DNA of 64,000 bases from Ornithinibacillus caprae (GTDB lineage Bacteria; Bacillota; Bacilli; Bacillales; Amphibacillaceae). Where the stretch lies: contig NZ_WOCA01000002.1 of assembly GCF_009728145.1 (NCBI RefSeq), positions 186,001 through 250,000 on the forward strand. The letters are read 5' to 3'. Each line of letters opens with the position of its first letter. Within the stretch, counting starts at the first letter, position 1. The position numbers and the translations under genes were made by a program. Under the pieces are notes generated by a model. That model ran no database searches, had not been told where the DNA came from, and was given only the letters and a program-made list of their open reading frames with translations. Of the stretch, positions 1 to 64,000 are shown piece by piece.

Positions 1-339
1 TGGGGTTGCGCAAATTGTTCCCATAGCTGCGTTTACTTCATTTGTTCCCATTGCTTTACTTACTGCATCTAACAGTAATTTACCGGATAAAGGTGTTTTG
101 TTTTTCATATATTCTTGAATTAAAACAGCGTCTCCACCAGTTAATCCTGTGACAGATTGGACCCCTTTTAGGCTATCTTCAATTGCTTTCTCCATTACTT
201 CAAGGTTTCTTTCCATATCAGAAAAAATAGCTTCACGCGTTTTATCTTTAACATCCATTTCTTGACGGATCATCACTTCTGAAATCAATATGTTTTCTTT
301 TTCTGCTATTTCCACTAACTCTGCTGCTGTACGAAACAT
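1..339 (-). CDS. sdaAA: L-serine dehydratase, iron-sulfur-dependent, alpha subunit (partial)
   Basis: Only the first 113 codons are in the window; the C-terminal part, including the iron-sulfur and catalytic cysteines, lies beyond position 1. The visible N-terminus (MFRTAAELVEIAEKEN...) and the later GLTGGDAVLIQEY and GTNEVNAAMGTICATP segments match SdaAA proteins. The enzyme deaminates L-serine to pyruvate and ammonia as a heterodimer with the beta subunit. The ATG has a GAGAGGAG-type ribosome binding site and lies 27 bases after the sdaAB stop, so the two subunits are translated from one transcript. The identification is secure from the start region and the neighbour; catalytic integrity cannot be judged here. 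Confidence 0.9.
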   Translation of the reverse strand, partial: MFRTAAELVEIAEKENILISEVMIRQEMDVKDKTREAIFSDMERNLEVMEKAIEDSLKGVQSVTGLTGGDAVLIQEYMKNKTPLSGKLLLDAVSKAMGTNEVNAAMGTICATP

Positions 340-366
340 ATGATATCTCCTCTCTTTTAAAACTAT

Positions 367-1029
367 CTATCGATCAATAGTAGATACACGTGTAATATGC
401 TCTGCTTCCGCTAGTTCGTTCCTTACATGCTCCTCTATATTTTGATCTGTTTCAATGACCATGATTGCTTCCTTGGTCGTGTCGTTTCGGTTCACTTCCA
501 TATGACCGATATTTATTTCATATTTTGCTAATATAGATGTGACAGAAGCTATAGCTCCAAATCTATCATTATGCATGACCAGAATAGCTGGATGATTTCC
601 AGATAAACGTAGTTCAAACCTATTTAATTCCGTGATTTCTATCGTTCCACCACCAATAGATATTCCAACTAATTCAATTTGTTCTTTGTCATTGCCAATA
701 ATCAATCGAGCTGTGTTTGGATGGCTAACCGCACTTGTGTCTTCAATGAACTCAATACTTAGCCCGCATTCTTCCGCTAGTTTCAGCGCCTGACTCATTC
801 TAGGATCATCCGCTTCAAAGCCTAGTAACCCTCCAGCGAGAGCAAAGTCTGTTCCATGACCTTTGTATGTTTTGGCAAAGGATTCATATAAATGGATTTT
901 TGCCCAACGAGGTTGTTCTCGAAATAAATTTCTTGCTGCTTTTCCAATTCTTGCTGCTCCTGCAGTATGTGAACTGGATGGCCCAATCATAACCGGACCG
1001 ATAATTTCAAATACTGAATTATATTTCAT
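367..1029 (-). CDS. sdaAB: L-serine dehydratase, iron-sulfur-dependent, beta subunit
   Basis: The 220-residue protein carries the family signature GPSSSHTAGAARIG near its N-terminus and a C-terminal ACT domain (about residues 145-215, with HNDRFGAIASVTSILAKYEI), the usual length and architecture for the separate beta subunit of Gram-positive serine dehydratases. I place the start at the ATG at 1029 because AAGGCGGTGAG lies a good distance upstream; a GTG at 1038 would add three residues but would sit on the ribosome binding site. Downstream is sdaAA and upstream a PTS-EIIC-like permease. The ACT domain is known in relatives to bind serine and stabilise the enzyme; that is family knowledge, not shown here. 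Confidence 0.93.
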   Translation of the reverse strand: MKYNSVFEIIGPVMIGPSSSHTAGAARIGKAARNLFREQPRWAKIHLYESFAKTYKGHGTDFALAGGLLGFEADDPRMSQALKLAEECGLSIEFIEDTSAVSHPNTARLIIGNDKEQIELVGISIGGGTIEITELNRFELRLSGNHPAILVMHNDRFGAIASVTSILAKYEINIGHMEVNRNDTTKEAIMVIETDQNIEEHVRNELAEAEHITRVSTIDR

Positions 1030-1055
1030 CAATCTCACCGCCTTGAGAGTATATC

Positions 1056-2087
1056 TTATGCTGCTTTATTTCCTATTTTAGAAAGCTCGTCCACTCGACG
1101 AATTTTAAAGTTTTTAAAGATAATGGAGCCAACAAATCCCCAAAATGCACTAACCAATGCACATAAAAGCGCAACAATGGTTACTTTTACAGGGTCATTA
1201 AAACCATACATAACAGCAAAACCAGCAATTGGAGTGGCTGTTCCTGTTGCACCATTGACTAATCCAGATAGGGCGATGATCACTCCTGCTGATGCTCCGC
1301 CAAGGAAGTTTGTAACATATACTGGTATCGGGTTAGCAGAAATAATATCGACTTGAGATAAAGGTTCAATCGCAACCGAAATCGTTGTTTTTCGATCACC
1401 AAATTTCATCCGATGGAAGAAGATAAAGTTCATGAATGATGATCCAAATACGGCCAAAGCCCCGATTGCCATTGGTACTCCTGTTAAACCTAACATAGCC
1501 GTTAAAGCCATAGAACTTAATGGTGCAGTGGCTACAACCGTAACAACTCCTCCTAAAATAATACCCATGATAATTGGGCTTGCATCTGTGGTTTGGGTAA
1601 TAATTCCACCAATGTTAAGCAATGTTGCATCAACCAGTGGGTCTGCATAAAATGCTAACAGACGTACAAGTGGAGCTGCAACAACGATTGTAACAATTAA
1701 GTCAAGACCATCTGGTACTTTTGCTTCGATTTTCTTCACTACAAATGCCATTAGATAACCAGCGATAAAACCAGGTAAAAGTCCTAATCCTGCACAAGAA
1801 ACCCCTAACATTAAGGCATAAACAGGTGAGACTCCAACTGCTAATGCAACAAGAGCCGCAGCTGCAACCCCGCCCATACTTCCAGCTGCATCACCAACTT
1901 CGCCTAGAAATTCGATGTTTAATAAGTCTCCACCTACAAAGCGTTGAAATGCCTCTACTAAGAATGTTGCAATGGCAGCACTTGCTAACGCTCCCATTGC
2001 TTTCATACCTTTTGGTGCTTTATAACTAAATATTGTAAAACATGCTAAAACAATGAGTAATAATATTGAACCTTTTAAAATTTCCAT
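1056..2087 (-). CDS. PTS-EIIC_2 family membrane permease, serine-dehydratase linked
   Basis: A 343-residue, very hydrophobic protein with about nine or ten membrane segments, rich in Gly/Ala stretches such as GGVAAAALVALAVGVSPVYALMLG and IIMGIILGGVVTVVATAPLSSMALTAMLG. These match the PTS_EIIC_2 family (a standalone EIIC-like permease without fused EIIA or EIIB domains). No EIIA/EIIB gene is nearby. It lies between the YheO-type regulator and sdaAB-sdaAA, all on the minus strand, with 26 bases to sdaAB, so it is probably co-transcribed with serine dehydratase. I infer that it moves serine or a related amino-acid-derived substrate; the family name alone would suggest a sugar. The substrate is unproven. 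Confidence 0.75.
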   Translation of the reverse strand: MEILKGSILLLIVLACFTIFSYKAPKGMKAMGALASAAIATFLVEAFQRFVGGDLLNIEFLGEVGDAAGSMGGVAAAALVALAVGVSPVYALMLGVSCAGLGLLPGFIAGYLMAFVVKKIEAKVPDGLDLIVTIVVAAPLVRLLAFYADPLVDATLLNIGGIITQTTDASPIIMGIILGGVVTVVATAPLSSMALTAMLGLTGVPMAIGALAVFGSSFMNFIFFHRMKFGDRKTTISVAIEPLSQVDIISANPIPVYVTNFLGGASAGVIIALSGLVNGATGTATPIAGFAVMYGFNDPVKVTIVALLCALVSAFWGFVGSIIFKNFKIRRVDELSKIGNKAA

Positions 2088-2247
2088 TATGCAATCTCCT
2101 CTTGGTTGTATAGTTTGTATGCGTTTTCATTTTTCCTGTATTAAACGAGCAATTCGATGGAGGATGAAGAAAATTCCTACTGAATGAAGATTCCTCTATC
2201 CTATGTAAACAGGAATGAAGCTTTCTATTATTGTAAAAACTAATACC

Positions 2248-2919
2248 TTATTCACTTACTTCTTTTTCTACTTGGTAATCACTCATGGAACGAATCTTGT
2301 TCAAATAATTATAAATGGTGAATTTAGAGACTCCTAAGACATGGGCAACATACTCCGTAGCACCTTTGATTAAAAATGTTCCTCTTTTATCTAACTCACT
2401 AACGCATTCCACTTTTTCTTCCATAGACATCTGTGAAGGTGCTTTTTTAAAGCGTTGAAGAACTTGATGAACCATTTCGTGTGTAACATCTTGCACAGAG
2501 TTAAAAAATGTTTCAGAAGGATTTTTTTCCTGCTGAAAATCGATAAAACGATCAATTTCTCCACTAAATTCCATCAGAAGGCTAATATCATAATTCGTGC
2601 AAAGTGCTCCAATAATCTTGTTGTGTTCATCTCTTAAGAAAACAGTGGTAGATTTCAAGATATTTCCTTCTTTTGTCTGAGTTTGATAATTAGGGATATC
2701 TTTAATGTCTTCATGATTTTTTCTTAATTCTTTTAAGACAAGGTCTGTGATCGGGGAACCAATTTCCCTTGATGTGACATTGCCAGCAATATGAATTAAG
2801 GATCTTTCCAAATCTGAGAAATCATGGACGGCAACCTCACATCTTGGTCCAAACATATTGACCATCATATCAGCAGTTCTAATCGCATGATCAAATATAA
2901 GTTTATTCATTTCTCCCAT
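2248..2919 (-). CDS. YheO/DauR-type transcriptional regulator (PAS_6 + HTH_22)
   Basis: The 223-residue protein has an N-terminal YheO-like PAS domain (about residues 8-120, with GPRCEVAVHDFSDLERSLIHIAGN and NITSREIGSPITDLVL-like text) and a C-terminal helix-turn-helix (about 170-215, VAHVLGVSKFTIYNYLNKIR). This is the layout of the DauR/YheO family, whose members often control amino-acid dehydrogenase or deaminase genes. The ATG at 2919 follows AAGGGGG at proper spacing. The gene is immediately upstream of the permease and serine dehydratase genes on the same strand, with a 160-base gap, so it is a plausible regulator of them. Ligand and operator are not visible. Confidence 0.85.
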   Translation of the reverse strand: MGEMNKLIFDHAIRTADMMVNMFGPRCEVAVHDFSDLERSLIHIAGNVTSREIGSPITDLVLKELRKNHEDIKDIPNYQTQTKEGNILKSTTVFLRDEHNKIIGALCTNYDISLLMEFSGEIDRFIDFQQEKNPSETFFNSVQDVTHEMVHQVLQRFKKAPSQMSMEEKVECVSELDKRGTFLIKGATEYVAHVLGVSKFTIYNYLNKIRSMSDYQVEKEVSE

Positions 2920-3171
2920 TCTATTAACCCCCTTGTAATCGTTTTCAATAAAACAACCTAGTATACTATATCATAATTGTTTATGGTTTTAAAACAAAAT
3001 TTTAATGGTTAAAAAAATATTTTAATAGTGTTGGTTGAATAGGGTTAGAATTTCACCGTGATAATAAATCGGCGTTGACTACTAATTCATTTTAGGATGG
3101 AGAGAGAGTAACTTTGTTGAAAATGGATTTGAAATAGTGATAATCTTATAAATATAGATAGGAGGTATATC

Positions 3172-4014
3172 ATGAATGAAATAGTACCTAGGGTAACACT
3201 GCATGATGGGCTTACAATACCATCCATTGGTCTTGGTACATATCAGCTGAAAGGCGTGGAGGGTGTACATGCAATAACAAGTGCAATTGATATCGGTTAC
3301 CGTTTAATTGATACCGCGTATAACTATGAAAATGAAGCAACCGTTGGGGAAGCAGTGAAAAGAAGTTCGGTTCCAAGAGAGGAATTACGAATTACATCTA
3401 AATTGCCTGGACGCTATCAAACATATGACAAAGCGGTGACTACCATTCAGGAATCCCTTTATCGTGCAAATCTTAACTACTATGATTTATATCTGATACA
3501 CTGGCCCAATCCTAAACAGGACCATTATGTAGAAGCTTGGCAAGCGTTGATCGATGCGAAGAAATGGGGGCTCATTCGATCTATTGGTGTGTGTAATTTC
3601 TTACCAGAGCATATAGAACGTCTGGAAAAAGAGACTGGTATAAAGCCGACAGTCAATCAGATCGAACTACATCCATTTTTTAATCAAGAACAACAGCGCA
3701 ACTGGCATGATGAAAATGGAATTGTAACGGAATCATGGAGCCCATTGGCTAGGGCAAATCATGTTCTACAACATGAAACATTAAAAGATATTGCTGCGCG
3801 TCACCATAAAACAATATCTCAAGTTATTTTAAGGTGGCATTATCAACTTGGTGCAATTTCCATTCCTAAATCAGCATCACCTCAACGACAACGTGAAAAT
3901 ATCTCTATCTTTGATTTCGTATTAGATGATGCAGAGATGAATAAAATATCGAACTTAACACGCCCAGACGGAAGGATTAATAACCAAGACCCAGCAGTTT
4001 ATGAAGAATTTTAA
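3172..4014 (+). CDS. Aldo/keto reductase
   Basis: A 280-residue cytosolic NADPH-dependent reductase of the aldo/keto reductase superfamily, of the usual length for the 2,5-diketogluconate reductase/YvgN-like group. The catalytic tetrad is visible: Asp47 and Tyr52 in IDTAYNYENE, Lys77 in ITSKLPG, and His110 in LYLIHWPNP. The C-terminal cofactor segment SIPKSASPQRQREN contains the typical K-S/R residues that bind the NADPH phosphate. The start is well supported by AGGAGGTATATC before the ATG. It is monocistronic, divergent from the serine cluster, and followed by an intrinsic terminator. The natural substrate cannot be told from the sequence. Confidence 0.92.
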   Translation: MNEIVPRVTLHDGLTIPSIGLGTYQLKGVEGVHAITSAIDIGYRLIDTAYNYENEATVGEAVKRSSVPREELRITSKLPGRYQTYDKAVTTIQESLYRANLNYYDLYLIHWPNPKQDHYVEAWQALIDAKKWGLIRSIGVCNFLPEHIERLEKETGIKPTVNQIELHPFFNQEQQRNWHDENGIVTESWSPLARANHVLQHETLKDIAARHHKTISQVILRWHYQLGAISIPKSASPQRQRENISIFDFVLDDAEMNKISNLTRPDGRINNQDPAVYEEF

Positions 4015-4033
4015 ATGCTGAAGATAAAATTTT

Positions 4034-4084
4034 AAGAGCGTTAAACTCCAGTTTTTCAGTTGTGGGGTGTATCGCTCTTTTTTG
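4034..4084 (+). terminator. Intrinsic terminator after aldo/keto reductase
   Basis: AAGAGCG at 4034-4040 pairs with CGCTCTT at 4073-4079, the base of a larger imperfect hairpin (ACTCCA / TGGGGTGT), followed by a T run. It lies 20 bases after the stop codon. Confidence 0.8.
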
Positions 4085-4100
4085 ATATTTCATCAGAGCT

Positions 4101-4785
4101 ATGAGTGCCCATCCGAAGCGGAGCAAGCGTCAAACGGTAACTCATCGAGTCGATGAGAGCCCAAAAGCACGTCGGCAAACCGAAAACGGTAACTCAAGGG
4201 CGTTATGAGTGCCGATCCGAAGCGGAGCAAGCGCCAAACGGTAACTCATCGGGTCTATGAGAGCCCAAAAGCACGTCGGCAAACCGAAAACGGTAACTCA
4301 TGAGCGTTATGAGTGCCCATCCGAAGCGGAGCAAGCGCCAAACGGTAACTCATCGGGTCTATGAGTGCCCATCCGAAGTGGAGCAACCGTCAAACGGTAA
4401 CTCAAGGGCGTTATGAGTGCCCATTCGAAGTGGAGCAAGCGCCAAACGGTAACTCATCGAGTCTATGAGTGCCCAAAAACGCATCGGCAAACCAAAAACG
4501 GTAACTCAAGGGCGTTATGAGTGCCCATCCGAAGCGGAGCAAGCGCCAAACGGTAACTCATCGGCGTTATGAGTGCCCAAAAGCGCATCGGCAAACCAAA
4601 AACGGTAACTCAAGGGCGTTATGAGTGCCCATCCGAAGCGGAGTAAACGCCAAACGGTAACTCAAGGGCGTAATGAGTTCCCATTCGAAGTGGAGCAAGC
4701 GCCAAACGGTAACTCATCGGAGTTATGAGTACCCAAAAGCACGTCGGCAAGCCAAAAACGGTAACTCATCGGAGTTATGAGCGAG
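4101..4785. repeat. Thirteen 52-bp tandem repeats, exact period, two alternating types
   Basis: Units start at 4101, 4153, 4205, 4257, 4309, 4361, 4413, 4465, 4517, 4569, 4621, 4673 and 4725, exactly 52 bases apart with no indel; a fourteenth begins at 4777 and breaks off. Each unit opens with ATGAG(T) and closes its core with ACGGTAACTCA(T), giving terminal inverted repeats, then a 7-base joint such as CGGGTCT. Two cores alternate: type A contains CCGAAGCGGAGCAAGCGCC, type B contains AAAAGCACGTCGGCAAACC. The order is A B A B A A A B A B A A B. Because 52 is not a multiple of three, no frame stays open, so the array is not coding. No unique spacers exist, so it is not CRISPR. Confidence 0.95.
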
Positions 4786-4865
4786 TTTTAGCTATGGGAG
4801 TGTTGCATTTTTTAATAAATTGTTTCAATAATCGACAACACTTTTGGAAATTGTTTCAAATTTAA

Positions 4866-4894
4866 TTGACTTTGCCATCATAGTTACCTACAAT
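4866..4894 (+). promoter_or_regulatory. Sigma-A promoter of the cobalamin-uptake operon
   Basis: TTGACT at 4866-4871 and TACAAT at 4889-4894 are separated by 17 bases, close to the consensus, and start about 40 bases upstream of the riboswitch. Confidence 0.75.
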
Positions 4895-4931
4895 AAAATT
4901 AATTGAATACGAAAAAAATTAGGTTGATATA

Positions 4932-5092
4932 CAAAACAGTAGTTTTGTAATCATTAAAAGGGAAGTCCGGTGAAAATCCGGCGCGGTCCCGCCACTGTAA
5001 ATGGGAGTTTTCTATGAAAATACCACTGTCTATGATGGGAAGGTAATAGAAAACGTAGAACATGAGCCAGGAGACCTGCCTAGTTTTTTACG
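4932..5092 (+). promoter_or_regulatory. Cobalamin (B12) riboswitch
   Basis: The conserved cobalamin-element blocks are in order: AAAAGGGAAGTCCGGTG, then AAAATCCGGCGCGGTCCCG, CCACTGTAA, a variable helix, and the 3' block GAGCCAGGAGACCTGCC. The CCTGCCTAG end of the aptamer can pair with CTAGGGCAGG at 5123-5132, which would be part of the expression platform. A terminator hairpin follows at 5183-5212. Binding of a cobalamin would be expected to switch the operon off, which fits uptake genes downstream. Confidence 0.95.
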
Positions 5093-5182
5093 CCATTCAA
5101 CCTACGAGGATAGGGAGGTGTGCTAGGGCAGGACAATGATTTTCTGATTTTTAATGTATAATGTCGCTTAGCATATTTACGC

Positions 5183-5212
5183 ATGCACCTCCGATTAGGG
5201 GTGCATTTTTTG
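5183..5212 (+). terminator. Riboswitch expression-platform terminator
   Basis: ATGCACC at 5183-5189 pairs with GGGTGCAT at 5199-5206, followed by six T residues, 60 bases before the first gene of the operon. Its position between aptamer and gene supports transcriptional attenuation. Confidence 0.85.
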
Positions 5213-5274
5213 TTGGAATAAAGTCTTTGGCAAAAGTTTTCAAAATTTTTTCACTTGAAATAGGAGGGTTTACG

Positions 5275-7251
5275 ATGCAAAAAATAATAAAACAACTTGC
5301 GGTTATTTTTTCTGTCTTGTTAGTAATTAGTAATCTAGTATTCTTACAGCCACAAATAAGCTATGCTCAAGCTTTAGATGCAGGTGTTACGATAACTGCG
5401 TTGGATGAAGAAGGGGAACGTGTACTTCCTTTAACTGCAATCAGCATTGATGAGGGAGATACTGCTTTTGATGTGTTACTTGAAGCCGGAGAATTACATA
5501 ATTTGGAGATTACGTATGATGAATATGACTTTGGTGTTTTTATTACTGGAATTGGGGATGCTGTCCAAACGGATTCCGAGTGGTGGTCGTTTAATGTATA
5601 TGGACATGGCCCAGACGTAGGGGCTTCCTCTTATCAAGTTACCAATGGAGAGCATATCTTATTTACATTAACGGATGAATTTAGTCCAACTGTTCCTGTT
5701 ATCGTTTCCGCAGTGGACATGAATGAAAACGATGTCATTCCAGAGACAGAAGTTACAGTCATGGAAGGTGCTAGTGCGTATGATGCGCTCTATCAGGCTG
5801 CTAAGGAACATCAGGTAGAGATAGAGGCTACTATTGATGATGAATATTTTACATTCATCAATAACCTTGGAGAAATCGCACTTGAGGAAAATGAATTTTG
5901 GAATATATCCGTAAATGATGAGCCATTAATGACAAGTATCGTTGCACATCAAGTTCAGTCAGGGGAACATGTTCAACTAGAGGTACAAGCATGGGAATCC
6001 AATGATGAAGAATTAGATGAAGAAACAGAAACAGATGAAACAACAACCAATTCTGAACTACCGGTAATTACGAATGAAGTGATCCAAGAAAGTATTGCTG
6101 GAATCACCAATTATATATCAGAATATAATATCTCGATTGAATATGGTAATGAATGGTGGGCATGGGGAGTAGCTCATACCGAACAAGGGTTACCTAGTTC
6201 CTATGTGACGAGTGTGGAACAAAAAGTGAAAGAGTTAGACGGTGAATTCCGTAGTATTTTTGATTTGGAAAAAGTCATTATTGGCTTGTCTGCTGCGAAT
6301 GCCGATGCAACAAATGTTGCTGGATATAATTTGATTGAAAAACTATTGAATCATCGTAGTTTTGAAAATCCTTCTATTAATATGGCAATCTATGGTTTAT
6401 TAGCTTTGGATAGTGGTTCCTATGATGTTCCAGACGAAGCAAGGGATCATTTAATAGATTTCATTTTAGACAGTGAATTAGAGAATGGTGGTTGGGCATT
6501 ATTTGGTGATCGCCCTACAGCTGACATTACGGGAATGGTATTAATCTCCTTAGCACCATATCAAGATCGCCAGGAAGTTAAAGGCGCGATAGAAAGAGCT
6601 GTAACTTATCTATCTGCTGCGCAAGACGATACAGGTGGATACTATGAATCCTTTAATGGGGGAGATTCTAGTGAATCGGTATCTCAAGTCATCACGGGTC
6701 TTGCTGCTGTTGGTGTGGATCCAACTGGAAATGACTTTACGAAAGATGGAGGAAATCTTGTACAGCATTTGCTGAAGTTCAAGCAGGATGACGGGGGTTA
6801 CAGCCATCTCATTGATGATACATACTCCATGGGAATGTCAACCCAACAGGCATTACTAGCATTTTTTGCTTATCAGAAGTATGTCAATGGCGAAGGTTCG
6901 GTGTATCAATTTAATACTCAGTCGGATGACGGGCAAGATGACGAAGAAGAAAAGAAAGAGGAAGAACCAGATCCTTCAGGGGAAGATGGTAAGGGTGGAT
7001 CCGAAGATGGTACCGATGATAATGGCGATGATAATGGTTCAGTAAATGACGATGATCAAAACGGCAATGATGAAAACAAAGAGGGAGAAAAAGAAGAACC
7101 GAAGAAAAAAGCAGGAACAACGGATGAAAATCCAGAGGGTAAAAAGCTTCCTCAAACAGCAACCAATACGATGAATATTCTATTTATCGGTTTAGTTTTA
7201 TTACTAGTAGGGGCTTCTTTGTTCATGGTATACCAAAGAAAAAAAGCATAA
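5275..7251 (+). CDS. Wall-anchored transcobalamin-like protein: two DUF4430 domains plus alpha6/alpha6 barrel, LPQTA anchor
   Basis: I use the ATG at 5275 (658 residues) because AGGAGGG precedes it and the next residues form a signal peptide with cleavage after SYAQA (residue 33); an upstream in-frame start at 5161 would lie inside the riboswitch terminator. Residues 35-135 and 140-240 are two DUF4430 domains (the transcobalamin-like C-terminal fold) with the hallmark WWSFNVYG and FWNISVND strands. Residues 265-545 resemble a terpenoid-cyclase-type alpha/alpha barrel (repeated GGWALF, GGYYESF, GGYSHLIDDTYSMGMSTQQALLAF). An acidic linker (550-622) leads to LPQTA at 625-629, a hydrophobic helix and a basic tail. 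Human intrinsic factor has the same two folds in opposite order. With the B12 riboswitch and ECF genes I infer a surface cobalamin-capture protein; direct binding is unproven. Confidence 0.88.
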   Translation: MQKIIKQLAVIFSVLLVISNLVFLQPQISYAQALDAGVTITALDEEGERVLPLTAISIDEGDTAFDVLLEAGELHNLEITYDEYDFGVFITGIGDAVQTDSEWWSFNVYGHGPDVGASSYQVTNGEHILFTLTDEFSPTVPVIVSAVDMNENDVIPETEVTVMEGASAYDALYQAAKEHQVEIEATIDDEYFTFINNLGEIALEENEFWNISVNDEPLMTSIVAHQVQSGEHVQLEVQAWESNDEELDEETETDETTTNSELPVITNEVIQESIAGITNYISEYNISIEYGNEWWAWGVAHTEQGLPSSYVTSVEQKVKELDGEFRSIFDLEKVIIGLSAANADATNVAGYNLIEKLLNHRSFENPSINMAIYGLLALDSGSYDVPDEARDHLIDFILDSELENGGWALFGDRPTADITGMVLISLAPYQDRQEVKGAIERAVTYLSAAQDDTGGYYESFNGGDSSESVSQVITGLAAVGVDPTGNDFTKDGGNLVQHLLKFKQDDGGYSHLIDDTYSMGMSTQQALLAFFAYQKYVNGEGSVYQFNTQSDDGQDDEEEKKEEEPDPSGEDGKGGSEDGTDDNGDDNGSVNDDDQNGNDENKEGEKEEPKKKAGTTDENPEGKKLPQTATNTMNILFIGLVLLLVGASLFMVYQRKKA

Positions 7252-7293
7252 TTCTCATGAAGGGGAGATAAGAGGAAATAAATTTTCTTATCA

Positions 7294-7338
7294 GCGTAAG
7301 CTTTTGCCAGAAGGATTTGGCAAAAGCTACGTTTTCTA
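7294..7338 (+). terminator. Intra-operon hairpin after the surface-protein gene
   Basis: CGTAAGCTTTTGCC (7295-7308) pairs with GGCAAAAGCTACG, followed by TTTTCT. It sits between the first and second genes of the cobalamin operon, so it probably acts as a partial terminator that lowers expression of the downstream genes relative to the wall protein. Confidence 0.65.
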
Positions 7339-7375
7339 ATGGGATACACTCTCCATCATGGAAAGGAGAATTTTG

Positions 7376-8176
7376 ATGAAGCGTATGATCTGTATGGTTT
7401 TAGCTATCATCATGACGGTCTTTGTGGTAGGTTGTGCAAAGGATGGAGTTAACTCGCAAATGGATTCGAAGGACCAACCTACGAGAAGTACAGAAGTAGT
7501 GGATTATAAGTCTGCAACTATAGTAGGAGAAACGGATCCAGAATCAAAAGAGGATCAAGAAGTTGCAGAAGAAGGATCCAATGATGAAGCAACAGAGAGC
7601 AACGATGAAGAATCAGAGGAAATAAGTCAATCATCAGATGATAGATCGACAACCTCTTTAGAGGATGGAACGGATTCAGCAACGAAGGAATCTAAAACCG
7701 AGCACAAAAAGAAGAAAGAATCTAGCTCCAAAACAACTAAAAGCTCGAGTCAAAAGGAATCTTCGAGAGAACAGTCAAAAGAAAAGCCAAAGGAACAACC
7801 AAAGGATACACCAAAAGAAGAACCAAAGGAAGAGCCAACCGAGACAGTTACCATTTCCATAACAACTGGAGATGTTCGTGGCGTTATTTTATCCTCTACA
7901 ACAGTACCTGTTCAGGAAGGGGATACCGTGCTAGATGTTACACGCAGGGTTACCAAAGAAAAAGGCATTCAACTGAGTGTCCGAGGTTCTGGTGCGACCG
8001 CTTATGTGGAAGGAATCGATAATCTCTATGAATTTGATGAAGGACCATTAAGTGGCTGGCTTATTCGGGTAGATGGGGTTCTCATTGATCGGAGCACTGG
8101 TATTTACCCTGTTGAACCTAATCAGACCATCAAGTGGATATATACGACGAATTATTTGGAAGATGGTTTTGATTAA
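7376..8176 (+). CDS. DUF4430-domain lipoprotein, probable cobalamin-binding partner of the ECF transporter
   Basis: The 266-residue product starts at the ATG at 7376 behind AAAGGAGA. It has a lipoprotein signal peptide with the lipobox VVGC (Cys20), a long Lys/Glu/Ser/Thr-rich low-complexity linker (about 25-155, with repeats of the KEEPKE type) and one C-terminal DUF4430 domain (about 158-266: a GDVRGVILS strand, GPLSGWLIRVDGV, and the final WIYTTNYLEDG). This resembles membrane-tethered delivery proteins that reach through the cell wall. It overlaps the ECF T-component start by one base. I infer that it passes cobalamin from the wall protein to the transporter; the domain could instead bind another ligand. 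Confidence 0.85.
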   Translation: MKRMICMVLAIIMTVFVVGCAKDGVNSQMDSKDQPTRSTEVVDYKSATIVGETDPESKEDQEVAEEGSNDEATESNDEESEEISQSSDDRSTTSLEDGTDSATKESKTEHKKKKESSSKTTKSSSQKESSREQSKEKPKEQPKDTPKEEPKEEPTETVTISITTGDVRGVILSSTTVPVQEGDTVLDVTRRVTKEKGIQLSVRGSGATAYVEGIDNLYEFDEGPLSGWLIRVDGVLIDRSTGIYPVEPNQTIKWIYTTNYLEDGFD

Positions 8177-9063
8177 TGATTAGGGGGTTTCGTTCGATTC
8201 ATCCGTTTGTATTATTTGTTTATTATGTCTATATCATTACTAGTCTCATGTTGTATCAGCATCCTTTTTTTCTTCTAACTGCTCTTTGTTTAGTGGTGTA
8301 TGTTCATGTGCTTTTGGACCGTGGTGAACAGTTGAAACGATGGATTTGGATGCTGGTTTTGATGAGCATTTTCATTTTTATTCTAACTCCTTTCTTTAAT
8401 AGAAGAGGGAATCACGTGTTGTTTTACCTGTTTGATAATCCTGTCATGTTAGAGGCGGTCATTCAAGGTGTAATGATTGCCCTAACATTGATGTGTATTT
8501 TAGCGGTTTTTATTACGTTTAATATCGTGATGACCTCGGATAAATTTTTATTTATTGTTTCCAAATGGTTCCCAAAATGGGGAATGCTGATCATGCTGTC
8601 CATGCGATTTGTTCCACTATTAAGGAAGAGATTACAGGACATTGAGCAGGTCCAACAAGTAAAAGGGGTATCTCTGAGGCAAGGAACGGTTAGACAGCGG
8701 GCGAAGAATGGAATGTTGCTCATGCAAATCCTGCTGACTTTTTCATTAGAGGAGTCGATCCAGTCAGGTGACTCCATGACAGCTAGAGGATATGGGTTAC
8801 AGAAAAGGAGTAAATATCACCCATACGAAATGACACATCGTGATTGGGCGTTAGGATTCGTGATGACAGTTTTCTTTGGAATCATCCTATATGGATGGTG
8901 GCTTGAGGATGGCGTTTTGGCATTGCTACCAGCGCTTGAACCGATTTGGTTAAGCGGTAGGGAATGGTTCTTCTATGCCATTTGGTTTATGTTCATCGGA
9001 ATTCCGATTTTTGTAGAAGGAAGGGAAGTTCTCAAATGGAAATATTATCAACAGAAAATGTGA
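8176..9063 (+). CDS. ECF transporter T component (CbiQ/EcfT family)
   Basis: A 295-residue integral membrane protein with about six membrane segments and the family region near residue 200 (EESIQSGDSMTARGYGLQKR), which contains the Ala-Arg-Gly motif by which T components couple to the ATPases. The ATG overlaps the upstream stop (TAATG), and the gene overlaps the ATPase gene downstream, so translation is coupled. It forms the scaffold of an energy-coupling-factor importer with the adjacent double ATPase and S component. Because the whole set sits behind a B12 riboswitch it is likely dedicated to cobalamin rather than shared among S components. Confidence 0.92.
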   Translation: MIRGFRSIHPFVLFVYYVYIITSLMLYQHPFFLLTALCLVVYVHVLLDRGEQLKRWIWMLVLMSIFIFILTPFFNRRGNHVLFYLFDNPVMLEAVIQGVMIALTLMCILAVFITFNIVMTSDKFLFIVSKWFPKWGMLIMLSMRFVPLLRKRLQDIEQVQQVKGVSLRQGTVRQRAKNGMLLMQILLTFSLEESIQSGDSMTARGYGLQKRSKYHPYEMTHRDWALGFVMTVFFGIILYGWWLEDGVLALLPALEPIWLSGREWFFYAIWFMFIGIPIFVEGREVLKWKYYQQKM

Positions 9064-10670
9064 CGTTTCGCTATCCAGGATCACCCCAATATGTTCTAGA
9101 AGATATCAACTTCTCCATCCATAAAGGGGATTTCGCCATTCTTTGTGGTCCATCTGGTAGTGGGAAATCCACCTTGCTTCGCATGTTTAAACAAGAACTG
9201 TTACCGCATGGGGAATGTTCCGGTTCTTTTTTTTATAAAGGGAATTCATTACAAGACATGGATCGTCTTACCGTTGCCAAAGAGATAGGGATGGTATTTC
9301 AGGATCCAGATAATCAAATCGTGATGGAGCATGTCATGGATGAACTTTTATTTGGGATGGAAAATATGGGATATCCAACAGATGTAATGCGAAGGAAAGT
9401 AGCAGAAATGGTTCACTTCTTTGGGTTACAGGATTTATTAGAAACGAGAACAGATGAATTATCTGGTGGCCAAAAACAACTCATTAACCTTGCTTCAGTA
9501 TTGCTATTAGACCCAAACATCCTATTGCTGGATGAACCTACTGCGCAGTTGGATCCGATTGCAGCAAAAGAATTCATTCATTTGCTCAAACGATTAAATG
9601 ATGAGTTTGGGATAACGATACTCATTGTGGAGCATCGTTTGGAGGAATTGTTTTCCCTTGCCAATCGTGTAATTTTACTAGATAAAGGAAGACTTGTGTT
9701 TGATACAAGCCCCCGTGATGCGGTTAGTCACATGTATACAAGCATGAGACATTTTTTACCGAGTGCAGCATTGGTGTATTTGGATCATAGTGAGGAACGA
9801 CGTCAGGAGAAGATCCCCTTATCGGTAAGGGAAGCAAAGAAATGGGTAGTTAATGCGAATCTATCATTTGTTCAAAAAAAGGAGAAACTGTTACCTGAAC
9901 AAGAACCTTTTGTTGAATTAAGAAAAATAGATTACCAGTATTCCAAGCATAGCGAACCAGTATTAAAGAATCTATCTTTTTCCGTCAATCGTGGAGAGTG
10001 GATGTCTCTTGTTGGTGCTAATGGGACGGGGAAAACGACGGTGTTAAAACTAATTGGAGGGTTGTTAAAACCACAGCATGGTTATATAAAATATAGTGGT
10101 CGAAAGGTGAAACAAATTGATCAGGAGGAGATTGGCTATTTGCCTCAAAACCCCAAAACCTTTTTCTTGCACGATACATTATTTGATGAATATAGACAGA
10201 TTGCTAAAGCAAATCAGAAGAATGTAGAAGCGATCGATTCCCTTGTTAGGAAGTTTCAATTGAGGGAGCTACTAACTAGACATCCTTATGATCTCAGTGG
10301 GGGAGAAATGCAAAAAGCAGCTTTAGTAGGGATTTTGTTAGGTGAACCATCGTTATTGCTTGTGGATGAGCCAACCAAAGGAATGGATCCTGATTTTAAA
10401 GCGGAGTTTGGTGAATTAATGCAAGAATTAGTGAATGAAGGGCTAACCGTTATTATGGTTACCCATGATATTGAATTTGCAGCTCATTATTCTACTAGAT
10501 GTAGCATGATATTTCGTGGAGATATTACTGTGTCTGAACAAACACAATCTTTTTTTCGGGAAAATACATACTACACAACTGCGATCAATCGAATAACTCG
10601 TGAGGGAAGTGGTTTATCCCCGGTCACATTGGAAGAGGCGATGCTGTTATTACAAAAAAATGGTATTTGA
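9036..10670 (+). CDS. ECF transporter fused double ATPase (EcfA-EcfA')
   Basis: A 544-residue protein containing two ABC ATPase domains in one chain. Domain 1 has Walker A GPSGSGKST (about 38-46), the signature LSGGQKQL and Walker B ILLLDEPTAQLD; domain 2 (from about residue 300) has GANGTGKTT, LSGGEMQKA and LLLVDEPTKGMD. The start is placed at the ATG at 9036, with AAGGAAGGGAAG upstream; a more distant in-frame GTG at 8964 lies deep inside the T-component gene. A fused pair is common for vitamin ECF modules. It energises uptake by the neighbouring T and S components on the cytoplasmic face. Confidence 0.93.
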   Translation: MEILSTENVTFRYPGSPQYVLEDINFSIHKGDFAILCGPSGSGKSTLLRMFKQELLPHGECSGSFFYKGNSLQDMDRLTVAKEIGMVFQDPDNQIVMEHVMDELLFGMENMGYPTDVMRRKVAEMVHFFGLQDLLETRTDELSGGQKQLINLASVLLLDPNILLLDEPTAQLDPIAAKEFIHLLKRLNDEFGITILIVEHRLEELFSLANRVILLDKGRLVFDTSPRDAVSHMYTSMRHFLPSAALVYLDHSEERRQEKIPLSVREAKKWVVNANLSFVQKKEKLLPEQEPFVELRKIDYQYSKHSEPVLKNLSFSVNRGEWMSLVGANGTGKTTVLKLIGGLLKPQHGYIKYSGRKVKQIDQEEIGYLPQNPKTFFLHDTLFDEYRQIAKANQKNVEAIDSLVRKFQLRELLTRHPYDLSGGEMQKAALVGILLGEPSLLLVDEPTKGMDPDFKAEFGELMQELVNEGLTVIMVTHDIEFAAHYSTRCSMIFRGDITVSEQTQSFFRENTYYTTAINRITREGSGLSPVTLEEAMLLLQKNGI

Positions 10671-11329
10671 TTAGTTTAGTCATTATTATTTTCATCTGTT
10701 TAATTGGTTTTCCATTGATCAATGTAAAATATTATCTTTTGCTAAGTATAGTTATTATGGTTGCTTCTTTTCTTCCGTTTGTAGTTCGTTTTTCTAAACA
10801 ACAGATTACGAGTAGAGAATTGGTTATGTTAGCGATTTTGGGTGCTATTGCTGCAGTAAGTCGTGTACCATTTGCCTCCATACCAAGTGTACAACCTACC
10901 ACCTTTGTCATTATTGTTGCGGCAATCGTACTAGGTCCACAAAGCGGATTTGTAATCGGTGTGACGGCAGCAATTGTATCGAATTTATTTTTAGGACAAG
11001 GGCCGTGGACACCATGGCAAATGTATGCATGGGGGATGATTGGCTTATTTGCCGGTATCATGCGCAATACATGGGTGATGAGAAGTAAGGTTGGCAAATG
11101 TACATTTGGCTTTGTCGTTGGTTTTCTCTTTGGATGGTTTATGAACCTATGGATTGTTGTTGGCGTCATACAAGAAATAAACTGGAAAACGATTATCCTT
11201 TATAACAGCACAAGCTTCTACTTCGATTTAGCCCACGCACTATCAAATGTCTTCTTTTTATTACTGTTTAGTAAGACTTGGATTAAAATCTTGGAGAGAT
11301 TTAAGCAGAAGTATGGGCTGTTTGAGTGA
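10667..11329 (+). CDS. ECF transporter S component, probable cobalamin-specific (CbrT-like)
   Basis: A 220-residue membrane protein with about six or seven hydrophobic segments. The start TTG overlaps the ATPase stop (TTGA). The conserved-looking core SRVPFASIPSVQPTTFVIIVA and GQGPWTPWQMYAWGMIGLFAG is typical of S components of the CbrT-like group. In ECF systems the S component binds the vitamin. The specificity call rests on the B12 riboswitch 5.7 kb upstream, the DUF4430 proteins and co-transcription; from sequence alone another vitamin or cofactor cannot be excluded. It is the last gene of the operon, followed by a strong terminator. Confidence 0.82.
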   Translation: MISLVIIIFICLIGFPLINVKYYLLLSIVIMVASFLPFVVRFSKQQITSRELVMLAILGAIAAVSRVPFASIPSVQPTTFVIIVAAIVLGPQSGFVIGVTAAIVSNLFLGQGPWTPWQMYAWGMIGLFAGIMRNTWVMRSKVGKCTFGFVVGFLFGWFMNLWIVVGVIQEINWKTIILYNSTSFYFDLAHALSNVFFLLLFSKTWIKILERFKQKYGLFE

Positions 11330-11335
11330 CGTTTA

Positions 11336-11357
11336 GGGTCAGGTCCACTGTCCCAAT
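11336..11357. repeat. Single copy of the GGGTCAGGTCC intergenic repeat
   Basis: GGGTCAGGTCCACTGTCCCA matches the dispersed repeat family found at about nine places in this window. It lies between the ECF operon stop and its terminator. Confidence 0.8.
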
Positions 11358-11373
11358 TTCTATTTAACTTTAT

Positions 11374-11412
11374 AAAACCCAGTGGGAAATTGAAATTTCC
11401 ACTGGGTTTTTT
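11374..11412 (+). terminator. Strong intrinsic terminator of the cobalamin operon
   Basis: AAACCCAGTGGGAAATT (11375-11391) pairs with AATTTCCACTGGGTTT (11394-11409) with a tiny loop, followed by T residues. It is nearly symmetric and could act in both directions. Confidence 0.92.
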
Positions 11413-11560
11413 CTGTTTTATGTGGTTTGTACCGCTGAAAATTGTTGTTTTAGGTGAGAAACGTGAAGTTAGGTTTCTGCAAGGGATGGAAGTTTTCGTT
11501 ATGCTAAGTCCAATGCGGGATGAAAGGATGTGTTCGTTTCGCAATGAAGGAGGAGAAAAC

Positions 11561-12100
11561 ATGGAAGATGAAAAAGAATTTTCATTTGAAGAGATTTTCA
11601 AGCAAAACGAGAGGAGGATACATTTCTATATTCACAAACTGGGACTTCATGATCCACATCGGGAGTACTATGTAGAAGGTATTTACGCGATGTGGATTGC
11701 CTATAAGAAATACCAACCAGACAAAGGCCCGTTATCAACTTACTTCAATTACACCATCCGCAATCGCCTCATCGATATGCTCCGCAAAAAAGAAAGGGAA
11801 ACCCACCATAAAGAAAAAATTGTTCAAGAGGAAATAACGAAGATTGATAATGGAAATAGAGATGGTAAGAGCAACATTCCTATTGTAGAGACGGCAGGGA
11901 TTACGTTAGAAGACGAAGGTCTATGGGACGAGCTTCAGGCAAGATTAACCAAAAACCAAATGAAGTGGGTTTACTATCATATTGTGATTGGAATGAAGCT
12001 AAATGAAATTGCAGAACAAGAAGACGTCTCGTTAAATGCTGTAAAAAGCTGGGGAAGAGAAGCGAGAAAGAAGCTAAAGGATATAGGAAGAATAGAGTGA
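11561..12100 (+). CDS. Small sigma-70 family RNA polymerase sigma factor
   Basis: The 179-residue protein starts at the ATG at 11561 behind AAGGAGGAGA. Residues 8-80 look like sigma region 2 (FEEIFKQNERRIHFYIHKLG, then YFNYTIRNRLIDMLRKKER) and residues 125-175 like region 4 (MKLNEIAEQEDVSLNAVKSWGREARKKL, a helix-turn-helix). No ECF-type regions beyond 2 and 4 are evident. Similar small sigma factors occur in Bacillaceae and their prophages. No anti-sigma gene is adjacent; the next gene is 270 bases away behind a hairpin. An upstream in-frame extension through the terminator is unlikely. Target promoters are unknown. Confidence 0.82.
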   Translation: MEDEKEFSFEEIFKQNERRIHFYIHKLGLHDPHREYYVEGIYAMWIAYKKYQPDKGPLSTYFNYTIRNRLIDMLRKKERETHHKEKIVQEEITKIDNGNRDGKSNIPIVETAGITLEDEGLWDELQARLTKNQMKWVYYHIVIGMKLNEIAEQEDVSLNAVKSWGREARKKLKDIGRIE

Positions 12101-12108
12101 AGTAAGAT

Positions 12109-12150
12109 ACAGGCACCGACAACGGGCACTTGCCCGATGTCGGTGCCTGT
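12109..12150. repeat. Long palindromic hairpin (GGCACCGACA repeat family)
   Basis: ACAGGCACCGACA (12109-12121) pairs perfectly with TGTCGGTGCCTGT (12138-12150), and the interior GGGCACTTGCCC continues the stem. The following CACTCGTCGGATTTTGTCGAA text recurs almost unchanged at 60650-60670. It may terminate the sigma-factor transcript, although no T run follows directly. Confidence 0.85.
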
Positions 12151-12321
12151 CACTCGTCGGATTTTGTCGAAAAAAATTGGATTATTTTCAAATGGAGAGT
12201 ATTTGAGTGAATTTAGTCTTATTTGGAAGGTTTAAATAATATTATCAAAATCTTAGCGAGATTATTCTAAAAGTTTATGTTATTTACTGTTATTTGAGTT
12301 TTTATGCGGTTTGATTACTCC

Positions 12322-12338
12322 TGTTAGTTAACCTAACA
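12322..12338. promoter_or_regulatory. Possible operator upstream of the nitrilase operon
   Basis: TGTTAG and CTAACA form a 6-base inverted repeat with a 5-base spacer, 32 bases before the nitrilase ATG. It is a typical position for a repressor site, but no regulator gene is adjacent. Confidence 0.3.
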
Positions 12339-12369
12339 TTAATAATATGTGTTCGAAAGGAGGGATTGA

Positions 12370-13158
12370 ATGAGGGTAACGATTGGTCAGTTTGATCCTG
12401 TACTAGGGGATAAAGCGGAAAATATAGTGCGGATGATCAGGATCATGGAACAGGCTTCTGAGGCTTCAGCAGATATAGTTATTTTTCCAGAGCTAAGCTT
12501 AACCGGATATTTTATCCAAGATGTTGATGCCAAGCTTGCAGAGCCAATTAATGGAGTGAGTATTCAAAGCATTCAAGAGAAGAGTAGAAGCTTACGCTTA
12601 CATACGATTTTACCCTGGCCAGAACTTGCAGAAGATGGGAGCGTGTACAACTCGGCTTGTCTCATTTCGGATATGGGAGAAATGATTGGAACCTACCGCA
12701 AAGTCCATTTATATGAAACAGAAAAGGAAGTTTTTACAGCGGGGAATGAATTTAATGTGTTTGAAACGAAAATCGGTCGAATTGGATTGATGATTTGTTT
12801 TGATTTGGACTTTCCAGAATCTACGAGAATATTAAATTTAAAAGGCGCTGATATCGTTCTTTCTCCGACAAATAATATGGTTCCTTACCAGCGTTATCAT
12901 GAGGCATATGTACGAAGCAGGTCCATGGAAAACGAATTACCGATTGTATCCTGTAATCGTATAGGGAATGAAAGAGACCTTACCTTTTTTGGCGAAAGTA
13001 CAGCCTATGACGCTTATGGCAATCAACTAATAAAATTGGACAGTAAAGAAACTATACAAACAGCGGAAATTCCAATTAATCAACAAAGGGATCCAAATTT
13101 ACAGTATAAAGAGAATCGTATACCCAAAATTTATGAGCAGCTTACAAATTTACAATAA
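12370..13158 (+). CDS. Nitrilase superfamily carbon-nitrogen hydrolase
   Basis: A 262-residue cytosolic hydrolase with the nitrilase-superfamily catalytic triad in place: Glu41 in FPELSLTGY, Lys111 in YRKVHLY, and Cys143 in MICFDLDFPE. The length fits amidase or N-carbamoyl-hydrolase branches rather than true nitrilases. GAAAGGAGG precedes the ATG. It is followed after 15 bases by a betaine-type binding lipoprotein and then a class II aldolase, so the three are probably one operon. An amide, ureido or nitrile compound taken up from outside is a plausible substrate; the exact reaction is not readable from the sequence. Confidence 0.88.
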   Translation: MRVTIGQFDPVLGDKAENIVRMIRIMEQASEASADIVIFPELSLTGYFIQDVDAKLAEPINGVSIQSIQEKSRSLRLHTILPWPELAEDGSVYNSACLISDMGEMIGTYRKVHLYETEKEVFTAGNEFNVFETKIGRIGLMICFDLDFPESTRILNLKGADIVLSPTNNMVPYQRYHEAYVRSRSMENELPIVSCNRIGNERDLTFFGESTAYDAYGNQLIKLDSKETIQTAEIPINQQRDPNLQYKENRIPKIYEQLTNLQ

Positions 13159-13173
13159 ATAGGAGAATGTACA

Positions 13174-14160
13174 TTGAAAAAACGGAAAGGTATCATAAGT
13201 GGATTTAGTTTAGTCTTAGTTATTTTAATGGTTGCTGGTTGTGGAACGAATGCTTCTAGTGACAAAAAAGAGCCCATTGTTTTTGCAGATGCTGGTTGGG
13301 ATAGTCTTCGTTTTCACAATGAAATCGCGGGTATCATAATCGAGGCTGGTTATGGTTATGAAACAGATCAGCGCACTGGTTCAAGTACGGCAGTGTGGGT
13401 TGGTATTGAAGAGGGAGATATTGATGTCCATATGGAAGTATGGAAAGATAATCTGATGGATATTTATGGAAAAGGAATTAAAAATGGGGACTTTCAAAAG
13501 GTATCGTTAAACTTTGACGATAATTATCAAGGATTCTATATCCCAACTTATATGATCGAAGGGGACCCTGAACGGGGGATTGAGCCGGTTGCTCCAGATT
13601 TGAAATATGTTACTGATTTACCAGAATACAAGGATCTATTTCAGGATCCAGAGGACAGTAGCAAAGGGCGTATTATCGGATCAATTTCTGGCTGGACGGT
13701 CGATGAAATATTATATGAGGCGTATGAGTATTATGGTTTAGATGAGACATTTAATTACTCTCGCCCGGGTTCTGAAGCGGCAATTAATGCGTCACTAACT
13801 CAAGCCTATGAAAACGGGGAGCCATGGGTTGGATATAATTATGAGCCAAACTGGATTATTGGTATGTATGATATGACTCCATTATTGGAAGAAGAGGAGG
13901 GTCCTTTGGCTGAGATTGCTACACAGGATATTGAAATTGTTGTGACTAAATCATTACCTGATCGTGCACCAGAAGTAACAGAATTTCTAGGAAACTATCA
14001 AACATCGAGTGAAATTGCTAATGAAGCCCTAGCCTATATCCAAGAAACGGATGCTTCGGCGTATGAAGCGGCTGTGAAATTTTTGCAAGAAAATGAATCT
14101 ATTTGGACAGAGTGGGTACCTGAGGAAGTAGTAGAAAAAGTAAAAGAAGAAATCGAGTAG
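13174..14160 (+). CDS. Glycine-betaine/OpuAC-type substrate-binding lipoprotein
   Basis: A 328-residue lipoprotein (lipobox near residue 23, MVAGCG) of the OpuAC binding-protein family. Typical features are FADAGWDSLRFHNEIAGIIIEAGYGY at the mature N-terminus, the GDIDVHMEVWKDN loop, and the C-terminal NEALAYIQETDASAYEAAVKFLQENESIWTEWVP segment that ends many OpuAC proteins. Aromatic residues that would form a cage for a quaternary amine are abundant. The start is a TTG behind AGGAGAATG. No permease or ATPase is adjacent, so this is an orphan binding protein that must rely on a transporter elsewhere or act as a receptor. The ligand is probably a small zwitterion or amine. Confidence 0.85.
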   Translation: MKKRKGIISGFSLVLVILMVAGCGTNASSDKKEPIVFADAGWDSLRFHNEIAGIIIEAGYGYETDQRTGSSTAVWVGIEEGDIDVHMEVWKDNLMDIYGKGIKNGDFQKVSLNFDDNYQGFYIPTYMIEGDPERGIEPVAPDLKYVTDLPEYKDLFQDPEDSSKGRIIGSISGWTVDEILYEAYEYYGLDETFNYSRPGSEAAINASLTQAYENGEPWVGYNYEPNWIIGMYDMTPLLEEEEGPLAEIATQDIEIVVTKSLPDRAPEVTEFLGNYQTSSEIANEALAYIQETDASAYEAAVKFLQENESIWTEWVPEEVVEKVKEEIE

Positions 14161-14208
14161 AATATAGTGCCTTTTAATTGGGGTAGGCACGTAACTAGGA
14201 GGAATATT

Positions 14209-15000
14209 ATGGGGCAACAAATGGAACGTGTAGTTGGAGAAGGTGTAACGGATTATTTAGAGCATCCAACCTTTAAAACAATTGAAGAAGAACGTCAACA
14301 TAACAAACAAAAATTAGCCGCAGCATTTCGCTTATTTGGTCGGTTTGGATTTTCCGAGGGAGCTGCCGGGCATATTACGTATCGTGATCCGGAATTAACG
14401 GATCATTTATGGGTGAATCCATATGGCATGCATTTTAGCAAAATTAAAGCTTCGGACCTTGTATTAGTTAATAGTGAGGGGAAGGTAGTAGAAGGAAAAT
14501 ATTCGGTACATAAATCGGCATTTTCGATCCACTCGGCAGTTCATGAAGCGCGTCCAGATGTAGTTGCATCTGCTCATGCCCATTCGGTATACGGAAAAAC
14601 CTGGTCAGTGAGTGGAAGATTACTAGATCCGTTAACACAGGATGCTTGTTCCTTTTACAATGATCATTCGATTTTTGACGAGTATAAAGGTGTTGCATAT
14701 GACGAAGAAGAGGGAGTTCGCATTGGGAGAGCATTAGGTGATAATAAAGCAGTTATATTACGAAGTCATGGGCTCCTTACCGTTGGCCAATCCGTAGATT
14801 CAGCAGCGTTCTGGTTCATTACCATGGAGCGCTCATGCCAATCTCAATTACTAGCAGAATCAGCTGGCATAGTAAATCCAATTGGACCTGAAGATGCTGC
14901 ACATACTGCAAGTCAAGTGGGAAGAGAAATCGACGGATGGGAAAGCTTCCAACCACTATGGGAACGGATCATTAGCGAAGAACCAGATTTGTTGGATTAG
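14209..15000 (+). CDS. Class II aldolase/adducin family protein
   Basis: A 263-residue protein with the class II aldolase zinc site: the AHAHSVYGKTWS pair of histidines, a later His in LRSHGLLTVGQSVDSAAFW, and the GFSEGAAGHITYRDP phosphate or substrate loop. The ATG at 14209 follows CTAGGAGGAA; upstream in-frame codons to 14167 lack a binding site. It is the third gene of the nitrilase/binding-protein operon. In many class II proteins of this subgroup (similar to decarboxylating or adducin-like members) the aldol substrate is unknown. A catabolic step after hydrolysis by the nitrilase is a reasonable guess only. Confidence 0.88.
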   Translation: MGQQMERVVGEGVTDYLEHPTFKTIEEERQHNKQKLAAAFRLFGRFGFSEGAAGHITYRDPELTDHLWVNPYGMHFSKIKASDLVLVNSEGKVVEGKYSVHKSAFSIHSAVHEARPDVVASAHAHSVYGKTWSVSGRLLDPLTQDACSFYNDHSIFDEYKGVAYDEEEGVRIGRALGDNKAVILRSHGLLTVGQSVDSAAFWFITMERSCQSQLLAESAGIVNPIGPEDAAHTASQVGREIDGWESFQPLWERIISEEPDLLD

Positions 15001-15032
15001 CGGGGCTGGTTGCTGGGTTGGCTTGGTTGTTT

Positions 15033-15275
15033 GGGGTCAGGTCCCTCGTCCCAGGGAGGGGTGCAATTTGGGGTCAGGTCCCCCGTCCCAGAGAGGGATG
15101 CAATGTGGGGGTCAGGTCCCCCGTCCCAGAGAGGGATGCAATGTGGGGTCAGGTCCCGTGTCCCAGAGAGGGATGCAATGTGGGGTCAGGTCCCGTGTCC
15201 CAGAGAGGGGTGCAATGTGGGGTCAGGTCCCCCGTCCCAAAAGGGATGCAATAAGGGACCTGACCCCCTGTCCCA
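15033..15275. repeat. Tandem array of the GGGGTCAGGTCC repeat, period 37 bp, closed by an inverted copy
   Basis: Direct units begin at 15033, 15070, 15108, 15145, 15182 and 15219 (37 bases apart, one 38), each reading GGGGTCAGGTCCC, a GTCCC block, AGAGAGGGATGCAAT. The last element (15254-15275) is the reverse complement, AGGGACCTGACCCC. The whole array can fold into a large hairpin between two convergent genes and probably ends both transcripts. Open frames through it are artefacts of the repeat. Confidence 0.93.
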
Positions 15276-15277
15276 CT

Positions 15278-16465
15278 TTACCGATTTGCTCTATTTTTCA
15301 CCCAAGCAAATCCTAATAATCCAAGCATTACAATCATTTGCGTGAGGAAGGCTATGCCGTCCCAAAAATATGGATTGGATGTGGGATAGGTAACTAAATG
15401 ATTTAAGCTCCTTGAAATTGCATATAGTGCTTGCGGCAGAAAGTAAAAGATAAATAATCCGGACATTAAGATAATGCCACAAAGATAGAACACGCTATAA
15501 TAGCGTACAATTTTTGTCTCATTATCAAGGAGGACTTCTGTTGTACTTGGAGCACTTTTCCTAACTGGAAGCCATTTTCGTAGCATTTGCTTTCCACTCT
15601 CCATTAGGTTGTAACAACCTGTTACATTCTCAACAACATAATACAGGTCCGTTTTCATATAAAAACAGCATTGATAAATAAATTTAATAAATAGATCAAA
15701 GATGATTATTCCGATAATACCTTGTATCAATAAATGACTATCTGTAAGAACTAAAGTGATCATAAAAGCAAAAAAGAGAATTATCTGCTCAAATGACATG
15801 CCGGCAAAATATAGTCGATTTCGTTGTTTAGGAGATAGTTTCCAGGCCGGGGTTAAGTCGGTCTCAAATACAACAAAAAATAATCGATGACCAATATCTA
15901 ATTTAGCAGGTAGACCGTGAGCTCGAATGGCTAGTATATGACCAAACTCATGAATCATAATAAGAACGAGAGAGACAGTCATATAGGTCACGATATTTAA
16001 CATCATGGAGTCAAAGACAAAGATATCCCGATAACTTGGTAGTAGAGTAGGATTTGAAAATAACAAAAAAATATTTGTCAGGAAAAATACCAAATATAAC
16101 TTACTAGCTATTTTATTAAAAAAGAATTGCCCTAACCGAACAGGAATCCACTGAAGCCCTGTTGGGGATTGGTTCTTTTTTTCCTTGCCCACTTTTTGCC
16201 CATCTATTTCTTTTACTAAACCTAAGTCTATGAGTTGCTCAGCAAAAGGAATAAGTTCGACTTCTTCGGTAGGATAGACCTTTCTTAGTGATTGTTCAAT
16301 TTCACCTATTGTTTTACCGTCTTTTATCATCTCCAATGCATCGATACAAACCTTTGGCATTTCGAAAAATTCACCGGACTGGTTATCTTCGACGATATAA
16401 TGTTTTTTATCTTGGCGGATTTGTAGAGGATATAGAGATAGCTTCGACTGGAGGGTTAATTTCAT
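15278..16465 (-). CDS. PqqD-M50 membrane metalloprotease, peptide-maturation type
   Basis: A 395-residue protein. Residues 1-95 resemble a PqqD-like peptide-binding domain (the WxxxYF-like region YIVEDNQSGEFFEMP and later EIEQSLRKVYP). The rest is a multi-pass membrane protease: HEFGH at 172-176 in a membrane helix gives two zinc histidines and the catalytic Glu, and MKTDLYYVVENVTGCYNL at 270-287 holds the third ligand Asp, as in YydH-like M50 peptidases associated with ribosomally made peptides. The ATG at 16465 follows AGGAAGTGAT. It lies 75 bases after a tiny Trp/Cys-rich peptide gene on the same strand. I infer that it binds the leader of that peptide through the PqqD domain and cleaves it in the membrane. 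Confidence 0.85.
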   Translation of the reverse strand: MKLTLQSKLSLYPLQIRQDKKHYIVEDNQSGEFFEMPKVCIDALEMIKDGKTIGEIEQSLRKVYPTEEVELIPFAEQLIDLGLVKEIDGQKVGKEKKNQSPTGLQWIPVRLGQFFFNKIASKLYLVFFLTNIFLLFSNPTLLPSYRDIFVFDSMMLNIVTYMTVSLVLIMIHEFGHILAIRAHGLPAKLDIGHRLFFVVFETDLTPAWKLSPKQRNRLYFAGMSFEQIILFFAFMITLVLTDSHLLIQGIIGIIIFDLFIKFIYQCCFYMKTDLYYVVENVTGCYNLMESGKQMLRKWLPVRKSAPSTTEVLLDNETKIVRYYSVFYLCGIILMSGLFIFYFLPQALYAISRSLNHLVTYPTSNPYFWDGIAFLTQMIVMLGLLGFAWVKNRANR

Positions 16466-16540
16466 CAGGTATCACTTCCTTTAATAAAAATAATAGGATG
16501 CTAGAACTTTACTCCTAACATCCAACGTTTTTCCAAATGA

Positions 16541-16606
16541 TTAGCGGCCACCCCACCAGCACCACCAGCAAGTTACTTTGATTTTATGTAGTTTGCGGAT
16601 TTTCAT
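16541..16606 (-). CDS. Micropeptide, 21 residues, Trp/Cys-rich core CWWCWWGGR; candidate peptide precursor
   Basis: This reading frame is short but has all the marks of a gene: AAAGGAGGTG (16616-16625) precedes an ATG at 16606 (a TTG at 16612 is an alternative that adds two residues). The first 12 residues are basic and hydrophobic (MKIRKLHKIKVT), and the last nine are CWWCWWGGR before a TAA stop. The gene begins 25 bases after the HD-GYP stop and ends 75 bases before the PqqD-M50 protease. A leader-like basic segment followed by a compact, unusual core next to a peptide-binding protease is what ribosomally made modified peptides look like. No radical-SAM, P450 or prenyltransferase gene is adjacent, so any modification is unknown. 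Confidence 0.72.
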   Translation of the reverse strand: MKIRKLHKIKVTCWWCWWGGR

Positions 16607-16631
16607 TGTCAATACACCTCCTTTCAAATAA

Positions 16632-17783
16632 TTAGTTATTATTGTTTTGATGGTACTCTTTCCAACTTGGATAAACTTCTATAAATAAATCTACTAATTG
16701 AGGATCAAATTGTGTTCCTTTTCCTTCAATGATACGCTTGTATGCTTCCTCAAGAGATAAAGCAGACCTATAGGATCTAGAAGAAGTCATCGCATCAAAG
16801 GAATCAGCAATTGTTGTGATTCTCGCTAATAATGAAATTTCCTTGCCCTTTAATCCATCTGGGTAACCATTTCCATCCCAGCGTTCATGGTGGTGATAAA
16901 TTATATCGATGTATCCAGATATTCCTTCCACATCTTGGACAGACTTTGCTCCAACCGTAGGATGTTGTTTAACTAATTCGAATTCTTCATCTGTTAATCT
17001 TCCAGGTTTCGTTAAAATCGCATCTGGGATATTGATCTTCCCTATATCATGTAATAGACATGTATAGTAGAAGTTTTTTAATTGCTCTTCCTTAAATTTG
17101 CCTGTCGCTTTTGCTAAACTCATGGCATAATAAGCAACTCGTTCACTATGACCGCGTGTGTAAGGGTCTTTTAGTTCTAAAGTAGCAATAACACCTTTTA
17201 CAATACCTTCTAATTGTTTATCGTATGTACTCTTAACTGCCTTCACATAGCTGAGGAAACGATATAAAAGAAATGAAGAAAGTATTGCTATGACGGCTAC
17301 TATTAGTAATGGGAGTAACACAATTGGATCTTGGAGCACGATCCCCACGACTAAGAACTTTGTAACCGTTCCTAAAAATACTAAATAAAAAAACTTTTTA
17401 TTGATAAATAAAGGTGCAAACAATACAATAACAACCTCAGCGATATTACCGTTTGCATAAGTTGCATCTTTTCCCCAGTAAATCCATATATCGTTACAAG
17501 TATTAAGAATTGTATATGTAATAAAATAAATATATTTTATCCATTCAGGTCTTTGATTTTTCATTAAATAAATAGCCAAGGGTAATAGACCAATCATGAT
17601 AATATACATAAATATATTTAGCCCAACATTGGGAGAATCCTCTATACTCCAGGGTGTTTTAGGCAATATATAATAATAAGTGATATCATAGCCCAAATAA
17701 AGTGTATAAAATAACCACAAAAACCACTTGGTCGCTCGTTTTTCCTCAAATAGTAACGATTCTTGAAGTATTTTCTTTTCCAT
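16632..17783 (-). CDS. Membrane HD-GYP domain protein, probable c-di-GMP phosphodiesterase
   Basis: A 383-residue protein with about six membrane helices in residues 18-180 and a cytoplasmic HD-GYP domain in residues 190-365. The metal-binding pair is intact (HDIGK at 245-249) and the GYP motif is present (HHHERWDGNGYPDGLKG, 297-313), so hydrolysis of c-di-GMP is expected. The N-terminal membrane part is not a recognised sensor domain and could sense a ligand. It lies 47 bases downstream of a GGDEF gene and 25 bases upstream of the Trp/Cys micropeptide gene, suggesting one operon in which synthesis and breakdown of c-di-GMP are linked to the peptide. Confidence 0.9.
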   Translation of the reverse strand: MEKKILQESLLFEEKRATKWFLWLFYTLYLGYDITYYYILPKTPWSIEDSPNVGLNIFMYIIMIGLLPLAIYLMKNQRPEWIKYIYFITYTILNTCNDIWIYWGKDATYANGNIAEVVIVLFAPLFINKKFFYLVFLGTVTKFLVVGIVLQDPIVLLPLLIVAVIAILSSFLLYRFLSYVKAVKSTYDKQLEGIVKGVIATLELKDPYTRGHSERVAYYAMSLAKATGKFKEEQLKNFYYTCLLHDIGKINIPDAILTKPGRLTDEEFELVKQHPTVGAKSVQDVEGISGYIDIIYHHHERWDGNGYPDGLKGKEISLLARITTIADSFDAMTSSRSYRSALSLEEAYKRIIEGKGTQFDPQLVDLFIEVYPSWKEYHQNNNN

Positions 17784-17830
17784 GCTGTTATCCTCTCGAT
17801 CTTAAAAATATAACGTTTGTATAATAGTTT

Positions 17831-18472
17831 CTAGTCTATTTTGCTTCCTTTGCTAGAAGCCTTGATTTCATACATTTTCTCATCTGATAAAGAAATTAAC
17901 TTATCGACGGTTTTTCCATCTTCAGGAAAGATAGCAATACCAATAGATAATTGAATATTTAGATTCTGATCTGTAGTTAATTCGTCTACACTTTCATGTA
18001 ATTGATGTACTAGTTTGCCAGCAGTTTCTCTATCTATATTTTGATAGATGACGAGAAATTCATCCCCACCCCATCTAATAACTAAGTCTCTATTACTAGT
18101 TTTGCTAGATAGGACTTTGCAAATTTCTTTTAATATATAGTCTCCATATTGATGTCCATAGGTATCGTTTATGTATTTAAAATGATCAACATCGACATTG
18201 AATATTGCAAGGGATTCTTTTTTACGTGTTGCTTTTGCGAGCATTTTTGGAATAACTTTATATCCGTACCTGCGATTATAAACCATTGTTAAAGGGTCTC
18301 TATAAGATAGGAAACGATATTTATCGTATGAGTAACCAACAATCCATGATAAAACGGTATAAAAAATGCTGAATATAATCGCCAAAGGTTGTATCTGATC
18401 AACAAGAAAAAAGTGAGTGACTGATGATGTAATCATTAAAGTGCAAAAGGTAATTCTACCAGTATATCTCAT
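17831..18472 (-). CDS. GGDEF domain protein, probable diguanylate cyclase
   Basis: A 213-residue protein with two N-terminal membrane helices (about 8-46) and a GGDEF domain with the intact active-site motif RWGGDEF (GGDEF at 135-139) and the substrate loop LTMVYNRRYG. The I-site RxxD expected a few residues upstream of the motif is absent (text there is SNRDLVIRW), so product inhibition by that route is unlikely. It is the first gene of a minus-strand operon with the HD-GYP protein, the micropeptide and the PqqD-M50 protease. No periplasmic sensor domain is present. The ATG is used as start; the upstream 80 bases hold the likely promoter. Confidence 0.9.
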   Translation of the reverse strand: MRYTGRITFCTLMITSSVTHFFLVDQIQPLAIIFSIFYTVLSWIVGYSYDKYRFLSYRDPLTMVYNRRYGYKVIPKMLAKATRKKESLAIFNVDVDHFKYINDTYGHQYGDYILKEICKVLSSKTSNRDLVIRWGGDEFLVIYQNIDRETAGKLVHQLHESVDELTTDQNLNIQLSIGIAIFPEDGKTVDKLISLSDEKMYEIKASSKGSKID

Positions 18473-18559
18473 CGTAATCTCCTAAAACATTCGAATACCA
18501 TCTAGTATAATATTACTAGTTTATAAAGTAAATTGGCGGAAAATTTAAATTAAAGCAAT

Positions 18560-18679
18560 TGGGGGACAGGTCCATAGTCCCGGTTTGAAGTGAATTGGGG
18601 TCAGGTCCCTTGTCCCGATTCCTTTTCCTAAATTGGAGGCAATAAGGGACCCGACCCCCTGTCCCACCCCCTGTCCCAT
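18560..18679. repeat. Cluster of GGGGTCAGGTCC repeats in both orientations
   Basis: The stretch holds GGGGGACAGGTCC, a GGGGTCAGGTCCC copy and, in reverse orientation, AGGGACCCGACCCC followed by two CCCCTGTCCCA blocks. It fills the 380-base gap between the divergent GGDEF and GntR genes, along with the gntR promoter. Confidence 0.88.
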
Positions 18680-18779
18680 TTGTGATAAAATCAAATTTCC
18701 TCTTGACGAAACTTTTTAAATCTTTATAATAGTTGTTAATTAAATTTTAAATAAGATTCATAAAATTCGTTTAAAAGGA

Positions 18780-18836
18780 TTGACATTTTATTTCATAGTG
18801 TTAAGATATCGATAATTAAAAGTTATAATATTATAA
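18780..18836 (+). promoter_or_regulatory. gntR promoter with palindromic operator
   Basis: TTGACA at 18780-18785 and TAAGAT at 18802-18807 (16-base spacing) form the promoter. The perfect palindrome TTATAATATTATAA at 18823-18836 lies just downstream and recurs before the next operon, so it is probably the autoregulatory GntR operator. Confidence 0.7.
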
Positions 18837-18852
18837 ATTATCGGAGGCAGCT

Positions 18853-19572
18853 ATGATTAATAAAAATGCACCACATCCTTTATACCATCAAGTGAAGGAT
18901 CACCTAGAAGCAAAGATTGTATCGGGAGAGTGGCCAAAAGGGTTCCAAATTCCAACAGAGAAAGAGCTAGCAGAGCGCTTTGAAGTTTCGACAATCACGA
19001 TTAAACGGGCCGTTTTGGAACTTGTACACCAAGGAGTATTATATCGACAACGTGGGAAAGGGACCTTTGTTACTTCTAAAAAGGAAACTGACTTACAGAG
19101 TTTAGTTACTTTAAAGTATGGTCAGAAAGAAGGAGTAAAACATCCGCACCACACGAAAGAATTTCATACGCAAGAAGCTAATCTCTTAATAGCAAAGCTT
19201 TTGGAAGTGGATGAGGAAGATAAAGTATATAAACTGAGCAGGATTAAGATGAATGATTCCATGCCTATTGGTTTGGAGTATACTTATCTACCGGTAAAGC
19301 TACTACCTGATCTTAAAGAAGAAATGATTCAAGACGAGTTACTTTATAGTGTTTTACAAAACCATTATTCAATTGAACTCGGAAAAGCAAAAATATATTT
19401 TTCTACATTAACAGCAAACGAGGCGGAAGCAGAACTACTACAGATTCCAGTTGGTGAGCAACTATTCGTCATTGAACGTTTTACAAGGACAGTGCAAGGC
19501 GAAGTCATTGAGTATTCTAAGTTTATCGTTAGACAGGAACATTATCAGTTCTATATCGAAGTAAATATTTAA
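18853..19572 (+). CDS. GntR/HutC-type transcriptional regulator (wHTH + UTRA)
   Basis: A 239-residue regulator. Residues 5-72 are the GntR winged helix (YHQVKDHLEAKIVSGEWPKG, IPTEKELAERFEVSTITIKRAV, RQRGKGTFV), and residues 90-237 form a UTRA ligand-binding domain, as in HutC/YvoA-type repressors. The ATG follows CGGAGGCAG. The same palindrome (TTATAATATTATAA) lies in front of this gene and, as a doubled site, in front of the following oxidase/transporter operon, so it is the likely repressor of that operon with release by a substrate or catabolite. Confidence 0.93.
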   Translation: MINKNAPHPLYHQVKDHLEAKIVSGEWPKGFQIPTEKELAERFEVSTITIKRAVLELVHQGVLYRQRGKGTFVTSKKETDLQSLVTLKYGQKEGVKHPHHTKEFHTQEANLLIAKLLEVDEEDKVYKLSRIKMNDSMPIGLEYTYLPVKLLPDLKEEMIQDELLYSVLQNHYSIELGKAKIYFSTLTANEAEAELLQIPVGEQLFVIERFTRTVQGEVIEYSKFIVRQEHYQFYIEVNI

Positions 19573-19610
19573 AACATACTTTCATGTTAAAGTATGCTTT
19601 AATACATAAA

Positions 19611-19633
19611 AGTTATAATGTTATAATATTATA
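19611..19633 (+). promoter_or_regulatory. Doubled GntR operator before the oxidase/transporter operon
   Basis: AGTTATAATG TTATAATATTATA contains two overlapping copies of the half-palindrome seen upstream of gntR. It also supplies TATAAT boxes, so operator and promoter -10 probably coincide. A small hairpin at 19575-19596 (CATACTTT / AAAGTATG) just upstream may end the gntR transcript. Confidence 0.65.
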
Positions 19634-19654
19634 TTTTTTAAGGTGGTGTGGACA

Positions 19655-19906
19655 TTGAAAGTATTTATGTTTGAAGGAAAAGAAATTCCTTTTCGAGAAG
19701 GTCAAACGATTGCTGGAGCTCTCTTCCAAGCTGGGATCTACGGCATAAGTTTATCAAAAAGGACGAAATCACAAGTAGGGTCATTCTGTATGACTGGTGA
19801 TTGCTGTAGTTGTTATGTGAATGTCCAAAATGAGAGGGTGCTAGCCTGCCAAACACCACCAAAGGAAGGGATGCTTGTCATGCGAGGTGAATTGTTTGGA
19901 ATATGA
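19655..19906 (+). CDS. (2Fe-2S) ferredoxin-like small subunit of an amine/amino-acid dehydrogenase (HcnA-like)
   Basis: About 83 residues, homologous in layout to HcnA and to the N-terminal domain of sarcosine oxidase alpha. The [2Fe-2S] cluster cysteines are visible as FCMTGDCCSCYVNV followed by a later ACQTPP. I use the TTG at 19655, which AAGGTGGTG precedes at proper spacing; GTG codons at 19643 and 19646 fall inside that site. The stop overlaps the next gene. Such small iron-sulfur subunits pass electrons between FAD subunits in opine oxidases, D-hydroxyproline dehydrogenases and hydrogen cyanide synthases. Confidence 0.85.
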   Translation: MKVFMFEGKEIPFREGQTIAGALFQAGIYGISLSKRTKSQVGSFCMTGDCCSCYVNVQNERVLACQTPPKEGMLVMRGELFGI

Positions 19907-20753
19907 TGTAGTTATAGTTGGAGCAGGATTATCGGGGTTGGCGGCACTACAAGTCATTCAACAACACTCCTTAAAAGTCGCTATCATTGATGACAAACAT
20001 GAGCTTGGTGGGAATTATTTAAAACGCAGATGGTTAATTGATCACCGACATTCTTTTAATAGATTGCTAGATCAAGTGATCGAACCGTCAACAGATGTCT
20101 TTCTTAACCACCAAGCAATTGGGCTTTATGCTGATAATTCTCTCGGAGTAACAGATCAACAAACGATGACTTGTTTTCGAGCTAAGGTGGTGCTTCAATC
20201 TACCGGTGCTCGTGAGCTTCCTGAACAATTCGAAGGCTGGCAATTACCGGGAGTGATTACGTTGGATGCTTATTTGAAGCTACGTTATATAGAAGGCATT
20301 ATCTTTCCGAAGCGCATCGGTATTGTAGGAGCACATCCCTCCCTTCCTAAGGTTGCACAAAACCTTAGAGAAGAAGGTCACGAGGTTGTTTTAGCCTCAA
20401 CGAATCAGTCAGTGACCGCTTTTGGTAAGGATCAGGTAAAAAAACTTTCTGTTGATGGAGCAAAACATGATGTGGATGTTGTCATTTCTAGCAAGGGTTA
20501 TGTTCCGGTCAACGAATTAGCTCATTTATACGGATATCCGCTGAAGTATAAGAAGGATTCAGGTGGCTGGGCAGCCCTACCAGTTGATAAAACAAGACAA
20601 ACATCCTTTTTTGTTGCAGGTCGAGCAAGTGGAACACAAACAGAAGAAGAGTCGGTTCAATCGGGAATTCAGGTGGCGCATAACATCTTGACCTATTTGG
20701 AGAAAGAAGGTGAGGAACATGGAAGCGAATCAAGTAATCGTATGTCACTGTGA
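19896..20753 (+). CDS. FAD/NAD-linked oxidoreductase subunit (HcnB/OoxA-like)
   Basis: About 285 residues with an N-terminal dinucleotide-binding motif (VVIVGAGLSGLAAL) and a C-terminal FAD segment (ATP-less VAGRASGTQTEEESVQSGIQVAHNI). It matches the pyridine-nucleotide-disulfide-oxidoreductase part of HcnB/OoxA-type subunits, but is shorter because the BFD [2Fe-2S] domain is encoded separately by the next gene. The most likely start is the TTG at 19896, after GAGGTGA; earlier in-frame starts at 19875 or 19887 are possible. The second Rossmann motif (IGIVGAHPSLPKVAQNL) is GxHxS rather than the classic GxGxxG, so NAD binding may be lost. Confidence 0.82.
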   Translation: MEYDVVIVGAGLSGLAALQVIQQHSLKVAIIDDKHELGGNYLKRRWLIDHRHSFNRLLDQVIEPSTDVFLNHQAIGLYADNSLGVTDQQTMTCFRAKVVLQSTGARELPEQFEGWQLPGVITLDAYLKLRYIEGIIFPKRIGIVGAHPSLPKVAQNLREEGHEVVLASTNQSVTAFGKDQVKKLSVDGAKHDVDVVISSKGYVPVNELAHLYGYPLKYKKDSGGWAALPVDKTRQTSFFVAGRASGTQTEEESVQSGIQVAHNILTYLEKEGEEHGSESSNRMSL

Positions 20754-21000
20754 AGAACTTACAGTTGCGGATTTAAAAATGGCATTTGAACACGGTGCGC
20801 GTACATTTGACGACCTGAAACGAATGAGTCGATGTGGCATGGGACATTGCCAAGCGAAATATTGCTTCGATGCAGCAAATGATCATTTGGCCAATTGGTC
20901 CAAGGTTCCCGTGGAGTGCCTTCCTAACACACGTCACCGGATGCCAATTCGACCGGTTCCTTTGAAAGTGTTTATAGAGGGGGGATTTCATGAAGGTTGA
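20719..21000 (+). CDS. BFD-like [2Fe-2S] domain protein
   Basis: A 93-residue protein with the four-cysteine pattern of bacterioferritin-associated ferredoxin domains (VCHCEE near the start, then RCGMGHCQAKYC). In OoxA/HcnB relatives this domain is the C-terminus of the preceding subunit; here the two are separate, overlapping genes. The ATG at 20719 follows GAAGGTGAGG. It ends within the start of the DAO-family gene. It is likely an electron-transfer component of the same complex. Confidence 0.85.
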   Translation: MEANQVIVCHCEELTVADLKMAFEHGARTFDDLKRMSRCGMGHCQAKYCFDAANDHLANWSKVPVECLPNTRHRMPIRPVPLKVFIEGGFHEG

Positions 21001-22084
21001 AACCTATGATGCTATTGTGATTGGGGCAGGAGTCGTTGGACTAGGCATTACATATGAATTATCCAAACAGCAAGGGCTCAAAACATTGACAATAGATCAG
21101 GGTTATCCAATGAGTGGAACCTCAGGTGCGACGCAGGCATGGATTTGGGTTCACAGCAAAACCCCTTATAAGTATGGTCAACTTAGTCTGGCAAGTGCCA
21201 ATCGGTACCAGGAATTACAGGAGGAAATTGGTGACATTGAATATATAAGGTCTGGAGGCATAGCGCCTATTTTTTCAAAACAGGAACTTTATGATGCTAA
21301 AGCATTACAGCTAGAAATGAGTAAAGCGAACATTCCGGTAGATCTCCTTTCAAGAGAAGAGATTCTTAAGCTAGAGCCGAATCTATCACCTAATTTACTC
21401 GGTGCAACCTATTCCCCCATTGATGGTCACGTGAATCCATTTAAACTAATTCAACGTTATCATCTTCAGGCAAAGATAAATGGGGCACATTTTTCTTTTT
21501 ACAACGGAGTGAGAGCACTAGAGAAGACAGAAGTAGGTTACAAAGTAACAACGAATAGGGGAGTTTATGAAGCCGAGAAGGTCATTCTATCGGCGGGGCT
21601 ATGGTCAAAATCTATTGGTGAATTTCTGAATATTCGAATACCTACTCATACTTCTCGGGGACAAATTTTAGTTACTGAACCTACAGAGCCACTTATCCAT
21701 CATGTGATCATTGGTATGAGACAGTTAAGTAATGGAATTGTATTAATGGGTTTTTCAAAAGAGGATGTCGGATATGACCGACGAACGACAATGGATGTGC
21801 TGCAGGATACAGCTGAAAAGTCGGTCAATTTGGTACCGAAACTAAAGGATGTGAAAATTGTTCGCTCCTTTTCTGGTATTCGAGTTATGCCAAATGATGG
21901 ATTACCAATATTTGGTGAGGTGTCTGAACAAAAAAATCTATATGTAGCCGTTACGCATAGCGGTATGACACTCTCAGCAATTTTAGGAAAATCAATGGCT
22001 GAACTTGTCACAACAGGGGAATCAAGCTTTCCTATGGAAGCTTATTCAATAGAGCGATTTAAGGGAAGGGAGGAAAATCAATGA
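20990..22084 (+). CDS. DAO-family FAD oxidoreductase, catalytic subunit (HcnC/OoxB-like)
   Basis: A 364-residue flavoprotein with the N-terminal FAD motif AIVIGAGVVGLGITYEL and the DAO-family C-terminus (GIRVMPNDGLPIFGEV, YVAVTHSGMTLSAILGKSMAELV). It starts at an ATG behind GAGGGGGG and shares ATGA with the next gene. With the three preceding iron-sulfur and FAD genes it forms a complex of the opine oxidase / D-hydroxyproline dehydrogenase / HCN synthase type, of which this is the substrate-oxidising subunit. HCN synthase is less likely because the operon continues into peptide uptake and catabolic genes. The amine substrate is unidentified. Confidence 0.87.
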   Translation: MKVETYDAIVIGAGVVGLGITYELSKQQGLKTLTIDQGYPMSGTSGATQAWIWVHSKTPYKYGQLSLASANRYQELQEEIGDIEYIRSGGIAPIFSKQELYDAKALQLEMSKANIPVDLLSREEILKLEPNLSPNLLGATYSPIDGHVNPFKLIQRYHLQAKINGAHFSFYNGVRALEKTEVGYKVTTNRGVYEAEKVILSAGLWSKSIGEFLNIRIPTHTSRGQILVTEPTEPLIHHVIIGMRQLSNGIVLMGFSKEDVGYDRRTTMDVLQDTAEKSVNLVPKLKDVKIVRSFSGIRVMPNDGLPIFGEVSEQKNLYVAVTHSGMTLSAILGKSMAELVTTGESSFPMEAYSIERFKGREENQ

Positions 22085-23427
22085 GTAAGGTACATCAATA
22101 CATTGAAGCAAACAAGGAGAAGTACTTAGGTTGGCTTGAAAAGGTTTGTAACCAACCAAGCGTTTCCGCTCAAAATCGAGGGATGGAAGAGATGTTTACT
22201 ATTATGAAGGAGCTCTTGCAAAGTGTTGGGGCAAAGACGAAAACGATTCAAACAGAAGGGTATCCAGTTTTAATTGGTGAATTCCAAGGTGAAAAGGAAG
22301 AAACATTAGCATTTTACAATCATTACGATGTTCAACCAGAGGATCCTCTCGATGAGTGGGAAAGTGAACCTTTTCAAACGACTTTTCGCGATGGGGTGGT
22401 CTTTGCTAGGGGAACAGCTGATAACAAAGGAAATATCATTGCTCGGTTAGCCGCACTCGATGCGTATCAAGCCGTTCATGGTAAGTTGCCGATTCATATT
22501 AAATTCATCATTGAAGGGGAAGAAGAGGTTGGTAGTCCGCACCTAGAATATCTTGCGAAGGAACATACAGAAGACATTCGAGCAGATGCGATTTTATGGG
22601 AAGGCGGTATGCGTGAGGTAAACAATAAGCGACTTCACGTCGGATTAGGTGTCAAGGGAATTGCGTACGTTGAACTGATTTCAAAGGGGGCGAAGCATGA
22701 TTTACACTCATCTGAAGCAGCGATCATTGAGAATCCAGCATGGAAACTAACGTGGGCTTTGGCTACACTGAAGGATCGAAACGACAATGTATTAATCGAT
22801 CATTTTTATGATGAAGTAAAGCCGCTTACGGATAAATCAAAACAATTCATTGAAACGCTAGAGTACGATGAGAATTACACAAAAGAGAACTATGAGATCG
22901 ACGAATTCATTGACGAAATCTCAGGCTATGAATTAAAACGTCGTTTGATTGCAGAACCCACATGTACCATCTGTGGCATAAAGTCTGGCTATTTAGAAGA
23001 AGGTGCAAAGACAGTACTTCCTTCCAAGGCAGTTGCTAAGCTGGACTTTAGGTTGGTTCCCGGACAAACACCCGACCGAATCGTTTCTTTACTAAGAAAG
23101 CATTTAGACAAACATGGGTTTGAAGATATTGAAATTAATCAGTTAAACCATTTGGAACCGTATAATACCGATCCGGATGATCCGTTTGTAACACAGGTGT
23201 TGGACGCAGTGGCAGAAACGTATGAAGAAGAAGCGATCATATACAGTAACCTAGCTGGTTCTAGTCCAATGCATAAATTATTATCGAATTGTCAGATGCC
23301 AGCAGTACAAGTGGGGGTGGCCAATACAAGCTCTAAATTTCATGCACCAAATGAAAATATCACCATACAGGATTTTATACAGGGTACACAATTGGTGGCG
23401 ACCATTGTAAATAAATTTAAAAAATAG
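22081..23427 (+). CDS. M20 family metallo-dipeptidase
   Basis: A 448-residue cytosolic zinc peptidase or amidohydrolase of the M20 family (carnosinase/CNDP-like branch by length). Metal-site landmarks are YNHYDVQPEDP (His, Asp), RGTADNKGN (bridging Asp), and EGEEEVGS (catalytic Glu pair), with a dimerisation insert in the middle. The start ATG overlaps the upstream stop (ATGA), so translation is coupled to the dehydrogenase. It probably splits a dipeptide or N-acyl amino acid delivered by the adjacent ABC importer, feeding the oxidases. Confidence 0.92.
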   Translation: MSKVHQYIEANKEKYLGWLEKVCNQPSVSAQNRGMEEMFTIMKELLQSVGAKTKTIQTEGYPVLIGEFQGEKEETLAFYNHYDVQPEDPLDEWESEPFQTTFRDGVVFARGTADNKGNIIARLAALDAYQAVHGKLPIHIKFIIEGEEEVGSPHLEYLAKEHTEDIRADAILWEGGMREVNNKRLHVGLGVKGIAYVELISKGAKHDLHSSEAAIIENPAWKLTWALATLKDRNDNVLIDHFYDEVKPLTDKSKQFIETLEYDENYTKENYEIDEFIDEISGYELKRRLIAEPTCTICGIKSGYLEEGAKTVLPSKAVAKLDFRLVPGQTPDRIVSLLRKHLDKHGFEDIEINQLNHLEPYNTDPDDPFVTQVLDAVAETYEEEAIIYSNLAGSSPMHKLLSNCQMPAVQVGVANTSSKFHAPNENITIQDFIQGTQLVATIVNKFKK

Positions 23428-23439
23428 GAGGAGAAAAGC

Positions 23440-24996
23440 GTGAAACAAAGGTGGGAATGGCTAACGTTTATTGCAGTTTTGGTATTTTTCCTAGCTGCTT
23501 GTAGTGGAGAAAGTGGAGAAGTAGGAACTGATAATGGAACAGAAAATGGTAGCGTGTCGGATGGGAACTTGGTAATTGCCCAATCGGCAGATATCACGAC
23601 CCTTGACCCGCAGGACTCCTTAAGTACTAATGGGGAGCGGATTTTCCGCAATATGTATAATCGCTTATTTGCTAGAAATCAAGATATGGAGATTGTTCCT
23701 GAGATCGTTGAATCGTATGAAAATGTAGATGACGAAACATGGCATTTTAATTTAATCGAGGGTATCACATTTCATAATGGTGAAGAGCTTACGGCTGAGG
23801 ATGTTAAGTTCAGCTTAGAACGGGTTATGACAGACCAAGGATTAAAAGAATATCCATATTTCACACAGCTTGTAGAAGTTAATGTATTGGATACGTATAC
23901 GGTTGAAATTGTAACCGACGGCCCAATGCCTACGCTCCAACATGTACTTGCTAAAAGTGGAGCAGATATCTTACCGAAAGACTATGTGGAAGAAGTTGGT
24001 ATGGATGGGTTTGTTGAAAATCCGATTGGTTCAGGACCTTACCAGTTTGTTAGTTGGGATGTGGACAGTGAAGTAGTGTTGGAAAAATTTGAGGACTATT
24101 ATGGTGAGCCTGGAATATGGGATATGGTTACTGTTCGTGCCATCAGTGAGAGTTCTACTCGGGTTGGCGAGTTGTTGACAGGTGGTGTTCAGTTGATTAC
24201 GGATGTTACACCGAATGAATGGGATCGAGTCAATGACAATGAAGGAACTTCTCTAGTGCAAGGTGAGACAACTCGCGTCATGCTATTGATGAACCGTTTG
24301 ACAGAAGGATTTGCGACATCAGATGAACGTGTTCGTGAAGCAATTGATTTGGCCATTGACCAACAAGCAATTGTGGATTCTGTTCTTCGTGGTTCTGGTG
24401 TTCCAGTTCGTTCGCGTGTACCAGAAGGGGTATTTGGAACGGATCCTGACCTTTATGATACGTATGTGCATGACAAAGAGCGTGCAAAAGAGTTACTTGC
24501 AGAAGCGGGTTATGAAGATGGATTAGAAATCACCCTAACAGCACCACGCGGTCGTTATCCGCTAGATGGCGAGGTAGCAGAATTGATAGCTGTAATGCTT
24601 GGTGAGGTCGGTATTGAAGTGAATTTGGAACTTCTTGAGTCAGGCACATTCATTGATGTTTATTCAGAAAATGAAAACGAGGAATTGATTATGATTGGAC
24701 TTGCGGATGGATTGTTGGATGCTTCTTATTCCTTGGTACATTACACGATAGACCGGGCTGCTGGACAAACAGATTACAATAATCCAGATGTTGACCAACT
24801 ATTCCAAGATGCATCTCGTAACTTAGACGAAGAGTCTAGATTACAACAGTTTAAAGAAATTCAGCAAGTCGTCGCCGAAGAGCGTCCACACACTTTCTTG
24901 TATCAGGATAAAGTGAATTATGGCGTATCTGACAGTATACAGTTCGAACCACGCTTAGATGAAGCGTTGTATTTCGATCATATACAACCAAACTAA
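23440..24996 (+). CDS. Dipeptide/oligopeptide ABC transporter substrate-binding lipoprotein
   Basis: A 518-residue SBP_bac_5 family lipoprotein (GTG start after AGGAGGAG; lipobox near residue 21, LAACSG). Landmarks are the mature-start VIAQSADITTLDPQDS, the signature WHFNLIEGITFHNGEELTAEDVKFSLERVM, and a C-terminal TFLYQDKVNYGV segment. It lies outside the cytoplasmic membrane and hands substrate to the permease pair and ATPases that follow. Family members bind peptides, opines, glutathione or nickel; here the oxidase and peptidase neighbours favour a dipeptide-like or opine-like ligand. Confidence 0.93.
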   Translation: MKQRWEWLTFIAVLVFFLAACSGESGEVGTDNGTENGSVSDGNLVIAQSADITTLDPQDSLSTNGERIFRNMYNRLFARNQDMEIVPEIVESYENVDDETWHFNLIEGITFHNGEELTAEDVKFSLERVMTDQGLKEYPYFTQLVEVNVLDTYTVEIVTDGPMPTLQHVLAKSGADILPKDYVEEVGMDGFVENPIGSGPYQFVSWDVDSEVVLEKFEDYYGEPGIWDMVTVRAISESSTRVGELLTGGVQLITDVTPNEWDRVNDNEGTSLVQGETTRVMLLMNRLTEGFATSDERVREAIDLAIDQQAIVDSVLRGSGVPVRSRVPEGVFGTDPDLYDTYVHDKERAKELLAEAGYEDGLEITLTAPRGRYPLDGEVAELIAVMLGEVGIEVNLELLESGTFIDVYSENENEELIMIGLADGLLDASYSLVHYTIDRAAGQTDYNNPDVDQLFQDASRNLDEESRLQQFKEIQQVVAEERPHTFLYQDKVNYGVSDSIQFEPRLDEALYFDHIQPN

Positions 24997-25017
24997 CTGT
25001 TTTAGGTGGGTGAGCAA

Positions 25018-25935
25018 ATGAAGAAATTCATAATTAAACGGTTACTCGAGTTAATACCAGTCTTGTTTATCATCACCTTTGTGGTTTTTGTGCTCGTCTA
25101 CCATGCTGGGGATCCGGTTTCCTTGATGCTTCCTGAGGATGCCAGTCAGGAAGACCGTGAATATATGCGGGAATCCTTGGGACTCAATGATCCGTTCATT
25201 GTTCAATATGCTAATTTTGTTATGGATATTACTCGTGGGAACTTTGGAACATCCACTCGGTACGATATGGACGCTCTTCCGCTTGTGATTGAACGCTTAC
25301 CCGCAACCTTTGAGTTAGCAGGAGCTGCCATGTTGGTGGCTCTTGCCATCTCCATACCTTTGGGGATTTGGTCAGCGAATAGGAGGAATTCTTATGTCGA
25401 CTTATTCATCACTGGTGGATCTGTATTAGGTAAAGCAATGCCAAATTTTTGGCTAGGGATTATGTTGATCTTGCTTTTGGCAGTCAATTATCAAGCCTTC
25501 CCAGTGTCAGGACGAGGAACTTTTATGCATTTAGTCTTACCGGCTATTACACTAGGAACATCGGTTGCTGCGGAGATGACTCGACTTGTTCGATCATCGA
25601 TGCTAGATACATTAGGGCAGGATTATATACGGACAGCGTCAAGTAAAGGAGTACCTTATGTTAAGGTGGTTGTTTATCACGCATTCCGAAATACACTTAT
25701 ACCTGTCATCACAATTACCACTTTACAGCTTTCCATACTTGTTAGTGGGGCTATTATTACCGAATCCGTCTTTCAGTGGCCAGGTTTGGGTATGCTACTT
25801 GTTCAAGCGGTAAACGCACGTGATATGGCAGTTGTGCAGGCCTCCGTTTTTATTATTGCAATACTTGTTATACTCATTAACTTAATCACTGATTTGATTT
25901 ATTTCATTATTGATCCACGGATTAAACATTCTTAA
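25018..25935 (+). CDS. Dipeptide-type ABC transporter permease (DppB-like)
   Basis: A 305-residue inner-membrane permease with six predicted helices. The DppB-type N-terminus (FIIKRLLELIPVLFIITFVVFVLV) and the EAA-loop region (DYIRTASSKGVPYVKVVVYHAFRNTLIPVITI) are present. The ATG at 25018 follows GGTGGGTGAG. It is paired with the DppC-like permease downstream. Confidence 0.93.
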   Translation: MKKFIIKRLLELIPVLFIITFVVFVLVYHAGDPVSLMLPEDASQEDREYMRESLGLNDPFIVQYANFVMDITRGNFGTSTRYDMDALPLVIERLPATFELAGAAMLVALAISIPLGIWSANRRNSYVDLFITGGSVLGKAMPNFWLGIMLILLLAVNYQAFPVSGRGTFMHLVLPAITLGTSVAAEMTRLVRSSMLDTLGQDYIRTASSKGVPYVKVVVYHAFRNTLIPVITITTLQLSILVSGAIITESVFQWPGLGMLLVQAVNARDMAVVQASVFIIAILVILINLITDLIYFIIDPRIKHS

Positions 25936-25948
25936 GGAGGTGTTCCAA

Positions 25949-26848
25949 TTGAGTGAGGCTACTAGCGAAGTGAAAAAAGTTAAAACCTATAAGAGATCCG
26001 GAAATGTTAAGTTATTTCTAAAATTACTTGCACAGAGTAAAACAGGAATGGTCGGACTCTTCATTTTAATCAGCGTCACACTGATCGCGATTTTTGCCGA
26101 TTTCATTGCTCCATACAGTCCAACCGAACCGCAATTATCCGATATATTGGTTCCACCTTCTTGGCAAGAGGGAGGCACATCAGCTTACTTATTAGGAACC
26201 GATAACCTGGGGAGAGATGTCTTTAGCAGACTGATATATGGAACGCGTGTCTCCCTGATTGTTGGGGTTTTATCCGTGGTAGTTGCTGGTTTTATCGGTT
26301 TGATTATCGGAGTTGTTTCGGCTTATTTCGGAAAATGGGTTGATCAAATTTTGATGCGAATAGTCGATGCGTTTTTATCCATACCAAGTATTTTGTTCAT
26401 CATGGTTATTTTGACTATTTTTTCCCCAAGCTTGACCGTTTTGATTATTGTAATTGGACTGACTACTTGGGTGAACTACGCACGGATTATACGGGGGGAA
26501 GTTCTGAGTTTAAAGGAACGTGAATTTGTGAAAGCTTCTCAGACAATTGGCACAAGCCACTTGACCATCATCCGAAAGAATCTGATTCCAAACGTGATGT
26601 CGACATTTATCGTTATTTCAACGTTGAGCGTGGCGACAACGATTATTCTAGAAGCATCTCTGAGTTTCCTTGGATTAGGCATTCAACCACCAGACATTTC
26701 CTGGGGAGGGATGTTGAATGATGGAAGGGATTACTTGGCAACACATTGGTGGATGGGAACCTTCCCAGGTATTGCGATTACTATTACGGTGCTTGGCATT
26801 ATTTTTCTCGGTGACTGGCTCCGCGATGTACTTGATCCGAGATTATAA
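25949..26848 (+). CDS. Dipeptide-type ABC transporter permease (DppC-like)
   Basis: A 299-residue permease with the DppC-type N-terminal block (LLAQSKTGMVGLFILISVTLIAIFADFIAPYSP, LGTDNLGRDVFSRLIYGTRVSL) and the EAA loop (REFVKASQTIGTSHLTIIRKNLIPN). The best start is a TTG at 25949 behind AAGGAGGTG; the upstream in-frame codons overlap the dppB-like gene. It is the second membrane subunit of the importer. Confidence 0.93.
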   Translation: MSEATSEVKKVKTYKRSGNVKLFLKLLAQSKTGMVGLFILISVTLIAIFADFIAPYSPTEPQLSDILVPPSWQEGGTSAYLLGTDNLGRDVFSRLIYGTRVSLIVGVLSVVVAGFIGLIIGVVSAYFGKWVDQILMRIVDAFLSIPSILFIMVILTIFSPSLTVLIIVIGLTTWVNYARIIRGEVLSLKEREFVKASQTIGTSHLTIIRKNLIPNVMSTFIVISTLSVATTIILEASLSFLGLGIQPPDISWGGMLNDGRDYLATHWWMGTFPGIAITITVLGIIFLGDWLRDVLDPRL

Positions 26849-26865
26849 GGAAAGGAGATAACGGA

Positions 26866-27843
26866 ATGAATTTATTGGAAGTCAAGAATTTGCATACGAG
26901 TTTCTATACTGATCATGGTGTGATCCCAGCACTTACCGGTGTCTCTTTCTCTGTTAAAAAAGGCGAGGTCCTGGGCATAGTCGGTGAATCTGGTTGCGGG
27001 AAGAGTGTCACGTCATTGTCTATATTGCAGTTGTTAGGCAATAAAGGAAAAATTAACTCTGGAAGCATTCATTTTAAAGGGCAGGATTTAACGACTTTTT
27101 CAACAAAGAAAATGAGGAAAGTGCGAGGGAATGAAATTTCCATGATCTTTCAGGAGCCTCTAACATCTCTTAATCCGTTGATTCGTGTCGGAAAGCAAAT
27201 TGAAGAAACCGTCTTACTGCATAAAGAAGAACTTTCGAAAATAGAAGCACGTAATCATGCGATTAACATGATGAAAATGGTAGGGATTCCACAGGCGGAA
27301 GAAAAGTATGCGTACTATCCGCATCAGTTGAGTGGTGGGATGCGACAGCGGATCATGATTGCTATTGCCTTAGCTTGTGATCCGGAATTATTAATTGCGG
27401 ATGAGCCAACTACTGCACTTGACGTGACAATACAGGAACAGATCCTAGGATTAATGAAAAAGATTACGAGAGAGCTAGATACATCTATTATTCTCATTAC
27501 CCATGATTTAGGTGTAGTGGCTGAAATGGTCGACCGAGTGGTAGTAATGTATTCGGGCCAAGTTGTTGAAGAGAATGAGGTAGAGAAGTTCTTTGCCAAT
27601 CCGAAGCATCCTTATTCCAAGGGACTTATCAGGAGTACTCCATCCATCGATCAAGAGGATAACCTCGAATCTATCAAAGGGAGTGTGCCTACCCCTGCCA
27701 ACAAGCCAAGTGGTTGTCCGTTTCATCCGAGGTGTCCATTTGCGATGGAGATCTGTAAAAGTCAGGCACCAGAAAATATGTACTACGGTGAGGAAGAGAT
27801 GGTGAATTGCTGGCTGTATAAGGAAGAGGTGAAGACATCGTGA
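26866..27843 (+). CDS. Dipeptide-type ABC transporter ATPase (DppD-like)
   Basis: A 325-residue ABC ATPase with Walker A GESGCGKS, signature LSGGMRQRI, Walker B LLIADEPTTALD, and the C-terminal oligopeptide-transporter ATPase extension with the cysteine motif (GCPFHPRCPFAMEIC), which in relatives holds an iron-sulfur cluster. AAAGGAGATAACGG precedes the ATG. The stop overlaps the next ATPase start (GTGA). Confidence 0.94.
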   Translation: MNLLEVKNLHTSFYTDHGVIPALTGVSFSVKKGEVLGIVGESGCGKSVTSLSILQLLGNKGKINSGSIHFKGQDLTTFSTKKMRKVRGNEISMIFQEPLTSLNPLIRVGKQIEETVLLHKEELSKIEARNHAINMMKMVGIPQAEEKYAYYPHQLSGGMRQRIMIAIALACDPELLIADEPTTALDVTIQEQILGLMKKITRELDTSIILITHDLGVVAEMVDRVVVMYSGQVVEENEVEKFFANPKHPYSKGLIRSTPSIDQEDNLESIKGSVPTPANKPSGCPFHPRCPFAMEICKSQAPENMYYGEEEMVNCWLYKEEVKTS

Positions 27844-28865
27844 CCGAAGCAGTGGAACTTAAAGAAAAACATCGTACTACAGATGATCAAAAGGTTTTAT
27901 TGGAAGTAAAAAATCTAAAAACTTACTTTCCTATTAAATCTGGAAAATTCAAACGAACAACTCGCTATGTAAAGGCTGTGGATGATGTATCTTTTTATGT
28001 AAAAAAAGGAGAAACACTTGGTATTGTAGGAGAATCTGGGTGTGGAAAATCAACGACAGGAAATTCAATTATTCGATTGGTTGAACCGACAAGTGGAGAA
28101 GTTTTCTTCAACGGTGAAAATATTGCTAGCGTAAAGCCAAAGGATTTTCGTCCGCATAAGAAAAATATCCAGATGATCTTTCAGGATCCGTTTTCTTCCT
28201 TAAATCCAAGAATGCACGTCTTTGATATTATTGCTGAGCCTCTCGTCACGCACAAACTCTACAAAGGAAAAGAGCTTGAAAAACGAGTAGTTGAATTGAT
28301 GGAAATCGTGGGATTAGATCCAGAGCTTTTGCACCGATATCCGCATGAGTTTAGTGGCGGACAACGACAGCGGATTGGTATTGCCCGTGCTATTGCACTA
28401 AATCCTGAATTGATAATTTGTGATGAGCCGGTTTCCGCTTTGGATGTATCGATTCAGGCACAGGTTTTGAATCTATTAAAAAGACTGCAAAAAGAACTGG
28501 ATTTAACCTATGTCTTTATCGCGCATGGAATCCCGGCTGTTAAATATGTGAGTGACCGGATTGCTGTAATGTATATGGGGGAAATCGTGGAGGTGACCAC
28601 GAATGAAAAACTATTTTCAAACACGCTTCACCCTTATACAAAGAGGTTGATTTCAGCTGTTCCATCAACTGATCCAACTAAACGGACAATTGGTGACAGT
28701 GACGCGGTCGCCGATGAATTGAACCAGGAAGAGACTAGTGACCAAGGGTGTAAATTTGCTGCGCGGTGTCCGTTTGCACAAGACAACTGTTTGGTTGATC
28801 GACCGAAACTAAGAGAATATGCCAAAGGTCATTATGTGAAATGCCATTATCCACTAAAACATTAG
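27840..28865 (+). CDS. Dipeptide-type ABC transporter ATPase (DppF-like)
   Basis: A 341-residue ABC ATPase with Walker A GESGCGKST, signature FSGGQRQRIGIARAI, Walker B LIICDEPVSALD, and a C-terminal cysteine motif (GCKFAARCPFAQDNC). The H-loop reads IAHGIPAVKYVSDR rather than the usual AHDL form, a small oddity: His is kept but Asp is Gly. A GTG start overlaps the previous stop. It completes the importer. Confidence 0.93.
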   Translation: MTEAVELKEKHRTTDDQKVLLEVKNLKTYFPIKSGKFKRTTRYVKAVDDVSFYVKKGETLGIVGESGCGKSTTGNSIIRLVEPTSGEVFFNGENIASVKPKDFRPHKKNIQMIFQDPFSSLNPRMHVFDIIAEPLVTHKLYKGKELEKRVVELMEIVGLDPELLHRYPHEFSGGQRQRIGIARAIALNPELIICDEPVSALDVSIQAQVLNLLKRLQKELDLTYVFIAHGIPAVKYVSDRIAVMYMGEIVEVTTNEKLFSNTLHPYTKRLISAVPSTDPTKRTIGDSDAVADELNQEETSDQGCKFAARCPFAQDNCLVDRPKLREYAKGHYVKCHYPLKH

Positions 28866-28879
28866 ATGGGGGAAGTTAC

Positions 28880-29986
28880 ATGACATATGTAGTAATTGGA
28901 GGAGGAATAGTAGGTGCATGTGCTGCTTACTATTTATCACAAAAGGGAGAAAAAGAAGTCATTCTTATCGATCAAGCATTTGAAGGAAAAGCCACATCTG
29001 CAGGAGCAGGAATTATTTGTCCTTGGATATCAAGGGTGGATGATCCGGACTGGTTTGCTATTGCGAGTAAAGGAGCTCTATATTATCCTGAATTGATCGC
29101 ATCGTTGGAAGCCGATGGGAATACAGAAACAGGTTATGGTTTTACCGGTGCATTAGCGACAAGCGACAATTGGGAAGAATTAAAGGAATTGAAGAAAAAA
29201 GTAGAAAAACATAAGGAGTCCTATGCAGCAGTTGGCGATATAAAACTGTTGGAAGCCCCAAAAGCCCAGGATTATTTCCCTGGTTTGGATGAAAATCTGC
29301 ATGCACTTTATATTTCGGGTTCAGCTCGGTTAGATGGAAGATTACTTGCAAAGGCGTTAGTGAAAGGCTTTAAACAAAATGGCGGAAAAGTAATTGAAGA
29401 GAAAGTAAGCTTAATAAAAGACTCAGATCATCGGGTAATAATAGAAACGAGTGAAGGTAACATTCAGGCAGACCAAGTAATTGTGGCAGCAGGTGCTTGG
29501 ACTGGTGATTTGCTTAAACCAGTTGGTGTAGCGATTAATCAAGTGGCCCAAAGAGGCCAGATTGTTCATCTAACCGTTGACGAGGATACTTCTAATTGGC
29601 CAGTTGTCCTTCCGCAGGATAGTAGCCATTATATGGTATCTTTTAATGATAACCGAATTGCATTTGGTGCTACGCGTGAGACAGGGAGTGGTTTTGACTA
29701 TCGGGTAACACCCGGTGGAGTTCAAGAAGTATTACATGAAGGGTTGCGTGTTGCCCCTGGCTTGTCTGATGCTACGTTCAAAGAAGTCCGAGTCGGATTC
29801 AGGCCGATGAGTCCGGATAAAAACCCGTTGCTCGGTAAAGTATCAGGCTTTGAGAATCTAATTATTGCAACCGGGCTTGGTGCCTCAGGCTTAACGATGG
29901 GGCCATACGTTGGCTCGTTGGCAGCTCGATTGGCATTAGACGAAGCTATTGATCTTGATTTAACACCGTATGATCCATTACGTTAA
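28880..29986 (+). CDS. DAO-family FAD-dependent oxidoreductase (D-amino-acid dehydrogenase-like)
   Basis: A 368-residue flavoprotein with an N-terminal FAD motif (VVIGGGIVGACAAYYLSQ) and a DAO C-terminus (VRVGFRPMSPDKNPLLGKV, LIIATGLGASGLTMGPYVGSLAARL). ATGGGGGAAG lies before the ATG at 28880. It is a second, separate DAO-type oxidase in the same operon, distinct from the HcnC-like subunit, and is expected to oxidise an amino or imino acid formed by the M20 peptidase or the first oxidase. Confidence 0.9.
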   Translation: MTYVVIGGGIVGACAAYYLSQKGEKEVILIDQAFEGKATSAGAGIICPWISRVDDPDWFAIASKGALYYPELIASLEADGNTETGYGFTGALATSDNWEELKELKKKVEKHKESYAAVGDIKLLEAPKAQDYFPGLDENLHALYISGSARLDGRLLAKALVKGFKQNGGKVIEEKVSLIKDSDHRVIIETSEGNIQADQVIVAAGAWTGDLLKPVGVAINQVAQRGQIVHLTVDEDTSNWPVVLPQDSSHYMVSFNDNRIAFGATRETGSGFDYRVTPGGVQEVLHEGLRVAPGLSDATFKEVRVGFRPMSPDKNPLLGKVSGFENLIIATGLGASGLTMGPYVGSLAARLALDEAIDLDLTPYDPLR

Positions 29987-30001
29987 AAGCAGGTGAATGA
30001 A

Positions 30002-30790
30002 ATGAAATATGTACGTTTCAAACAAGGAGAAACAGATAAATATGGTGTCCTGAAAGAGGAGGAAATTATTGTCTTAACAGGTTCTCCTTTAAACGGAGAT
30101 TCAACGCAGACAGATGAAAAAGTGAATATAGAGGAAGTTCGTCTGATTTCTCCTCTTGTTCCAAATGAAATCATCGGAATTGGGGCTAACTTTTTTGCTG
30201 ATGAGAAGGACCGACCGGAATGGTTACCCGACACGCCGATTTTCTTTTCAAAGCCAAAGCATTCCGTCATTGGGACAGGAGATTCCATCGAATTGCCACC
30301 TGGAGTTGAATCAGTAAAATTTGAATCAGAAATTGCTGTAATCATTGGGAAACAGGCTCGGAATATTGATGAATCGGATTATTTAGATTATATCTTCGGC
30401 ATCACTGTCGCAAACGATGTAACAAGCCCAGATTATTTTAGAGAAGATGGTCATTGGTTCGTAGGGAAATCATTCCCTAGCTTTACCCCCTTAGGCCCCG
30501 TGATTGAAACAGATGTTAAATTAGAAAATGTAATGATTCAATCATACGTAAATGGGAAACCGTTTCAAAATAGCCCAACTAGCCACATGATTATATCCAT
30601 TCCACAAATGATCACTTACTTGTCTCAAGTAACGGTTTTAAATCCTGGGGATGTCATTCTTACTGGGAGTCCAGTAGGAGCAGATTTTGTTAAAGCTGGT
30701 GATGTAGTATCTTGTACCGTTACAGGAGTAAGTACACTAGAAAATCCAGTAATTCAATCAAAAACAACAAAGAAAGTAACTTTGATATAA
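30002..30790 (+). CDS. Fumarylacetoacetate hydrolase family protein
   Basis: A 262-residue protein of the FAH family with the metal-binding core (SVKFESEIAVIIGKQARNI, the NDVTSPDYFREDGHWFVGKSF segment and the C-terminal VILTGSPVGADFVKAGDVVSCTVTGV). The ATG at 30002 follows AAGCAGGTGA. FAH members hydrolyse or hydrate acyl-pyruvates, keto-pentenoates or oxaloacetate. As last gene of the GntR-controlled operon it probably processes the 2-keto acid released by the oxidases. The exact substrate is open. Confidence 0.9.
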   Translation: MKYVRFKQGETDKYGVLKEEEIIVLTGSPLNGDSTQTDEKVNIEEVRLISPLVPNEIIGIGANFFADEKDRPEWLPDTPIFFSKPKHSVIGTGDSIELPPGVESVKFESEIAVIIGKQARNIDESDYLDYIFGITVANDVTSPDYFREDGHWFVGKSFPSFTPLGPVIETDVKLENVMIQSYVNGKPFQNSPTSHMIISIPQMITYLSQVTVLNPGDVILTGSPVGADFVKAGDVVSCTVTGVSTLENPVIQSKTTKKVTLI

Positions 30791-30791
30791 T

Positions 30792-30894
30792 GAAAGGGTC
30801 ACATGATGTGGCCTTTCTTAGTTCGTAGGAATGTATAAACTTTCTTATCCTGCATAAGTACAACTAAGGATGGATAAGAAAAGCTAAGTTTTTT
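30792..30894 (+). terminator. Two hairpins after the catabolic operon
   Basis: GAAAGGGTCACAT / GATGTGGCCTTTC (30792-30817) is followed by TTA-rich sequence, and TTTCTTATCC (30841-30850) pairs with GGATAAGAAA (30872-30881) before a TTTTTT run at about 30889. They separate the FAH gene from the LrgA-like gene; the second may be an attenuator for the latter. Confidence 0.65.
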
Positions 30895-30909
30895 AATGAG
30901 GTGAATATA

Positions 30910-31266
30910 TTGAAAACCGTGAGCGGAATTATTTTAATAATAGGATTTTATTTATTAGGGGAAACCATCAATACATATCTTTTGTCATGGGTTCCAGGCA
31001 GTATAATTGGCATGATATTGCTATTTGGTCTTTTTCTAGTATTTGGTGAAAAACTAGTTGATTGGGTAAAAGGTGGCGCTCAGCTTTTCATTAAGTATCT
31101 GCCTTTATTTTTTGTGCCAGTAACAGTTGGAATCATTCAATATGACAATCTTTTAAGTGTATTTGGCGTCTTATTCTTCAGTTTAATGCTTGTGAGTTCA
31201 TTTTTAATCATTTTACTTGTTAGTTATTGGATGGACCGGAAAGTAAGTGAATTTTCATGTGGCTAA
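30910..31266 (+). CDS. CidA/LrgA family holin-like membrane protein
   Basis: About 118 residues with four membrane helices and the CidA/LrgA motif (LSWVPGSIIGMILLFGLFLV, LFFVPVTVGIIQY). The TTG at 30910 follows GAGGTGA, and the more distant GTG at 30901 is an alternative. It overlaps the LrgB-like gene by ten bases. Members regulate murein hydrolase activity or move small carboxylates such as pyruvate in Bacillus (PftAB); the location after an amino-acid oxidation operon would suit export or uptake of a 2-keto acid. Confidence 0.9.
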   Translation: MKTVSGIILIIGFYLLGETINTYLLSWVPGSIIGMILLFGLFLVFGEKLVDWVKGGAQLFIKYLPLFFVPVTVGIIQYDNLLSVFGVLFFSLMLVSSFLIILLVSYWMDRKVSEFSCG

Positions 31267-31925
31267 TATTAACTTTAATTGTTTTCGCTGTAGCTCAGTA
31301 TGTTTATTTACGAAAGAAGCGCAATTATTTGATTCCTGTTTTCACAGCTACGGTGGTCCTAATCATATTGGTACTCATAAGCGGAAAAACCTATGCAGAT
31401 TATTATGTGAGTGCACAGTGGATTGACTGGTTGCTCGGTCCTGCTGTGGTTGCATTAAGCTTTCCGTTATATAAACATCGTAAAATGCTCGCACAAAATG
31501 GATTGAAAATTGTAAGTTGGGTTGTCATTGCCGCAATCCTAGGCGTATTGACAGGTGCTGTCGTCTTATGGGCATTCCAAGTAGACAACAGTTATGTAGT
31601 TTCTGCTATGTTGAAAAATATAACTGCACCAGTCGCCATCGATCTTGCCGAATTTTATGGAGGGATTCCTGCTTTGACAGCTGTTATCTGTACCATGTCT
31701 GGGATGCTTGGTGCAGTAATCGGTCCAACTATTTTTAAAAAGCTGAACATAAAAAGCAGCTTGGCTAAAGCAGTAGCTATGGGATCAACCTCTCACGCAA
31801 TCGGAACCGCCCGTCTGATGGAAGACGATGATTATGCTGGGGCTATTAGTACATTATCATTCTTGTTAATGACATTAGTCATGCCTGTATTGGTCCCATT
31901 GTTTGTTTATGTTTTGGTGGGGTGA
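31257..31925 (+). CDS. CidB/LrgB family membrane protein
   Basis: A 222-residue membrane protein with the LrgB landmarks KNITAPVAIDLAEFYGGIPALTAV and the GSTSHAIGTARLMEDDDYAGAISTL block near the C-terminus. It begins inside the LrgA-like gene. It partners with the upstream protein as in PftA/PftB or LrgA/LrgB pairs; pyruvate transport or cell-wall-hydrolase control are the known roles of such pairs. Confidence 0.93.
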   Translation: MWLILTLIVFAVAQYVYLRKKRNYLIPVFTATVVLIILVLISGKTYADYYVSAQWIDWLLGPAVVALSFPLYKHRKMLAQNGLKIVSWVVIAAILGVLTGAVVLWAFQVDNSYVVSAMLKNITAPVAIDLAEFYGGIPALTAVICTMSGMLGAVIGPTIFKKLNIKSSLAKAVAMGSTSHAIGTARLMEDDDYAGAISTLSFLLMTLVMPVLVPLFVYVLVG

Positions 31926-31932
31926 GAGTATT

Positions 31933-31965
31933 GGGACGAGGGGTCGGGAACCTTGTCCCATTTTT
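31933..31965 (+). terminator. Terminator formed by a GTCCC-family repeat
   Basis: GGGACGAGG at 31933-31941 pairs with CCTTGTCCC at 31951-31959, followed by ATTTTT. The hairpin is a copy of the dispersed repeat family and is positioned as an intrinsic terminator of the LrgAB-like pair. Confidence 0.75.
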
Positions 31966-32155
31966 ATTGATAAAGTGTACTCGATTTTCTAGAGAGGTTT
32001 GATATAAATTAAAGGTGGGGTAAGGGGATTCAAAATTAAACGGAATACTTTAATCCCATTGCTCTTCTAGTAATCTTATACATTTTACCATTTATTTCCT
32101 CGCCTGAAGATTATATAATAATATGGTAATGAATTTATAATGGAGGGAATTTGAT

Positions 32156-32797
32156 TTGAATAGGATTGTAAGAAAACTATTAATCTTACTTATTTCAATC
32201 ATTATACTGTTTCTAGCAACGGAGTGGATCGTAAAAGGAGTTCTTTATCTCTTATTTCAATCACATACATATATAACTTTTGTAGCTCCTATACTTCATT
32301 TTACGAAGTATTTTGCAATTGCTATTGTCCTACTTCTTTTATTCAAAAAATATGTTAGGTTAACTCCCGTGGGTCGTAAACTAATCCCTATATTTTTGGT
32401 TCTGTCCATCGTCATGATACTAATAACATCGTTATGGTTCCAAGCTGCAAATGAAGAGAAGATAGTTAGGAACCGGATTGTTTGGCATGATGTCAAATCA
32501 TGGGATGAAGTGGAGTATGTAGAAACTGAGATTTATCATGAAGAGAAAATATTCACAGAGCGGGATAACCCATTCGAATCATCTAGCGTAATTGCAAATT
32601 ATAATATCCATTTCCAAGATGGCTCTGTCATCAATGTCTGGAGTGACGTTTCTTCGATATATGAACTTCATCAATTTGTCTTAGAAAATGACATAGAAGT
32701 AAAACATCTAACCGACACCGAACACTTCAATCAAAATTTCAGCTATTACTTCAAAGAATCACTCCCAAAAGCACAATATATATTTGGCGTTGAGTAA
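32156..32797 (+). CDS. Hypothetical membrane protein
   Basis: A 213-residue protein that I do not recognise. It has three hydrophobic helices (about residues 7-33, 40-62 and 75-95) and then a soluble C-terminal part of about 115 residues that begins after ANEEKIVRNRIVWHDVKSW and includes NYNIHFQDGSVINVWSDVSSIYEL, which reads like a small beta-rich domain. The likely start is a TTG behind TGGAGGGAATTTG. It stands alone between two clusters of dispersed repeats. Similar text (gene-regulated by PH-like domain proteins) is common in Bacillaceae, but no function is claimed. Confidence 0.7.
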   Translation: MNRIVRKLLILLISIIILFLATEWIVKGVLYLLFQSHTYITFVAPILHFTKYFAIAIVLLLLFKKYVRLTPVGRKLIPIFLVLSIVMILITSLWFQAANEEKIVRNRIVWHDVKSWDEVEYVETEIYHEEKIFTERDNPFESSSVIANYNIHFQDGSVINVWSDVSSIYELHQFVLENDIEVKHLTDTEHFNQNFSYYFKESLPKAQYIFGVE

Positions 32798-32804
32798 GAC
32801 AACT

Positions 32805-32918
32805 TGGGGTCAGGTCCCGCGTCCCACTTCAACAGGATCGCTTGGGGTCAGGTCCCGTGTCCCACAACCACCGCGAGGGACCCGACCCCATGTCCCACCA
32901 CCACCCCATGTCCCGGTT
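32805..32918. repeat. Cluster of GGGGTCAGGTCC repeats
   Basis: Two direct copies (GGGGTCAGGTCCCGCGTCCCA and GGGGTCAGGTCCCGTG... form), then an inverted copy (AGGGACCCGACCCC) and CATGTCCC blocks. The remaining 220 bases to the next gene show no clear gene; an AGGAGGTAACTTTTCT site belongs to the nucleotidase. Confidence 0.88.
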
Positions 32919-33137
32919 TTTACATATACTTTACCTGCTCCTAATGGTGGGTTAATAGAGAACTACTACAATTAAATAAGAGAGTCAAATAAAGGGGGGA
33001 GAGTGTTAGGTAGTGAAAACTCCTAGTATGACAAGGATTTGCAGTTGTATACTTCTAACGTTTCGACATAGTAGATTGTTAGTTTACTAGATTAGGTGTT
33101 AAGTATTAATAAAGATCCTATAGGAGGTAACTTTTCT

Positions 33138-35162
33138 ATGATGAACAAAAAGTATTTCGGGTTTTCGTTAAGATTGACAGCAATTATTATGATCATGTTA
33201 TCGATGGTTTTGCCAGCTAGTGTATTTGCTGAAGAAGAGAGTGAGAATTTTTCGCTAACGATTATGCATATGAACGACACACATGCACATGTGGAGCCAT
33301 TACCGAACATGTTAACTGCAATCAAGGAGGTTCGTGCTGAAAATCCTGATGCATTATTATTCCATGCTGGTGATGTTTTTTCAGGAACATTATATTTTAA
33401 TCAGTTTAAGGGGATAGCTGATTTGGCGCTAATAAACATGATGGATATTGACGCGATGGTTTTTGGAAATCATGAATTTGACCTTGGATCAAATGAGGAT
33501 GGACATCAATCTTTATCAGAATTCGTTACTGCAGCAAAATTCCCATTCCTTGGGACAAATATTGATTTCTCAGCGGATCCCTTTATGGCTGGCACTATAA
33601 ATGCTGATCCATTTACAGATTCACCAGAAAACGGATCGGTCCATGATGGGATTATCAAAGAGATTAATGGGGAAAAAGTAGGTATTTTTGGATTGACGTC
33701 TGAGGATACAGCTAATATTTCTAGCCCAGTAAATGTGAAGTTTTTAAATTATATCGAAGAGGCAGAAAGAGCAGTGGCGGCATTTGAAGGTCAAGGTATT
33801 GATAAAATCATAGCAGTCAACCATATTGGTTATAACAGCAATCCAGATTTTGGAAATGATTTACAACTTGCCTCCTATGTAGAAGGTATCGATGTCATAG
33901 TTGGTGGTCATTCCCATTCCAAATTGGACGAGCCGGTGCTTGTTTCAACGGATGCAAATGGGGCTGAAAAAGACCCAACAGTTATTGTGCAAGCGCATCA
34001 GTACTCTCAGCTTTTAGGGAAATTAGATGTTGAATTCGATGAAAATGGAGTTGTGGTTGGGTATGCAGGCCAATTAATTGATGTAAGTGAAAAAGAAGCC
34101 GATCAAGATGCTATTGACGTACTTGCTCCATATAAAGCGGAAGTTGATGAATTAATCAATCAAGAGACGGGCGCAGTTGCCATGAAGCCTATACTAAATC
34201 CACGTCACAGTGATAGTGATATTAGTGTTCGGGCAAATGAAACAGAATTAGGAAATCTGATAACTGACGCGATGCTTGCAAAAGCAAAAGAAAAATATCC
34301 AGAAGTCGTCATAGCCATGCAAAATGGAGGAGGAATCCGTGCTGCAATTGATGAAGGGCCAATTACTGTTGGTGAAGTGATCGCTGTGCTTCCATTTGGA
34401 AATGATCCAGTGATTGCAGAATTAACAGGAGCTGAAATTAAACAAATCTTAGAGCATAGTGTTCGTCAAGCTCCTGCAGAAAGCGGTGGATTTTTACATG
34501 TTGCTGGTATGAAATTCACCTATGATAGTACAATGGACCCAGGATCACGAATTGTAACAATGGAAGTGGAAATTGATGGTGAATATGTGGAAATTAACGC
34601 AGACCAGACTTATTTAGTTACAACAAACAATTTCACTGGTAAAGGTGGAGACGGCTTTGAAGTTTTTGCTCAAGCGTATGATGAAGGACGCGTAAAAGAT
34701 ATCGGTGAAATTGATTGGGAGCAATTACGAGACTATATGGTAGAGGACTTAAATGGTGAAGTTGACCCGGTTATTGAAGGCCGTATTATTGATTTATTAG
34801 GTGAGGATCCAGAACAACAACCTGATGATGATCAAGACGGCTCTGATGATGACAACAATGACGAGAATTCTGAAGATGAAAAGAATAAAGATAGTAGCGG
34901 AGATGGAAAGGATAAAGACGGAACAGATAATGGTGATTCTGGCTCTGACGAAGGAAATAACGAAGGTGAAAATAAGGAAAATGGTGATGTAACAACCCCA
35001 GAACAAGGTAAAAAAGGACTGAAGGGAGAGCAAGAAGGAAAGCCTTTACCCAAAACAGCTACTGATATGTATACCTTTCTCTTAGTAGGTGGGATTCTAC
35101 TAATTATTGGGGCAGGTATTTTAGTGTATAGAAAAGTGAGATTTTCATCGATTGGTAAATAG
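33138..35162 (+). CDS. Wall-anchored 5'-nucleotidase/2',3'-cyclic phosphodiesterase, LPKTA anchor
   Basis: The 674-residue precursor starts at the ATG at 33138 behind AGGAGG; an upstream in-frame start at 33096 would add 14 residues before the signal peptide. Signal peptide to about residue 33 (ASVFAEE). Metallophosphatase domain about 38-290: MNDTHAHVEP, HAGDVFSG, FGNHEFDLG, NHIGYN, GGHSHSKL. 5'-nucleotidase C-terminal domain about 340-545: NLITDAML, NGGGIRA, VLPFGNDPVI and the aromatic stack loop GKGGDGFEVF. A long Asp/Asn/Glu/Lys-rich stalk follows, then LPKTA, a membrane helix and a basic tail. It releases phosphate and nucleosides from extracellular nucleotides at the cell wall. Confidence 0.94.
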   Translation: MMNKKYFGFSLRLTAIIMIMLSMVLPASVFAEEESENFSLTIMHMNDTHAHVEPLPNMLTAIKEVRAENPDALLFHAGDVFSGTLYFNQFKGIADLALINMMDIDAMVFGNHEFDLGSNEDGHQSLSEFVTAAKFPFLGTNIDFSADPFMAGTINADPFTDSPENGSVHDGIIKEINGEKVGIFGLTSEDTANISSPVNVKFLNYIEEAERAVAAFEGQGIDKIIAVNHIGYNSNPDFGNDLQLASYVEGIDVIVGGHSHSKLDEPVLVSTDANGAEKDPTVIVQAHQYSQLLGKLDVEFDENGVVVGYAGQLIDVSEKEADQDAIDVLAPYKAEVDELINQETGAVAMKPILNPRHSDSDISVRANETELGNLITDAMLAKAKEKYPEVVIAMQNGGGIRAAIDEGPITVGEVIAVLPFGNDPVIAELTGAEIKQILEHSVRQAPAESGGFLHVAGMKFTYDSTMDPGSRIVTMEVEIDGEYVEINADQTYLVTTNNFTGKGGDGFEVFAQAYDEGRVKDIGEIDWEQLRDYMVEDLNGEVDPVIEGRIIDLLGEDPEQQPDDDQDGSDDDNNDENSEDEKNKDSSGDGKDKDGTDNGDSGSDEGNNEGENKENGDVTTPEQGKKGLKGEQEGKPLPKTATDMYTFLLVGGILLIIGAGILVYRKVRFSSIGK

Positions 35163-35314
35163 AATAGGTCAAACTGTCATTTGTATAGAGGAATTTTCTC
35201 TGTTTTAAAATTATCTCTCAATCCATACTTATTACCTATTGTTACAAAAGTGAAACTATCATACTATTATAGTAGTTGAATAAATGGATTTGAAGACTTT
35301 GGGTGGAGAATAAG

Positions 35315-35383
35315 AGAACCCCATGGAAATGTGCAGTATTACGTTAGCGTAGTACGGTTACTTTTCATGGGGTTCTTTTTATT
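35315..35383 (+). terminator. Intrinsic terminator between nucleotidase and lamin-tail protein
   Basis: AGAACCCCATG (35315-35325) pairs with CATGGGGTTCT (35366-35376), followed by a T run. The 40-base loop contains a further small hairpin (TACG/CGTA). The 424-base gap also holds a possible promoter before the next gene; no ORF in it is credible. Confidence 0.85.
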
Positions 35384-35586
35384 TACAGATTTTTTGTTCT
35401 GTATAAATGCAACTAAGGCTTTGCAAAATCCAAATAATTCCCTACTAGATACCCCTATCCAACAAGTAAAGACATTCCCGTATAGCACATCCCTTAAAAT
35501 GAAAGGGCTTTCTTATGCTGTTATATACTATATCCCGATGCTCAACCAATATTCAACTTTAAACCGACTAAAAAGGAGGAAGAAGG

Positions 35587-38583
35587 ATGTTTCATAGAAT
35601 GAAACGTTTATGGATTTGTATTGCAACTATGGCAGTCGCACTGATAATGTTTACTTTCCCTACTACCGAGTCAAACGCCTCAGAAGAATCACCATTACTA
35701 ATCACGGAAATTGTTTCGAAATCTGCAGGGACAGGTCAGCCTTATGAATATGTGGAAATTTATAACAATAGCTCCGATGAAATTAATTTAGATGGTTATG
35801 AGTTACAGTATTTTACGAGTAATTTTTCAAACCCCGCTAATACATGGCCAATAACTAATAAAACAATCCAACCAAGAGATTCATTAGTACTCTGGTTAAA
35901 GAAATTTAATTACCCAGATGTTCCACTATGGGATTTTAACTCGAATTACGATGTGTTACTGACTCCAGATCAAGTGTTTGAAGTAACGTTGACAACATCT
36001 GCACAAGGATTGCATGACAGTGCTTTAAGACAAGTTGGGCTAGCTAACTCTACTGGTGAAACGATTGTTACGGCATTGATCAATGATGGAGAAGTTGATG
36101 GGATTACAAATAAAAGTGTTATTTACCAAAAAGGTGACGGCAGTGAAATGGTAAAAATTCGACATGATGAAGAACCTACTCCTGGTAGATTGGTGAATGA
36201 ACAATTACCTGGTCCTGGAACACCATCGGGGATAACGGCTGAACCACTGAATGAAGCAGTTTCACTTCGGTGGGAAATTGTAGAGGGAGCAGCTAGCTAC
36301 AATATCTATTATTCTGCAAGCTCTGATCCAGTCAATGTTTCTGGTGAAAATTCCTATATACTAGAAAATCTAACAAACCATGAAACGTATTCTTTCCGAG
36401 TAACTGCGGTTGATCATGAAGGAAATGAATCCTCAGCCAGTTCGGTAGTCTGGGCTACACCTCAAGATGAGGTTGATAGTGAAGCTCCAGCTACACCAAC
36501 TGGTCTACAAGTAACTCCGGGTATAAATGACGTGGAATTACAATGGAATGAAAATTCGGAGGACGATCTTGCTGCATACCGAATTTACGTTAATGGTACA
36601 ATCTATGATACGGTTTTGCCTAACCACACAAGGATTTCTGTCTTTCCATTAGAACTTGGAAGAGAATATACCCTTGAAGTAACAGCTTTGGATCATGTTG
36701 GGAACGAGTCTGAAAAAGCAACTATTATTTCCGGACCAACCGAAAACGCACCGATACCAAAAGTTTTAATTACCGAGGTTGTACCAAATACGGATAACTA
36801 TGCACGATATGATGCTTTTGAATATCTAGAAATCTACAATAATAGCAGTGAAGTGATTGATTTAGAAGGGTATCGTGTTAAGTCAGGAAGCTGGGATGTT
36901 GAAATAAAAGAATCGTTAATCATAGAGCCATATGATACACAGTTATTTTGGACGAGAAGACAGGAAATTGTACCAATTTCGTTAGAAGCATTTAACTCCA
37001 ATTATTTTGGCTCCTATCACAATAAGTATCTTGAAGCAGAAAAGGTATATATTTTTAATGATATTGGTGGGCTTGTGAATAGTGGAAATCAAACCGTAAC
37101 CATTTCAAGCCCTCAAGGTTTAGAAGTAGTGCGGGCAAATTATACAGGAGATGATGTGTCTCTACGAAATTCCGTTGTATTCGGTTATCCAACCGATGGA
37201 ACATTGACCATGGAGACTCTTTCAGGACATCAACCACCGACACCAGGTTGGGTTGATGCGAATCAAGTTCCAGAAAGACCGGTGTTAGATGAAGATCCTC
37301 CTGCAACTCCAGCAAATGTCCAAGCTATAGCGGGGTATGGAGAAGTAGAATTAACATGGGATGCAAACGAAGAATCTGATTTATATCGTTATCACATCTA
37401 TAAAAATGGAGAACTAGAATTTTCTGTATCACCAGACCAAAATGAGTTTACACTATCAGCGTTGATTGGGAACCAGCAGTATGTATTGGAAGTAGCGGCA
37501 GAAGATGTTTCTGGAAATGTATCGGAAAAATCTGCAGAAATTTCGGTTACTCCAGCACATCAAATTATCACACAGGAAGAACGATCTTTTGTAGAGAAGG
37601 ATCCAGCTTATCAAGGCTTGTGGGATATTAGCGAGGATGGGCCTGTTATCCCTGGTTTGGCTCAAGATCTCGTGCCACAGGGAATGACGTACTATAAACA
37701 GAAAGATTGGCTGTTAACGGTCAGTTATCTGGATTATGGTAGGCCAGGAACATTGACGGTTGTTGATGCGACAACAGGAGAGTTGGTTAAATCGGTTTTA
37801 CTTTATAATCAAGACGGTACTCCGTACACCGGCCATGCAGGTGGCTTAACGATTAGCAAGGATCATATTTGGGTTGCTTCTGAAAATTATTTGCTACCAT
37901 TTGAAATTAGTGAATTAGTCAATGCTCCGGATAATGGAGAGATTCAATTCATCCATCATATTCCTGTTCCTGTAGATGCAGCGTATACGGTTTATGATGA
38001 AGGCATCCTTTGGGTTGGAGAGTTTTATCAACAAAATGACTATCCAACTAATCCAGATCATCATATGGAGAATCGGAATGGGGAGATGCACTATGCCTGG
38101 ATGATTGGCTTTGATTTGCCATCAAGTACGGATATGCTTACCGATGAACAATGGAACGAAGCATCAGGTGAAGCAGCAATTCCTGATTACGTACTTTCCA
38201 CGACTGATATGGTCCAAGGTGCTATTGTTGGGAAAAAAGGAGTAACATTGAGCACCTCCTATGGTAGAGGAAATGATAGTGTGCTATATCGTTATGAGCA
38301 TCCATTAAAGGAGGAGCCACATGATTATGTGGAGGTGGCTGGAAAAACAATTCCACTTTGGTTCCTTGATGGAGCACAATCCAAGCCACGAGAAAGTATC
38401 GAAGCAATTCCAATGCCAGAGGGAATTGTTGCTGATCATCCAAAAGATCTTTATGTTGTATTCGAATCAGGTGCAAATAAATATCGCTATACAACAACAT
38501 ATCCGATGGACCGTTTTTTAAAGATTGACTTAAAACGACTGATGAAGGATGATAAGGAGATTATTAAGGAAGATATAGAATAG
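35587..38583 (+). CDS. Secreted multidomain protein: two lamin-tail domains, three FN3-like domains, beta-rich C-terminal domain
   Basis: A 998-residue secreted protein (signal peptide cleaved after about SNASE, residue 32; AAAAGGAGGAAGAAGG before the ATG). Domains: lamin-tail 1 (about 35-205: LLITEIVSKSAG, YEYVEIYNNSSDEINLDGYELQYF), FN3-like (210-300 and 305-390, WEIVEGAASYNIYYSAS; QWNENSEDDLAAYRIYVNG), lamin-tail 2 (395-560, VLITEVVPNT, FEYLEIYNNSSEVIDLEGYRV), FN3-like (575-665), and a C-terminal region (670-998) with VPQGMTYYKQKDWLLTVSYL and repeated beta strands that may form a propeller. No wall anchor is seen. It resembles extracellular nuclease-associated or matrix proteins, but catalytic residues are not evident. 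Confidence 0.82.
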   Translation: MFHRMKRLWICIATMAVALIMFTFPTTESNASEESPLLITEIVSKSAGTGQPYEYVEIYNNSSDEINLDGYELQYFTSNFSNPANTWPITNKTIQPRDSLVLWLKKFNYPDVPLWDFNSNYDVLLTPDQVFEVTLTTSAQGLHDSALRQVGLANSTGETIVTALINDGEVDGITNKSVIYQKGDGSEMVKIRHDEEPTPGRLVNEQLPGPGTPSGITAEPLNEAVSLRWEIVEGAASYNIYYSASSDPVNVSGENSYILENLTNHETYSFRVTAVDHEGNESSASSVVWATPQDEVDSEAPATPTGLQVTPGINDVELQWNENSEDDLAAYRIYVNGTIYDTVLPNHTRISVFPLELGREYTLEVTALDHVGNESEKATIISGPTENAPIPKVLITEVVPNTDNYARYDAFEYLEIYNNSSEVIDLEGYRVKSGSWDVEIKESLIIEPYDTQLFWTRRQEIVPISLEAFNSNYFGSYHNKYLEAEKVYIFNDIGGLVNSGNQTVTISSPQGLEVVRANYTGDDVSLRNSVVFGYPTDGTLTMETLSGHQPPTPGWVDANQVPERPVLDEDPPATPANVQAIAGYGEVELTWDANEESDLYRYHIYKNGELEFSVSPDQNEFTLSALIGNQQYVLEVAAEDVSGNVSEKSAEISVTPAHQIITQEERSFVEKDPAYQGLWDISEDGPVIPGLAQDLVPQGMTYYKQKDWLLTVSYLDYGRPGTLTVVDATTGELVKSVLLYNQDGTPYTGHAGGLTISKDHIWVASENYLLPFEISELVNAPDNGEIQFIHHIPVPVDAAYTVYDEGILWVGEFYQQNDYPTNPDHHMENRNGEMHYAWMIGFDLPSSTDMLTDEQWNEASGEAAIPDYVLSTTDMVQGAIVGKKGVTLSTSYGRGNDSVLYRYEHPLKEEPHDYVEVAGKTIPLWFLDGAQSKPRESIEAIPMPEGIVADHPKDLYVVFESGANKYRYTTTYPMDRFLKIDLKRLMKDDKEIIKEDIE

Positions 38584-38593
38584 TATTTAATGG

Positions 38594-38628
38594 GAAAGAG
38601 CGGCTATGTGGTCGTTCTTCTTTTTTTG
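38594..38628 (+). terminator. Intrinsic terminator after the lamin-tail gene
   Basis: AAAGAGCGGC pairs with GTCGTTCTT around a short loop, followed by CTTTTTTT. Confidence 0.85.
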
Positions 38629-38639
38629 GTTAGTGGAGA

Positions 38640-38830
38640 GTGTGTGGGTGTGAGGTGGCAAGGTTTGGGAAAGGGGAGTGGAGCGATTTGGATCGAATAT
38701 GGAGCAGATGTGAGGAGTGGAGGGCGATTAATTAGGTAAGGAGCGGTTGTGAGGAGTGGAGGAGCGTTTAAATTAGATAAGGAGCGGTTGTGAGGGGGGG
38801 GAGGAGCGAATAAAAAATGGATAAGGAGAG
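38640..38830. repeat. Degenerate direct repeats, GGAGCGGTTGTGAGG type
   Basis: The stretch repeats GGAGCGG/ATTGTGAGGAGTGGAGG and TTAGATAAGGAG elements three to four times with drift, about 50 bases apart, then GCTCGCCGCGAGC (a near-perfect palindrome). It is G-rich on the plus strand. The remaining 250 bases before 39084 are AT-rich and show nothing clear except a promoter-like stretch. Confidence 0.6.
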
Positions 38831-39083
38831 CTCGCCGCGAGCAGAAGTATTTTAATAGGAAAATGCTAGGTTACGTAGAAAAGTCACATAAATAACACAA
38901 GAGCTACAGGTTTATCAGGATATAAATTAATTTTTCACTTAATGTTTTTACTAGATAATTGTATTTATAACTGAAGAAAATTCTTATTTGTAACCTATAA
39001 CACTAGCTAGAATACATTTATATCGATTAGACAAAAATAATTGGCTAAAGTATGCTAAAGCAAAAAAGGAGAATTAGATACTA

Positions 39084-40056
39084 ATGAATTTACGTAATCG
39101 CCCCAAACCAATTCCGTTATTAAAGTTAGAAGCATTAATACCACGTTTAAGGCCGGGATTTCCATATCTAGCAGAATTACAGATGGAGGAAAGAAATCGT
39201 ATAAAAGGGTACGAAGGTGAAAAAAAGATTGATTATCACATAAGAATACTAGATAAACGTTATACAGTTCTTCATGATGTGTACTTGAGGGTTAATGGCA
39301 AGTCCTTTCAAATTGATACATTAATTATTTCAAGTAACGCCATCTTCATTGTTGAAATGAAGGATTACAGTGGAAAAGTCCTCTTGGACACGGTTCTGAG
39401 GCAATGTATCCATAGTAATGGCAGAAAGGAAAATGGTATTAATTATCCTATTGCCCAGGTGGAGAACCAGAAACTTCAACTCGAAAATTGGCTTGTTAGT
39501 CATAATCTTTTTGACATTCCAGTCTATTACTTTATCGCATTCAGTGACTCTAGTACAATCATAGAAGTTAAAGGAGATCCGCAAGAAATTGCACCAATCG
39601 TTGCACATGGTGAACAAATTCCTAAAATGGTACTGGATAAGGATAGAGAATTACCTAATAAAAAAATACAAGACTATAAACTAGGAAAAGCAATATTACG
39701 TGAGTGTCGTGAGTACGATTTCGACATACTTGGTAAGTATCACGTATTGCCACATGACATTATGCCAGGAGTTCAGTGTCCAAATTGTGGTATGTTCGGA
39801 ATGACTCGTACTCAAAAAAAACTGGCATTGTAATAAATGCAGTCACCGATCAAAGTATGCCCATAAACAAGCACTACAAGATTACTTCCTCCTTATCAAT
39901 CCTTCCATTACAAATAAATCAGCTATGAACTTCTTAAATGTTGATTCGCGTTATATCGTCACAAGACTATTTAAAAGTATGAACTTAGTATACACTCCGC
40001 TAACTCGAAGCTGGGCTAAAACATCCCATCTCCCAAGCGCCCCAACCCCAAGATAA
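39084..40056 (+). pseudogene. NERD-domain protein, frameshifted at an A8 run
   Basis: The first open part (39084-39833) encodes a 249-residue NERD domain (about 38-150: YEGEKKIDYHI, VNGKSFQIDTLIISSNAIFIVEMKDYSGKV) and half of a C-terminal zinc ribbon (VQCPNCGMFGMTRTQKK). At the A8 run (39813-39820) the frame ends early. Removing one A restores reading through WHCNKCSHRSKYAHKQALQDYF and NPSITNKSAMNFLNVDSRYI, which completes the second zinc-ribbon cysteine pair and the usual family tail; the frame then runs into a tandem repeat and stops at about 40056. So this is a broken gene, a phase-variable one, or a read error in a homopolymer. The catalytic NERD part itself looks intact. Confidence 0.8.
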
Positions 40057-40160
40057 GCGCCCCACCCCATCTCCCAAGCGCACCAACCCCAAGATAAACG
40101 CCCCACCCCATCTCCCAAGCGCACCAAACCCAAGATAAACTCCCCATCCCATCTCCCAAG
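40028..40160. repeat. 41-bp tandem repeats
   Basis: ATCTCCCAAGCG recurs at 40028, 40069, 40110 and 40151, exactly 41 bases apart, with CACCAACCCCAAGATAAACGCCCC between. A minus-strand open frame across it is repeat-driven and not a gene. The following 200 bases to 40371 hold only a short TCAGACCCC repeat fragment and an AT-rich promoter region. Confidence 0.93.
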
Positions 40161-40370
40161 CACTTTACTATTTTATTTACCTTGAGCAAATTCACTAAAA
40201 AACTCGAGTGTCAGACCCCACTCCAACTATTAATCAGCTATCCACTCCTACCACACTAACGAAATCTATGTTAGGTTAAACATATGAAAAATACTCTTAC
40301 ATAGCATAACTGAGCTATTGGTTTTTCATTAAGTACCTTATACGATCGTTTTAAAAAGGAGAGGAGAACT

Positions 40371-41351
40371 GTGGATAGATTGATCGTCCCAGATAAAATT
40401 ACCGATAACAAATTAATCAATTTATATAAACAAATGTGGGTGATTCGTTTCTTTGAGGAAAAAGTAGATGAATATTTTGCAAAAGGTATGATTCATGGTA
40501 CGACACACTTAGCAATTGGGCAGGAAGCAAGTGCAGCGGGTGTTTGTGCATTGCTTGATGTGGAAGATAAAATTACAAGCACGCACCGGGGGCATGGACA
40601 TTGTATTGCCAAAGGTGCAACCGCTGACAAAATGATGGCAGAGCTTTTTGGTAGGACAACAGGATATTGCAAAGGGAAAGGTGGATCGATGCATATTGCT
40701 GATGTGGACATGGGGAACCTTGGAGCAAACGGGATTGTTGCTGGTGGGATTCCGCTAGCAGTAGGATCTGCTCTTACAGCACATATGAAAAAGCTGAATT
40801 ATGTTACCGTTTGCTTTTTTGGGGATGGGGCTACAAACGAAGGAAGTTTTCATGAAGCAGTGAACTTAGCTTCTATTTGGAAGTTACCTGTAATTTTTGT
40901 TTGTGAAAATAATCAGTATGGTATGTCTAGTCCAGTAAAAGAAATGGTTAACGTAGATAACCTCGCAACCCGTGCACAAGCGTATGGTATCCCAGGAGTT
41001 GTTGCAGATGGTAATGATATGATTGAAATGATGAATGTAACAGATGAAGCGATAAAACGAGCGCGAAGAGGCGAAGGGCCAACATTCATTGAAGCAAAAA
41101 CATATCGTTGGAAAGGCCATTCCAAGAGTGATACGAAGAAATACCGCACGCTTGAGGAAGAAAAGGAATGGATGCGTAAAGATCCCATCAAACGTTTTAA
41201 GAATGATCTGATGAAAGCAGGTTTTTTAACGAAAGAAAAAGCTGAAAAACTTCAAGAGGAAGCAAAAAAAGTAATTGAAGACGCAGTGAAATTTGCAGAT
41301 GAAAGTCCAATGCCAACTCTAGATGATTTACTAACAGATGTTTATGCATAG
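40371..41351 (+). CDS. Thiamine-dependent 2-oxo acid/acetoin dehydrogenase E1 alpha subunit
   Basis: A 326-residue protein of the pyruvate/acetoin dehydrogenase E1-alpha family (AcoA-like). The thiamine pyrophosphate motif is visible (FFGDGATNEG ... CENNQYGMS), as are STHRGHGHCIAKG and the GRTTGYCKGKGGSMH catalytic loop, and the phosphorylation-type loop YRWKGHSKSD. GTG start behind AAAAGGAGAGGAGAAC. It pairs with the E1 beta gene 12 bases downstream. Acetoin versus another 2-oxo substrate cannot be settled; no E2 or E3 gene follows in the window, so those partners must be supplied from elsewhere. Confidence 0.9.
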   Translation: MDRLIVPDKITDNKLINLYKQMWVIRFFEEKVDEYFAKGMIHGTTHLAIGQEASAAGVCALLDVEDKITSTHRGHGHCIAKGATADKMMAELFGRTTGYCKGKGGSMHIADVDMGNLGANGIVAGGIPLAVGSALTAHMKKLNYVTVCFFGDGATNEGSFHEAVNLASIWKLPVIFVCENNQYGMSSPVKEMVNVDNLATRAQAYGIPGVVADGNDMIEMMNVTDEAIKRARRGEGPTFIEAKTYRWKGHSKSDTKKYRTLEEEKEWMRKDPIKRFKNDLMKAGFLTKEKAEKLQEEAKKVIEDAVKFADESPMPTLDDLLTDVYA

Positions 41352-41363
41352 GAGGGGGTAGCA

Positions 41364-42347
41364 ATGAGAGAGATTACTTATTTAGAAGCGGTACGGGAAG
41401 CAATGAGCCAGGAAATGCGTGTCAATAACGATGTATTTATTTTAGGTGAGGATATTGGTGTCTATGGTGGGGCATTTGGTGTAACAAGTGGGATGATTGA
41501 AGAGTTTGGTCCGGAACGTGTTCGTGACACACCGATTAGTGAAGCGGGGATCGCTGGTACAGCAGTTGGTTCTGCGTTAACTGGGATGCGTCCAATTCTT
41601 GACCTACAGTTTTCAGATTTTATTACCATTGCCATGGATCAAATCGTAAACCAAGCAGCGAAAATTCGTTATATGTACGGTGGCAAAGGGATGGTTCCGA
41701 TGGTTGTACGTACGCCAAGTGGTTCTGGTACTGGTGCGGCTGCCCAGCATTCCCAAAGCTTAGAAGCTTGGGTAACACATATCCCAGGATTAAAAGTGGT
41801 ACAACCTTCCACAGCCTACGATGCAAAAGGATTGCTAAAAGCTGCAATAGATGATGATAACCCAGTTATTTTCTACGAACACAAATTATTATACAAAACC
41901 TCTTCTCATGTACCAGAAGATACATACAGTATTCCATTAGGGAAGGCCGATGTGAAACGGGAAGGTTCGGATGTGACCATCGTTGCAACAGCTATCATGG
42001 TACACCGGGCATTGGAAGCAGCAATGGAACTTGCTAAAGAAGGAATTGATGTTGAGGTTATCGATCCCCGGACACTGGTTCCTTTAGATGAGGAAGCAAT
42101 TATAACGTCCGTGTCGAAAACAGGGCGTGTCGTTGTGGTACATGAAGCTGTAAAACGTGGTGGATACGGGGCAGAAATCGCAAGTATGATTGCTGAAAGT
42201 GAAGCATTTGATTATTTAGTTGCACCGATTAAGCGGTTAGGTGCAGCCCCTTCACCAGTACCTTACCATCCTGAACTTGAAAAAGCACATGTCCCACAAG
42301 TGCCGAATATCATCCAGGCTGTGAAAGAAATGTTAAAACGGGCATAA
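41364..42347 (+). CDS. Thiamine-dependent 2-oxo acid/acetoin dehydrogenase E1 beta subunit
   Basis: A 327-residue transketolase-like subunit (Transket_pyr plus C-terminal domains) with [32 protein letters not shown] at the N-terminus, the [24 protein letters not shown] block, and [17 protein letters not shown] near 240. GAGGGGGTAGCA precedes the ATG. It forms an alpha2beta2 E1 with the gene upstream. A TPP riboswitch for thiamine synthesis genes follows downstream, which supplies the cofactor used by this enzyme. Confidence 0.92.
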
Positions 42348-42459
42348 GGGTAGTAATCCTTCCTTTCTGTTCCCTTTTCAAAGAATGGTAGATACATATA
42401 GAAATATCTATCGTCTATAAAAAAGGTATGTTATACTGAGATTGATAATTACATAGATT

Positions 42460-42552
42460 TCAAACTAGGGGAGCCGTAAAAGGCTGAGACAGATCTTATC
42501 TGGACCCTTTGAACCTGATCTGGAAATACCAGCGTAGGGAAGTGGGAAAATG
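42460..42552 (+). promoter_or_regulatory. TPP riboswitch (THI element)
   Basis: The THI-box blocks are clear: ACTAGGGGAGCC, GGCTGAGAC, ACCCTTTGAACCTGATCTGG, ATACCAGCGTAGGGAAGTGG. A TATACT box at 42432-42437 may be the promoter -10. The aptamer is followed by a hairpin (ATATTATG/CATAATAT, 42553-42572) and a terminator, so it probably works by attenuation. Confidence 0.96.
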
Positions 42553-42580
42553 TATATTATGTTACATAATATATTCAAGC

Positions 42581-42615
42581 AAAGGCCACCCCTATATGGA
42601 GTGGCCTTTTATATT
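42581..42615 (+). terminator. TPP riboswitch terminator
   Basis: AAAGGCCAC (42581-42589) pairs with GTGGCCTTT (42601-42609), followed by a T-rich tail, directly before the tenI ribosome binding site. Confidence 0.9.
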
Positions 42616-42632
42616 TAAGGAGTTACGTGTTT

Positions 42633-43238
42633 ATGGGTAATGGTGAGCTACATGTTATTTCAACAGGGAAACAATCCCCAGAAAAATTAGTAGAAATTGC
42701 AGCGGTAATACACCCTTATATCGATGCTTTACATATTCGTGAAAAAACAAAAACTGCAAAAGAAATCTATGAAATTGTAAAGCTATTACTAAAAAAACAG
42801 GTCCCGATTTCTAAAATAATTATTAATGACCGACTAGATGTAGCTTATCTTATGAAGGCCCAGGGAGTTCATTTAGCGTACCATTCCTTACCCGTTGATC
42901 TTGTGAAAGAAGCCATTACTGATTTACGTGTTGGCTGTTCCGTGCATTCTTTAGATGAAGCTCTGCAAGCACAGGCTCAAGGGGCTGATTATATAACCTA
43001 CGGACATGTTTTTTCGACACAATCCAAACCAGGGTTAACTCCACGAGGGTTGAAACAATTACGATCCATTTCAATGTCTGTTACGATTCCAGTTATTGCA
43101 ATAGGTGGAATTAAACCATGTAATGTTAGGTCTGTGGTTGAATCAGGGGCCAAAGGGGTTGCTGTGATGTCAGGTATTTTAGAAGCAAATAATCCTATAG
43201 AAGCGGCAAAAGAATATGCTTTACATCTTTCTATCTAA
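42633..43238 (+). CDS. tenI: Thiazole tautomerase TenI (thiamine phosphate synthase family)
   Basis: About 201 residues of the thiamine-phosphate-synthase/TenI TIM-barrel family. Landmarks are DALHIREKTK, IIINDRLDVAYLMKAQGVHLAYHSL, GCSVHSLDEALQAQAQGADYITYGHVFST and VIAIGGIKP. The VHS-type histidine (His in GCSVHS) and His in the IREKTKT region agree with TenI, an aromatising tautomerase of thiazole phosphate, rather than ThiE. AAGGAG precedes; the start may be GTG at 42627 or ATG at 42633. It is the first gene behind the TPP riboswitch, as in Bacillus subtilis tenAI-thiOSGF. Confidence 0.88.
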   Translation: MGNGELHVISTGKQSPEKLVEIAAVIHPYIDALHIREKTKTAKEIYEIVKLLLKKQVPISKIIINDRLDVAYLMKAQGVHLAYHSLPVDLVKEAITDLRVGCSVHSLDEALQAQAQGADYITYGHVFSTQSKPGLTPRGLKQLRSISMSVTIPVIAIGGIKPCNVRSVVESGAKGVAVMSGILEANNPIEAAKEYALHLSI

Positions 43239-43261
43239 CAGCTTCTTATAAGCTAAAACTA

Positions 43262-43556
43262 CTGTTTATCCCGCATGTAAACGGGTAGGCCTACAAAAAA
43301 CGCGACATCCTGGAACTGCGATTATTCGTCCCACTTAGATATTTGTCGCATTGTCGGCACTAGCACGTCCTGTGCGTTGTAAGACCCCCACTTCAAGGCT
43401 TTGCGATGATACTAATAAGGATAAGTGGGGGCGGGATGCCCGTAAATTTCCGATTGGTTCAGAGGCCTTTAGGTCATACCATTAAGGTACTAACAAACAG
43501 CGGGGGAAGAAGAAACTTCCACTGATTGAAGATACACTTTATAAGGTGTTGTAGTG
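43262..43556 (+). ncRNA. Structured non-coding element between tenI and thiO (candidate RNA or mobile remnant)
   Basis: The 340-base gap inside an otherwise tight operon is packed with hairpins: CCCG/CGGG at 43270-43285; GCGACA (43302) with TGTCGC (43344); GCAC/GTGC at 43363-43375; CCCCCACTT (43385-43393) with AAGTGGGGG (43423-43431); CGGG/CCCG at 43432-43442; GGAAG/CTTCC at 43505-43520; and ACACTTT/AGGTGT near 43534-43550. No convincing frame crosses it. The density of pairs suggests a folded RNA or an insertion of a palindrome-rich element, perhaps of the HEARO/omega-RNA type or another mobile RNA; I could not match it with certainty to any family. Confidence 0.5.
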
Positions 43557-43578
43557 CTTGTTGGAAAGGAGATTTTTG

Positions 43579-44703
43579 ATGCCTAGCATGTATGATGCAA
43601 TTATTGTAGGGGGTGGTATCAATGGTGGTTCCATTGCTTACAGTCTTGCGAAAAGAGGGAAGAAAGTTCTTCTGTTGGAAAAGGATCGACTTGGTAGTAA
43701 GTCTTCCAATGCAGCAGCAGGGATGCTAGCTGCACAAGCTGAATTGAATGAAGATGGTCCGTTATTTCAATTAGCTAAGAAAAGCAGAGCGATGTTTCCG
43801 TTACTAGCTGAGGAAATAAAAGAATTAAGTGGAATTGATATTGAACTAGTCAATAAAGGGATGTACAAAATTGCTTTGTCTGAAGAAGAAGAACATCAGT
43901 ATAAACAAATAATCGATATTCAACGGCAAACAGGAGAATTAGCGGAATGGATCACCGGAGAGGAAGTTAGAAGGAGAGAGCCTTCCTTATCTGAAGCGAT
44001 TACTGGTGCGGTGTACATTGAAAAAGATGGGCAAGTTTCAGCTCCCAAATTAACGTTAGGATTTTTAAAAGCTGCTGCAGCTTTAGGAGTAGAGATCAAA
44101 GAATATACGGAGGTTTTATCCTTTCATGTTGAAAAAGGAAAAATAGCTGGGGTAAAAACAAACAGTGGGAATTTCGAAAGTGAGACCGTGATTGTAGCAG
44201 GTGGAGCATGGAGTCAGAAAATATTGTCGGAAGCTGACGTGAAATTGAAAACGTATCCAGTTAAGGGAGAGTGTTTTTCTGTTCTTACCCACCAACCATT
44301 GATCAATGGAACCATCTTTTCTCATGGATGTTATCTTGTTCCTAAAAAGGGCGGACGCCTTCTAGTGGGTGCAACCGTTAAGCCGAACACGTTTGATCAA
44401 ACCGTAACCGTTGATGGAATTGGCTCTCTTATGGAAAAAGCAAAAAAAATCGTGCCATCCATTGTGAATGCGGAATGGGAGAAGGCATGGGCGGGCATTC
44501 GACCACAAACGAGTGATAGCTTGCCATATTTAGGGGAACATCCAAATTATAAAGGATTATTCATTGCAACAGGGCATTTCCGCAATGGTATTTTGCTTTC
44601 TCCAATAACCGGTGAGATGATATCTAATTTGATCGATGGAGAATCTACACCGATTGATTTAACCGCTTTTCGAATCGACCGACATGTTAGAACGATTGTC
44701 TAA
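43579..44703 (+). CDS. thiO: Glycine oxidase ThiO
   Basis: A 374-residue FAD-dependent DAO-family oxidase that makes the imine of glycine for thiazole synthesis. The FAD motif (AIIVGGGINGGSIAYSLAKRGKKVLLLEKD), the SSNAAAGMLAAQAEL loop and the C-terminal GIRPQTSDSLPYLGEHPNYKGLFIATGHFRNGILLSP are typical of ThiO. The ATG at 43579 follows AAAGGAG; in-frame codons upstream to 43558 lack a site. It lies in the order thiO-thiS-thiG-thiF. Confidence 0.93.
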   Translation: MPSMYDAIIVGGGINGGSIAYSLAKRGKKVLLLEKDRLGSKSSNAAAGMLAAQAELNEDGPLFQLAKKSRAMFPLLAEEIKELSGIDIELVNKGMYKIALSEEEEHQYKQIIDIQRQTGELAEWITGEEVRRREPSLSEAITGAVYIEKDGQVSAPKLTLGFLKAAAALGVEIKEYTEVLSFHVEKGKIAGVKTNSGNFESETVIVAGGAWSQKILSEADVKLKTYPVKGECFSVLTHQPLINGTIFSHGCYLVPKKGGRLLVGATVKPNTFDQTVTVDGIGSLMEKAKKIVPSIVNAEWEKAWAGIRPQTSDSLPYLGEHPNYKGLFIATGHFRNGILLSPITGEMISNLIDGESTPIDLTAFRIDRHVRTIV

Positions 44704-44717
44704 AAGGGAGTGTAGAT

Positions 44718-44921
44718 ATGGAGTTAATAATTAATGGTGATAAAGTAGAAGTCCCAAATAAGATTACAACAGTATCTTCCTTACTACAGCACTTTGGAAT
44801 TAACCAAAAGGTAGTAATTGTGGAATTAAATCAGTCTATCTTGGAAAAAGGATCTCATCAAGAAACAACTATTTCTGATCGTGACAAAATCGAAATTGTA
44901 AACTTTGTAGGAGGCGGATGA
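44718..44921 (+). CDS. thiS: Sulfur carrier protein ThiS
   Basis: A 67-residue ubiquitin-like protein with the required C-terminal Gly-Gly (here ending VNFVGGG) that is adenylated by ThiF and thiocarboxylated. AAAAGGGAGTGTAGAT precedes the ATG. It overlaps thiG by four bases. Confidence 0.93.
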
Positions 44922-45691
44922 TGATGTTAAAAATTGGACCATATGAATTTTCATCAAGACTTTTGTTAGGTACTGGGAAATATCCGAACTTTGATGTTCA
45001 AAAAGAGGCAGTAGAGGTTTCACAGACGGAGATCCTGACGTTTTCCGTACGCAGAATGAACATTTTTGAACCTAGTCAACCAAATTTCCTAGAAAATATT
45101 GATGTACAAAAATATAAATTACTTCCTAATACGGCAGGGGCAAAGACAGCAGAAGAAGCAGTCCGAACTGCAAAACTAGCAAGAGCTTCTGGGCTTTGTG
45201 ACATGATCAAAGTAGAAGTAATTGGTTGCCAAAAAACACTTTTACCTGATCCAGTAGAAACATTGAAAGCATCAGAAGAGTTGATAAAAGAAGGTTTTAT
45301 CGTTTTACCATACACGTCGGATGATGTTTTGTTAGCAAAACGTTTAGAAGAATTAGGCTGTCACGCGATTATGCCAGGTGCTTCCCCAATTGGCTCTGGT
45401 CAAGGAATTATTAATCCATTAAATCTTAGCTTTATTATTGAACAGTCTAATGTACCTGTTATTGTTGATGCAGGGATTGGTACCCCTTCTGATGCGACTG
45501 TAGCGATGGAATTAGGAGCAGATGGTGTACTATTGAATACTGCTGTTTCAGGTGCGGAAGATCCAGTGAAAATGGCGAAAGGAATGAAACTGGCTATAGA
45601 AGCAGGACGACTAGGATATGAAGCTGGTCGCATACCGAAAAAACGTTATGCAACAGCAAGTAGTCCAATGGAAGGAATGAGCATCAGTTGA
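44918..45691 (+). CDS. thiG: Thiazole synthase ThiG
   Basis: A 257-residue TIM-barrel enzyme that builds the thiazole phosphate from deoxyxylulose phosphate, ThiS thiocarboxylate and dehydroglycine. The active-site Lys is in MIKVEVIG, and the phosphate loops read [14 protein letters not shown] and [34 protein letters not shown] lies close upstream; of three tandem ATG codons (44918, 44921, 44924) the later ones are better spaced. The stop overlaps the thiF start. Confidence 0.96.
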
Positions 45692-46707
45692 GTGAACGTT
45701 ATTCCCGACAAGAATTATTCTCTCCAATAGGGAAAGATGGACAATCGAAAATTAGTAGAAAACATGTGTTAGTGATCGGTGCAGGCGCTCTTGGGACAGG
45801 GAGCGCTGAAGCACTTGTCCGTGCAGGGGTGGGGAAGCTAACCATTGTTGATCGTGATTATGTGGAATGGAGTAATCTCCAAAGACAGCAGTTGTACGTG
45901 GAGGAGGATGCCAAGCAACGTATGCCAAAAACAGTAGCTGCTGAAAAACGTCTGAGAATGATCAATTCAGAGGTGGACATTCAAGCTTCGGTGTTAGATG
46001 TATCAGTGGAAGAAATTGAACAACTGATTGATGAAGTTGATTTAATTATGGACGCTACAGATAATTTTGACATTCGCATGATTATTAACGATATTTCTCA
46101 AAAATACCAGATCCCCTGGATATATGGGGCCTGTGTGGGTAGTTATGGTATTAGTCATACCATCTTACCAGGAGAGACACCTTGCTTACATTGTTTACTC
46201 GAGACCGTTCCGATGGGGGGGGTAACATGTGATACGGCTGGAATTATTAGTCCAGCGGTTCAAATGGTTGTTGCCTATCAAACAACGGAAGCAATGAAGC
46301 TATTGGTTGAAGACTACCACGCCCTGAGAAAAAAGTTAGTTTCTTTTGATTTATGGAAAAATCATCATACAGCAATTGGTGTCGATAAACTTAAAAAGGA
46401 AGACTGTTCATCTTGTGGCCAGTCACCTACATATCCATTTCTGTCTTTTGAAAATCGGACTAAAACCGCTGTCTTATGTGGAAGAGATACGGTCCAAATT
46501 CGTCCACCAGAACGGATGAACAGAGACTTAGAAAAGCTTGCTACCATTCTTTCCGAACAAGGTGGAAGGGTTTCACTAAATCCGTATTTACTGTCTTTTC
46601 AAATTGAAAAACACCGACTTGTTCTATTTAAAGATGGTCGAGTACTTATTCATGGTACAAAAGACATTGCCAAAGCAAAGACGTTATATCACCGGTATTT
46701 AGGTTAG
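45688..46707 (+). CDS. thiF: ThiF/MoeB-type adenylyltransferase
   Basis: A 339-residue E1-like enzyme: nucleotide loop [22 protein letters not shown], the RQELFSP N-terminus, [14 protein letters not shown] and zinc cysteines in CLHCLLE and the C-terminal [11 protein letters not shown] start overlapping the thiG stop (TTGA). It activates the ThiS C-terminus; in organisms with few such enzymes it may also serve MoaD. A C-terminal extra part of about 90 residues beyond the catalytic domain has no clear motif. Confidence 0.93.
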
Positions 46708-46714
46708 ATAACGA

Positions 46715-46734
46715 GGGGACAGGTCCACTGTCCC
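46715..46734. repeat. GTCCC-family repeat, small perfect hairpin
   Basis: GGGGACAGGTCCACTGTCCC forms a 7-base stem (GGGACAG/CTGTCCC). It lies between the convergent thiF and YkuK-like genes and may end both transcripts. Confidence 0.85.
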
Positions 46735-46738
46735 AAAA

Positions 46739-47269
46739 TCACTTCGTATATCGATTCGCATAACTGCTTGCTACAAATGCCTCTGGTTTAATCTTAGGCT
46801 CTAAACCTAGCGACTCCATTCTGGATACCATTTCGTTTACAAATACACGAGTTTTGTTTCGTGCTCCGGCCCCAATGTCAATATGACCTTCTATGGTAAA
46901 AGAAGCCCCTTTATAAATATTCGGCAACACAAGATCGATGAGATGTTCTTTCTTTTCTTCTGTAAACTGGGATACGACTTCTTCGGTTAACGTTGTTTCA
47001 TAAGATATTCGTTCGTGCAGATTGATCATCTTACGTGGAACCTTTACCTTGCGTATGCAAGCCCATGCCCCTTTGCGCTCTCGTTGGATGACAATTCCTG
47101 TGATAAATAACGTGTGATCGGTATGAATCTGTGAATCTGTTCCGAAAATTAAACGGTAATTCCCCAATGGATCCTTCTTTATATAGGATACAATGTGTTG
47201 AAATACCTCTTCAAAAGACATCCGTTCTTGACTTAGGTTTTGGAATATCAATTCATTATCTGGTTTCAT
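46739..47269 (-). CDS. YkuK-like protein (DUF458, RNase H-like)
   Basis: A 176-residue protein matching the DUF458/YkuK family: KDPLGNYRLIFGTDSQIHTDHTLFITGIVIQRERKGAW begins an RNase H-like beta-sheet with an Asp in GTDSQ, and the ending GHIDIGAGARNKTRVFVNEMVSRMESLG with EAFVASSYANRYTK is typical. The ATG at 47269 is supported by homology; the binding site is weak. The family has no fixed function. It stands alone, with GTCCC repeats between it and thiF. Confidence 0.82.
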   Translation of the reverse strand: MKPDNELIFQNLSQERMSFEEVFQHIVSYIKKDPLGNYRLIFGTDSQIHTDHTLFITGIVIQRERKGAWACIRKVKVPRKMINLHERISYETTLTEEVVSQFTEEKKEHLIDLVLPNIYKGASFTIEGHIDIGAGARNKTRVFVNEMVSRMESLGLEPKIKPEAFVASSYANRYTK

Positions 47270-47507
47270 AACCTTACCATTTCCCTCCCATGGAGTGGAG
47301 ATTGTATATCCTTAGTATATGTCAAAATGAACGTGCTTAGTTGATTGTAAATATTAATTAACTCTTTCTTTAGATTTTATTCATTTGAATTTGATTGGGT
47401 GTGGGGGATTAGCTCGTGAGGGAGAAATAAGGAGTGTAAGACGAGTAGTTGTTATAACAAACCATGTAGAATCGGCATATAGGGAGCAGGACTGTACTAT
47501 TTGGTGA

Positions 47508-47594
47508 AACTGGGACAAGGGACCTGACCCCAAAAAACTGGGACAAGGGACCTGACCCCAAAAAACCCCAAAAACTCACAGGTCCCTTGTCCGA
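47508..47594. repeat. GTCCC-family repeats after the carboxypeptidase gene
   Basis: Two copies of GGGACAAGGGACCTGACCCC separated by AAAAAACT, then AGGTCCCTTGTCC in the opposite sense. The pairs can fold, and the position just past the minus-strand carboxypeptidase stop suits a terminator. The rest of the 327-base gap (47270-47507) shows nothing clear. Confidence 0.88.
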
Positions 47595-47596
47595 GT

Positions 47597-49993
47597 TTAT
47601 TTTACTCTCACTTCTTTTTGATTATAATTTTTTCCATTTCCTTCAGGGTTATAGTTTTTTTCTATATTTCCAGCTACGTCCATGGAGAACCATTTAACTG
47701 TTGTGGTTTCAGTGATCGTGATGGATTCCGCTCCTTCACGTGTTCCCTTAAGTGATATCCTATCTGACTCAAATGTAGGCTTTGAACCATCTAACGTATA
47801 GAAGACGGTTGCTGGTTCACTCGTTTCAAATGAAATTTCTACAGTTCCACTAGTTTCATCCGGTACGGTTTGCAATGATGATTTTGGTAGTTGATGATCT
47901 TTTCCATATTGATGGGCGATATCAAGCATTCCAATCATTCCATTGGCAAATTCCATTGCTTCTTCATGACCTTCTTCAAATGGTGGTTGGAAACCTACAG
48001 CCTGCCAGCGTCCTGTTTCAGGGTTCCATAGATCCGCACCTACTTCAAAGTCCCAAGCGAAAATATCATGTTCATACCACAGAACATCTGCTGAGTTACC
48101 TGCTGCAGAATATAGCACATCTGGAATTGGTCCGGTTCTTCCAGGTAGGATTACGGTTCCGCGATGTTCTTTAATTGCATCTAAAATTGTTTCAGATGCT
48201 TGCCAGAAATAAGCTTCTTCACCTGCAGTTGGTCGTGGTAGTGTAGTTCGATTTTCATCATATGCTCCTGGAGGCCACATGAAGTAACCACCATAGCTGT
48301 GTATATTCATACCAAATTTAATATTCGGATTTTCTTCCGCTAACCAGATCAGATTCTTCGCTTCCGGTTCAGAGGTTTCTTCAGGTCCTGCATAACTACC
48401 TGACAGGCAATTCGTAGAACCGCCTATATAACCATCATGAACGGAACCAACAGAGTGGTTACGGTTTAAATCCACGCCCCATGAATTTCGATTAAGTGGG
48501 TCAGCAGATTCTGCTGGACAATGATTTGTCATATTCTTACGTTGGTAATTGTAATCATAGAACGAGTAATGGCCGCCGTCAGGGTTCACTGTTGGAACGA
48601 TAAAAATATCAAGGTTATTGACAAGTTTTTTCGTATCTGCGTCCGTACTGTAATTCCGCAATAATCTTTCTGCTGTTTCTATAGCTACAAGCGGTGTAAC
48701 CCATTCACGGGCATGTTCTTGAGAGTAGGCTAAAACACCAGTTTTCGAACCATCCCGATCTTTACCGATACGAATTGCTTTCACTTCGAATGGATCACGT
48801 GAAATTTCTTCAGGTGCGTTTAATCCATCGGTAAGAGTAATTTCTGTTTGCGCTTGAACAATGCCTTCACCTTGGTTATTTCGGAACGGTGTTGCCGTTA
48901 CTAAATGACCTGCTTCATCATTAATTGCTTCTATCACTTCTGCTGCTGTACTGATTGGATTCGAAGTAGAGTTGGTTGCTAGGTTTACTTCAATCGTGTC
49001 ACTGCTTACATTTACCTGTAAGTCTGCATTAGCTTGTTCTGGATTCTGTAGTTCAACTGATATCTGGTTTCCACCTTCATGACCCCATGCATGCGATGTA
49101 AGTACAATTGCCGCTCCAGGATTATTGTTCACATCACCAATAATAGCCTGTGCATTTCTTCGATAACCATTTGTTTCATATGGTAATGTTACGATCTCAG
49201 CAATTTCAGGAAATTCTTCTGCTAACTGTTCAATTCTCTCGGTTATTTCGGTTGGATCCATGTAATGATCAATAAAGTCTGTAACATAATGCTTGCCATC
49301 GTCTGGTGTTCCATCACCGATCCATTCCGTAACAGCAGATTCTGCCGATGCACCTAGACTACTAGTAATGGTTACATGTTCTGGGATGTCTTCAATGTTA
49401 AGCAATACATAATGATACAAGTATTCACCATGATCAACTTTTGGACTTAATGTAGCACTCTGTTGTTGTCCATTTTCATCTGTCCATTCTGCAGTTAAAA
49501 CATTACTTCGATAATCTCCCGCTGTTGTTTTGGTTTCTATATAGAGAAATGTTCCTGACTGATTTGTAAAGTGATTAGCTCGAAGTATATTTAGTTGATC
49601 AGCTTCTTCAGAAATTTGCTCTAGTTGGTCAACTGTATGTTGTCGTTCCGTTAAAATCTGATTGACTTCTTCATCAGAAGTAATCATTTCTATGTCATAC
49701 CCTTGTTGTAATAGATCCTCTACTTCACGGTTAGTTGCAATTGCATCCATTTCAATTTTTCCATTTTCTCTGTTCAAGTATTCTGTTAAATCGAGATCAC
49801 TTGCAACTAACTCATCTAATGCTTTTTCGTTAGGAACGGTGATGCGAATAAGTGACTTATCTTGTTCTGCTTCAAGTTCACTCATGGTTGATGCTACTGT
49901 CTGCGGACTAGACCATACAGATGAAAATCCTAAAGCTATGATACTTAGAACCGCGAGTGCCAGAGATAGCATTCTTTTTACTCCCATTTCCAT
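47597..49993 (-). CDS. Secreted M14 zinc carboxypeptidase with inserted domain and CHB_HEX-like C-terminus
   Basis: The 798-residue precursor starts at the ATG at 49993, after AGGAGGA; a TTG one codon earlier is less likely. Signal peptide to about residue 33. A pro/beta region (35-225) precedes the M14 domain. Zinc ligands are His427 and Glu430 (SQEHAREW) and His564 (NIHSYGG); the catalytic Glu is at 650 (WDFEVG), by the count from the first Met. About 110 residues (roughly 290-400, with ISVELQNPEQANADLQVNVSS) are inserted before the EVKAIRIGK strand. The C-terminal segment with TVFYTLDGSKPTF resembles a chitobiase/beta-hexosaminidase C-terminal domain. It is expected to trim C-terminal residues from extracellular peptides; carboxypeptidase T is the nearest known relative. 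Confidence 0.9.
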   Translation of the reverse strand: MEMGVKRMLSLALAVLSIIALGFSSVWSSPQTVASTMSELEAEQDKSLIRITVPNEKALDELVASDLDLTEYLNRENGKIEMDAIATNREVEDLLQQGYDIEMITSDEEVNQILTERQHTVDQLEQISEEADQLNILRANHFTNQSGTFLYIETKTTAGDYRSNVLTAEWTDENGQQQSATLSPKVDHGEYLYHYVLLNIEDIPEHVTITSSLGASAESAVTEWIGDGTPDDGKHYVTDFIDHYMDPTEITERIEQLAEEFPEIAEIVTLPYETNGYRRNAQAIIGDVNNNPGAAIVLTSHAWGHEGGNQISVELQNPEQANADLQVNVSSDTIEVNLATNSTSNPISTAAEVIEAINDEAGHLVTATPFRNNQGEGIVQAQTEITLTDGLNAPEEISRDPFEVKAIRIGKDRDGSKTGVLAYSQEHAREWVTPLVAIETAERLLRNYSTDADTKKLVNNLDIFIVPTVNPDGGHYSFYDYNYQRKNMTNHCPAESADPLNRNSWGVDLNRNHSVGSVHDGYIGGSTNCLSGSYAGPEETSEPEAKNLIWLAEENPNIKFGMNIHSYGGYFMWPPGAYDENRTTLPRPTAGEEAYFWQASETILDAIKEHRGTVILPGRTGPIPDVLYSAAGNSADVLWYEHDIFAWDFEVGADLWNPETGRWQAVGFQPPFEEGHEEAMEFANGMIGMLDIAHQYGKDHQLPKSSLQTVPDETSGTVEISFETSEPATVFYTLDGSKPTFESDRISLKGTREGAESITITETTTVKWFSMDVAGNIEKNYNPEGNGKNYNQKEVRVK

Positions 49994-50397
49994 CAATCCT
50001 CCTAAATATATTTTGATACTCGAAGTAATTATATCAATGCTTGAACAACTTTTAAATATATTTTGAATATTAAGAACAAAAATAAGTAAAACTACTTAGA
50101 AATAGATGTTTTGGCGAGTCATAAGAACTATTGGAGCAGTAGAAAGAGTATTGATTGGCTCTAGATAGTGGGGTTCTACTTTTTGAGAGGAAAAAGAACA
50201 TGCAATAAGTATGTTCAACTTTGATATGGTTGGGAAGAATGCTGGTGAATATATGAACTAACTACCTTAAATAATAACGAGTCAGCCAAGGGTTTTTTCC
50301 ACCGTCCCTCTTCTTGAAGATATATAATCGACACAACCATCATATTACCAACAAAAAAGACCATACTAAACCAAAACACAGAAAGTAGGGATAAAAC

Positions 50398-50529
50398 ATG
50401 GATGAGGATAAGAAAAAATCATCAAAAACAACCACAAACCAAGGAAGGAATCAAAGTGAAAAAGGGAAGGAGTATAATATCCGGTCAGAAAAAATCAGAT
50501 ACAAAAATGCTGACGATATTTACGAGTAG
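50398..50529 (+). CDS. Possible small basic protein, 43 residues
   Basis: An open frame of 43 codons (MDEDKKKSSKTTTNQGRN at its start, IRYKNADDIYE at its end), charged and without cysteine, like small sporulation or stress proteins of Bacillaceae. A weak site (GTAGGGATAAAAC) precedes it. It lies alone in a 660-base stretch (49994-50655) that otherwise shows only a short hairpin and repeats. Could be chance; no function claimed. Confidence 0.35.
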   Translation: MDEDKKKSSKTTTNQGRNQSEKGKEYNIRSEKIRYKNADDIYE

Positions 50530-50562
50530 GAGGGACTACTAGGGAGCTAATGATATCTAGTA

Positions 50563-50652
50563 AAAATGGGACAAGGGACCTGACCCTAAAAATTGGGACG
50601 AGGGACCTGACCCCAGAGATCATCAAAATTGGGACGAGGGACCTGACCCCAG
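50563..50652. repeat. Three GTCCC-family repeats, GGGACCTGACCCC orientation
   Basis: GGGACAAGGGACCTGACCC, GGGACGAGGGACCTGACCCC and a second copy of the latter follow each other at about 33-39-base spacing, with AGAGAT(C/T)AT text between. They lie past the end of the minus-strand zinc-ribbon gene. Confidence 0.88.
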
Positions 50653-50655
50653 AGA

Positions 50656-50871
50656 TTATCTTAAAGTTCCCTTCTTTATTAATCGGGTAATTTTATCAAT
50701 TGCTATGCCTGTTTCAAGAGAGATGTCTATTGCGTTTGAGTTTGGATTGTTTGTTAAAAATGTCTTTACTTGTTTTACGAGTTTTGCTTCCTTTTCATAG
50801 CAATCTTCGCATAAATTATTTAGTAAACTATCGATTTTTCCACAGTCTAAACACGAGCCATTCCTTTTCAT
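50656..50871 (-). CDS. YvyF-like zinc-ribbon/helix-turn-helix protein
   Basis: A 71-residue protein with an N-terminal CxxC-type zinc ribbon (CLDCG ... CEDCYEKE) and a C-terminal MerR/helix-turn-helix-like part (AIDISLETGIAIDKITRLIKKG). This is the layout of the flagellar-operon protein YvyF (TIGR03826-like), though shorter. The ATG follows GAGGTTACGT. It lies 19 bases after the CheY-like gene, in the transcript controlled by a c-di-GMP riboswitch, which fits a motility role. Confidence 0.75.
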   Translation of the reverse strand: MKRNGSCLDCGKIDSLLNNLCEDCYEKEAKLVKQVKTFLTNNPNSNAIDISLETGIAIDKITRLIKKGTLR

Positions 50872-50890
50872 ATATACGTAACCTCCAAAA

Positions 50891-51250
50891 TTATCCGTTC
50901 AAATTGTTATTTATAATTTCATTTAAATTATTAAAATTAGGTTTGACAATAAAATCTTTTGCACCAATATTAATCGCTTCAATAATGTTCATCTGTGAAC
51001 CTAAGGCTGAACACATGATTACACGAGCATTAGGATTAATTTTGATGATTTCCTTTAATGCTGTTAGTCCATTAACTTTTGGCATGGTGATATCGAGTAA
51101 AGTTAAATCTGGATGGACTTTCTTAAATTGCATAATCGCTTCAAGACCATTCGTTGCTTCCACAATTTTAAAATCGTTATGTTCGGTTATTCTCTTTTTA
51201 AGAAATGTCCTCATAAATAATGAATCGTCTGCAATCAAGACTGTTTTCAT
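50891..51250 (-). CDS. CheY-like response regulator under c-di-GMP riboswitch control
   Basis: A 119-residue single receiver domain. The acidic pocket (ADDS, residues 8-10), the phospho-acceptor Asp (LLDITMPKV), Ser/Thr switch (IMCSAL) and Lys (IVKPNF) are all in place. The ATG at 51250 is supported by GAAGGGATT; an extension to 51286 would run into the riboswitch terminator. It is the first gene after a c-di-GMP-I riboswitch and its terminator, so its expression should follow c-di-GMP level. It has no output domain and may act on the flagellar motor or on another protein. Confidence 0.9.
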   Translation of the reverse strand: MKTVLIADDSLFMRTFLKKRITEHNDFKIVEATNGLEAIMQFKKVHPDLTLLDITMPKVNGLTALKEIIKINPNARVIMCSALGSQMNIIEAINIGAKDFIVKPNFNNLNEIINNNLNG

Positions 51251-51284
51251 GTGAATCCCTTCTTCTAGATATATTTTAAGCAAC

Positions 51285-51326
51285 AAAAAAGGGTCAGACC
51301 TCTAATATTGAATAGAGACTAACCCT
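51285..51326 (-). terminator. c-di-GMP riboswitch terminator
   Basis: On the minus strand AGGGTTAGTCTCTA pairs with TAGAGGTCTGACCCT, followed by TTTTTT (51285-51290). It lies between the aptamer and the response-regulator start. Confidence 0.88.
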
Positions 51327-51332
51327 GTTATC

Positions 51333-51424
51333 ATCTTCTTCGGTAGCCCGGCTGTCTTAGCAATTGCCTTAGACCCGCAGCTTTGCGTCCTTACCTTTCA
51401 GTAAGTTTGCCATTATCGGAGGAT
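51333..51424 (-). promoter_or_regulatory. c-di-GMP-I (GEMM) riboswitch
   Basis: On the minus strand the GEMM-I blocks are present in order: ATGGCAAAC, a GAAA tetraloop hairpin (TTACTGAAAGGTAA), GGACGCAAAGC, GGTCTAA with the second helix, and GCCGGGCTACCGAA (tetraloop-receptor side and P1 closure). The terminator that follows indicates attenuation. A TATAAT box (minus) at 51439-51444 is the likely promoter -10. Confidence 0.95.
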
Positions 51425-51597
51425 GTCTCAAAATTATGATTATATAGTACTATTGTACCGTATAAGTTATAGTTCGTGAAGGTTTTTGTAGGAATTTGTC
51501 GGAAAAATAGTAAAGAGATATTCTGTGGGGAGGAAAACTGGAGGATATTTAGGTTAAAAATTTGTGACTGTGGTAAGTTTGTTTTGAACATTAATGA

Positions 51598-51629
51598 AGG
51601 ACTTTTCTTCTTCCTAAAAGAAAAGTCCT
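51598..51629. terminator. Hairpin after the sugar isomerase gene
   Basis: AGGACTTTTC (51598-51607) pairs perfectly with GAAAAGTCCT (51620-51629). It is downstream of the minus-strand isomerase (ends 51720). It lacks a clear T run, so termination is only probable. The rest of the 51427-51719 gap is AT-rich and shows nothing else. Confidence 0.5.
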
Positions 51630-51719
51630 CCATTATTTCAAGTTTACTAAAGTAAAAATCTAATAGCAAACAACTCTATTATAGGCCAAGGTTTTAATAA
51701 AATGAGCACTTATCGGAAA

Positions 51720-52688
51720 TTACGTCCACCACATCTCCCCAATAGATTCCTTCACCATCACTGGCTTCAATGTATTAACAGCCTTTGTAAACCCTTCGTC
51801 AATAGACATCAAGCCATCCTCATGCTCAATGCTAACTACATAGTCATATCCATAGAGTCGTAGAGTACTAATCATATCTGCCCAAACCTTAGAATCATGT
51901 CCAAACCCAACCGTGCGGAAATACCAAGCACGATGTTGCATATCTGAATAGGAAGTCATATCTGTTAGTCCGTTTCGATTCATATTTGGTTGGTCGATAA
52001 TGGTGTCCTTTGCATGGAAGTGGTGAATTGCATTTTCCCGACCTAGTATTTTAATTGATTCAACCGGATCAATGCCTTGCCACCACATATGGCTTGGATC
52101 AAGGTTAGCACCAATAGCTGGACCACATGCTTCTCTTAACCGTAAAAGTGTTGCGGGTGTATGTACCGAAAATCCTCCATGAAGCTCTAGTCCAATTTTC
52201 ACATGGTGCTCCTTTGCAAAGGCTGCTTTTTCCCTCCAGTACGGAATAATCTTTTCTTCCCATTGCCATGTTAAAATTTCCTGAAATTCATTCGGCCATG
52301 GTGCGACTGGCCAGTTCGGATATTTCGCATCCTCATGGTCACCTGGACAACCGGAGAAGGTATTTACCACCGGAATACCGAGCTTGCTAGCTAGTTTTAC
52401 CGTTTTATCGAACAAGGCATTCGCCTCATCTGCAATGTGTTTTTGTGGATGAAGTGGATTGCCATGACAACTTAAAGCGCTTACAATTAATCCTTTACTT
52501 TTAATTGTTTCGATAAAATCCTTCTGCTTTTGTTCATCTGCTAATAATTCATCCACCTTGCAATGGGCATCACCAGGGTAGCCTCCCGTACCTAATTCAA
52601 CTGCCTCAATTCCTTTTGCGGCTACATGATCCAGCATTTCCTCTACATTTTTATCAGAAAATAATACTGAAAAAACTCCTAATTTCAT
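51720..52688 (-). CDS. Sugar phosphate isomerase/epimerase (xylose-isomerase-like TIM barrel)
   Basis: A 322-residue TIM-barrel protein of the AP_endonuc_2/IolE-IolI type. Metal-binding features are ELGTGGYPG, the KIGLELHGGF (Glu), GANLDPSHMWWQG (Asp, His), HFHAKD, and SIEHED (Glu near the C-terminus). AAGGAGGTTTTTTC precedes the ATG. It is divergent from the LacI gene and its promoter carries a TGTAATCCGTTACA site, so it belongs to the same regulon. Sugar or inositol-type substrates are typical. Confidence 0.9.
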   Translation of the reverse strand: MKLGVFSVLFSDKNVEEMLDHVAAKGIEAVELGTGGYPGDAHCKVDELLADEQKQKDFIETIKSKGLIVSALSCHGNPLHPQKHIADEANALFDKTVKLASKLGIPVVNTFSGCPGDHEDAKYPNWPVAPWPNEFQEILTWQWEEKIIPYWREKAAFAKEHHVKIGLELHGGFSVHTPATLLRLREACGPAIGANLDPSHMWWQGIDPVESIKILGRENAIHHFHAKDTIIDQPNMNRNGLTDMTSYSDMQHRAWYFRTVGFGHDSKVWADMISTLRLYGYDYVVSIEHEDGLMSIDEGFTKAVNTLKPVMVKESIGEMWWT

Positions 52689-52712
52689 GAAAAAACCTCC
52701 TTTATGGAAATT

Positions 52713-52735
52713 TGTAATCCGTTACATCTATTATA
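52713..52735 (-). promoter_or_regulatory. LacI operator and promoter -10 of the isomerase gene
   Basis: On the minus strand TATAAT (52730-52735) is followed by TGTAACGGATTACA (52713-52726). The plus-strand reading TGTAATCCGTTACA is the exact reverse complement of the site at 54980-54993. Confidence 0.8.
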
Positions 52736-52798
52736 CATAATATTTATGAAAATCAATACAAAAAATCATTATTTTTGAAATTAACGCGCAATTTTGTA

Positions 52799-52846
52799 TT
52801 GACAAACAATCACCTGCGTTTTACAATCAACATGTAATCGATTACA
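52799..52846 (+). promoter_or_regulatory. lacI promoter with overlapping operator
   Basis: TTGACA at 52799-52804, 17 bases, TACAAT at 52822-52827, then the palindrome TGTAATCGATTACA at 52833-52846 at the expected transcription start. This suggests autoregulation. Confidence 0.82.
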
Positions 52847-52884
52847 TTTAGTGAGACTTATATATAGTGAAAGTAGGAATCATC

Positions 52885-53871
52885 ATGGCAAATATTCAAC
52901 AAATCGCTCAAAAAGCGGGAGTTTCCGTTGCAACGGTATCTAGAGTATTAAACAACGCTACATCAGTAACCCCACAGACAAGGCATAAAGTAGAAATTGC
53001 AATAAAGGAGCTAAAGTACGAACCTAGTATGCTAGGACGAAATCTACGAAACTCAGAAAGCCGTCTATTGCTTGTCCTACTGCCTAGCATTTCCAATCCA
53101 TTTTACAACGAGATTATAAATGGTATCCAAAACACGGCAATAGCAAAAAACTACAACATTCTTCTATGTGAGACAGACTCCAAACCCGAACGTGAAAATA
53201 TTTATTTTAATATGGTCAAAAACAAGCTGGCTGACGGTGTCATATCAATGGATCCAACGGTTAATATGCAAAAACTGAATGAATTAGCAGAAAATCATCC
53301 AGTCATTCTTTGTAGTGAATATGAAGAAGGAGGAAGTATTCCGTACATTACTGTTGATAGTGAGTTAGCTGCTTACCAGGCGGTTAAGCATTTAATTAAA
53401 CTAGGTAATGAAAGAATAGCACTCATCAATTCGGATGAAAAGTTTCTCTATGCGAGACTTCGTCGAGCGGGATATGAACGAGCACTCAAAGAGTTTAATC
53501 TTCCTATCCGTGATGAATGGATTTATCATACCAAGGATTTAGAGTTTGAACATGGTGTGCAGGCAATGAGAATGCTGCTACAGTCAGAAGAGAAGCCAAC
53601 TGCAGTATTTGCCGTATCGGATACATTAGCTATCGGTGCACTAAAGGCCATAAATGGTGGGGGGGATACTCCTAATCCAATTGCAGTTGTTGGTTTTGAT
53701 AATATCAGCTTTTCAAGTATGACAAACCCAACCCTTACGACCATTTCACAACCAATGTTCAAAATGGGTAGTTTAGCAGCAGATATGCTAATGAATAGCA
53801 TTAAGGGCGACAGAGTTGAAAGCATTGTTTTAGATCATGAATTAATTATTCGTGAGTCTACGATGGGGTAG
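52885..53871 (+). CDS. LacI family transcriptional regulator
   Basis: A 328-residue repressor with the LacI helix-turn-helix (IQQIAQKAGVSVATVSRVLNN, residues 3-24) and a periplasmic-binding-like effector domain (LLLVLLPSISNPFYNEIINGI, AVVGFDNISFSSMTNPTLTTI). The ATG at 52885 follows GTAGGAATC; an in-frame GTG at 52867 is less likely. Three TGTAAY-type palindromes in the surrounding 2.3 kb are the probable operators. It precedes, on the same strand, the oxidoreductase and isomerase genes it is likely to control. Confidence 0.94.
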   Translation: MANIQQIAQKAGVSVATVSRVLNNATSVTPQTRHKVEIAIKELKYEPSMLGRNLRNSESRLLLVLLPSISNPFYNEIINGIQNTAIAKNYNILLCETDSKPERENIYFNMVKNKLADGVISMDPTVNMQKLNELAENHPVILCSEYEEGGSIPYITVDSELAAYQAVKHLIKLGNERIALINSDEKFLYARLRRAGYERALKEFNLPIRDEWIYHTKDLEFEHGVQAMRMLLQSEEKPTAVFAVSDTLAIGALKAINGGGDTPNPIAVVGFDNISFSSMTNPTLTTISQPMFKMGSLAADMLMNSIKGDRVESIVLDHELIIRESTMG

Positions 53872-53903
53872 GGAGTTATCTTGATAGGAGGGAGATCTGT
53901 CTT

Positions 53904-54917
53904 ATGAAATTCAATGTAGGGATTATTGGATGTGGTTCGATTACTAGATTTCGACATGCACCTGAATACAAAGCGAATCCTCATGTTGAGGAAATCGTCT
54001 TCTATGATCGAAATATTGAGCGGGCCCAACGCTTAGCGGAGGAGTTTGGTGGGCGGGTCGCTGAAAAGCTGGAAGACTTACTTACTGATTCATCCATTGT
54101 TGCTATTAGCGATTGCTCCTCAAATGAAGCGCATCATATCAATACGCCAAAAGCTCTAGAAAGTGGGAAGCACGTTTTATGTGAAAAGCCATTAGCAATT
54201 AGTGTTAAGCATGCGAAAATTATTCTTGAAGCAGAACGTAAATCTGGCAAAAAATTAATGATTGACCAGAACCAACGTTTTACAAAAGCTCATCAAAAGG
54301 CTAAAGAAATTATACAAAGTCAAGAGCTAGGTGAGGTGCTCACCTTTAAGACTTCCTTTGGCCACCAAGGTCCAGAAAGCTGGGGAGTAACAAAATCGAA
54401 TGCGACTTGGTTTTTTAAAAAGGATCGTTCCCATTCAGGTGTTGCGGGAGACTTGGGAATTCACAAAATTGATTTGATTCATTACTTATTGGATGATGAA
54501 ATTGAGGATGTGCATGCCTTTCATGGAGCTCTTGATAAGGTTGATGAACACGGAAAACCGATAGAAGTATGTGATAATGTTGTATGCGCGTTAAAAACGA
54601 AAAAGGGTCGATTGGGAACTGCTTCTTTTTCTTGGACTTATTACGGGGCTGAAGATAACGCAACGACCATTTATTGTCAGAAGGGGATTTTAAAAATATA
54701 TCATGATCCAGAAGCACAGCTCATCATGGAAATGAATGATGGTTCGGTGGTTAAATACGAGCTGGAACAGATTCAGACCAATGACAATCAAACCAATACA
54801 GGGGTTATTGATGCCTTTATTGATTGCATTGTGAACGATCTAAATTCGCCAGTTACCAGTCGTGAGGCGGTTGCTTCTTTGAAAGTAGTTGAAAAGATAC
54901 TAGGGTCATCGAATTAG
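53904..54917 (+). CDS. Gfo/Idh/MocA family oxidoreductase 1
   Basis: A 337-residue NAD(P)-dependent dehydrogenase of the Gfo/Idh/MocA family: Rossmann motif VGIIGCGSITRFRH, the EKP motif HVLCEKPLAI with the catalytic Lys, and a C-terminal domain with GVAGDLGIHKIDLIHYLL (His/Asp pair) typical for inositol or sugar substrates. AGGAGGGAG precedes the ATG. It is followed after an internal LacI-controlled promoter by an isomerase and a second oxidoreductase. Confidence 0.92.
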   Translation: MKFNVGIIGCGSITRFRHAPEYKANPHVEEIVFYDRNIERAQRLAEEFGGRVAEKLEDLLTDSSIVAISDCSSNEAHHINTPKALESGKHVLCEKPLAISVKHAKIILEAERKSGKKLMIDQNQRFTKAHQKAKEIIQSQELGEVLTFKTSFGHQGPESWGVTKSNATWFFKKDRSHSGVAGDLGIHKIDLIHYLLDDEIEDVHAFHGALDKVDEHGKPIEVCDNVVCALKTKKGRLGTASFSWTYYGAEDNATTIYCQKGILKIYHDPEAQLIMEMNDGSVVKYELEQIQTNDNQTNTGVIDAFIDCIVNDLNSPVTSREAVASLKVVEKILGSSN

Positions 54918-54947
54918 GATAAAAGCGGTATAAATTTTCAAAATAAT

Positions 54948-54993
54948 TTGACTTAATTTTATTTTTAAATTAAGATGTTTGTAACGGATTACA
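54948..54993 (+). promoter_or_regulatory. Internal LacI-controlled promoter
   Basis: TTGACT at 54948-54953 and TAAGAT at 54971-54976 with 17 bases between, then TGTAACGGATTACA at 54980-54993. It would start transcription of the second isomerase and oxidoreductase. Confidence 0.8.
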
Positions 54994-55064
54994 TTTATAA
55001 AACTCCAAGCAAAATATTCCCAGCTTACCTTGTAATCCATGACCAATATGACGGGAGGGGTAGC

Positions 55065-55880
55065 ATGTTTAAACAGCTTGCGATCAATTCGAATACCTAT
55101 CATGGCTTTTCGTTAGAGGATGCTGTAAAAGGAGCGAGTAAGGCAGGTTTTAAGCAGATCGAATTAGCCGCCGTAAAGGACCATACCGCTCATGTTTTAC
55201 CCAATATGTCAGCAGAAGAGCTCCAAGGAATTCAGGTATTGCTCCAAACATACGGAATGACCTGTGTTGGAATTGGTGCGCATAGTAATGTGATGAGGGA
55301 AGAAGGTATTGCTAATTTGATGGAGAGTATCGAATTAGCTGTATATTTTGATTGCCGGTATGTGGTTACGGCAACGGGTGATGCACATTATGATTCAGAT
55401 GTTATTGAGGATACAAGGCTATTAGCCGAAAATTTAGAGCCAGTCCTAAAGAAGTGTGAGGAGACAGGGAAAATTCTTGTCTTGGAGACACATGGCAATA
55501 ATTTTGCTTCAGGTATTTCTTTGAAAAAACTAGCTCAAACATTAAATAATCGTGTCAAAATCAATTACGATACAGCCAATGTGATCTTTTATGGTGATGT
55601 GTTGCCATATGAGGATTTAGAGGCTTCCATAAAAGAGGTGGAGTTTATTCATTTAAAGGATAAGCTTGGTGCGAATCATGAGTGGAATTTCCCTGCAATT
55701 GGTGATGGGTATCTTGATTTTAACCGAATCTTTACCATCCTTGAAAAAGGAAGTTATCAAGGTCCGATTAGTGTAGAAATTGAGTTTACCCCAGATGGTC
55801 CTAAAAATCTAGAGGAGGTAAATGAATCAGTAAAACGATCGTTTACCTATCTTGAGAGCTTACTAGGTGGAAAGAGGTAG
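55065..55880 (+). CDS. Sugar phosphate isomerase/epimerase 2 (TIM barrel)
   Basis: A 271-residue AP_endonuc_2-type protein with metal-site features ILVLETHGNNFASG (Glu), NYDTANVIFYGD (Asp), EFIHLKDK and SVEIEFTPDGP (Glu). The ATG at 55065 follows GACGGGAGGGG; in-frame codons upstream cross the promoter and operator. It is more distantly related to the 51720 isomerase than expected for a duplicate and probably acts on a later or earlier intermediate of the same sugar. Confidence 0.88.
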   Translation: MFKQLAINSNTYHGFSLEDAVKGASKAGFKQIELAAVKDHTAHVLPNMSAEELQGIQVLLQTYGMTCVGIGAHSNVMREEGIANLMESIELAVYFDCRYVVTATGDAHYDSDVIEDTRLLAENLEPVLKKCEETGKILVLETHGNNFASGISLKKLAQTLNNRVKINYDTANVIFYGDVLPYEDLEASIKEVEFIHLKDKLGANHEWNFPAIGDGYLDFNRIFTILEKGSYQGPISVEIEFTPDGPKNLEEVNESVKRSFTYLESLLGGKR

Positions 55881-55889
55881 GAGGCTATC

Positions 55890-56885
55890 ATGAAACGTAT
55901 TGGACTAGTTGGATTAGGGTTTATTGGTAAAACGCACTTTGAAGCGTATCGGAAGATCCCTCATGCGGAGGTAACAGCTATTTGTACGAAAGGTAAAAGT
56001 AATGATGAATTAACAGCTTCTTTTGAAGGAGCATTTGTTTCAGATTATGATGAACTGTTACAGCGAGAGGATATTGATGTTGTTGATATTTGCGTACCGA
56101 CCTTTTTACATGAGGAGTATATCACAAAGGCTGCTAAAGCTGGAAAGCATATTATTTGTGAAAAACCGTTAACCTTATCGGAAAAAGCTGCTGATCGAAT
56201 GTATGATGTCATTGGAAAATATGATGTAAGGCTGTTTGTCGGCCACGTACTTCGGTTTTGGCCAGAATATCAGACCATTAAAGCTTATAGTGAGTCAGGT
56301 AAATTGAATAACATTGATACGATTCATGCCGAGAGATTAGGCCAGCTTCCAGCTTGGAGCGAATGGTTCCAACATCCTGAAAAAAGTGGTGGAGCTCTGT
56401 TTGACCTTCATATTCATGATATTGATTTTGCCTATTATTTGCTTGGTGAGGTGGAGAGTGTTTATGCAGTAGGACATCAAAATCAATATGGGGCATGGGA
56501 TCAGATCATAACAACGCTTACGTTTAAAAATCAGGCAAAAGCTGTTTTGGAAGCATCCCAGCGAATGCCACATGGATATCCATTTACGATGTCGCTGAGG
56601 GCACAGACATCCGAGAACGTATTGGACTTCCAGGTAAAAGCTGGGGAAAACATTGAAAGTATTCATGATCGTCACTTTGTATTTTACGAAGGAGAACAAA
56701 AGAAGATGGTAGATGTTGAGGAAGCAGATGCGTTTGTCAATGAATTAAATTATTTTATCGATTGTATGGAAAAAGATCAAGAAAACCAAATAGTTCCATT
56801 AGACGACGTATTATACATAATTAAACTACTCAAAGTGATTGAAAAGTCGTTGGTAATAGGGCGAGAGGTACAAATTTCATTTTAA
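55890..56885 (+). CDS. Gfo/Idh/MocA family oxidoreductase 2
   Basis: A 331-residue NAD(P)-dependent dehydrogenase with Rossmann motif IGLVGLGFIGKTHFEAY, catalytic EKP motif HIICEKPLTL and the C-terminal GGALFDLHIHDIDFAYYLLGEV histidine-rich substrate site. GTAGGAGGC precedes the ATG. It is the fourth catabolic gene of the regulon; together with the first it may perform oxidation and reduction at the 3-position of a sugar or inositol, as known for this family. Confidence 0.91.
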   Translation: MKRIGLVGLGFIGKTHFEAYRKIPHAEVTAICTKGKSNDELTASFEGAFVSDYDELLQREDIDVVDICVPTFLHEEYITKAAKAGKHIICEKPLTLSEKAADRMYDVIGKYDVRLFVGHVLRFWPEYQTIKAYSESGKLNNIDTIHAERLGQLPAWSEWFQHPEKSGGALFDLHIHDIDFAYYLLGEVESVYAVGHQNQYGAWDQIITTLTFKNQAKAVLEASQRMPHGYPFTMSLRAQTSENVLDFQVKAGENIESIHDRHFVFYEGEQKKMVDVEEADAFVNELNYFIDCMEKDQENQIVPLDDVLYIIKLLKVIEKSLVIGREVQISF

Positions 56886-56892
56886 CAGGAAT

Positions 56893-56906
56893 TGAAAGCG
56901 CTTTAT
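56893..56906 (+). promoter_or_regulatory. CcpA cre site before the ABC transporter
   Basis: TGAAAGCGCTTTAT differs in one end position from a palindromic cre consensus (TGAAAGCGCTTTCA-like) and lies 60 bases before the binding-protein start. Catabolite repression of sugar uptake is the expected effect. Confidence 0.7.
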
Positions 56907-56964
56907 CAAATTTAGGTTTCATCATTAATTTATTGGATAGATTTTCAAAATGGAGGGGGTTTTT

Positions 56965-57927
56965 ATGTTGAAAAAGTTTGTAAGGCTGTTTGTATTGCTT
57001 GTATTGGTCATGGTTCCAGTGTTGAGTGCATGTGGAGATGATGCTTCTGGAGGTGGAGATTCAGGTGATAAGTATAAGGTTGGTATTCTGGCTCCTGCCG
57101 TTACACATGGATGGGTTGCTGCGGTTGCCTATCATGCGGAATCTCGTGCGGAAGAATTATCTGACCAGATTGAGTATCAAATTCATACGAGTAGTGATGC
57201 TTCTGAAATGACATCACAGCTTGACGATTTAATCACTTGGGGAGCAGAGGCAATTGTAGCATTCCCGCAGTGGGAAGGAATGGAAGTTCCGATTCAACGT
57301 GCGCTGGATGAAGGGATTGAAGTGGTAAACTTTGATATCGTTATTGATGTAGACGGTGTGTATCGTGTTGCTGGTGATAACTACGATATGGGTGTCCAAG
57401 GGGCAAACTATATTGTTGATAAGGTTGGAACAGAAGGTGAGGTTGTTATTTTAGAGGTACCTTCTGCTGGTTCTGTATCTGAATTACGAACAGATGGATT
57501 TATGGATACGATTGAAGAAATCGCACCAGATTTAAACCTACACACGTATGCGACGCAATTTACAAGAGAAGATGGGTTGAAGGATTTTGCTGATATTTTA
57601 ACAAGCTTAAATCATATTGACGCCGTATATTCTTTGGATGATGAAACGTCAATTGGTGTCCTGCAAGCAATTAGTGAAGCTGGTCGAGACGACATTCAAG
57701 TCGTTACTGGTGGCGGAGGTATGCAAGAATACTTCGAGATGATGCCAGAAAATGAGGATATTTGGATTCAATCTGCACTATACAGCCCAGCTATGGTTAA
57801 AGACGCAGTTGATATCGCAGTTGATTTATTAGAAGGTAATGACGTTGACATGGAAACAATCATTCCAACAACCGTAGTTGACCGCGATAACTACGAAGAA
57901 TTTTTGGATGACGGATCCCCTTACTAG
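56965..57927 (+). CDS. Sugar ABC transporter substrate-binding lipoprotein (RbsB-like)
   Basis: A 320-residue lipoprotein (ATG at 56965 after TGGAGGGGG; lipobox LSACG near residue 23). It belongs to the peripla_BP_4 family: KVGILAPAVTHGWVAAVAYHAE at the mature start, then VVNFDIVIDVDGVYRVAGDNYDMGVQGA and EGEVVILEVPSAGSVSELRTDGFMD. It captures the sugar for the RbsA/RbsC-type transporter downstream. A long perfect hairpin separates it from the ATPase gene, probably allowing more binding protein than transporter. Confidence 0.92.
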   Translation: MLKKFVRLFVLLVLVMVPVLSACGDDASGGGDSGDKYKVGILAPAVTHGWVAAVAYHAESRAEELSDQIEYQIHTSSDASEMTSQLDDLITWGAEAIVAFPQWEGMEVPIQRALDEGIEVVNFDIVIDVDGVYRVAGDNYDMGVQGANYIVDKVGTEGEVVILEVPSAGSVSELRTDGFMDTIEEIAPDLNLHTYATQFTREDGLKDFADILTSLNHIDAVYSLDDETSIGVLQAISEAGRDDIQVVTGGGGMQEYFEMMPENEDIWIQSALYSPAMVKDAVDIAVDLLEGNDVDMETIIPTTVVDRDNYEEFLDDGSPY

Positions 57928-57941
57928 GGGTCAGGTCACTA

Positions 57942-57982
57942 GGGTCAGGTCCACTGTCCCAAAGGGACGGTGGACCTGACCC
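57942..57982 (+). repeat. Perfect 19-bp hairpin from the GTCCC repeat family, inside the ABC operon
   Basis: GGGTCAGGTCCACTGTCCC (57942-57960) pairs with GGGACGGTGGACCTGACCC (57964-57982) around an AAA loop, with one G-T pair. A further CCATTGTCCC follows. It lies between the binding-protein and ATPase genes and lacks a T run. Confidence 0.9.
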
Positions 57983-58018
57983 CATTGTCCCACTGAATAT
58001 TAGCATGGATGTGATGGC

Positions 58019-59548
58019 ATGAGAATTGAGATGAAGAATATCCGTAAGTCATTTGGGAGTAATGATGTGATTAAGGATGTGTCCTTTTCTGTTGAGGGTG
58101 GTGAAATTTGTGCGCTGCTCGGTGAAAATGGGGCGGGAAAATCGACATTAATGAATATTCTTGGTGGGGTTTACCAAACGGATGCGGGATCGATTTTAGT
58201 TAATGGTCAGCAAGTAGACTTTGAAAAGCCTTCCGATTCAATGGAAGCGGGAATCGCTTTTATCCATCAGGAACTAAATTTAATTAATGATTTACCTATC
58301 TATGAAAATATGTTTTTAGGTCGGGAAATAAAAACGAAACGGGGAAGTCTAGATTTAAAACAAATGTATCAACAAACGGCTGACATGTTTGAACGAATGA
58401 ATATCGACCTAGACCCGGGTAAAATGGTTCGTGACCTAGATGCATCCTATAAACAAATAGTAGAAATCTGCCGTGCAATGATGACGAATGCATCGATTAT
58501 TATTATGGATGAGCCCACCACATCGCTAACCGATTCTGAAATTGTACGAGTTTTTAATATGATGGAAACCATGAAGGAGCACAATGTCGGGATCATTTTC
58601 ATTTCCCATAAATTAAAAGAGGTATTACAAATTTGTAATAAGTATCTCGTGCTTCGAGATGGGAATTTGGTTGCAGAAGGAAATGTAAGTGATGTTACTA
58701 CAAAGGATTTGGCTAGTTATATGGTTGGTTATGATGTAAGAACGGAGTCACTAAGAAGAGAGAAAAACATGGAAGAAGAAGATAAAGAAGAAGTATTAAG
58801 GGTAGAAGGATTAACGGATAAACACCATTTCAGAGATATTAGCTTTTCTGTAAAAGCAGGAGAAATTGTTGGTGTGACAGGGCTTCTCGGAGATGGTCGG
58901 AGTGAGCTGTTTCAAGCAATCTTTGGGGCGGATCCATTCTCATCGGGGAAAATTTACTTGAACGGAAAAGAAGTGAACATAGGTAGTACCTATCAAGCCA
59001 TTAAAGAAGGCATTGCCTATCTTCCTCGTAATCGAAAAGAGAATGGAATTTTAAAGGATATGAATATTTTCGAAAATGCATCGATTGTAACATGGCCAAT
59101 GTTTTCAAAACGTGGAGTTATTAATACTGCAAAGCATAAACAGAAATTCAAGGAACACCGTGGTACGTTAAGATTAAAGATGGGCGAGCTGACAGATAGC
59201 ATTACTAGTCTATCTGGGGGGAACCAACAGAAGGTAGTTTTATCAAAGTGGTTAGCTGCAAACCCAAGGCTACTAATTTTAGATAATCCTACACAGGGCG
59301 TCGATGTAGGGGCAAAGGAAGATATTTACGATATTATCATCAAGCTTGCCGAGGAGAATATTGCGATCGTTGTATTATCTAGTGAGGCTCATGAGATTAT
59401 CCGCGTTTGTGATAGAGCATTAGTTATGTATCACGGTGTTATTCAAGGAGAAGTTCGTGACGACAGGATGAATGAGCAAGAAATTATGCGTCTAGCTACT
59501 GGTGGGGATTTTGGTTTGGAGAGGAGAGAACACCAATATGAAACCTGA
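58019..59548 (+). CDS. Sugar ABC transporter ATPase (RbsA-like, two ABC domains)
   Basis: A 509-residue double ATPase. Domain 1: Walker A GENGAGKST, Walker B IIIMDEPTTSLT, signature SYKQIVEIC (a degenerate first signature is common). Domain 2: GLLGDGRSE (degenerate Walker A, as usual), LSGGNQQKV signature, and ILDNPTQGVDVGAKEDIY. GGATGTGATGGC precedes the ATG. It overlaps the permease gene by eleven bases. Confidence 0.94.
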   Translation: MRIEMKNIRKSFGSNDVIKDVSFSVEGGEICALLGENGAGKSTLMNILGGVYQTDAGSILVNGQQVDFEKPSDSMEAGIAFIHQELNLINDLPIYENMFLGREIKTKRGSLDLKQMYQQTADMFERMNIDLDPGKMVRDLDASYKQIVEICRAMMTNASIIIMDEPTTSLTDSEIVRVFNMMETMKEHNVGIIFISHKLKEVLQICNKYLVLRDGNLVAEGNVSDVTTKDLASYMVGYDVRTESLRREKNMEEEDKEEVLRVEGLTDKHHFRDISFSVKAGEIVGVTGLLGDGRSELFQAIFGADPFSSGKIYLNGKEVNIGSTYQAIKEGIAYLPRNRKENGILKDMNIFENASIVTWPMFSKRGVINTAKHKQKFKEHRGTLRLKMGELTDSITSLSGGNQQKVVLSKWLAANPRLLILDNPTQGVDVGAKEDIYDIIIKLAEENIAIVVLSSEAHEIIRVCDRALVMYHGVIQGEVRDDRMNEQEIMRLATGGDFGLERREHQYET

Positions 59549-60605
59549 ATTAGAGAATAATACCACTGACCCGGTAAAAACGAAGAAAACGTTTATCGAA
59601 TGGTTTTCGTATAAATGGTCAAATGACCCACTTTTTAGTATATTAATTGCCCTTATTATTATGGTTATATTGCAAACGTTGACACTAGGATTTGATTATG
59701 ACTCCGTTGGGGAATGGTTTGGGGCGTGGATGAATAATTGGATCAATATTTTACGCAACAATGCTGGTATTGGAATCATTGCATTAGGGATGACCTTGGT
59801 TATTATGACAGGAGGAATTGATTTAGCGGTCGGTTCTACTTTGGTTATTACCGGTGCTTTCACTATGTATCTGTTAGATACGGGAAGTGGAGGAATTCTA
59901 GCTGCAGTTGGTGTAACGGGGGTCCCGGCTATTATTCTTACTGTTATTTTAGTCATGGCGTTTGGATACCTATTAGGTTCTCTTATTGGTGTAACGGTAA
60001 CGAAAGGGAAGGTACCACCATTTATCGCAACACTGGGTGCAATGATGATTTTTAGAAGTGTAACCCAGCATTTTGCACAAGGATATAATACAACTGTTCC
60101 AATGGAATTTTTACAGATATCTAGTTTAAAAATAGGAAATCTAATGATTATGCCGATTATTTATTGGGCGATCATTGCTGTTATTCTTTACTATGTTTCC
60201 AAGCGAACGACCTTTGGGCGACAAATTATTGCAGTTGGTTCCAATGAAAGAGCAGCAAAGCTTTCGGGTGTAAATGTTAATAAAGTGAAGCTTCGTGTCT
60301 ATGCGCTGATGGGACTTTTAGTTTCCATTGCGGCTATTATTCAAGTATCTCGTATCGGCTCGATGGACTTCTCTAATGCAGGTAGAGGAATGGAAATGGA
60401 TGCCATTGCAGCAGCTGTTGTCGGTGGAACCAATATGCTTGGAGGACGAGGGTATATTCTAGGTACGGTATACGGCATGCTCATCATTGCTGTCATGAAT
60501 AATCTACTAAACCTGTTTGGAGTACCTCCCTTCCTACGAGACGCCTTCAAAGGAGTCATCGTAATTGTAGCAGTGCTACTACAGAGAAAAGAGAAAAGTG
60601 CATAG
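59538..60605 (+). CDS. Sugar ABC transporter permease (RbsC-like)
   Basis: A 355-residue membrane protein with about ten helices of the BPD_transp_2 family: NNAGIGIIALGMTLVIMTGGIDLAVGSTLVITGAF, PPFIATLGAMMIFRSV, and the ASAIIQ-type cytoplasmic loop NERAAKLSGVNVNKVKLRVYALMG. The ATG at 59538 follows GAGAGGAGAGAA. It completes the importer for the regulon's sugar. Confidence 0.94.
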   Translation: MKPELENNTTDPVKTKKTFIEWFSYKWSNDPLFSILIALIIMVILQTLTLGFDYDSVGEWFGAWMNNWINILRNNAGIGIIALGMTLVIMTGGIDLAVGSTLVITGAFTMYLLDTGSGGILAAVGVTGVPAIILTVILVMAFGYLLGSLIGVTVTKGKVPPFIATLGAMMIFRSVTQHFAQGYNTTVPMEFLQISSLKIGNLMIMPIIYWAIIAVILYYVSKRTTFGRQIIAVGSNERAAKLSGVNVNKVKLRVYALMGLLVSIAAIIQVSRIGSMDFSNAGRGMEMDAIAAAVVGGTNMLGGRGYILGTVYGMLIIAVMNNLLNLFGVPPFLRDAFKGVIVIVAVLLQRKEKSA

Positions 60606-60625
60606 AAGATGAAGGGAGTGTCTCT

Positions 60626-60672
60626 GTCGGTGCCTCTGTCGGTGCCTGTCACTCCTCGAATTTTGTCGAATT
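60626..60672. repeat. GTCGGTGCCTGTC repeat copy
   Basis: Two tandem GTCGGTGCCT elements followed by GTCACTCCTCGAATTTTGTCGAA repeat the 3' arm and tail of the hairpin at 12109-12165. The 5' arm is missing here, so the copy is a half element. Confidence 0.8.
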
Positions 60673-60677
60673 ATGAC

Positions 60678-60708
60678 CACCTTAGCGGATTGCTGAGGTG
60701 TTTTTTTC
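60678..60708 (+). terminator. Intrinsic terminator of the sugar ABC operon
   Basis: CACCTTAGC (60678-60686) pairs with GCTGAGGTG (60692-60700), followed by seven T residues. The 218 bases to the next gene are AT-rich with a probable promoter and no other feature. Confidence 0.92.
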
Positions 60709-60926
60709 TTCTCATATATTTATCATTCGGACTGTTTGTAATAAATTTGTAAGATAATGCATTGTTATTGTTATTGAATAACTAGTAGAATGATACTACA
60801 ATGTAACTTAGTCAGTAGTTCAAAAGACTTATTCGGAAACAAAACCTTTTTCATATATTTGAAACTATTCATTTTCATTCTGACTCTAAGTTTATCTACT
60901 AATCTAACGAAAAGGTGGGAATCCCA

Positions 60927-61964
60927 ATGGAGGAAATGATCGCATCAAAAGAGAAAACATTAACACAGGTAACGATGCTCCTCCAAAACATCCTATACCT
61001 TTTCGTAGTTATTTACTATTGGGGAGACGCTAATGCATGGTGGTTAAGCATTATTTTTGTGCTGCTCATGGGCTTTAATGTGCTTGCGATGAAATATTTG
61101 CAATCCAAACGATATATTCTGTTAACTGCCATCATCCAATTAGTTGCAGCTTTTTTAATCATATATTTTTCCGGAAACACGGAAAGTCCATTTTTTCCAG
61201 TTTATTATTTACCGGTGATAACTTCTGTAGCTTTGATTACGAAGCCTGAACAGCCGAAGGATATATTCATCACCACTATTTTAGCTTCTATCCTATCATT
61301 TATTAGTACACTATTAATGAATCAAACTATTTTTCTAGACTGGATGAGAGTAGGAGTATATTCAGTTAGTTATGTAGCTTTAGGATATGGAGTAATGTTC
61401 TACCAATACCGTCTTGAGCAAAGCATAAAGAATGCAAAGATCGATTTTTTAACGGAATCTTTTAATAGAAAGACCGGAGAAGCGTTGCTAGTAGAAGGCA
61501 TCGACCATGCTAGGGAAAAGGGGACTCCAGTTAGCATTGCATTTTGCGACTTGGATAAGTTTAAAGTATTAAATGATACGTACGGCCATCTGTGTGGGGA
61601 TATGATTTTAAAACAAGTTGCAGCAATGTTTAATGAGAACATTCCAGAGGACTCCCAGGTAGTTCGCTGGGGTGGAGAAGAATTTATGCTAATTTTTCCA
61701 AATAAAACAGAAGTAGAGGCAGTACAAATAATGGAAAACATACGGAAGAAAATAGAGTCTCATTCGTTCTATTATATGGATCAAAAGCTTTCCGTAACCA
61801 TTAGTGGTGGAGTTGTAGAAGTAGACCGGGGATCAGACGACATGTTAGATGCTATTAGTAAAGCGGATCGCTGCTTATATGAAGCCAAGGCATTTGGTCG
61901 AAATAAAATATTAGCTGGAGGCTGCAATTTGGGGTCTGACCCCAAATTGCGGCCCACCAAATGA
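60927..61964 (+). CDS. Membrane GGDEF protein, diguanylate cyclase
   Basis: A 345-residue protein starting at the ATG at 60927 behind AAGGTGGG. Five or six membrane helices (about residues 15-165) precede a GGDEF domain whose motif reads RWGGEEF; the I-site position is EDSQ rather than RxxD. Substrate and metal residues (FCDLDKFKVLNDTYGHLCGD) are intact. The last residues (about GGCNLGSDPKLRPTK) are encoded by an inverted repeat and differ from normal GGDEF ends, which stop near GRNKI. It is monocistronic. Confidence 0.9.
   Translation: MEEMIASKEKTLTQVTMLLQNILYLFVVIYYWGDANAWWLSIIFVLLMGFNVLAMKYLQSKRYILLTAIIQLVAAFLIIYFSGNTESPFFPVYYLPVITSVALITKPEQPKDIFITTILASILSFISTLLMNQTIFLDWMRVGVYSVSYVALGYGVMFYQYRLEQSIKNAKIDFLTESFNRKTGEALLVEGIDHAREKGTPVSIAFCDLDKFKVLNDTYGHLCGDMILKQVAAMFNENIPEDSQVVRWGGEEFMLIFPNKTEVEAVQIMENIRKKIESHSFYYMDQKLSVTISGGVVEVDRGSDDMLDAISKADRCLYEAKAFGRNKILAGGCNLGSDPKLRPTK
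61924..61950. repeat. 11-bp perfect inverted repeat overlapping the GGDEF C-terminus
   Basis: GCAATTTGGGG and CCCCAAATTGC flank a TCTGA loop; the interior GGGGTCTGACCCC resembles the dispersed GTCAGACC-type repeats. It is translated as the C-terminal tail of the GGDEF protein. Confidence 0.9.
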
Positions 61965-61972
61965 CAAACCTA

Positions 61973-62007
61973 AAAAAACGGGATCGCACTAGGCGAGCCC
62001 GTTTCTT
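61973..62007. terminator. Bidirectional terminator between convergent genes
   Basis: AAACGGG and CCCGTTT flank ATCGCACTAGGCGAG, with A-rich sequence on one side and CTTTT on the other. Confidence 0.8.
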
Positions 62008-62014
62008 TTCTGGT

Positions 62015-62473
62015 TCATCCTTCCAACCCTTGCTTACTCGGAATTGCCTTCGTTTCCGTTTCATTCCGTACAAAATGTCCAGAGCCTAACCAAGCTGCCA
62101 TCGCAAAGATTAAATAAATGGCTTGAGTAGCGTATGCCCCCTGTAAAAACACTTGTAACCCCATTCCTAATCCAAGTGCGGGAATAACTAGTAGAAATGT
62201 ACGAAATATCCGTTCAAAGCCTTTATGTGGCGGAAGTGGCCATAGGCGTGAAAAGAAAATACCTAATGCTACACCTAGACCAGATACAACAAAAAGCTGC
62301 AGAAGTACATTTGGTGTCGGAAAGGGCCATTCCATGATGTAATGCCCAATGAGGTAAAATACCTCTAAAAACAGCGTAATCCCGATCACTTTACGAAAAG
62401 CGTTTATATTCATCCACGGGTGTGCCAAGTAGAGTAACACTACGCCAATTCCTAATAATATTGTCCAAATCAT
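62015..62473 (-). CDS. Hypothetical membrane protein downstream of a symporter
   Basis: A 152-residue protein with four or five helices (MIWTILLGIGVVLLYLAH, ALGLGMGLQVFLQG). It is not recognised as a named family. The ATG at 62473 follows GGAAAGGAGAC. It lies 50 bases after the sodium:solute symporter gene on the same strand, so it may be co-expressed with it. The charged tail ends in KQGLEG. Confidence 0.65.
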   Translation of the reverse strand: MIWTILLGIGVVLLYLAHPWMNINAFRKVIGITLFLEVFYLIGHYIMEWPFPTPNVLLQLFVVSGLGVALGIFFSRLWPLPPHKGFERIFRTFLLVIPALGLGMGLQVFLQGAYATQAIYLIFAMAAWLGSGHFVRNETETKAIPSKQGLEG

Positions 62474-62522
62474 GATTTGTCTCCTTTCCAACAACCTTCA
62501 TTTTTACGACTCATCTAAACGT

Positions 62523-64000
62523 CTAGTCTTCTTTCGTAGCTGCGATTTCACCTTTATCATCCACCTCAGGTGCGCGCACATTTTCAATTAGCTGCTGAAT
62601 TTCAACTGGTGGTGCTTGTGTATTTCGTGAAACGATGAAACTGACGATGAAATTCAGTATCATACCAACTATCCCAACACCTTGGGCATTGATTCCAAAG
62701 AAGTTTTCTATAATCGGTCCATCTGTTCCGAATATGGATTCGGATAGAATGAGCCCGATCATGACTAAGGTAAAGGTCAATCCAGTTAAAATACCGGCAA
62801 TCGCACCTTCTTTATTCATCCGCTTATCAAATATCCCTGTCAAAATAACTGGGAATAAGCTTGCAGCACCTAAACCAAATGCTAGTGCTACCACTTCTCC
62901 AGCAAACCCGGGTGGATTGATCCCAACATAAGCAGCGATTAACAAGGCAACAAATAGGGTCATTCTACCAACACGGAGACGCTGTTTTTCTGATGCCTCT
63001 TTATTAAAAATTCGATAGTAAATATCATGGGATACCGCACTAGTCATGGTAATCAATAGCCCAGAGGCTGTTGAAAGGGCAGCGGCCAACCCACCAGCAG
63101 CAACTAGAGCAATAACAAACGGTGCTAGGTTTGCCACTTCAGGAGTGGACAGTACGATGATATCTCCATCAATCACGACTTCATTATTTTCACCACTCGT
63201 AAAGTTAATTTCTCCATCCCCATTTAAATCATTAAATTGTAATAACCCTGTTGTTTCCCATTTATTAACCCATTCAATGTCTTGAACTTCTTCAAGTGGT
63301 TTATCTGCAATGGTATTGATTAGATTATACTTTGCAAACGCGCCAACAGCAGGTGCAGTTAGATAGAGCAATGCAATAAATACGATTGCCCAAACCGCGG
63401 ACCATCTAGCAGAACGAACACTCTTAACTGTATAGAATCGGACGATTACATGTGGTAATCCTGCAGTTCCTGCCATTAAGGCTAAGGTGATCATAAATAC
63501 ATTGAGTAACGATAAATCGGTAAACGGTGCCATGTATTCTGTCATCCCTAGGTCAACTTGAATTTGACCAAGACGATCCACAATATCACTTCCCGTTATA
63601 GCAAGCTGTGGAATTGGATTTCCTGTCAGCTGAAAGGATATTGCAAATGCTGGAATAAGAAAGGCTAGGATGATAACAAAGTATTGAATGGCTTGTGTCC
63701 ACGTTACCCCTTTCATTCCACCAAGAAGTGAAAAGAATCCAACAATAGCCATTCCGATTAAAACACCGACAATAATATCCACCTGCAAATAGCGACTAAA
63801 TACGATTCCCACTCCACGCATTTGACCGGAAATATAGGTTAAAGAAATAAAGATTGTTGCAATGGCGGCTACGGCACGAGCGTTATTGGAGTAAAACCGA
63901 TCTCCGATAAAATCTGGCACGGTAAATTTTCCAAACTTACGTAAATACGGTGCTAGTAATAAGGCAAGTAGAACATATCCACCAGTCCATCCCATTAAAT
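62523..64000 (-). CDS. Sodium:solute symporter, cation/acetate symporter-like (partial, 5' end missing)
   Basis: At least 490 residues of an SSS-family transporter; the N-terminus lies beyond position 64000 because the reading frame is open to the end. Conserved text includes RKFGKFTVPDFIGDRFYS, GGMKGVTWTQAIQYFVIILAF, TAGLPHVIVRFYTVKSVRSAR and LAFGLGAASLFPVILTGIFDKRMNKEGAIAGILTG, typical of ActP/VC_2705-like acetate or monocarboxylate symporters. An extracellular loop contains an EF-hand-like segment, DLNGDGEINF. The downstream gene is a small membrane protein. Substrate is not proven. Confidence 0.87.
   Translation of the reverse strand, partial: LMGWTGGYVLLALLLAPYLRKFGKFTVPDFIGDRFYSNNARAVAAIATIFISLTYISGQMRGVGIVFSRYLQVDIIVGVLIGMAIVGFFSLLGGMKGVTWTQAIQYFVIILAFLIPAFAISFQLTGNPIPQLAITGSDIVDRLGQIQVDLGMTEYMAPFTDLSLLNVFMITLALMAGTAGLPHVIVRFYTVKSVRSARWSAVWAIVFIALLYLTAPAVGAFAKYNLINTIADKPLEEVQDIEWVNKWETTGLLQFNDLNGDGEINFTSGENNEVVIDGDIIVLSTPEVANLAPFVIALVAAGGLAAALSTASGLLITMTSAVSHDIYYRIFNKEASEKQRLRVGRMTLFVALLIAAYVGINPPGFAGEVVALAFGLGAASLFPVILTGIFDKRMNKEGAIAGILTGLTFTLVMIGLILSESIFGTDGPIIENFFGINAQGVGIVGMILNFIVSFIVSRNTQAPPVEIQQLIENVRAPEVDDKGEIAATKED

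Follow-up and report, generated by a model that had tools for sequence, protein, structure and literature searches.

In AgrBDCA systems, the precursor is small and divided into conserved and variable parts, and its gene is clustered with those for a dedicated membrane protease and a polytopic membrane receptor. Eep, the membrane metalloprotease of RRNPP-type SHP/Rgg signalling, belongs to the M50 family. This enzyme has been described as trimming short peptide pheromones (SHP/Rgg; PMC13361665), so that the signal originates from a short peptide cut by a membrane metalloprotease. In the epipeptide system, where YydF/EpeX is paired with YydH/EpeP of the LiaK family, a small precursor adjoins an intramembrane M50 protease, and the M50 enzyme EpeP suffices for EpeX production according to a review (PMC10885120).

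A conserved cassette detected in Ornithinibacillus caprae and other Bacillales suggests a form of bacterial peptide signalling that has not been described before. It comprises a 21-codon micropeptide gene, a gene for an M50 protease with an RRE domain and a gene for a MASE12-HD-GYP protein, and it resembles AgrBDCA in the build of the precursor, the membrane protease, the proposed polytopic receptor and the clustering of the genes, whereas its protease is an M50 enzyme with an RRE rather than AgrB, there is no evidence of a thiolactone and the proposed output is c-di-GMP hydrolysis. As in the epipeptide system, a small precursor adjoins an intramembrane M50 protease, but here the protease has an RRE, and its partner gene encodes a predicted c-di-GMP phosphodiesterase; with no recurrent radical SAM enzyme and a protease scoring 22.6 bits against the LiaK/YydH model (cut-off 225), the cassette was not assigned to the epipeptide (YydF/LiaK) family. 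The likeness to SHP/Rgg and Eep lies in the proposed source of the signal, while the precursor has a leader for the RRE and the proposed receptor is a membrane MASE12-HD-GYP protein, not a cytoplasmic TPR regulator. The known scheme of short peptide, M50 protease and dedicated receptor would be extended, with a different proposed receptor and output. We know of no precedent for a MASE12-HD-GYP protein as a receptor with c-di-GMP hydrolysis as its output and, to our knowledge, the inputs to Gram-positive HD-GYP and GGDEF enzymes are largely an open matter. Should the peptide be the MASE12 ligand, it would constitute a defined, genetically encoded and lineage-specific input to a c-di-GMP enzyme. 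No description of the cassette was found in the open-access literature searched, and the main texts of PMC12710340 and PMC7470986 contain neither "M50" nor "HD-GYP".

Gene order and the micropeptide gene

In the window, the whole 64,000-nucleotide stretch of O. caprae DNA that was analysed, four minus-strand genes follow one another in the order GGDEF (17831-18472), MASE12-HD-GYP (16632-17783), 21-codon precursor micropeptide (16541-16606; MKIRKLHKIKVTCWWCWWGGR) and RRE-M50 protease (15278-16465), with gaps of 47, 25 and 75 bases. The micropeptide gene is preceded by a Shine-Dalgarno site, AAAGGAGGTG (16615-16624, minus strand), and encodes the leader MKIRKLHKIKVT (16606-16571), the CWWC motif with the variable tail WWGGR (16570-16544) and a stop codon (16543-16541), all on the minus strand. 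The order, the gaps, the 21-codon frame and the Shine-Dalgarno site had all been given exactly in the preliminary description. No known RNA element or c-di-GMP riboswitch reached the Rfam gathering score between positions 12000 and 22000 of the window.

The 21-codon frame is a real gene, as had been proposed in that description. A scan of public genomes with an M50 alignment yielded 142 relatives, and the loci named here are the best 80 of these 142, among which are Virgibacillus, Ornithinibacillus, Oceanobacillus, Sporosarcina, Solibacillus, Gracilibacillus, Neobacillus, Mesobacillus and other genera. The frame was found at the same place in relatives, so that its absence there, given in the preliminary description as a refuting outcome, was not observed; the peptide lies 5' of the M50 gene in all 80 named Bacillales loci (best 80 of 142). 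The motif is exactly CWWC in 75 of these 80 and CFWC, CYWC, CWVC or CWIC in 4, and in the remaining locus (L066) CWWC stands upstream of an insertion of several hundred bases between the peptide and protease genes; no CWWC locus among the best 80 of 142 holds a second copy. When the window M50 was searched in 61 relatives, 18 matched and 16 of these had the same small frame directly upstream; in these best 16 (L001-L016), MK[IV]RKL and then CWWC precede the M50, and neither of the other two matches, one 28% identical and one a fragment, has this arrangement. The exact TCWWC DNA pattern gave 29 matches in 24 of the 61 relatives, against 2 for a reversed control pattern; 15 lay in the leader frame, every one in a genome with the M50, and the others were in unrelated frames. 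Across 397 genomes of the order, clade M50 proteins (above 430 bits) occurred in 43, and the peptide accompanied all 43 (41 by pattern, 2 by eye with a slightly different start). For these tallies G053, which is in the query alignment and has no peptide, was counted with the distant set, weak M50 matches in G059, G074 and G119:C60 stand outside, and the 43 genomes overlap the 80 named loci, with species shared.

The substitution pattern carries the mark of a translated frame. Among 74 standard-length peptides, identity at codon positions 1 and 2 is 0.95-1.00 for most leader and CWWC residues, the exceptions being residues 6-9 and 11, while at position 3 it falls to 0.45-0.80 for many residues. 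Conservation in relatives and this coding pattern rule out a chance or misread frame. A Shine-Dalgarno-like site, under a permissive definition, precedes all 80 peptides scored (window included, L066 not; best 80 of 142). Five micropeptides tried against the NCBIfam models gave no match at E up to 10. The cassette brings such micropeptides to light and offers MASE12 a plausible function.

Between the peptide and protease genes lies a terminator- or attenuator-like hairpin, GGATGTTAGGA...TTCTAGCATCC, followed by a T-rich run (16487-16523, minus strand). By a simple ad hoc score, a hairpin with T's was found in 71 of 80 spacers (the window and 79 loci, L066 not in the set; best 80 of 142), and after mononucleotide shuffling these spacers averaged 2.8, with a maximum of 6, over 10 rounds. 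The stem GGATGCTA...TAGCATCC recurs in most spacers printed, 35 of which were aligned. The element looks like a read-through terminator favouring precursor over protease, and it would hold the protease mRNA below the precursor mRNA.

The window GGDEF protein (213 aa, RWGGDEF; Pfam GGDEF, 5.4e-41), a predicted diguanylate cyclase, has a homologue upstream of HD-GYP at just 6 of the best 80 of 142 loci, which excludes it as a core part and makes it an accessory; a GGDEF-motif frame turns up at any point of the flanks covered in 10 of these 80 loci, and in 11 if L070 is added, where the motif missed the homologue. Besides the M50 and MASE12 proteins, no protein cluster occurs in more than 26 of the 80 (best 80 of 142), and among these loci there is no recurrent modifying enzyme, in keeping with what had been noticed next to the peptide gene in the window. 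A radical-SAM-type cysteine motif was found within 5-6 kb in only 3 of the 80 (best 80 of 142), in a zinc-cluster-like protein. Neither a recurrent exporter or importer near the cassette nor a recurrent cytoplasmic HTH-TPR receptor at the CWWC loci was detected, other clusters at the latter being limited to 26 of the best 80 of 142 at most. The cassette has the RRE fold and the linked leader/core precursor of an RRE-dependent RiPP but no recurrent modifying enzyme; because of the latter, we do not class it as a strict RiPP.

The RRE-M50 protease

The window protease (395 aa) was modelled with AlphaFold2 from 81 sequences at a pLDDT of 91.6. For its N-terminal domain, approximately residues 1-90, the best PDB matches in Foldseek were RRE domains, with probabilities of 0.82-1.00 and a best E-value of 0.12. 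The list is headed by the RREs of TbiB1 with leader peptide, of a lasso B1 protein with leader (6jx3), of sactipeptide enzymes (among them 5why/5wgg, which we take to be CteB), and of SkfB and McbB, with Escherichia coli RseP at rank 15. The domain is thus an RRE by fold, and leader binding is predicted from the model. In profile searches, neither Pfam nor NCBIfam gave a PqqD match in the window protease, a distant homologue matched Pfam PqqD below the cut-off (E 0.0012), Peptidase_M50 matched the window protease under the cut-off (1.5e-4), and the only NCBIfam matches were the daptide and YydH/LiaK (epipeptide) M50 models, far below theirs.

In the catalytic part, H172, E173 and H176 of the HEFGH motif (residues 172-176), which lies within a helix spanning residues 154-182 in the model, are invariant in 81 protease sequences, as is D273; the alignment excludes the L014 M50, which has one internal stop, and the fragment L018. 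D273 is probably the distant aspartate ligand of the metal site. Taken together, the RRE fold match and the invariant HEFGH and D273 indicate a protein in which a domain of leader-binding type is fused to an intramembrane metalloprotease. The PqqD-like M50 partner suggested at the outset has accordingly been borne out at the level of fold.

The MASE12-HD-GYP partner and the proposed route

The third component (383 aa) carries MASE12 at residues 13-173 (Pfam, 3.6e-39) and an HD_5 domain (3.1e-38), a combination present in all 80 HD-GYP proteins scanned, window included (best 80 of 142). The HD and GYP catalytic motifs are invariant in 80 sequences (best 80 of 142), the HD-GYP fold matches 4mcw and 4r8z in the PDB at E of about 1e-11, and the protein is predicted from sequence and model to be a c-di-GMP phosphodiesterase. 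The MASE12 region forms six helices in the structure model and resembles no solved fold convincingly. Linkage to the peptide is strict. The MASE12-HD-GYP gene is the nearest gene ahead of the peptide in all 79 loci that hold it whole (best 80 of 142), the contig of the other locus (L076) seemingly starting inside it, and an HD-GYP motif lies 0.4-0.5 kb ahead of the M50 in all 43 order genomes with a clade M50. Among the 61 relatives, MASE12 occurs in 16, the same 16 that have the peptide and the clade M50. Over the 397 order genomes, MASE12 was counted in 52, the clade M50 in 43 and both in 42, with the two matches side by side in all 42; ten genomes have MASE12 only and one the M50 only (G099, the L076 contig), in tallies made by eye from two tables in which sub-cut-off MASE12 matches in G162 and G170 are uncounted. 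Across the phylum, MASE12 was found in 2 of 398 genomes, both of the same order, and in none of 14 control genomes. The domain is almost confined to the cassette setting.

The ten genomes with MASE12 only, out of the 52, carry it on a histidine kinase alone, and no leader-frame peptide was found in them with the exact pattern, which misses CFWC-type variants (none of the 4 TCWWC matches there lay in a leader frame). Five further MASE12 copies that were read (G026, G040, G363 twice and G088) are on histidine kinases too, the kinases being assigned by sequence motif and three of them confirmed by Pfam. Related kinases also neighbour the cassette, within 10 kb 5' of HD-GYP in 40 of 80 loci by clustering and motif (best 80 of 142); at least 7 of the 43 order genomes, for 15 of which long flanks were covered, have one just 3' of the protease.

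The peptide itself is divided into regions of very different constancy. The 12-residue leader is basic and strongly conserved, approximating MKIRKLKK[IV]K[TV]T; C-[WFY]-[WVI]-C is conserved, with both cysteines kept in 80 of 80 loci (best 80 of 142), and the tail of 2-10 residues is hypervariable, 76 being distinct among 80 peptides, window included (best 80 of 142). In the same HD-GYP proteins (n=79; from the best 80 of 142), mean identity is 0.42 for MASE12 and 0.71 for the HD-GYP domain, a low MASE12 value such as would be expected for a fast-evolving recognition domain. Tail distance correlates with MASE12 distance (r 0.44), and with the HD-GYP domain controlled the partial correlation is 0.22, against 0.09 for the M50 membrane part. 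With all other regions controlled, it is 0.20 for MASE12, 0.14 for the HD-GYP domain and 0.00 and -0.01 for the two protease regions (n=79 throughout; from the best 80 of 142). Since the HD-GYP domain itself keeps 0.14, the MASE12 signal is only modestly specific, and partial Mantel tests are liberal, overstating significance for related sequences. For the neighbouring histidine kinases (n=37), the tail showed no covariation with their MASE12 when the kinase domain was controlled (partial r 0.04, p 0.235), and the partial correlation with the kinase domain was 0.26, which suggests that the kinases may read something else.

On the whole, the evidence leans slightly towards a three-gene peptide-signalling cassette, in which a peptide matured by the RRE-M50 protease is read by the MASE12-HD-GYP protein. 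The basic leader would dock on the N-terminal RRE domain of the protease, and the intramembrane M50 site would then remove it, freeing a short peptide of the form C-W-W-C-(tail), either at the membrane or beyond it, in which the two cysteines perhaps form a disulfide. The variable tail would represent the lineage-specific version of the peptide, and the MASE12 membrane domain of the HD-GYP protein may read it, with c-di-GMP hydrolysis presumably being altered in one direction or the other as a result. Where MASE12 histidine kinases are present, they perhaps read the peptide too. Much of the preliminary description survives in this scheme, from the micropeptide gene, its M50 partner and the lack of a modifying enzyme to the link with c-di-GMP turnover, in the shape of tight linkage to the gene for a predicted phosphodiesterase. 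That account had also named the membrane parts of both nucleotide enzymes as candidates for peptide sensing; MASE12 of the HD-GYP protein is now the best candidate, and the part given to the GGDEF gene was not supported, its homologue being so rare among the loci.

A different reading, which we consider unlikely, is that the micropeptide is an unreleased, membrane-embedded regulatory subunit of the MASE12-HD-GYP protein, with the RRE-M50 enzyme only capturing and destroying it to set its level. An intramembrane contact would fit the strict linkage and the tail-MASE12 covariation as well as an external signal does, there is no recurrent exporter, and by its sequence the uncut peptide has one basic and one hydrophobic end. 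However, the RREs listed by Foldseek come from proteins that mature RiPPs, and several of the structures include leader peptides, the number of distinct tails exceeds what a structural subunit would seem to need, and the tandem precursors, ThiF enzymes and HTH-TPR regulators of the homologous systems described below fit a released product. It is still less probable that the peptide acts as an antimicrobial or induces stress in the manner of an epipeptide, its production being tied to lifestyle by the HD-GYP protein; the below-cut-off daptide and YydH/LiaK matches of the protease and the sufficiency of M50 EpeP for EpeX (PMC10885120) speak in its favour, but the partner that never varies is a predicted c-di-GMP phosphodiesterase carrying its own sensor, no other cluster is frequent among the best 80 of 142 loci and radical-SAM-type motifs are rare there. 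Equally improbable is a CWWC that binds metal, haem or a redox partner, which would make the peptide not a signal between cells but a cofactor of a sensor or a scaffold product like PQQ or pearlins; although both cysteines are invariably kept and the M50 proteases TglG and TmoG are described in a review (PMC10885120) as cutting 3-thia amino acids off substrate peptides, no modifying enzyme recurs near the cassette and the tail is hypervariable.

Distant RRE-M50 loci

The proposed signalling cassette has relatives in a wider family. RRE-M50 homologues 25-31% identical to the window protein were found at 18 loci, none with an adjoining MASE12-HD-GYP gene, although at L216 an HD-GYP match lies at a distance of 2.4 kb. 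All of these loci except L216 have a frame of 20-27 residues with a ribosome site 0.2-2.9 kb ahead of the M50 start, with leaders such as MKIEVKKTEKLKPT, MKKIKIKKVEKLVPL and MKKIVVRKLETVSVP, and 8 of these 17 hold two to five tandem precursor copies, some with differing ends. ThiF-family enzymes stand beside the distant RRE-M50s in 7 of 7 loci scanned with Pfam and OppA-like binding proteins in 2 of 2 scanned, and HTH-TPR regulators, a type that reads imported peptides, occur in at least 7 of the 18, one of them matching RNPP_C, so that this branch is like RRNPP systems in its adjoining HTH-TPR or RNPP regulators. One study reportedly concerns ThiF-like RiPPs of lactic acid bacteria.

The two branches share alignable leaders. 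With a profile of 12 distant leaders aligned by eye, each of the 78 distinct CWWC peptides outscored all of 400 shuffles made from the same residues. The CWWC branch differs from that of the other Bacillales in having no ThiF and a single precursor copy per locus, and when 101 M50 proteins were placed in a tree, the 83 of CWWC type grouped as a single clade (support only 0.652, arbitrary root). The existence of the distant branch suggests that short signals more generally take an RRE-M50 route. A broader proposal, whose chance we put a little short of even, is that the CWWC cassettes constitute a new class of Bacillales peptide signalling, in which unmodified, leader-guided and lineage-specific micropeptides would be trimmed by an RRE-M50 protease and read in the membrane by MASE12, switching a c-di-GMP phosphodiesterase, or in some lineages a histidine kinase, without a transcription factor in between, as part of a wider RRE-M50/ThiF superfamily that is elsewhere paired with RRNPP-type regulators. 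Still more distant relatives were observed on plasmids of Streptomyces and other actinobacteria.

Repeats, an insertion and a divergent kinase around the cassette

Units such as GGGGTCAGGTCCC...GTCCCAGAGAGGGATGCAATGTG recur on either side of the entire cassette (HD-GYP, micropeptide and protease genes), at window positions 15020-15270 and 18555-18690. They resemble a family of intergenic repeats and might be the sign of a segment that is mobile or recombines. In Oceanobacillus bengalensis (locus L066, 9243-10000), an insertion of several hundred bases, possibly a small mobile element, separates the CWWC peptide gene from the M50 gene. At locus L231, a gene for a MASE12-PAS histidine kinase (7407-9014) is oriented divergently to a MASE12-HD-GYP/CWWC/M50 cassette.

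Micropeptides beside distant RRE-M50 homologues

At four distant homologue loci (L203, L204, L207 and L210), tandem arrays of three to five similar micropeptides of 20-23 residues, such as MKIEVKKTEKLKPTFMPYGG, are found about 1.3-1.8 kb upstream of the M50 gene. These arrays, a second and possibly undescribed precursor family, are accompanied by ThiF (detected by Pfam in L203 and L204) and RRE-M50 genes, as well as by an HTH-TPR regulator in three of the four. At L200, L201 and L202, the micropeptide MKKIVVRKL(E/A)TV(S/T)VPQLRPGT is present in three copies adjoining RRE-M50. An HTH-TPR regulator and a ThiF enzyme (Pfam: L200 and L202) are also encoded there, and Pfam identifies OppA-like binding proteins at L200 and L202. 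This gene group might form a peptide processing, import and sensing set.

Plasmid-borne relatives

Further relatives of the RRE-M50 protein (H1-H20; 23-28% identity), mostly annotated as hypothetical, are carried on plasmids of Streptomyces, Nocardia and other actinobacteria, and also on a Priestia plasmid.
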